20,029 bases of DNA, taken from a virus. Shown here in pieces: positions 1 through 20,029 of this stretch. The translations under genes were made by a program, and so were the position numbers. The DNA is taken from positions 1 to 20,029 of the IMG/VR virus record IMGVR_UViG_3300023296_001249. The stretch is one strand, 5' to 3'. The notes beneath the pieces were generated by a model that was not told the origin of the DNA, did no database searches, and worked only from the letters and a program-made list of their open reading frames with translations. Position 1 is the first letter of the stretch; each line of letters begins with the position of its first letter.

Positions 1-210
1 GGCTAGCTGCGTGGTGCCCGCTTCGTCGGAGGCAAAGCTAATGTCACCGCCGTCGGACTGAGCACGGTTGCCGTCCGTTGGGCTGCACATCTCATCTGGC
101 AGGTCGGCCCGCGTCAGCAGCACATCGAAATTGGACACACCGCCACTGCCCACCTGCGCGGAAAGCGCGGTGATGGCAATGCGTCGCATGCAGTCGGCTG
201 GCGTGGCCAC
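1..210 (-). CDS. DUF2341-like distal tail protein, N-terminal part only
   Basis: This open frame runs off the left edge; 70 codons are visible. A GTG start at 210 is preferred because GGAG, inside the end of the upstream gene, lies 8 nt before it and the intergenic gap is only 3 nt; an ATG at 189 is the alternative. The visible protein has a block NFDVLLTRADLPDE followed by GGDISFASDEAGTT. That pattern of a beta strand, an acidic loop, then a Gly-Gly-Asp-Ile strand is typical of DUF2341, a concanavalin-like beta-sandwich domain found in surface and adhesin proteins. In a phage tail operon a carbohydrate-binding or host-recognition role at the tail tip is plausible, but this is inference. The C-terminal part, which would settle the domain content, is outside the window. 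Confidence 0.6.
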   Translation of the reverse strand, partial: MATPADCMRRIAITALSAQVGSGGVSNFDVLLTRADLPDEMCSPTDGNRAQSDGGDISFASDEAGTTQLA

Positions 211-213
211 AGA

Positions 214-510
214 TCACACTCCGTTAACGGCAGTCTTCAGCGCAGTCGCCCGCGATTTCAACGCGGTGAACTCGGTGACGAGCAGATCCTTCTCCGCCTT
301 GGTCGCCAGGTACGCGGCGTTGCCGCTGTTGGCGGTGGCGGCAGTGTCGATGTCGCCCACGAGCGTGCCGTACTGTGCGGACATCGCAGCCAGATCCGTC
401 TCGGCCTGCTGGATGTACGCGGCCGCCTGGGTGAGGCGCTGATCGTTTTGCCGAATGCGGGTGGCGATCTCATCGAGACCGACTTTCATCTTTGAAAAGG
501 TGGTGGCCAT
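214..510 (-). CDS. Small helical tail-region protein
   Basis: This 98-residue protein is not recognised. It is mostly helical in character: about residues 5-60 carry heptad-like spacing of hydrophobic residues among Gln, Asp and Lys, and residues 70-93 form a second amphipathic helix, so a short coiled coil or helical hairpin is likely. There is no signal peptide, membrane segment or cysteine. The ATG at 510 has GGAG 10 nt upstream on the minus strand. It lies between the beta-rich protein at 613-1650 and the DUF2341-like protein at 210, so it is probably a structural or assembly component of the distal tail. A start and a stop close to its neighbours support co-transcription with both. Confidence 0.6.
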   Translation of the reverse strand: MATTFSKMKVGLDEIATRIRQNDQRLTQAAAYIQQAETDLAAMSAQYGTLVGDIDTAATANSGNAAYLATKAEKDLLVTEFTALKSRATALKTAVNGV

Positions 511-612
511 GGGGTGGGGACTCCAAGGGGTTTAGGGTTTAGGGTCGAGAGTTTAGGGTGGGGGGCGGGGCAATCGGGCCTACACCCTGAACCCTACACC
601 CTGCACCCTCTC
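511..612. repeat. Telomere-like G/C-tract block between two tail genes
   Basis: On the plus strand three TTTAGGG units (531-537, 538-544, 552-558) sit within a run of G tracts from 527 to 570. A C-rich half follows at 585-608, which on the minus (mRNA) strand reads as four GGG tracts separated by the 4-nt loops TGCA, TGTA and TTCA. AGGGTTTAGGGT at 534-545 pairs with ACCCTGAACCCT at 584-595 with 11 of 12 positions matching. Both strands can therefore form a G-quadruplex, and the two halves can form a hairpin. The block starts a few nucleotides after the stop of the upstream tail gene and ends before the next gene's ribosome binding site. Confidence 0.7.
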
Positions 613-1650
613 TCATGCGGCGTCGAAGCTGAAATTGATCAGGTGCACGGCGGACGCGATGGCCTGGGCACCGGCGGGCGTTTCGCGGTGGAGCCAGATG
701 AAGTAAATCTCGCCGGGTGCGAGGTCGCCGATGTTCAGGCCGGTGGCCGACGTGATGCCGCTGTCGAAGGTGACGGCGGTGGGTGCGGTGTCTTCGTCGG
801 CGATGGTCTGGGCGTTGCCGGTCGATGCGCTGCCGGTGGGTGCTTCCTTGGCGATGCGGATGCCAGGGACGGCGTCGACGGTGTCATCGCTTGCGCCAGC
901 CGCAGCGGAGGTGCCAAGCATGGCCCGGCCATCGGCGGTGACGGTCAGCGAAGTGCCGGTGCGCGAGGAGTAATAGACGATCTCGCGGGTGCTGCCGCCC
1001 GAGGTCAGGATGTGGGCGTAGCCTGACTCGGGCCAGTCGGCAAAGCTGTCGGTGGTGGTGATGGTGCCGCTGCCGCTGCTGCTGAGTTGGGCGCTGTCGG
1101 TGGTGGCCTGCGTGCCCAGCGTGGCGATCCACGCCAGGACGCTGCCGACGGTGACGGAGGCGTGTTCGTTTTTCACGCAGAAGCAGCGGTACTCATCGTC
1201 GCCGGCGGTGGCTTCGGCGGAGCTGACGTTGTCCATGCCGATCACGCCGTTGTATTGGTTTGTCAGCGTGAGCGTGGCCGTGCCGGTCAAGCCGGTGGCG
1301 CTGGTACGCGACACGCGGATGAACTTGGATTTGTCCGCGCCCTCGATGATCTTGGTTTCGCCGTTGAGGATGGTGACGGCCGTGCCGACGCTGCCGCCTG
1401 GCGGGGTCCACGTGAGCGTGTCGCCGCTGGCGGCGATCAGCGAGCCCGCGCCCGTGCCGTTGGCGCCTGCGATGGCGTCGACGGTGATGTTGGCGATGGC
1501 GCTGGCGATGCTCACGCTCAGGGGCACGACCAGCGTGCTGGAGCGGTAGTCGCCCAGAGCGGCGTCGGGATCGGTCTGCGCTCCGCCGTCGCTGCCCGCG
1601 CCAGTGAGGTACATGCGAATCGAATCAGCGCGTGTTTTTTGATCGGCCAT
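613..1650 (-). CDS. Beta-rich distal tail/baseplate-type structural protein
   Basis: This 345-residue protein is rich in Thr, Ser, Ala and Gly, with little predicted helix. Near the N-terminus the stretch IRMYLTGAGSDGG, followed by an Asp/Ala-rich turn and LGDYRSS, looks like a phage virion protein lead-in. The central part has alternating beta strands, such as TATLTLTNQYNGV and GSGTITTTDSF, typical of beta-sandwich tail proteins. A Cys-Phe-Cys motif (YRCFCVKNEHA) sits near the middle. ATG at 1650 is preceded by GGAG with 8-nt spacing. It lies among minor tail genes downstream of the tape measure, so a baseplate or tail-tip role is likely, but no specific family can be named. The 14-nt gap to the upstream gene indicates one transcript. 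Confidence 0.65.
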   Translation of the reverse strand: MADQKTRADSIRMYLTGAGSDGGAQTDPDAALGDYRSSTLVVPLSVSIASAIANITVDAIAGANGTGAGSLIAASGDTLTWTPPGGSVGTAVTILNGETKIIEGADKSKFIRVSRTSATGLTGTATLTLTNQYNGVIGMDNVSSAEATAGDDEYRCFCVKNEHASVTVGSVLAWIATLGTQATTDSAQLSSSGSGTITTTDSFADWPESGYAHILTSGGSTREIVYYSSRTGTSLTVTADGRAMLGTSAAAGASDDTVDAVPGIRIAKEAPTGSASTGNAQTIADEDTAPTAVTFDSGITSATGLNIGDLAPGEIYFIWLHRETPAGAQAIASAVHLINFSFDAA

Positions 1651-1663
1651 GGTTGGTTCTCCA

Positions 1664-2194
1664 TCAGTTGACCGAGACAGCGACTAACAGTGTGCCGTCA
1701 TCGGGGTCGTAGGTGAATGTCGCATCGGGTACGTCGGGATGGCGGACCATCAGCGCCGCCAGTGAGACGGCAGTGGACTGGTTGCCGTCGACCGCGACGG
1801 CGATGATGCGGAAGGTGTGCGTGGTCACGTCGTCGAGCACGGCAGATGTCCAGCGGAAATACCACCGGCCATCGTCGGTGAGCTTCGCCCGGTACACCCA
1901 CGCGCTGTCGATGTACTGCTCAACGCGGTAATGCTCGGCAAGGTCCGTGTGGTACCAGGCGAGCGACAGCCGTCGCGGGTGCGTGGTCATGGGGATGGCG
2001 GCCGGATCGTCGAGCACCTCGATCACGGGCGACTCGGCGGGGCCGACGGCGATGGTGATCGACTCGGCGACGGTGGTGGTCACCAGCACGCCATCGCGAT
2101 AAACGCGGTACGTCGGCGACGGCTGATCGCTGGTCCAGGTGATTCGCCAAGCTGCGGCGCCCACGCGGGAAGCTGTGAGGTTTTGCACCGTCAT
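1664..2194 (-). CDS. Tail protein with fibronectin type III-like repeats
   Basis: The 176-residue product looks like two fibronectin type III or similar Ig-like domains. Repeat one (about residues 1-60) includes the strand WRITWTSDQPSPTYRVYRDG. Repeat two (about 70-145) includes LSLAWYHTDLAEHYRVEQY and then FRIIAVAVDGNQS. The W-x-P/S-x-Y-R-V-Y-R pattern is characteristic of FN3 strands. Such domains are common add-ons in phage tail and fibre proteins and are thought to bind cell-surface polymers or act as spacers. The ATG at 2194 overlaps the preceding stop by one base (TGATG), and GGAG lies 8 nt upstream, so translation is probably coupled. No catalytic motif is seen. Confidence 0.65.
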   Translation of the reverse strand: MTVQNLTASRVGAAAWRITWTSDQPSPTYRVYRDGVLVTTTVAESITIAVGPAESPVIEVLDDPAAIPMTTHPRRLSLAWYHTDLAEHYRVEQYIDSAWVYRAKLTDDGRWYFRWTSAVLDDVTTHTFRIIAVAVDGNQSTAVSLAALMVRHPDVPDATFTYDPDDGTLLVAVSVN

Positions 2195-2580
2195 CAGGGG
2201 TTCTCCGTCAGGCGGCAGGTGAAACGGGTCTCGGTCATCAGCGTCGCCCCACTGACCAGCCCGCCGATGCTGCGACGGATGGCCTTGGGCGGCATCATCA
2301 CCACGTCCTCGATGAGCACGTTGCTGTAGCTCAGGCCGTACTCGTCGGTGATGGCGACCAACGTGCCCTTGAAGGCGTAGAACGTGGTGCGGATCACCGC
2401 AGCGGCGGCGGCATCGGCGACGTCGGCCTTGGCCAAAAGCTGGAACGGCTGGAATCGCTCGCCGGTCTGCCGCACGGCCAGGCCGTTGACACCGGGGCGC
2501 GTGATGTCCTCGGGAACCTCACCCTTTGGCGAGGGCCAGCCCTTCAAGAACAGCACGGTTGTTCCGCCGACACTTGGCAT
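2194..2580 (-). CDS. Minor tail protein directly downstream of the tape measure
   Basis: This 128-residue protein has a compact mixed alpha/beta composition with no membrane segment. The motif YAFKGTLVAITDEYGLSYSN in the middle suggests a beta-barrel of the type found in small tail-tip or distal-tail proteins, but the family is not recognised with confidence. It starts at ATG 2580 with GGAG 6 nt upstream, only 3 nt after the tape measure stop, and its stop overlaps the next start. In lambda-like phages the genes at this position (M, L, K, I) build the tail tip, so a tail-tip or baseplate hub component is the most probable role. That assignment rests on position more than on sequence. Confidence 0.6.
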   Translation of the reverse strand: MPSVGGTTVLFLKGWPSPKGEVPEDITRPGVNGLAVRQTGERFQPFQLLAKADVADAAAAAVIRTTFYAFKGTLVAITDEYGLSYSNVLIEDVVMMPPKAIRRSIGGLVSGATLMTETRFTCRLTENP

Positions 2581-2583
2581 GCG

Positions 2584-4221
2584 TTACTCCGTTTGCCCTT
2601 CGCGATTGACAGGCGGCCGAACCGTTGGCGGCTTGCCGGTGCTCTTGGTGTTGTCCTCAGTCTTCTTGCTGTTCTCCTGGAGTGCTTCGGTGTTCTCGGC
2701 GAGTTTGGCGTCGGTTTGATCCTGCCGGGCTTGCTGGCTTTCCAGCAATGCCCGAAGCGATTCGATTGACCCGGTGAGTTTTTGTGCGTCTTCTGAGTTG
2801 TAGAAAGGGTTCTCTTTGCCCGGTCGATTTTGGTCGAAAGCAGGGTCTTGGCTGAACACCATGCGTTCGCCATCGCCCTGCATCTGTGGCGATGATTTCA
2901 TGTAATACGTCGGCAACATCTGGTCGAGCGCTTCTTGCGCCGGGTCTTTGCCAAACATGTCCATCGCTTCAAACTTCATGGAGCTTGCAGCGCGACTCCA
3001 CCACCAATCGCCAGAATCGCGGCGGAACGTACTGAGAGCTTTGCGGGAAGCGTCTGTGGCAGATCGTCCGAGGTCAGAGTCCTGCGATTGCTTATGCGAA
3101 TCGGCAGCGCGACTAACATCGCCAACAGCTTTGTATGGACTCAGCCCTTGGTCCGCGATCGTGTCCTGTGCTTCCGCCTTCAGTGATGCGTTATCGCCGA
3201 ATGCCAAGAGATTCGACCGGAACAACTGTGCGGCCTTGGAGTCGCGGTCCTTGATCAGCGCCTCAATCGGGCCGAGTGAGACCTTCTCGAAAGAAGCGGA
3301 TGCGAGGAACTTGCTTCCGAGTTCCGGGGAATCCTGCAGTTCTGTGATCCGCTCGCCCATGGTGCGCGTGCGACCATTGGCCTGCTGGAATGATTCGGTC
3401 ATGCCCTCCTTCTCGAAGAAGCCGCGCATCTGCTCGGCCAGCGAGATGGATGATGTGGATGATGTTGCGCCGGTGAAGTCGGCCGAACCGACGGTCATGG
3501 CGGAGAACAGCGCGCCAGCTTCCTGTGGCGTCGCACCCATCTGCACTTGTCCGATGATGGATTTGGGGATGTTCTGCGCCTGTTGCTGCGGGTTCACCAC
3601 GCGAGACAGTGCCCCGATCTTTTGCAGAAAACCCTGATTGACCTCTGCATCTTTGGATTCTGTTGCGGTGCCAAGGTCCAGCAGTGACCCCGCAAAGCCG
3701 CCGATGGCATCAGGATTGGAGTAGTTGACCTTTGCGGACTGGCGCACTGCGGCGGTGGCAGACACTACATCGCCACCCGACGCCGATACCGCGTCCGCCA
3801 TGGCCGCCGCGATGAACTTCTCGTCGACCTTGGTTTCTGTCGCGATGGCACGCGCGTCAGCCAGCGCTTTCACCTTCGTTTCGTCTGATTGACCGCTCAG
3901 ATTCAGCAGCAGGCTTTGCTGCGCGCCCTCCACGGTCATCTGGTACCGCAAGGCCTCTTTCTGCATATCAATTGCGTGACGCCATTCGTCAGAGATACCC
4001 TTAACGGCAGCCATCACGATGCCAGCAGTCGAGGCAATGCCCACAAGCGATGACACGACATCCTTGGCACCACCCACCATCACATCGCCGAACTTCTTCC
4101 CCTTTTCCCCCGTCTTCTCAAAGCCCGCGTCCATCTTCTGCTGTTGGTTGACGACGCGCTGCATCGCTTTGAGCAGGCGTGTCTCATCGCCGGTCAGTTC
4201 AACTGTGACGTTTGCGGCCAT
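2584..4221 (-). CDS. Tail tape measure protein
   Basis: The 545-residue protein is long and largely helical, with a hydrophobic segment near residues 55-75 (VVSSLVGIASTAGIVMAAV) and extended Ala/Gln/Ser-rich helices. The C-terminal 60 residues are a charged coiled coil ending in a Pro-rich tail. These are the traits of tape measure proteins, which fix tail length during assembly and are ejected with the DNA. The gene directly follows the tail assembly chaperone gene, as expected. At the usual ratio of about 0.15 nm per residue the tail would be roughly 80 nm. ATG 4221 starts 3 nt after the frameshifted chaperone stop. There is no strong ribosome binding site, so coupling to the chaperone frame is likely. 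No lytic transglycosylase or peptidase motif is apparent. Confidence 0.8.
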   Translation of the reverse strand: MAANVTVELTGDETRLLKAMQRVVNQQQKMDAGFEKTGEKGKKFGDVMVGGAKDVVSSLVGIASTAGIVMAAVKGISDEWRHAIDMQKEALRYQMTVEGAQQSLLLNLSGQSDETKVKALADARAIATETKVDEKFIAAAMADAVSASGGDVVSATAAVRQSAKVNYSNPDAIGGFAGSLLDLGTATESKDAEVNQGFLQKIGALSRVVNPQQQAQNIPKSIIGQVQMGATPQEAGALFSAMTVGSADFTGATSSTSSISLAEQMRGFFEKEGMTESFQQANGRTRTMGERITELQDSPELGSKFLASASFEKVSLGPIEALIKDRDSKAAQLFRSNLLAFGDNASLKAEAQDTIADQGLSPYKAVGDVSRAADSHKQSQDSDLGRSATDASRKALSTFRRDSGDWWWSRAASSMKFEAMDMFGKDPAQEALDQMLPTYYMKSSPQMQGDGERMVFSQDPAFDQNRPGKENPFYNSEDAQKLTGSIESLRALLESQQARQDQTDAKLAENTEALQENSKKTEDNTKSTGKPPTVRPPVNREGQTE

Positions 4222-4224
4222 GGT

Positions 4225-5075
4225 TCAGCGTTCCCGATTCAATTGGACGAGGTCGGCGAAGGTGGGTCGGTATCCGGGGTGGAGGCCGCTGGCCCAGCGT
4301 CGCCAGGTGAGCCAGCGGCTTCCGCTTTTTTTGATTGCCACGCGGCGAAGGTGGGCATATCGATCACGGCGTTGAGCACGTGCGCCAGCACATCGCGGTT
4401 GAGCAAGCCGAGCATGGAGACTTCTGCCGCACTGACGCGGTAGTTGGCCTGCAGGATGCTGACCGCACTGTCAGCCAGCCCGGCAATGGTGAGGTCGATT
4501 ACCTTGCCGTCCACGGACTCGCCGTCGGCATCGCCTCCGGGGGCCACGCCCATCACCGTGTCGAGCCATCCCTGGCCGATGTCCCAGAGGTATTGCCAGC
4601 GTGCTTCGATGGCGGACTCGGTCCATTGGCCTTCGTCATCGAGGGTCAACCGCTGGGGCAGGCTGATGACCGGGCGGATGTCGTCGCCGGTGATTTCGAA
4701 GGCGCGGGCGACGGGGATGAGCCACTTGTTGCCGTCGGCGAGTTCGACGAGATGGCCCTGCAATTGGCGTGGTCGTGCGAGGTCGGCGGGTGTGGGGGGT
4801 GCGTCGGTGTAGTAGCCGACCCAGACGCCGCTTTCGCTGACGAAGCGGGGGATGCGGTGCCATGTTTGCTTGTCGGGGTAGTAGCCGACGCGGCGGTCGG
4901 TGAGGCTGGTGGCGTCGGCGACGACGTGGCCGGGGCGTTTGTCGGGGCCGCTGTTGCAGCCACATTGCGCGAAGGACCGCGCCTTTTCAAAGGCGTAGCC
5001 GAGTCCTGCCTTGGCGGCGTCCTCGCGCGTGGCGGGCTTGCCGAGGTCGGGCAGGTAGTAGAGAAAGCCGGGCAT
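4225..5075 (-). CDS. Tail assembly chaperone, -1 frameshift product (lambda GT-like)
   Basis: If ribosomes slip back one base on A AAA AAA at 4326-4332, translation continues for 33 more codons to a TGA at 4225-4227, giving about 283 residues. The shifted tail contains SRWLTWRRWASGLHPGY and RPTFADLVQLNRER, rich in Trp, Arg and Leu and far more protein-like than the Ala/Pro/Ser tail of the zero frame. It ends 3 nt before the tape measure ATG. In lambda and many other siphoviruses a G-T fusion made this way links the chaperone to tail tube subunits. The slippery site, stem and open frame are seen directly; actual frameshifting is inferred. Confidence 0.75.
4239..5075 (-). CDS. Tail assembly chaperone, unshifted form (lambda G-like)
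   Basis: The 278-residue product lies between the tail tube protein and the tape measure protein, the position of lambda G/GT chaperones, which coat the tape measure during tail assembly. Residues 1-45 include FAQCGCNSGP; the middle carries strands such as RRVGYYPDKQTWHRI and GVWVGYYTD; residues 190-250 are helical. The last 28 residues after Lys250 are a low-complexity Ala/Pro/Ser/Thr tail, unlike the rest. ATG 5075 has AGGAG 6 nt upstream. The gene contains an A7 slippery run at codons 248-250, so this is probably the major of two products. It is longer than lambda gpG (about 140 residues), and the N-terminal half may be an added domain. Confidence 0.7.
   Translation of the reverse strand: MPGFLYYLPDLGKPATREDAAKAGLGYAFEKARSFAQCGCNSGPDKRPGHVVADATSLTDRRVGYYPDKQTWHRIPRFVSESGVWVGYYTDAPPTPADLARPRQLQGHLVELADGNKWLIPVARAFEITGDDIRPVISLPQRLTLDDEGQWTESAIEARWQYLWDIGQGWLDTVMGVAPGGDADGESVDGKVIDLTIAGLADSAVSILQANYRVSAAEVSMLGLLNRDVLAHVLNAVIDMPTFAAWQSKKAEAAGSPGDAGPAASTPDTDPPSPTSSN
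4285..4332 (-). promoter_or_regulatory. Programmed -1 frameshift signal: A7 site plus stem-loop
   Basis: On the minus strand the zero-frame codons TCA AAA AAA create the heptamer A AAA AAA (4326-4332), a canonical slippery site. After 6 nt (4325-4320), GCCGCTGGC (4319-4311 on the minus strand) can pair perfectly with GCCAGCGGC (4293-4285), a 9-bp stem with a 17-nt loop. The spacer length is in the normal range for -1 stimulatory structures. The signal sits 28 codons before the zero-frame stop of the tail chaperone gene. Confidence 0.75.
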
Positions 5076-5117
5076 GGGGGTCTCCTGGGGAAGGGGTCAG
5101 GGGCTGGGGATCAGGGG
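5076..5117 (+). repeat. Five-tract G-quadruplex motif at a gene junction
   Basis: The plus strand has G4 runs at 5087-5090, 5093-5096, 5100-5103, 5106-5109 and 5114-5117 with loops AA, TCA, CT and ATCA, plus a G5 run at 5076-5080. This fits a very stable quadruplex on the strand that is the transcription template for the tail genes. GTCAGGGGCT at 5096-5105 recurs exactly at 8121-8130 and 10520-10529. The AGGAG ribosome binding site of the chaperone gene lies at its left end on the minus strand. Confidence 0.65.
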
Positions 5118-5125
5118 CAAAGTGA

Positions 5126-5383
5126 TCAGAGGCCGGCGGCGTCGAGAGCGGCTTTGGCCTGGGCGATGGTTTGGATGGCGGACTCGTCGCACCACAGGCA
5201 GTCGCTTTGCCGCACGGCGGTCTTGACATCGGTCGGGTGGATCAGCCAGGTGGTCTTGCCGGTGACGTGGCAGTGCATCAGGCCTGCGACGCGGTACGGC
5301 TTGCCCTGATGGACGACGACATTGCCGACGCTGTAGGTCGTGCTGATCTTGGCGCCGGTGGGGGCTGGTTTGTCGGTGGTCAT
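5126..5383 (-). CDS. Small conserved-looking protein between tail tube and chaperone
   Basis: The 85-residue product starts at ATG 5383, chosen because GGAG lies 6 nt upstream; the frame is open back to a TTG at 5416 but lacks a comparable site there. The sequence begins with a polar stretch (MTTDKPAPTG), followed by a small beta domain, VGNVVVHQGKPYRVAGL. It then has CHVTGKTTWLIHP and a C-terminal helix. A His-Cys-His group (MHCH) and a later Cys-Leu-Trp-Cys could bind a metal, though the spacing matches no family I recognise. Position between tail tube and chaperone suggests a tail component or assembly factor. It is a single unit with its own ribosome binding site. Function is unknown. Confidence 0.6.
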   Translation of the reverse strand: MTTDKPAPTGAKISTTYSVGNVVVHQGKPYRVAGLMHCHVTGKTTWLIHPTDVKTAVRQSDCLWCDESAIQTIAQAKAALDAAGL

Positions 5384-5411
5384 GGTTTGCTCCGTGGCTT
5401 GTGGTTCAGAT

Positions 5412-5428
5412 GTCAAGGAATGCTTGAC
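5412..5428. repeat. Small perfect hairpin between tail tube and next gene
   Basis: GTCAAG (5412-5417) and CTTGAC (5423-5428) form a 6-bp stem with a 5-nt loop. It sits just after two direct copies of an ACTTCCGGGGG motif on the minus-strand transcript, downstream of the tail tube stop. It may slow or partly terminate transcription, or protect the mRNA end. There is no T tract, so an intrinsic terminator is not supported. Confidence 0.4.
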
Positions 5429-5429
5429 T

Positions 5430-5453
5430 ACTTCCGGGGGTTACTTCCGGGGG
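5430..5453 (+). repeat. Two direct copies of ACTTCCGGGGG
   Basis: ACTTCCGGGGG occurs at 5430-5440 and 5443-5453, in the gap after the tail tube gene. Related copies are at 9340-9359 (one short, one full) and at 17256-17266 at the start of the gene after the large terminase, with a partial copy (CTTCCGGGGGT) near 17069. The motif appears at or near gene boundaries, which points to a small dispersed repeat family rather than chance. Confidence 0.55.
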
Positions 5454-5456
5454 TGG

Positions 5457-6380
5457 TTACGGCAGGGCGCTGGTGGTGTCGATGACGATCGGTGCGTTGC
5501 TGCCGTCGTAGCTGGTGGTGATCTGGATGCCGGTCTCGGCGGGCTGATTGCCCTGGGTGCTCTGCGGGTTGGTCACGCGGGCGAGGCCGGCGGCGGTGAG
5601 CAGGATGTGCTCGGCAGTGGCGTCGGCGACGAACGTGCCGCCAGCGGCGCGCTTGCGGAGGTAGATCTCGGTGTTGGCGTGGGTCGCCGCCTTGCCCGAG
5701 AGCGGGACCTTGCTGCTGCTGAACCATTTCGGATCGACGCCGCGAAAGGTGATCATCGGGGCGATGCTGTCGATGGAGATATGGGTTGGCCAGATGTCGC
5801 CGTCGCTGCTGGCGGGCGTGGCGGTGATGCCGAAATCAATCTCCAGCGAACGGATGTGATCGATGGTCACGCCGCCCACGCTGACGGGGCCCAGCGTGAA
5901 GCGCTCGGCGTCGGTCAGGCCGGTGGGCATGCTGACGGTGTCGGCGATCACGACGGGGTCATTGGCACCGTCGTAAATGGTGATGGCCTCATAGCTCAGT
6001 TCGGCGTCCTGCCCGTGGGTGACGGTCAGGCGGCGGGGAATGATCAGACCGTCGTTGACCTTGAGCGAGCGATGAACGCTGCCCGAAGCCCGACCGCCGC
6101 CGGCGGCACGCTTCTGCAGGTAGTAGGTCAGGCCGCCGGTGAGGCCGCCGATGTTGGAGCCGCCCAGGCCGATGCCGGCAAGCCACGCGGCCACGTGCTT
6201 GGTGGTCCAGCGTGAGACGGGGTTTTGCGCGGTGATGGCGGTCCAGCGGTTGTAGACCTCGCCGCTGAGTGCATCGTTAGCGACTTCGGTTTGCGTGTCG
6301 TCGTCGGTTTGGGTGATGCCGCCGAGCAGGGTGCTGTCGACGGTGATTCCGAAAAGGCCGTAGATGTCGGTGATGCTCAT
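5457..6380 (-). CDS. Major tail tube protein
   Basis: The 307-residue protein starts at ATG 6380 with GAGG 5 nt upstream. It is beta-rich, with many Thr, Val, Ile and Asp residues. Two similar stretches stand out: TYYLQKRAAGGGR with a following SVHRSL (about residues 85-106), and EIYLRKRAAGGTF (about 240-252). Two later strands also resemble each other (ITIYDGANDPVVIADT and ITTSYDGSNAPIVIDTT). This suggests an internal duplication, as expected for a tail tube made of two related beta-barrels. Its place after the tail completion genes and before the chaperone and tape measure matches lambda V. A paralogous duplication inside one chain would give hexamer rings with pseudo-twelvefold features, but that is inference. 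Confidence 0.7.
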   Translation of the reverse strand: MSITDIYGLFGITVDSTLLGGITQTDDDTQTEVANDALSGEVYNRWTAITAQNPVSRWTTKHVAAWLAGIGLGGSNIGGLTGGLTYYLQKRAAGGGRASGSVHRSLKVNDGLIIPRRLTVTHGQDAELSYEAITIYDGANDPVVIADTVSMPTGLTDAERFTLGPVSVGGVTIDHIRSLEIDFGITATPASSDGDIWPTHISIDSIAPMITFRGVDPKWFSSSKVPLSGKAATHANTEIYLRKRAAGGTFVADATAEHILLTAAGLARVTNPQSTQGNQPAETGIQITTSYDGSNAPIVIDTTSALP

Positions 6381-6387
6381 GGGGTCC

Positions 6388-6921
6388 TCACTTGAGTGTG
6401 CGTTCGGCTCGATCGCGGACGCGTTTGAAATTGCGGGCCGTGGCGCGTTCGTACTCTTTGGCGAGCATTCGCGCTTCGACTTCGGTGATGCGCGTCAGTT
6501 CGTCGCGCATGTAGATCTTGCTGTACTTGTTGCGGCGGTTGAGCCCGGGCGTGTGCAGCACGACGCGGCTGCCCTTGGTGGCGACGCGGATGTCACGGAT
6601 GCGGCTGAGGGCCTCGGACTGGCCGGACCACACCAGCGGCCGCGTGTGGCCTTTCATGCGGGCCTTGCGGGCGGTGTAATTGTTGTAGTTGTCGCGGATC
6701 ATCTGGCCGTTTTTGGTGCGGATGTATCGCGGGTTGCCCGGCTCGCCGGCTCGGGGCTTGTAGCCGTACCAGCGTTTGGCGTTTTCGTCGAAGTGGTCCG
6801 GGCGCATGTCGCGATGCCACATCACAGCGATGGCGCGATAGCCTTCGCGGCGGACTTGGTTCCACGCCTTGACCATCGTGCGCGGGGCGACGCCGTTCTC
6901 TTTGATCTTGATGAGCATCAT
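6388..6921 (-). CDS. Basic tail completion/minor tail protein
   Basis: The 177-residue protein is very basic and helical, with many Arg, Lys and Tyr residues. Features include YRAIAVMWHRDMRPDHF near residue 30, KRWYGYKPRAGEPG, and a C-terminal helix of about 40 residues (EARMLAKEYERATARNFK). The size, charge and position between a probable tail terminator and the tail tube fit the tail completion class (lambda Z or HK97 gp10 type), which seals the tail end before head joining. The start codon overlaps the upstream stop in ATGATG, so translation is coupled. Family membership is inferred from position; no diagnostic motif is visible. Confidence 0.6.
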   Translation of the reverse strand: MMLIKIKENGVAPRTMVKAWNQVRREGYRAIAVMWHRDMRPDHFDENAKRWYGYKPRAGEPGNPRYIRTKNGQMIRDNYNNYTARKARMKGHTRPLVWSGQSEALSRIRDIRVATKGSRVVLHTPGLNRRNKYSKIYMRDELTRITEVEARMLAKEYERATARNFKRVRDRAERTLK

Positions 6922-7469
6922 CCGCGTTGCCCCCAGTCCACGCGGATGATGGCCATGAGGTAATCGCCTTCGGCTTCGATTTCGTCGCCTTCGCTGCGGG
7001 CGAGGGCTTCGACTTCCAGCCCCATGATGTTGAGTCGCCCCGCCTGGCCGGATTGGGCGGCGACGTCGGCGAGGATGTTGCCGAGGCTGTTGAGCATTCG
7101 CCGCATGATTTCGGCGTTGTTGTCGGCGGTGTTGGCTTGCAGGGCTTCGGGGACGTCCTGCTCAAGCTGGATGATGATCGACCCGCCGTCGAGGAACTCG
7201 TAGTCATCGCTGACGGCGTCCATGCGCAGGCTGTAGCCGCTCGATGGTGCGGTGTAGATGACGGCAAAGGGGCGGGCGGTTTGCAGCTCGGCCTTGGTGT
7301 GCGTGTTGCCGTCGGCGGGGGCGTCGATGGCGTGGTAGTCGATGCGAGCGAGGGCGGCAGCGACATCAGCAGCGCCAGCCCACGTGCGGAACGCGGCGGC
7401 GTTGGCGAGTTGCGCGGCGAGATACGTCTCAGCCAGCGCGATCGGTCCTGATGCGGCAGTGAGGGCCAT
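6918..7469 (-). CDS. Tail terminator-like protein
   Basis: The 183-residue protein has an Ala-rich N-terminal helix followed by an alpha/beta core: RPFAVIYTAPSSGYSLRMD, GSIIIQLEQDVPE, and a central helix with MRRMLNSLGNIL. The C-terminal strand is YLMAIIRVDWGQRG. The mix of an edge-strand sheet with a long helix, and the location between head completion and tail tube, resembles tail terminator proteins (lambda U), which cap the tail tube and join it to the head. ATG 7469 overlaps the previous TAA by one base, and a GGGAG lies 11 nt upstream. The identification rests mainly on gene order and length. Confidence 0.55.
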   Translation of the reverse strand: MALTAASGPIALAETYLAAQLANAAAFRTWAGAADVAAALARIDYHAIDAPADGNTHTKAELQTARPFAVIYTAPSSGYSLRMDAVSDDYEFLDGGSIIIQLEQDVPEALQANTADNNAEIMRRMLNSLGNILADVAAQSGQAGRLNIMGLEVEALARSEGDEIEAEGDYLMAIIRVDWGQRG

Positions 7470-7726
7470 TAGTTCTGGGTCTCCCTGATCTGTCGGCGCA
7501 GTCGCTCATCGACTCCGGCCAGGCGGTTTTCGATGGCGTTGATGCGGCCGTCCTGTGTCTGCTGGCCACGTCGGATGGATTCGGTCAGGCGTTCAAGGTG
7601 CTCGATCGACACCGATAGACGCGTGGTGACGTTAGACATCCGCATGACGAACCACATGGCCGCGCCGAGGGTGACCATGACGTTGATGGTGAGTCCGATG
7701 AGGGCGATGATTGTTCCGATTTCCAT
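7469..7726 (-). CDS. Small membrane protein with C-terminal coiled coil
   Basis: The 85-residue protein has one clear hydrophobic segment at residues 4-28 (containing IIALIGLTINVMVTLGAAMWF), followed by a charged helix from about 33 to 82 rich in Arg, Glu and Gln, with heptad spacing. There is no signal peptidase site, so it would stay anchored with the coiled coil on one side of the membrane. The topology resembles haemolysin XhlA-like and some holin-accessory proteins with the order reversed, but no family match is certain. It is unusual inside a head-tail gene block: its start overlaps the upstream stop (TGATG), and GGAGG is 11 nt upstream. It could be a lysis, superinfection-exclusion or assembly-site anchoring protein. 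Confidence 0.65.
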   Translation of the reverse strand: MEIGTIIALIGLTINVMVTLGAAMWFVMRMSNVTTRLSVSIEHLERLTESIRRGQQTQDGRINAIENRLAGVDERLRRQIRETQN

Positions 7727-8109
7727 CAGCGTCCGGGCCTCCGGTAGTCAGGGCGGGTGCGTTCGTTGCGTTCGTTTATTTCGAGGCAGAGGCGGACATG
7801 GCTGCCGCTCTTGCTGTCGATGCGGTCGATGGCCCACGTTTCGCCGTCGATGCGGAACTTGCCGCGTGGGCCGGGGTCGGCCACCCCGCCGCCGGTTGCT
7901 GCGGGGTCGGTGCCGATCACTGCCTCGCGCTGCCGCAGTCCGACGCGTCCGCGATCGTCGGGCTGATCGGTGACCGTCTCAGGCGTGAGAATGGCGGTGA
8001 CAGGTGTCTCGGTGCCGTCGGGAGCGATGTAGACACACGACGTCCGCCCCAGATGCTCCTGCATCGTGGGGCGTGCCATGTCGGCCATGATGGAATCGAA
8101 GCGGCTCAT
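7726..8109 (-). CDS. Head-tail joining protein (connector-type)
   Basis: The 127-residue protein starts at ATG 8109; the nearest upstream purine-rich sequence is GGA, 5 nt away, so the ribosome binding site is weak. The N-terminal helix (MSRFDSIMADMARPTMQEHLG) is followed by strands TSCVYIAPDGTETPVTAIL and FRIDGETWAIDRID. The helical N-terminus and a small beta domain with a FRIDG-type turn are typical of phage head-tail joining proteins in the lambda FII or related gp8-like group. Its place directly after the capsid gene and before tail completion genes agrees. The stop overlaps the next start by one base. The assignment is by layout and general fold, not by a confirmed signature. Confidence 0.6.
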   Translation of the reverse strand: MSRFDSIMADMARPTMQEHLGRTSCVYIAPDGTETPVTAILTPETVTDQPDDRGRVGLRQREAVIGTDPAATGGGVADPGPRGKFRIDGETWAIDRIDSKSGSHVRLCLEINERNERTRPDYRRPGR

Positions 8110-8119
8110 GGTGGTCCGT

Positions 8120-8190
8120 GGTCAGGGGCTTCGGTGCACGGGGTCAGTTGGGGCAGGAACACTTGGCCCCTTGGCCACTTGCCCCTGACC
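8120..8190. repeat. 10-bp inverted repeat in G/C-tract junction
   Basis: GGTCAGGGGC (8120-8129) is perfectly complementary to GCCCCTGACC (8181-8190), 51 nt apart. Between them are GGGGTCA (8140-8146) and GGGGC/GGCCCC elements that offer alternative pairings. The arm contains GTCAGGGGCT, which recurs at 5096 and 10520. The element lies in the 154-bp gap between the capsid gene and the head-tail joining gene, on the 3' side of the capsid stop. Confidence 0.55.
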
Positions 8191-8206
8191 CCTCTTGCCC
8201 GGGAGC

Positions 8207-8245
8207 GCCTGCGGCGGACAGGCAGCCATGCACGCCGCCGCAGGC
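8207..8245 (-). terminator. GC-rich stem-loop after the capsid gene
   Basis: GCCTGCGGCGG (8207-8217) pairs perfectly with CCGCCGCAGGC (8235-8245), an 11-bp stem with a 17-nt loop, 18 nt beyond the capsid stop codon on the minus strand. A T tract is absent, so it is not a textbook intrinsic terminator. A strong stem here could stabilise the capsid mRNA end or reduce read-through into the less needed tail genes. Confidence 0.5.
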
Positions 8246-8263
8246 ATCCCAGGCGACGACGGA

Positions 8264-9268
8264 TCAGGCAATCAGGCTGGTGATCAACATGCCGGCCTGC
8301 GTGTGCAGGCGCTTGATCTGGTAGTCCGTGCGGACACGGATGACGCTGCCGCGAACCGCGTTCTCGGGGTACTCCTCGATGATGACACCGATGCCCATGT
8401 CATCGGAGCCGGGCAGGGCACCGGCTTCCTCGCTCCACTGAATGGTGCGGCCGAGTTGGGCTTCGGGCGCTTCGAGGTCCGCGCCGTCGTAGATGCGAGC
8501 GAGCTGGGCCTTGGTCGCGTCCCACACGCGGCTGATCGTTGCCGCAGCACCGCGTCCGCCGGTGTTCTTGACGGGCGAGTCGGCGACGATGATGCGTTCG
8601 AGTTGCAGCAGGTCGGCGAGCTGAGGCAGTGCGCGGCGGAGTGCCTTGGGGTCGTCCTGCCCGCTGTACTTGATGAGGTCTTCGATGCGGGCGGTGCGGA
8701 TCATGGCGATGAGCGCCTTGTGTTCCAGCACGAGCGCGTTGGGCTTCATACCGCAGTTGGTGATGAACAACTCGCGCCAGCGGTCCACATCCGCCAGGGG
8801 ATCGGCGGACGCGGCGGTCGACCAGGGCGTGGTCGGGGTGGACGTGTACGCGCCGGTGAAGACGGCAGTGTCGAACGCGGCAGCGGCGCACGCGACTTCA
8901 TACGCCTGCAGCACGCGATTGACACCGCGATCGCGAGCGATCTGCTCGGCACGGATCTCCGAGGCGTACATCTTCACCTGGCGATCGTCGATGGTTTCCT
9001 CGACGCCGTGATCTTTGGTGTTGTAGTTGTCAGTTTCCCACTCGAAGTCATCGCGACTGTAGCCGCTCTTGGGCTTGCGTTCCGTGTCTTCGACGGGCGT
9101 GAGCAGGGCCTCGATCGGAATGCGGGCGAAGCTGGACGATTGCTTGCCGACCGGGATGGGCGGGAAAACGAGATGGCCGATGTAACCCTTGCGGTTCATG
9201 GCGAGACTGAATTCGGCCGTCGAGAGCGACAGGTCGAAACGGTTGATGACGGTGTTGGGGCTGGACAT
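8264..9268 (-). CDS. Major capsid protein (HK97 fold, lambda gpE group)
   Basis: The 334-residue protein has the expected length and features. An N-terminal arm comes first, then RKGYIGHLVFPPIPVGKQSSSFARIP (split here as RKGYIGHLVFPP and VGKQSSSFARIP), the typical capsid lead of lambda E-like proteins. A helix-rich middle with DRQVKMYASEIRAEQIARDRGVNRV follows, then a P-domain part with PNALVLEHKALIAMI. Late strands include IGVIIEEYPENAVRGS and VIRVRTDYQIKRL. HK97-fold capsid proteins of this group assemble into T=7 or related shells. ATG 9268 has GGAG 7 nt upstream. It follows the decoration protein, as in lambda D-E. There is no prohead-I scaffold domain, in line with a separate scaffold from the protease gene. 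The family is clear by order; exact subfamily is not. Confidence 0.8.
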   Translation of the reverse strand: MSSPNTVINRFDLSLSTAEFSLAMNRKGYIGHLVFPPIPVGKQSSSFARIPIEALLTPVEDTERKPKSGYSRDDFEWETDNYNTKDHGVEETIDDRQVKMYASEIRAEQIARDRGVNRVLQAYEVACAAAAFDTAVFTGAYTSTPTTPWSTAASADPLADVDRWRELFITNCGMKPNALVLEHKALIAMIRTARIEDLIKYSGQDDPKALRRALPQLADLLQLERIIVADSPVKNTGGRGAAATISRVWDATKAQLARIYDGADLEAPEAQLGRTIQWSEEAGALPGSDDMGIGVIIEEYPENAVRGSVIRVRTDYQIKRLHTQAGMLITSLIA

Positions 9269-9339
9269 GAGGTTGCTCCGTACTGGCGGTGATGGTTCGT
9301 GTTTCGGGCCGTGTTCGTCTCTGGGTCGAGGGCTTCGGG

Positions 9340-9359
9340 ACTTCCGGGACTTCCGGGGG
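9340..9359 (+). repeat. ACTTCCGGG tandem copies before the capsid gene
   Basis: ACTTCCGGG at 9340-9348 is followed immediately by ACTTCCGGGGG at 9349-9359, with a related GGCTTCGGG just upstream. The motif matches the repeats at 5430-5453 and 17256-17266. It lies between the decoration stop and the capsid start. Confidence 0.5.
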
Positions 9360-9370
9360 TGCGATCAAAG

Positions 9371-9398
9371 GGGCGGCGGGCCGTGTGACCCGCCGCCC
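9371..9398 (-). terminator. GC-rich stem-loop after the decoration gene
   Basis: GGGCGGCGGG (9371-9380) and CCCGCCGCCC (9389-9398) form a perfect 10-bp stem with an 8-nt loop. On the minus strand it lies about 25 nt after the decoration stop and before the capsid gene's leader. No T tract follows. It may protect the 3' end or set the ratio between decoration and capsid expression. Confidence 0.5.
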
Positions 9399-9422
9399 GC
9401 GGGTCAATGAGGGGCTGAGGGA

Positions 9423-10487
9423 TCAGGCGACAAGCGCACGATTGGTCTGGACGCGCCAGCGGTCGAGCCGCACGTCGGCGGTGGTGTCGTTGCTGGTCTT
9501 TTCGACGTGGACGATGGGCGTCCAGTTGGCCGTTGCCGCGCTCACGTCGAACGTGGTGGCGGTGGCGAGCTGGGTCCAGTTGGTCGCACCCAAGGCGCGG
9601 TAGTAGAACTTCACGTCCGCCAGATCGGACGCGTCGATCTTGAACGCGTAGTAGGTGTCATCCACGAGGTCGACGGTGGTGTCCACGGCGGCGGTGTCGG
9701 TGGTGCCGTCGTCGCTGTGGCAGGTCAGCGACAGGTCGGTGCCATCGAGGTGGAAGGCGACGAACTCGGCGATCGCGTCGAAGTCGGTGGCGTGCGTGTC
9801 GCTGGCCAGACCGAAGTTGATGTCGAGGGCGGCATCGTCGCCGATGTCGAAGATGCCCAGCACGCATTCGAAGATGGGGTTCTTCGTGAGGTCGATGGGG
9901 CTGTTGACGTAGTACAGCGCGGCGGTGGCGGCTTCGGCCACGGCGTCGAAGCTGAACTTGAGCACGCCGTCGGCCTGATCGACGGAGATCACGCCCAGGC
10001 CGTTGGTTTCGACCTTGGTCAGATCGCCGACAGCCAGAGCGGTTGCGGCTGCGGGATAGTCGCCGATGAAGTCCTCGTCGATCACGACGTTGCCATCGAT
10101 GCTGCCGGTGTTGTCGATTTCGTCGATGTCGACCAAGGCGAGCACGCGGACGAGCGCGTTGTCGCCGGCGGAGGCTTCGAGGGCGGTGCCGACGAAATTC
10201 TCGTTGGCGGCGTCGTCGACCTTGCCGGACGCCGCACCGTAGATCGCGGCGTACTTGTCAAACGCACCGGCGGCGCGCATGAGGTAGACCACGCCGACCT
10301 TCATCGGGGCGACGCTGGCCGCCTCTTCGTTGGTCAGCACGCGGGTGTTGATGAGGCCGACTTCGGAGTCGGTCGCACCGGCAAGGGCCAGCACGCCAGC
10401 GGTGAGCTTGACGCGCAGGCCGAGTTCGAACGAGCTGCCGAGCGTGACCGGCAGCGTGATGGCGTTTTCATTGACGATTGCGGACAT
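9423..10487 (-). CDS. Capsid decoration protein with lectin-like C-terminal extension
   Basis: The N-terminal 120 residues or so, starting SAIVNENAITLPVTLGSSF, with a later strand VYLMRAAGAFDKYA and the stretch NFVGTALEASAGDNALVRVL, resemble the DUF2190/gpD-type head decoration domain. From about residue 135 to 354 the protein changes character: a long run of beta strands such as VLKFSFDAVAEAATAALYY and AEFVAFHLDGTDLSLTCHS. It ends with VRLDRWRVQTN. This is like a concanavalin-type jelly-roll. Such a fusion would place a carbohydrate-binding domain on each decoration site of the head. ATG 10487 has AAGGA 7 nt upstream. The gene lies between the protease/scaffold and capsid, as lambda D does. 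The domain split is inferred from sequence character, not from a database match. Confidence 0.7.
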   Translation of the reverse strand: MSAIVNENAITLPVTLGSSFELGLRVKLTAGVLALAGATDSEVGLINTRVLTNEEAASVAPMKVGVVYLMRAAGAFDKYAAIYGAASGKVDDAANENFVGTALEASAGDNALVRVLALVDIDEIDNTGSIDGNVVIDEDFIGDYPAAATALAVGDLTKVETNGLGVISVDQADGVLKFSFDAVAEAATAALYYVNSPIDLTKNPIFECVLGIFDIGDDAALDINFGLASDTHATDFDAIAEFVAFHLDGTDLSLTCHSDDGTTDTAAVDTTVDLVDDTYYAFKIDASDLADVKFYYRALGATNWTQLATATTFDVSAATANWTPIVHVEKTSNDTTADVRLDRWRVQTNRALVA

Positions 10488-10519
10488 GGTGAGTTCCTTC
10501 CGGGTTTGCTGTGTGTGTG

Positions 10520-10540
10520 GTCAGGGGCTCGGGGTCGGGG
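10520..10540 (+). repeat. G-tract junction element before the decoration gene
   Basis: GTCAGGGGCT at 10520-10529 is followed by GGGG and GGGGG runs to 10540, giving at least three long G tracts with short spacers. It is the third copy of the sequence found at 5096 and 8121. It lies between the protease stop and the decoration ribosome binding site. Confidence 0.5.
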
Positions 10541-10565
10541 GTCAGTGATTGAGTGACGAGGCGGC

Positions 10566-11015
10566 TTATTTCTTGCTGACGCGGGGCAGCGCGTCGCGAT
10601 AGGCGGCGTGCAGGTCAGGGTTGGCGGTGGCGACGTTGAGGATGGCGGCATGGCGATCGACGCCCTTGTCGACCTGGGCGCGAACCTTGGCGTCGAACGT
10701 GGCGACGGCATCGCCGTCGTCGGGGTCGGTGTCGCTGTCCGCGTTGGCGTCGAAGCGGGTGCCAACGGCGTGGCCTGCCTTCTTTGGCGTGGCGGGCTTC
10801 TTCGCGGCTTCGGCGTCGGCCTTGGTCTTGGTCAGCTCCTCGTCCTTGTTTTGCAGACGCGCCTGAAGGGTGGTGTTCCACGCCTTCATCGCACTGGTGG
10901 CGGTCGCGCCCTTGGTGAGCTGCTCGACGAGGAAGTCGTTGTCCGCGCCTTCGCATGCGTCCTTGAGTTCGGCGAGGGTGGCGGCCTGTGGCTTGGTGGG
11001 GGTTTCTTCGGACAT
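10566..11015 (-). CDS. Nested scaffold protein (Nu3-like)
   Basis: ATG at 11015, in frame with the protease gene, would give a 149-residue protein starting SEETPTKPQAATLAELKDA. AGGAG (11025-11029) lies 9 nt upstream, one of the better ribosome binding sites in the window. The product has a helical N-terminus, a long central charged stretch (LQARLQNKDEELTKTKADAE), a Lys/Ala/Pro hinge and an acidic Asp-rich segment, then a C-terminal helix. The design fits internal scaffolds: helical core plus a capsid-binding end. In lambda the Nu3 scaffold is made from an internal start of gene C in exactly this position. Expression is inferred, not shown. Confidence 0.65.
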   Translation of the reverse strand: MSEETPTKPQAATLAELKDACEGADNDFLVEQLTKGATATSAMKAWNTTLQARLQNKDEELTKTKADAEAAKKPATPKKAGHAVGTRFDANADSDTDPDDGDAVATFDAKVRAQVDKGVDRHAAILNVATANPDLHAAYRDALPRVSKK

Positions 11016-11942
11016 GGCGGATTGCTCCTGCGTTTGGGGGGAAATGGCCGAGCGTGCGCCGGCCTTGGGTTTGGGTGTGTGGTTGCGAAGCTGATCGAGT
11101 GTCTGCTCGAAGCTCTGGATGCCGTCGATCAGGCCGAGCTTCATCGCGCGGCTGGCTTCGAACATGCTGGCGTCCGAAACTGCGGCGAACTGCTCGGCGG
11201 TCATGTGCCGGCCCGACTTGACTTCGCTGGCGAATTGGCCGAACGCGGCATCGACGAGGCCCTGGTACATCGCCTGCTGTTCGTCGGTGATGGGTGTGCC
11301 GGGGAAGCCTGCACCCTTGATCGAGGACGAGCGGATCACAACGGGCTTGATGCCTTCGATCGCTGCCTTGCCGCTGAGGTCGTACATGCCGATGAACGTG
11401 CCGATCGAGCCGACGAAGGCGGTGGAACTGTTGGCGAAGATGCGTGTGGCCTGCGAAGCGATCCAGTAGCCAGCCGACGCGGCGAGGTCTTCGATGTAGG
11501 CGTAGACGGGCTTGGAGGCGGCAACTTTGCGGATGTCAGCGGCGAGGTCGGCGGTGCCTGCGTGCGTGCCGCCGGGCGAGTCGATGATGAGCATGACGCC
11601 GCTGATCGCTTCGTCGGCGAGCGCTTCGCGAAGCTGCTGACGGACACGCACGGTGCTGGTGGCGTCGGACATCGAGCCTGCGGATTTCATCATGCTGCCG
11701 CGCACGTCGATGAGGGCGACGCCGCGCGAGCTGCGGACGGTGCGTTGGCCGTTGGCGGCGGCGACTTCGGGATGGGGCTGGCTGATGTGCAGCGGGAGAT
11801 TGGTTTGCAGGGCGATGGACCACGCGGCGGTGAATCGCTGCGGGTCGTAGTGCCACAGGCCGAAGTAGTCATCCAGCCGCGGCGTGCTGACGCCAGCCAG
11901 GGAGAGCGCGGGGAGTTCTTCGATGAGCAATTCAGGCTGCAC
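10566..11942 (-). CDS. S49-family prohead protease with C-terminal scaffold domain
   Basis: The GTG start at 11942 is chosen because GAGG lies 6 nt upstream and the gene overlaps the portal stop by 11 nt; the frame is open further upstream. The 458-residue protein has the SppA/lambda gpC fold at residues 65-285: GVMLIIDSPGGTHAG, then EDLAASAGYWIAS with probable nucleophile Ser156. SSSIKGAGFPGTP has the probable general-base Lys209, and SRAMKLGLIDG closes the domain. Beyond residue 290 the chain is low-complexity, charged and helical, typical of a scaffold. The protease matures the prohead after scaffold removal. A likely internal start at codon 310 makes the scaffold alone, as lambda C/Nu3 does. 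Confidence 0.85.
   Translation of the reverse strand: MQPELLIEELPALSLAGVSTPRLDDYFGLWHYDPQRFTAAWSIALQTNLPLHISQPHPEVAAANGQRTVRSSRGVALIDVRGSMMKSAGSMSDATSTVRVRQQLREALADEAISGVMLIIDSPGGTHAGTADLAADIRKVAASKPVYAYIEDLAASAGYWIASQATRIFANSSTAFVGSIGTFIGMYDLSGKAAIEGIKPVVIRSSSIKGAGFPGTPITDEQQAMYQGLVDAAFGQFASEVKSGRHMTAEQFAAVSDASMFEASRAMKLGLIDGIQSFEQTLDQLRNHTPKPKAGARSAISPQTQEQSAMSEETPTKPQAATLAELKDACEGADNDFLVEQLTKGATATSAMKAWNTTLQARLQNKDEELTKTKADAEAAKKPATPKKAGHAVGTRFDANADSDTDPDDGDAVATFDAKVRAQVDKGVDRHAAILNVATANPDLHAAYRDALPRVSKK
11013..11029 (-). promoter_or_regulatory. Internal ribosome binding site for the nested scaffold
   Basis: AGGAG (11025-11029) lies 9 nt upstream of an in-frame ATG (11013-11015). It sits exactly at the boundary between the protease domain and the scaffold-like tail, which argues that it is used. 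Confidence 0.65.
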
Positions 11943-13626
11943 GGTTGCCCTCGCTTTCGGATTGTTTGCCCGGCACAGGCTTGCTTCCGCTTCCACCCCC
12001 CGGAGTTGCCCCCGGAGTTTGGGCCGGGGCTTCCTGCTGGTTTTGGCCGACGAGGTAGCTGCTGCTGATGCGGTCGGCGGTGGGCAGCGTGAGCAGTTCG
12101 CGCCAGCTCACGGGTTCGGGATCGTCGGGAAAATCGCTGTTGATCTTGGCGGCGGCGGTCTTCGCTTCGACGATGATCAGGGCGTTGTCCGCGACGATTT
12201 CCGGGACGAGCTCGCTCCACACCAGGCCACGCTGCGCCAGAATGCGGCGGGCGCTGTTCACGCAGTGATTTCGTTCAAGCACCGAGGCGGTGATGTCGTC
12301 GATGGGCTGGATGTAGTTCCAGCGGGGGCAGTTCCACTTGTGGGCGAAAATGGCCGGGCCCAGCGTCTCGGCCAGGGCGGCGACTTCGGGGTCGTTCTCA
12401 ATCCAGCGGCGGACCTGCCATTCGTAGACGGGGCTGTGGAACTCGCTGGCAAACTCTCGCTGCAGGCGTTTGAAGCCTTCGCGGGCTTGGTCGATGGCAC
12501 CACGCCAGCCGGAGAAGTTGGTCTGCGACGGGTCGAGCAGCAGGACGGCCACGGGCAGGCCGAGATTGATGGCGATGATCGTCAGCAGGAGCATCGCGTG
12601 CGGGAAGAACTCGGCACCGGGGATGTTGGCGGTGAAGGCCTTGATGGTCTCGCCGGCGGCTGGGCTGATGTCCAGGCCGATGCCGATTTCGTCGATCTGC
12701 ACGGAGCTGCCGTCGTCGCGGGTTTCGGTGGAGCGGTCGCCGAGCTGGGCGGTGCTGCCGTCGCTCGCGCCGCCGTAGTTGCCTGCCTGCTTTTCGCGGA
12801 TCAGGGCGATGCAGCTTGCAATCTGCTGCTGGACGAGCTTGGCAAACTGGATGTCATCGTGCATGCCCGCGACGTCGAAGACGGGCAGCAGTGGCGTGAC
12901 GCCGCGCGTCTGGCTGATGCGACGGCGGAAGGCGGGATGCAGGATTAGCGGGTTGCCATCGTCATCGAAGGCGTCGAGCTGCTCGGTATCGCGCACGAGT
13001 CGCAGCGAGCGGCTGGGGTCGATGTCGCCCTTGGTGATCCAGTACCGCATCGGGCGGCGGTGCGAATCCTGCTCGACACCCTGCACGACATTCTTGCGGT
13101 TCGTGCCGCTGGGCGTGCGCAGGCGGTGGGCTTCGATCAGTTCGAGGCTGCCGGTCGGATCGTCGAGGATGGCGAGGATGTCGCCGTCGACGAGCTTGCC
13201 GCGAAAGGTGATGGCTTCCTGTTTGTGGAAGTCGTACCTGCCGGAGATGTCGCAGGCGAGCGGGTCTTCGCTGAAGGTCTTCCACTTCTTTTTGAGCAGC
13301 GCGTCGGCGTCTTTGTTGTTGGTCTCGGGGTCGAGGGTGAAGCCCGCACCGATGACCGCGTCGACGAGGCGGGTGATGCCCTGGCCGACGATCATGTCTT
13401 CCTGATCGAGCGATCGAGCGAACTCGATGCGCTGCATCTGTAGCGGTTCGCTGGCGAGGTGGTAGTCCGCACTGCGGCCAACGCTGCTGACGCCCGATCG
13501 CTTGGGGCGGAAGCGTGACGACCGGCCGTTGCGGTACTCGGCCTTCATCTCGCCCATGCGAACGGTGATGCCGTCGCCGGTGGCGGAGCTGTAGCGGGAG
13601 TGTGAGCGGGAATTCCGGGGGGCCAT
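11932..13626 (-). CDS. Portal protein (lambda gpB family)
   Basis: The 564-residue product starts at ATG 13626, with GGGAG 8 nt upstream. The N-terminal portion is basic (residues 1-45), followed by the portal core: LQMQRIEFARSLDQEDMIV, then ITRLVDAVIGAGFTLDPE, and RYDFHKQEAITFRGKLVDGD, with a wing-like region and GSLELIEAHRLRTP. Later parts include LPVAVLLLDPSQTNFSGWR, the signature of gpB-type portals, and VYEWQVRRWIE. Portals form a dodecameric ring at one capsid vertex through which DNA enters and leaves. The C-terminal 40 residues are Gln/Pro/Gly/Ser-rich and probably disordered. The gene is 2 nt from the upstream gpW-like stop and overlaps the protease gene. Confidence 0.85.
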   Translation of the reverse strand: MAPRNSRSHSRYSSATGDGITVRMGEMKAEYRNGRSSRFRPKRSGVSSVGRSADYHLASEPLQMQRIEFARSLDQEDMIVGQGITRLVDAVIGAGFTLDPETNNKDADALLKKKWKTFSEDPLACDISGRYDFHKQEAITFRGKLVDGDILAILDDPTGSLELIEAHRLRTPSGTNRKNVVQGVEQDSHRRPMRYWITKGDIDPSRSLRLVRDTEQLDAFDDDGNPLILHPAFRRRISQTRGVTPLLPVFDVAGMHDDIQFAKLVQQQIASCIALIREKQAGNYGGASDGSTAQLGDRSTETRDDGSSVQIDEIGIGLDISPAAGETIKAFTANIPGAEFFPHAMLLLTIIAINLGLPVAVLLLDPSQTNFSGWRGAIDQAREGFKRLQREFASEFHSPVYEWQVRRWIENDPEVAALAETLGPAIFAHKWNCPRWNYIQPIDDITASVLERNHCVNSARRILAQRGLVWSELVPEIVADNALIIVEAKTAAAKINSDFPDDPEPVSWRELLTLPTADRISSSYLVGQNQQEAPAQTPGATPGGGSGSKPVPGKQSESEGNRAA

Positions 13627-13628
13627 GA

Positions 13629-13934
13629 TCAGCACTCCCTCAGATTGCGGGTGCCGATCTGGCGAACGCTGCCCCGGTTGGCGGCGTTGGTGCTGTTGGC
13701 GTTGGCGTATGCCTCGGCGGCCTTGATCTCTTCGCGAAGCTGGCGGATGTTTTCGTCCAGGCGGACGCGCTCCGCGCCGACGGCCTGCTCGGTGGCGAGC
13801 TTGGAGATGAGGATGCGGCAAGCGGTGGTGAACGCGCGCGCCTTGGTGGCCGACGCATCCTCGAAGTACGAGGCGTTGTCGGCGTAGGCGGCGTTGACTT
13901 CGGTCAGCGTGCTGGATGACGAAAGTGTGCTCAC
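13629..13934 (-). CDS. gpW-like head-completion protein
   Basis: The 101-residue product starts at a GTG at 13934, giving MSTLSSSSTLTEVNAAYADN, a common lead-in of phage proteins at this locus. A TTG at 13952 is the alternative; neither has a good ribosome binding site. The rest is helical: YFEDASATKARAFTTACRIL, then RVRLDENIRQLREEIKAAEAY, and a short basic C-terminus. The small size and location between terminase and portal match lambda W, which fits in the portal/neck to hold DNA and dock the tail connector. Length is longer than lambda gpW (68 residues), so a related but different family is likely. The stop is 2 nt from the portal start. Confidence 0.65.
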   Translation of the reverse strand: MSTLSSSSTLTEVNAAYADNASYFEDASATKARAFTTACRILISKLATEQAVGAERVRLDENIRQLREEIKAAEAYANANSTNAANRGSVRQIGTRNLREC

Positions 13935-13988
13935 GCCCGGATCGTTACACAAAAACCTTTCGCGTTGGTGCGAAACTCAAAATCCGGC

Positions 13989-14011
13989 TTCGGATTGTTC
14001 GGATTGTTCGG
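13989..14011 (+). repeat. 9-bp direct repeats upstream of plus-strand gene
   Basis: TTCGGATTG occurs at 13989-13997 and 13998-14006, followed by a partial copy TTCGG to 14011. Their third unit overlaps the proposed -35 element, so they could be binding sites for a regulator. The motif is not seen elsewhere in the window. Confidence 0.55.
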
Positions 14012-14032
14012 GCGAGAGTTACCGGGTATCCT
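14004..14032 (+). promoter_or_regulatory. Candidate sigma70-type promoter for the plus-strand gene
   Basis: TTGTTC at 14004-14009 and TATCCT at 14027-14032 are separated by 17 nt, the optimal spacing. TATCCT matches 4 of 6 consensus bases and TTGTTC only 3 of 6, so this is moderate. Transcription would start near 14039, before the palindrome and the inverted repeat. Confidence 0.35.
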
Positions 14033-14046
14033 GTAGATTACGGGTA

Positions 14047-14062
14047 GCGGCTGGCCAGCCGC
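14047..14062. promoter_or_regulatory. Perfect 16-bp palindrome, operator-like
   Basis: GCGGCTGGCCAGCCGC reads the same on both strands with no loop. It lies about 15 bp downstream of the proposed -10 element, where a dimeric repressor could block initiation or clearance. No regulator gene is visible nearby. Confidence 0.5.
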
Positions 14063-14065
14063 GCA

Positions 14066-14114
14066 CGCCTTGGGGCGGGATGGGTCTGCCCCATGATCCA
14101 CCCGCCCCAAGGCG
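14066..14114. repeat. Perfect 14-bp inverted repeat upstream of plus-strand gene
   Basis: CGCCTTGGGGCGGG (14066-14079) is perfectly complementary to CCCGCCCCAAGGCG (14101-14114), with a 21-nt loop that itself holds an ATGGG/CCCAT pair. The element ends 22 nt before the ATG of the plus-strand gene, so it would be in its 5' leader. It could equally be a terminator or a recombination scar. Confidence 0.6.
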
Positions 14115-14136
14115 ACCCGCAAAACATGGGGAACAT

Positions 14137-14680
14137 ATGAAAAATCCGGATGATTCAACTAATCCCGCAAAGCGCGAGACATTCACAGCTTCCTACGGCG
14201 GCGTTCACAGCGTCGAGCAGCCATATCCGAAAGGTGTTGGCCCGTTGGCTTTTCCGCCCGGTGATGACTACGGGGCGATGCTTGATTTTATGGCCTATTG
14301 CGGCAGCAGTTTGGCGGGAAGCTTACAGCTTCATGCAAGCAATCCTGAGTATGGCATGTTGAGCAGCGCGTTGTTTTTCGCCATGCAGATCGAGAAATCT
14401 CATCGCACAATGAATGATGTGACAGCCGATCACAAGAGAGGTTTGGGCGAAGGCGCTGCCGGACGAAGCGGTTGGGCGGCAGGAACTGATTCACTTCTTT
14501 GATGTGTTGGCGGCGCTATACGTCGATTTCGGATGGCTCGAAATTACGAAGGGCCGCAAGCCACCTTTGCCATCCGTCACCATCACGGAGGCGGTCGACA
14601 GGCACTCACTAGACATCGATCACGCGGCGAAGCAGCTCAAGATTGTAGCGGCAAGCCTTGATAATCAGGCCAATAGCTGA
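14137..14680 (+). pseudogene. Only plus-strand gene, apparently frameshifted
   Basis: Starting at ATG 14137 (GGGG 5 nt upstream), the first frame reads MKNPDDSTNPAKRETFTASY and continues with DYGAMLDFMAYCGSS. Later comes SSALFFAMQIEKSHRT, until a stop at 14500-14502. The next frame (+1) is open from 14423 to a TGA at 14678-14680. It reads ITREVWAKALPDEAVGRQEL, then HFFDVLAALYVDFGWLEI and DHAAKQLKIVAASLDN. The change in protein-like character is near 14423-14440, so a single-base insertion (or loss of two) probably splits one gene of about 180 residues. The second part has no usable start of its own. Neither part matches a family I know. Its direction is opposite to all neighbours and its last 44 bp overlap the end of the ABC-GNAT gene. 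A moron or recent insertion is likely. Confidence 0.55.
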
Positions 14681-15764
14681 AGCTCGCCATGCGGGTGCCG
14701 GTGTTGCGGAAGCTGGTGTTGCGGGCGACGTTGGTTTGGGCGCGGCCGCGTCGGGTGATGCGGGCGCAGCGCCATTGGTCGCTGCGGACGAGGCTGGCGA
14801 TCAGGGCCGGGTGGCTGGTGCAGATGCTCACGCGATGGCCGGTGTCGACTTCGATCGCGGCGGCGGCGTTGAGCAGGCGTGAGCCGATGCCCATGCCCTG
14901 ATAATCGGGCAGCACGACCAGGCGGTGAATGATTCGCCTGCCCTTGTGGCCTGCGTTGTTGATCACCGCGCACATCGCCACGAGTGTGCCATCCCACACG
15001 GCGACGTACACCGTAGCCCCGTTGAACATCTTGGCACTCAGATAGTGATGTCGCGCAAAGAGGGGCCATACGTCGCGGCCTTTGTCGGGCTTGCACTGGT
15101 GGATGCTGATCCGAATGTCAGGCCGTGGAAGGCACCCCCTTGCCAGTTGCCGGTTGCTCATGTCGAGCACCCAGTCTGGCTGCAGCCATTCGATCACGTC
15201 GCTGTGGCAGGTGACGGCGACGAAGCGTTTGGCGGCGGTGTGGCCCTTGCGGACGGACTTGGCGACGGCGAACGAGGCGGCCCGGCCCACCTGGCGGTCG
15301 ACGACGCTGGTGAACTCGTCGAACACGACCAGCTCGCGGCCACAGAGCAGGGAGCGGGCGAGGTCGCAGCGGAACTGCTGGCCGTTGCTCAGCAGACGGT
15401 ACGGCAAGACCCACGCCGGCGGGCTGGAGAAGCCCACGGCGTTGAGGGTGGCGACGATCTGGCGGGTTTCGAGCTTGTCATCGAAGCCGTCGATGATGCA
15501 CTTGTCGCGTGGCCATTTGAACTTGCCCACCAGGTCGGCTTTGAAGGCCTCGCGGGCGACGGTGGATTTGCCCGAGCCGGATGGCCCGATGATCGCCCCG
15601 ATCTGCCAGCCCCCGGAAGCAGGATCATCGTCAGCAGACGGGACGCTGACGGCGATGTCGAGGGACGTTTTGGCCTGCAGGTCGAGGTCGAACATGGCGG
15701 CGACCTGATGGACGCGCGGGGTGTCGACGACGTCGGCGGTCAGAGCAATACGGACATCCGGCAT
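14637..15764 (-). CDS. ABC ATPase fused to GNAT acetyltransferase (COG2401 type)
   Basis: ATG 15764 is preferred: GGGG lies 5 nt upstream. The gene overlaps the ParB-like stop by 25 nt. The 375-residue product has an ABC ATPase domain with Walker A GPSGSGKST (60-68), signature-like LSNGQQFRCDLARSLL (125-140), Walker B ELVVFDEF (144-151) and the H-loop His187 in VTCHSDV. It has no membrane segment, so it is not a transporter. Residues 218-375 form a GNAT domain with the acyl-CoA loop RLVVLPDYQGMGIGSRLL (281-298) and HHY (239-241). The same architecture is known as COG2401. Many such phage proteins sit beside ParB-like genes. A Mom-like acyl modification of DNA or protein is conceivable, but the substrate is unknown. 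Confidence 0.8.
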   Translation of the reverse strand: MPDVRIALTADVVDTPRVHQVAAMFDLDLQAKTSLDIAVSVPSADDDPASGGWQIGAIIGPSGSGKSTVAREAFKADLVGKFKWPRDKCIIDGFDDKLETRQIVATLNAVGFSSPPAWVLPYRLLSNGQQFRCDLARSLLCGRELVVFDEFTSVVDRQVGRAASFAVAKSVRKGHTAAKRFVAVTCHSDVIEWLQPDWVLDMSNRQLARGCLPRPDIRISIHQCKPDKGRDVWPLFARHHYLSAKMFNGATVYVAVWDGTLVAMCAVINNAGHKGRRIIHRLVVLPDYQGMGIGSRLLNAAAAIEVDTGHRVSICTSHPALIASLVRSDQWRCARITRRGRAQTNVARNTSFRNTGTRMASFSYWPDYQGLPLQS

Positions 15765-16450
15765 GTGATCCCCCTTTTCTTGAGGTCGGTGAACAGCTCG
15801 TTTTGCTCGGCTTCGGTCTCGCACTGGATGATGATCTCGCGGACGGATTTCACCTCGCGGTCCACGGGCGTGTCGACACTGCCTGCGGCGGCGGAAGCGT
15901 CGAGGTCGGCGAGCATGGCGTCGATTTCGTTTTCGTCAAATCCGGTGAGGGTGGCGTCGTAGTCGGCGGATTGCAGGTCCATCAGCAGCGCCGCCAGGCC
16001 GTCGTCATCCCACTCGCCATCGATCTTGTTGAGGGCGACGTTGAGGGATTTCTCGGCGTTGTCGTCGAGGTCGACGACGGAGACATCGACTTCGGTGATG
16101 CCGAATTCGTTGGTGAGGACGGCAAGGCGCTGGTGGCCGCCGACGAGGTTGCCGGTGCGTTTGTTCCAGATGAGCGGATCGACGTAGGCGAAGGTTTCGA
16201 TGGAGCGTTTGAGGCGGGCGTACTCGTCGTCGCCGGGCTTGAGGGCTTTGCGGGGGTTGTAGGGTGCGGGGTTGATCTGGGTGATGGGGACGGTGGCGAT
16301 GGTGAGGCGGCCGGCGTTGGGATTTTTCGCCGGAGGCTTGGCACGCGGCTTCTTTGGTGGCTTCTTGCGGGAGGGACTGCGCGTCTGCGACGCGGCGCTA
16401 CGCGGGGGCGAGGGGGGTGATGCGTCGGTGATGATGGGTTGTTTGGGCAT
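15740..16450 (-). CDS. ParB/sulfiredoxin-fold protein (phage-type)
   Basis: The 236-residue protein starts at ATG 16450, with AAGGA 8 nt upstream. Residues 1-47 are a Ser/Pro/Lys-rich tail. The ParB N-terminal fold runs from about 50 to 145: VPITQINPAPYNPRKAL, RLKRSIETFAYVDPLIW and NLVGGHQRLAVL, with the GGHQR motif (104-108) typical of ParB/Srx proteins that bind or hydrolyse nucleotides. The rest is acidic and helical, ending IIIQCETEAEQNELFTDL. There is no helix-turn-helix typical of chromosome-partition ParB, so segregation is unlikely. Such phage proteins often lie beside DNA-modifying or ATPase genes. The N-terminal tail carries a repeat shared with the gene at 16803. Confidence 0.75.
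   Translation of the reverse strand: MPKQPIITDASPPSPPRSAASQTRSPSRKKPPKKPRAKPPAKNPNAGRLTIATVPITQINPAPYNPRKALKPGDDEYARLKRSIETFAYVDPLIWNKRTGNLVGGHQRLAVLTNEFGITEVDVSVVDLDDNAEKSLNVALNKIDGEWDDDGLAALLMDLQSADYDATLTGFDENEIDAMLADLDASAAAGSVDTPVDREVKSVREIIIQCETEAEQNELFTDLKKRGITCRMSVLL
16381..16404 (+). repeat. REP-like element inside ParB N-terminal linker, copy 1
   Basis: The 24-bp segment contains GCGTCTGCGACGC (5-bp arms, 3-nt loop) followed by CGCTACGCG. It matches 17033-17056 at 22 of 24 positions. Both copies are read in the same frame, giving the shared peptide RS-A/G-ASQT within Pro/Ser/Thr-rich linkers. Confidence 0.6.
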
Positions 16451-16452
16451 GC

Positions 16453-16803
16453 TCAGATTCCTTCTTCTGTCGAGTTCATCCCGGCCCCCTTGGGCATGAC
16501 GCCGAGGTCTATGTACAGATCGCCTGAAAGAATGATCGTGGCTGCCAAACGTCCATGAGGCTTGCGTGTCCATCCCTTTGCAACCACGCCACCAGCGGTC
16601 AGTGCGATCACTTCAAGCAATTTCGCCGGACTTGCGACGCGCTGCTCGCGCCACGGAATTGCGATAACGTCGAAGTCCTTCTGCATGCTGCCATGAAGGG
16701 CAAGCGCGTAGCCGAGGCGCCTGGCCGCGCGCACCATGTCACGGTAGATGCAGGCGTACCACAGTGGGTTTGTCGTCTTAACGCGCTTGCGTTTCACGGT
16801 CAT
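16453..16803 (-). CDS. Short nucleotidyltransferase-like phage protein
   Basis: The 116-residue protein starts at ATG 16803, overlapping the upstream stop by one base (TGATG). Residues 12-34 form a helix, with MVRAARRLGYALALHGSMQKD crossing into a core strand (shown here as RRLGYALALHGS). The key motif is HGSMQKDFDVIAIPW, which gives G-S then D-x-D, the signature layout of minimal nucleotidyltransferases. A later PHGRLAATIIL strand and YIDLGVMPKG complete the domain. The protein is recognised as a recurrent small phage protein; its activity is not established. The gene is 2 nt from the ParB start, so they are co-translated. It could be a toxin-like or tRNA/nucleotide-modifying enzyme, or have lost activity. 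Confidence 0.65.
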   Translation of the reverse strand: MTVKRKRVKTTNPLWYACIYRDMVRAARRLGYALALHGSMQKDFDVIAIPWREQRVASPAKLLEVIALTAGGVVAKGWTRKPHGRLAATIILSGDLYIDLGVMPKGAGMNSTEEGI

Positions 16804-17270
16804 CACACCACCGCCTTTGCGATTTGCTCGAAGAGCCAGCGGGCGACGTCGGCGTTGTTGTGGACGGGCCGGTCGCAGTCGAGGCGGGCGGGCTGGTCGC
16901 GCAGGGCGTCGCGCAGGGCGGTGAAGGCGACAGCCTGGTCGCCGGTGAGGCGGACGTCAAGGTGCACCTCACGCGGGCGGTAGTCCGGGGCGGTCAGGGG
17001 CGGGAGGGTGAGGGTGTTGGGAGCGGACTCGGGCGTCTGCGACGCACCGCTACGCGTGGGGGCTGTGCTTCCGGGGGTGTCGCTGGGTGGGCCGTAGGCT
17101 TGGCCTTCTTCGTGCATGGCGATGGTGTCGATGAGGGTTTGTTTGGTCATGGTGGCGTTGACCAGTGCGCCTATGAGGAGGCCGTAGGCGAGCCATTCGG
17201 CCTTGGTTTCGGGGTGGCGGGCGAGGGTGTCGTTTTCGGGGGCTGGGGTGTTTTTACTTCCGGGGGTCAT
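16803..17270 (-). CDS. Conserved-type phage protein downstream of large terminase
   Basis: ATG 17270 overlaps the terminase stop in ATGA; GGA is 7 nt upstream. The 155-residue protein has three parts. The N-terminal part has a helical segment AEWLAYGLLIGALVNATMTK (about 24-43). The middle, about 60-95, is Pro/Ser/Thr-rich and contains the REP-like repeat. The C-terminal domain includes EVHLDVRLTGDQAVAFTALR then LDCDRPVHNNADVARWLFEQ, a small conserved-looking domain often seen next to terminases and resembling ribbon-helix-helix proteins. Function is unknown. Position, between terminase and the nucleotidyltransferase-ParB-ABC set, suggests that it belongs to one transcription unit with them. 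Confidence 0.65.
   Translation of the reverse strand: MTPGSKNTPAPENDTLARHPETKAEWLAYGLLIGALVNATMTKQTLIDTIAMHEEGQAYGPPSDTPGSTAPTRSGASQTPESAPNTLTLPPLTAPDYRPREVHLDVRLTGDQAVAFTALRDALRDQPARLDCDRPVHNNADVARWLFEQIAKAVV
17033..17056 (+). repeat. REP-like element inside linker, copy 2
   Basis: The 24-bp segment differs from 16381-16404 at two positions and is also read in the RS-ASQT frame. It is followed within 15 bp by CTTCCGGGGGT, a member of the second repeat family, so this linker is built from two dispersed repeats. Confidence 0.6.
17256..17266 (+). repeat. ACTTCCGGGGG copy at a gene start
   Basis: This copy overlaps the first codons of the gene that follows the large terminase, where the minus strand encodes Thr-Pro-Gly-Ser. 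It matches the repeats in the noncoding junctions at 5430-5453 and 9349-9359. Confidence 0.5.
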
Positions 17271-19339
17271 GGGCGGTTCCTTCCTGGGATGCGGGGCTGG
17301 GGGATGCCGATCGGGCGCACGAGCGGGGATCGGCGGGTTTGGGTGACGGTTTTCGGGGCGACGATGATGCGGGCGCCGCAGAGATGGGCGCCGGTGGTGG
17401 CGTAGACCAGTGCGTCGAGGCCGTGATTTTCCTGACTGCCGACCTTGACGAATTTGACGTAGCTGCCAGCGTCGGGCTTGACCACGAGGGTTTGCTTTTC
17501 GGCAACGATGTGCTTGCACATCCACGTGTGTTCGACGTGGGGGGCTTGGAAGAGGGTCATGCCGCCTGCGGGAACGGGGGTGATGAGTCTGCCGTCGAGG
17601 CTGTGGATCTGTTGGCGGAGGCGGTCGTGGGTGTAGCCCTTCCAGTGGTCGACGTTGATTTCAACGATGTCGACGCAGTGCTGGAGGCTGCGGAAGACGT
17701 GGTACTCATCGCCCAGGTGCTGGATGATGGTGCCGGTGTTCTTGGGGCCGAGGTACTTTTGGCGGGTCTTGGACGCTTCGCCTCGGCCGATGATGGGGCG
17801 ATAGCGATCGGTGCGACGGGTGGGGTCGGTGCTGACTTCCTGCATGAATTGGTAGACGACGTGGTGCTTGCCTTCCTCGCCGCCTTGGAAGCCGGCGTCG
17901 ACCCAGACCTGATGCGGCAGGCGTGGTTCGTCGTGGTCTTCCTGGGCGAAGCCTGCTGAGCAGAAGTCGTGGAGCTGCAGCAACGCGATGTGGATGGCCT
18001 TTTCCATGCCGAACTGATCGGAGGCGACTTCGATGCGGCCGTAGTCGGCGATGTGGCAGGCGAAATCGTGGCGTGAGGCGAGCAGGACCCAGTGCATGAG
18101 ACGGCGGCCGATGTCGACGCCGACGGTGATGTGGGCGGTGTCGGCGGGCAGGATGGCGCGTTCGATGGGGCGCGTGCGGCGGGCGAGGGTGTCCCATTTC
18201 AATTCGTTGTCGGTGAAGCGTGGCGGCTCGTAGGGCAGGGCCCAGACGAATTGCTTCATTTCGCGTTCGGCGTTGTCCTCGTTGGGGTCGCGTTTTGCTT
18301 TCCATTCGTCGACGCCGATCTCAGCGGCGGGGATGAAGGGGTTGTTGACGGCGGAGAAGCGGAAGCCGAATGAGCGGGTGGTGAGGTCGTCGCCTTCGAT
18401 GGTGCCGTCGGGGGTGATGGATTGGCCCTTGTGGAGCAGGACGGCGGCGGCGTTGGCGTGTTTGCGTTGGTCGTCGGTCCAGGGGGCACCGCAGGCGGGG
18501 CAGATGAAGGTGGTGGCGGTGCGGGCGTCGTGCTCGGTCTCGGCGTTTTGCCAGCCGATGAGGTGCTCGCGTTCGGGCTTGACGTACTGATTGCAGGCGT
18601 GGCAGGGGAGCATGATGGCGGAGTCGCTGCCGTCGGTGATGGCGCGGTGGGTGAAGCCGTCGACGGTGGAGAGGGTGCATTCGGTGATGATGCGTTCGCG
18701 GCCACGGAAGGCGCGGAGGCGGGCGTAGAGCTGGCGGATGCGGGAGGCCTCGCGGCTGGTGGAGCCCTGTTTATCGAAGCCGTCGGTTTCGGTGACGACG
18801 AGGTTGCGGGTGGTGAAGCCGGCGACGGTCTTGTCGCTGCCGCCGCCGGTCATGAAGCGGAGGGTTGGGCCGTGGGTGAACTGGATGGCGGAGCCGATGC
18901 CGCCTTTGCTGCCTGCGCCGCGACGGGGGAGCCATTCGCGGAAGCGTGTGCGGGCGATGGCGGGTTCGATGTCTTCTCGCCATTTGTCGGCGAACATGTC
19001 GGAGGTTGGCACGCCGCAGATGAGGGTTTCTCGCTGCTCGAAGAGGATGTGCAGGAGGGGGATGACGAAGCCGCTGAGCGTCTTGCCGGCTTGGGACGGG
19101 CCGGTGATGTGGTGCTCGGTGAACTGGCGGGAGTCGATGGCGGTGAAGAGCAGTCGCGTCCAGGGGGCGCGGTCCGTGCGGAAGCGGAGGCCTTCGAAGG
19201 GGCCGTCGGGGATGATGATTTCGCGTTCGGCGAATTCGGTGAGCGTGCGGAGGCGGCGCGGGCGCGCGGCGGCGACGAAGCGTTTTAGTTCTTCCGCCAG
19301 GGGGCTGGTGGTCTTAGATGGGGTCAGCAGCGTCGTCAA
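17267..19339 (-). CDS. Terminase large subunit, GpA family
   Basis: The 690-residue enzyme packages DNA into the prohead: an N-terminal ATPase motor and a C-terminal nuclease that cuts concatemers. Walker A is GPSQAGKT (80-87) in HHITGPSQAGKTLSG; Walker B is LVVTETDGF (180-188). A zinc-ribbon is formed by C246-C249 (CHAC) and C280-C283 (CPAC), typical of GpA proteins. Nuclease-type acidic residues lie in VGVDIGRR (D409) and VWVDAGFQGG (D481). The start is probably the TTG at 19339, which overlaps the small terminase gene by 26 nt; there is no clear ribosome binding site, so coupling is likely. This family uses cohesive-end (cos) packaging in lambda. Confidence 0.9.
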   Translation of the reverse strand: MTTLLTPSKTTSPLAEELKRFVAAARPRRLRTLTEFAEREIIIPDGPFEGLRFRTDRAPWTRLLFTAIDSRQFTEHHITGPSQAGKTLSGFVIPLLHILFEQRETLICGVPTSDMFADKWREDIEPAIARTRFREWLPRRGAGSKGGIGSAIQFTHGPTLRFMTGGGSDKTVAGFTTRNLVVTETDGFDKQGSTSREASRIRQLYARLRAFRGRERIITECTLSTVDGFTHRAITDGSDSAIMLPCHACNQYVKPEREHLIGWQNAETEHDARTATTFICPACGAPWTDDQRKHANAAAVLLHKGQSITPDGTIEGDDLTTRSFGFRFSAVNNPFIPAAEIGVDEWKAKRDPNEDNAEREMKQFVWALPYEPPRFTDNELKWDTLARRTRPIERAILPADTAHITVGVDIGRRLMHWVLLASRHDFACHIADYGRIEVASDQFGMEKAIHIALLQLHDFCSAGFAQEDHDEPRLPHQVWVDAGFQGGEEGKHHVVYQFMQEVSTDPTRRTDRYRPIIGRGEASKTRQKYLGPKNTGTIIQHLGDEYHVFRSLQHCVDIVEINVDHWKGYTHDRLRQQIHSLDGRLITPVPAGGMTLFQAPHVEHTWMCKHIVAEKQTLVVKPDAGSYVKFVKVGSQENHGLDALVYATTGAHLCGARIIVAPKTVTQTRRSPLVRPIGIPQPRIPGRNRP

Positions 19340-19964
19340 TGTCGGCGTGGCTCACGGTGTGGGTGATGGATTCGATGGCGTCGTTGAGGAGGTCGGCGGC
19401 GTCGTGGCCGTGGTGGTCGCGGAGTCGTTCGCCGGCCTGTCGGAGGATGTCGGCGAGCTGAACGAAGATGTTGGAGACGTCTTCGCGGGGGATGAGCTGT
19501 CGGCGGCGTTCGGCGAGTTCGATTTCGAGCAGGTCGCCGCGGAGCCTGCGGTAGCGTTCTTGGGCGTCGCTGGGCGGGCCCTCAAGCAGGTCGTCGTCGG
19601 ATGGCTGTGCCTTGCCGATGAGGTGGCGGTTGTCGGCGAGGATGTCGTGGAAGCGGCGCAGGACGGCGGCGAGGTCGACGGTGTTGCCATGGAGGGGGAG
19701 CTGGTGGCGGTCGGCCTGTTCGAGCAGGACTTTGGACTGGCGGCCGGTGAGCTGGGTGTAGAGCTTCTTGGGGCAGGCACGGATGGCGGACTCGAGCGCG
19801 ACGGCCTCGCGCTGGCGTTCGAACTTGCGGAGGGCGGTGAGTTCGGCGCGGTTGGGCTTTTGGCCGTGCTTGTGCTTCTGGAGCGCGGAGCGGGCGAGGT
19901 CCTGCTCGATCTGCTGACTCGCAGAACGTGGTGCCGCCGGTTTACTGATAGCTCGCTTCGCCAC
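19314..19964 (-). CDS. Terminase small subunit (Nu1-like)
   Basis: The 216-residue protein begins at a GTG at 19964 (an out-of-frame ATG lies beside it). The N-terminal third is basic and helical (KPNRAELTALRKFERQREAV), followed by KKLYTQLTGRQSKVLLEQAD with the character of a helix-turn-helix. The C-terminal half includes RYRRLRGDLLEIELAERRRQ, then LIPREDVSNIFVQLADIL, a pattern found in phage DNA-packaging small subunits, which recognise the packaging site and recruit the large subunit. It overlaps the large terminase. The ribosome binding site is weak, and the upstream 65 bp contain an inverted repeat. Confidence 0.75.
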   Translation of the reverse strand: MAKRAISKPAAPRSASQQIEQDLARSALQKHKHGQKPNRAELTALRKFERQREAVALESAIRACPKKLYTQLTGRQSKVLLEQADRHQLPLHGNTVDLAAVLRRFHDILADNRHLIGKAQPSDDDLLEGPPSDAQERYRRLRGDLLEIELAERRRQLIPREDVSNIFVQLADILRQAGERLRDHHGHDAADLLNDAIESITHTVSHADIDDAADPI

Positions 19965-19986
19965 ATGCGCCGCTTACTTACTTGGA

Positions 19987-20008
19987 TTTTCACCGTTGTG
20001 TGTGAAAA
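19987..20008. repeat. 7-bp inverted repeat upstream of the terminase operon
   Basis: TTTTCAC (19987-19993) pairs with GTGAAAA (20002-20008) across 8 nt. It lies about 25 bp upstream of the small terminase start on the minus strand. It could be an operator, part of a promoter region, or a packaging-site element. The window ends too soon to judge. Confidence 0.35.
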
Positions 20009-20029
20009 AGTGCCTCGATGAGACGGACC

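Follow-up and report, generated by a model that had tools for sequence, protein, structure and literature searches.

The tail assembly chaperone genes of phages lambda and TP901-1 are decoded with a -1 shift. Each gene yields two proteins that share their N-terminal part, gpG and gpGT in lambda and gpG and gpT in TP901-1 (PMC5009743, PMC4493119). Through their shared part, the proteins bind the tape measure protein; recruitment of the major tail protein falls to the T part, and the proportion of the two products is important (PMC5009743, PMC4493119).

The window, by which we mean the whole stretch of DNA analysed here, is an entire virus record of 20,029 bases. The phage is siphovirus-like and has relatives in Planctomycetota genomes. 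It carries a gene whose layout resembles that of the lambda and TP901-1 genes, and the gene very probably encodes a G/GT-type chaperone in which a ribosomal -1 frameshift leads into a conserved tail.

Gene and genome neighbourhood

The chaperone gene has 278 codons, at 5075 to 4242 on the (-) strand, followed by a TGA stop at 4241-4239. It lies between an upstream tail-tube candidate of 307 aa and a tape measure candidate of 545 aa, and this order is repeated in two relatives, L025 and L010. The neighbours are probably the major tail protein and the tape measure protein, as judged from position and size; the tape measure candidate matched nothing in Pfam or PHROG. The head genes are lambda-like, with a terminase, a portal and an S49 protease, and there is a weak match to the attachment protein. 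The coordinates of the features are collected in Table 1.

Table 1. Positions in the window of the chaperone gene, its slip site, its two tails and the neighbouring genes
Feature	Position	Strand	Details
Probable major tail protein	5457..6380	(-)	307 aa; named from position; look-alike proteins at the equivalent place in L025 and L010
Zero-frame gene, G-like tail assembly chaperone	4239..5075	(-)	278 aa; beta-rich N-terminal part, helical C-terminal part, low-confidence tail; pLDDT 90
Slippery heptamer A AAA AAA, zero frame	4326..4332	(-)	Context CAA TCA AAA AAA GCG
Spacer between slippery site and hairpin	4320..4325	(-)	GCGGAA, 6 nt
Hairpin	4285..4319	(-)	Perfect 9-bp stem; predicted fold extends to 12 bp
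Zero-frame tail past the slip site	4239..4325	(-)	28 residues and stop; A/S/P/D/T-rich, unconserved
-1 frame tail, T-like part	4225..4326	(-)	SGSRWLTWRRWASGLHPGYRPTFADLVQLNRER, 33 residues, and stop TGA (4227-4225); leave-one-out E 2.4e-14 in the -1 frame
Next gene, putative tape measure protein	2584..4221	(-)	545 aa, start ATG 4221; named from position and size

AlphaFold2 gave a confident model of the gene product (mean pLDDT 90), built on 30 sequences. A structural search of BFVD returned a single significant viral match, which is annotated 'Tail assembly chaperone'. Its E value of 8e-4 is moderate, and its TM score is 0.52 on the target and a low 0.28 on the query. Fold searches of the PDB gave nothing useful, and neither the chaperone gene nor the -1 tail matched Pfam or PHROG. 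The position of the gene and the fold of its product, and also the head genes of lambda type, favour a G/GT-type tail assembly chaperone, one whose T part is very short.

In L010 (3764-4426) and L025 (3292-3759), a gene that is HK97-gp10-like by eye separates the chaperone gene from the tape measure gene, and the next genes of L049, L051, L053 and L054 resemble it. The HK97-gp10-like gene is thus inserted in some relatives, so the frameshift gene does not always stand immediately before the tape measure gene.

Elsewhere in the window, positions 14637-15824 on the (-) strand encode an ABC-type ATPase fused to a GNAT acetyltransferase (Acetyltransf_1, 6e-11; ABC_tran, 1e-7). A ParB-N-like protein at 15740-16573 (E 6e-4) adjoins this gene, and the two make an odd pair within the packaging/head module.

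Slip site and hairpin

The sequence-only reading had described an in-frame A AAA AAA heptamer, a 6-nt spacer and a perfect 9-bp stem, and all of these are present on the (-) strand. The arms of the 9-bp stem are GCCGCTGGC (4319-4311) and GCCAGCGGC (4293-4285). The 12-bp stem of the predicted fold pairs 4319-4308 with 4296-4285. The heptamer alone proves nothing, because a bare A7 run is expected 0.62 times per window, both strands counted, and at least one is present in 39% of shuffles. When a 78-nt stretch containing the hairpin was folded, 1 of 200 dinucleotide shuffles was equally stable (z -2.3), and a 60-nt stretch gave z values of about -3.6 to -4.1. None of the 60-nt stretches sampled elsewhere in the chaperone gene matched its stability.

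A stimulatory structure downstream of the slip site is predicted in the window and is inconstant across the family. The hairpin was rejected as a conserved feature: L007, the closest relative, is without it, and most relatives have a run of nine As (A9) with weak or no structure. The route into the -1 frame may therefore differ between members.

Conservation among related genes

The family comprises 49 related genes, the window gene included, and the others come from virus contigs and Planctomycetota genomes. The 29 homologs that were aligned are 23-45% identical to the window protein. A tblastn search with the chaperone against 50,697 phage records found no match, i.e. no record of an isolated phage. 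Two extra scans of virus contigs gave nothing in one case and only a duplicate in the other, and a second class search returned genomes that had already been found.

A slippery site stands at the equivalent 3'-end position in 39 of the 49 genes, with the window and L034 counted. The site is A7 in one gene (the window), A8 in four, A9 in 29, A10 in two, G GGA AAC in two and G GGA AAA in one. A-run sites are thus found in 36 of the 49 genes, and the three members without an A run carry G GGA AAC or G GGA AAA in frame. Runs of at least nine As number 31 at the slip site of the relatives, and the remainder of the same 224 kb has none; counted on both strands, it holds 20 A7 runs, two A8 runs and nothing longer. 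The conservation of the slip site far exceeds chance. Since most relatives have exactly nine As, in all three codon phases, the run length itself is under selection. Two prophage-like copies with A9, L012 and L011/L013, lie in the complete chromosome of Planctomycetes bacterium Pan216 (CP036279.1).

The tail was sought with leave-one-out profiles, where the tested member was omitted from each profile build and L034 was tested apart. Of 38 members, 36 have it in the -1 frame, and none has it in another frame; the two members without a significant match, L020 and L023, gave weak ones. A comparison of homologues had been proposed as a check on the slip run and the -1 frame, and the run, the frame and the protein sequence are all kept. 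In L034 (A8; reverse strand, 1477-2064 and beyond), the tail lies in the +1 frame (E 1.7e-10). An error in sequencing or assembly could explain this, as could slippage by RNA polymerase.

The 10 genes without a slippery site gave no convincing tail match (best E 0.14, in L044), so the site and the tail are either both present or both absent. A tree built from the upstream protein, in which many forks are weakly supported, requires at least 4 changes in presence or absence and at least 12 in the site type. L026 is a strong homolog (E 3e-60) with neither site nor tail, and it runs straight into a gene whose start resembles that of the window's tape measure candidate. This is a natural loss, and the tail is therefore not indispensable in all members.

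The two tails

Past the slip site, the -1 tail has 28-63 residues across the family and carries the motif W..G..P.YRPT.ADL..L. The recurrence of the W..G..P.YRPT.ADL tail in the -1 frame of the relatives supports the sequence-only reading, which had taken this tail for real protein. The end of the -1 frame 3 nt before the ATG of the next gene (4221) is confirmed, and simple arithmetic returns the two product lengths that had been given, 278 aa in the zero frame and 283 aa in the -1 frame. Such near-equal lengths had been called an unusual variant. They are instead a feature of the whole family, in which the end points of the zero and -1 frames lie 2-46 codons apart (median 24). The proposal that the shift swaps one tail for another stands in part: tails of similar length are exchanged, but the zero-frame tail is no second conserved module. 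Across the family it is unconserved, with 1-40 residues, and its model has low confidence. The zero-frame tail is a filler of the frame up to its stop, left over when there is no slip, and not an alternative domain.

Codon constraint and access to the -1 frame

Two pairs of members were compared over a stretch much of which lies past the zero-frame stop of L007, L021 and L022. In the 28 ungapped codons after the run, the window and L007 differ 5, 6 and 21 times at -1-frame positions 1, 2 and 3, with 14 synonymous and 8 nonsynonymous codon changes when read in the -1 frame, as against 1 and 21 when read in the zero frame. The corresponding values for L021 and L022 are 4, 3 and 12 for the three positions, with 9 synonymous and 5 nonsynonymous changes versus 1 and 13. 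Changes in the -1 frame are thus mostly synonymous, which is the synonymous-site constraint that had been named earlier as support for the shifted frame. Pooled codon-position counts from 54 distant pairs are 0.42, 0.44 and 0.56; because these depend on an alignment guided by the protein, preference is given to the ungapped pairs.

No ATG, GTG or TTG is found upstream of the motif in the -1 frame of 20 of the 38 members. In five A9 members (L004, L007, L017, L020 and L049), the -1 frame is already closed no more than 8 nt from the end of the run. In such members, slippage is therefore the only evident entry to the tail.

Alternative explanations

The -1 tail would reach the phage without fusion if it were a separate small overlapping gene or were translated by coupling from an internal start. 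We regard this as very improbable. One codon in the -1 frame of the window could serve as a start, a GTG located 16 nt before the end of the run, and candidate start codons upstream or inside are present in 18 of the 38 members, but the lack of start codons in the others, together with the frames closed at the run, rejects a separate gene for most members. A separate gene also leaves unexplained why genes with the tail retain a slippery run and those lacking the tail have none. Less credible still is that the second frame is the decayed or misassembled end of one long gene, produced by a frameshift mutation or a homopolymer error, or that it arose by chance. Homopolymer runs are error-prone, L034 resembles such a case, and a bare A7 is common enough in shuffled sequence; however, the two-frame layout recurs across dozens of contigs and genomes that were assembled independently, among them the two copies in CP036279.1, and also accompanies the non-homopolymer GGGAAAC sites. 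A zero-frame fusion of the tail is seen in no homolog, and the conservation of the site rejects a chance A7.

RNA polymerase could also provide the -1 tail by adding an extra A to some transcripts, as occurs in Thermus dnaX and Shigella type III secretion genes. We consider this unlikely in the window and give it about even chances in the A9 relatives. Among the A-type members, 31 of 36 have A9 or A10, and the A9 runs occur in every codon phase (14, 9 and 6 in phases 1, 0 and 2), though seven As suffice for a ribosomal heptamer. Runs of nine or more are absent from the rest of the 224 kb, and even if the chance that a run of at least seven reaches nine is given its upper limit of 3/22, p is about 3e-22. 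Downstream structure is on average weak in the A9 and A10 members, with a mean z of -0.4 versus -2.8 in those with short or GGGAAA sites, a contrast whose p ranges from 0.0004 to 0.10 with the stretch folded and which is offered as a lead only. The +1 tail of L034 is within reach of a polymerase but not of a -1 ribosomal shift, unless that contig holds an error. A run of about nine or more As or Ts, as is typical of A9-type transcriptional slippage, is present in 31 relatives, whereas the window has just A7 plus a strong hairpin. In three members an A run is lacking and the site is GGGAAAN; this G GGA AAN form, of the TP901-1 type, points to the ribosome. The two GGGAAAC members have the strongest hairpins (z about -5). 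Because of these hairpins, and of the A7 and hairpin at the usual distance in the window, the ribosome is the likely agent in both. Longer runs raise reporter frameshifting at whatever level it takes place, from 10% with an A7 cassette to 40% with A9 and 63% with A11 (PMC3711429). An A9 run with weak downstream structure is what polymerase slippage would want, but the effect of run length does not reveal the level. In the A9 majority, the polymerase is a live rival. No report of transcriptional slippage in a tail chaperone was found in the literature covered, which is mostly outside the subscription journals. Tentatively, and with somewhat less than even odds, the switch into the -1 frame may have changed hands several times, between the polymerase (A9, little structure) and the ribosome (A7/A8 or GGGAAAC, strong hairpin), with the tail retained as a minimal T part of about 30 residues.

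Proposed mechanism

In the window, with its A7 run and hairpin, ribosomal -1 frameshifting is the most likely route. The observed basis consists of the site, the predicted hairpin, the conservation of the slip site and of the -1 protein, the co-occurrence of site and tail, and the position of the gene. From these, we infer the occurrence of slippage, its rate, its ribosomal nature in the window phage and the binding roles of the products. Most ribosomes would read to the zero-frame stop, and their product would be G-like, 278 residues long and disordered in its tail. A minority would pause at the hairpin 6 nt past A AAA AAA and slip back by one base with two lysyl-tRNAs. The slipped product would be a 283-residue GT-like protein, and its last 33 residues would form the W..G..P.YRPT.ADL tail. 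If the roles follow those in lambda and TP901-1, the common part would bind the tape measure protein, the major tail protein would be recruited by the -1 tail, and tail assembly would be sensitive to the proportion of the two forms.

With these genes, the G/GT frameshift would reach an undescribed, highly divergent phage group of Planctomycetota. A T part of only about 30 residues may suffice, which would provide a small model for asking what T does. The related genes with A7, A8, A9, A10 and GGGAAAC, with and without hairpins, form a series for tests of ribosomal versus transcriptional slippage. They also carry a warning for annotation: the conserved C-terminus of these proteins falls outside the called ORF.

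Comparison with known systems

The T part of lambda is long, with about 144 residues. The T-like part here is short, 33 residues in the window and within the family range given above, and both products are therefore about equally long. In contrast to lambda and TP901-1, this family has no sequence match to known tail chaperone families, and the window uses A7 and most relatives A9. The TP901-1 site is GGGAAAG (PMC4493119), and three members here have GGGAAAA or GGGAAAC. In the Mu-like siphophage PaMx73, 43 codons separate the T TTT TTC site of ORFs 35/36 from the stop of the zero frame, and the overprinted zero-frame tail is correspondingly long (PMC4378225); the distance here is 28 codons. 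PaMx73 differs in its slippery site and in its second ORF, which is longer and has its own proposed start. The dnaX gene of Thermus thermophilus and other A9 transcriptional-slippage genes have a nine-A run, as do most of the relatives (PMC3711429, PMC5009743). However, dnaX is a cellular gene, and the window has A7 plus a hairpin. The locus thus represents a familiar type of device in a gene family not described before, whose T part is short, whose slip sites are unusually diverse and whose signal varies between phages.
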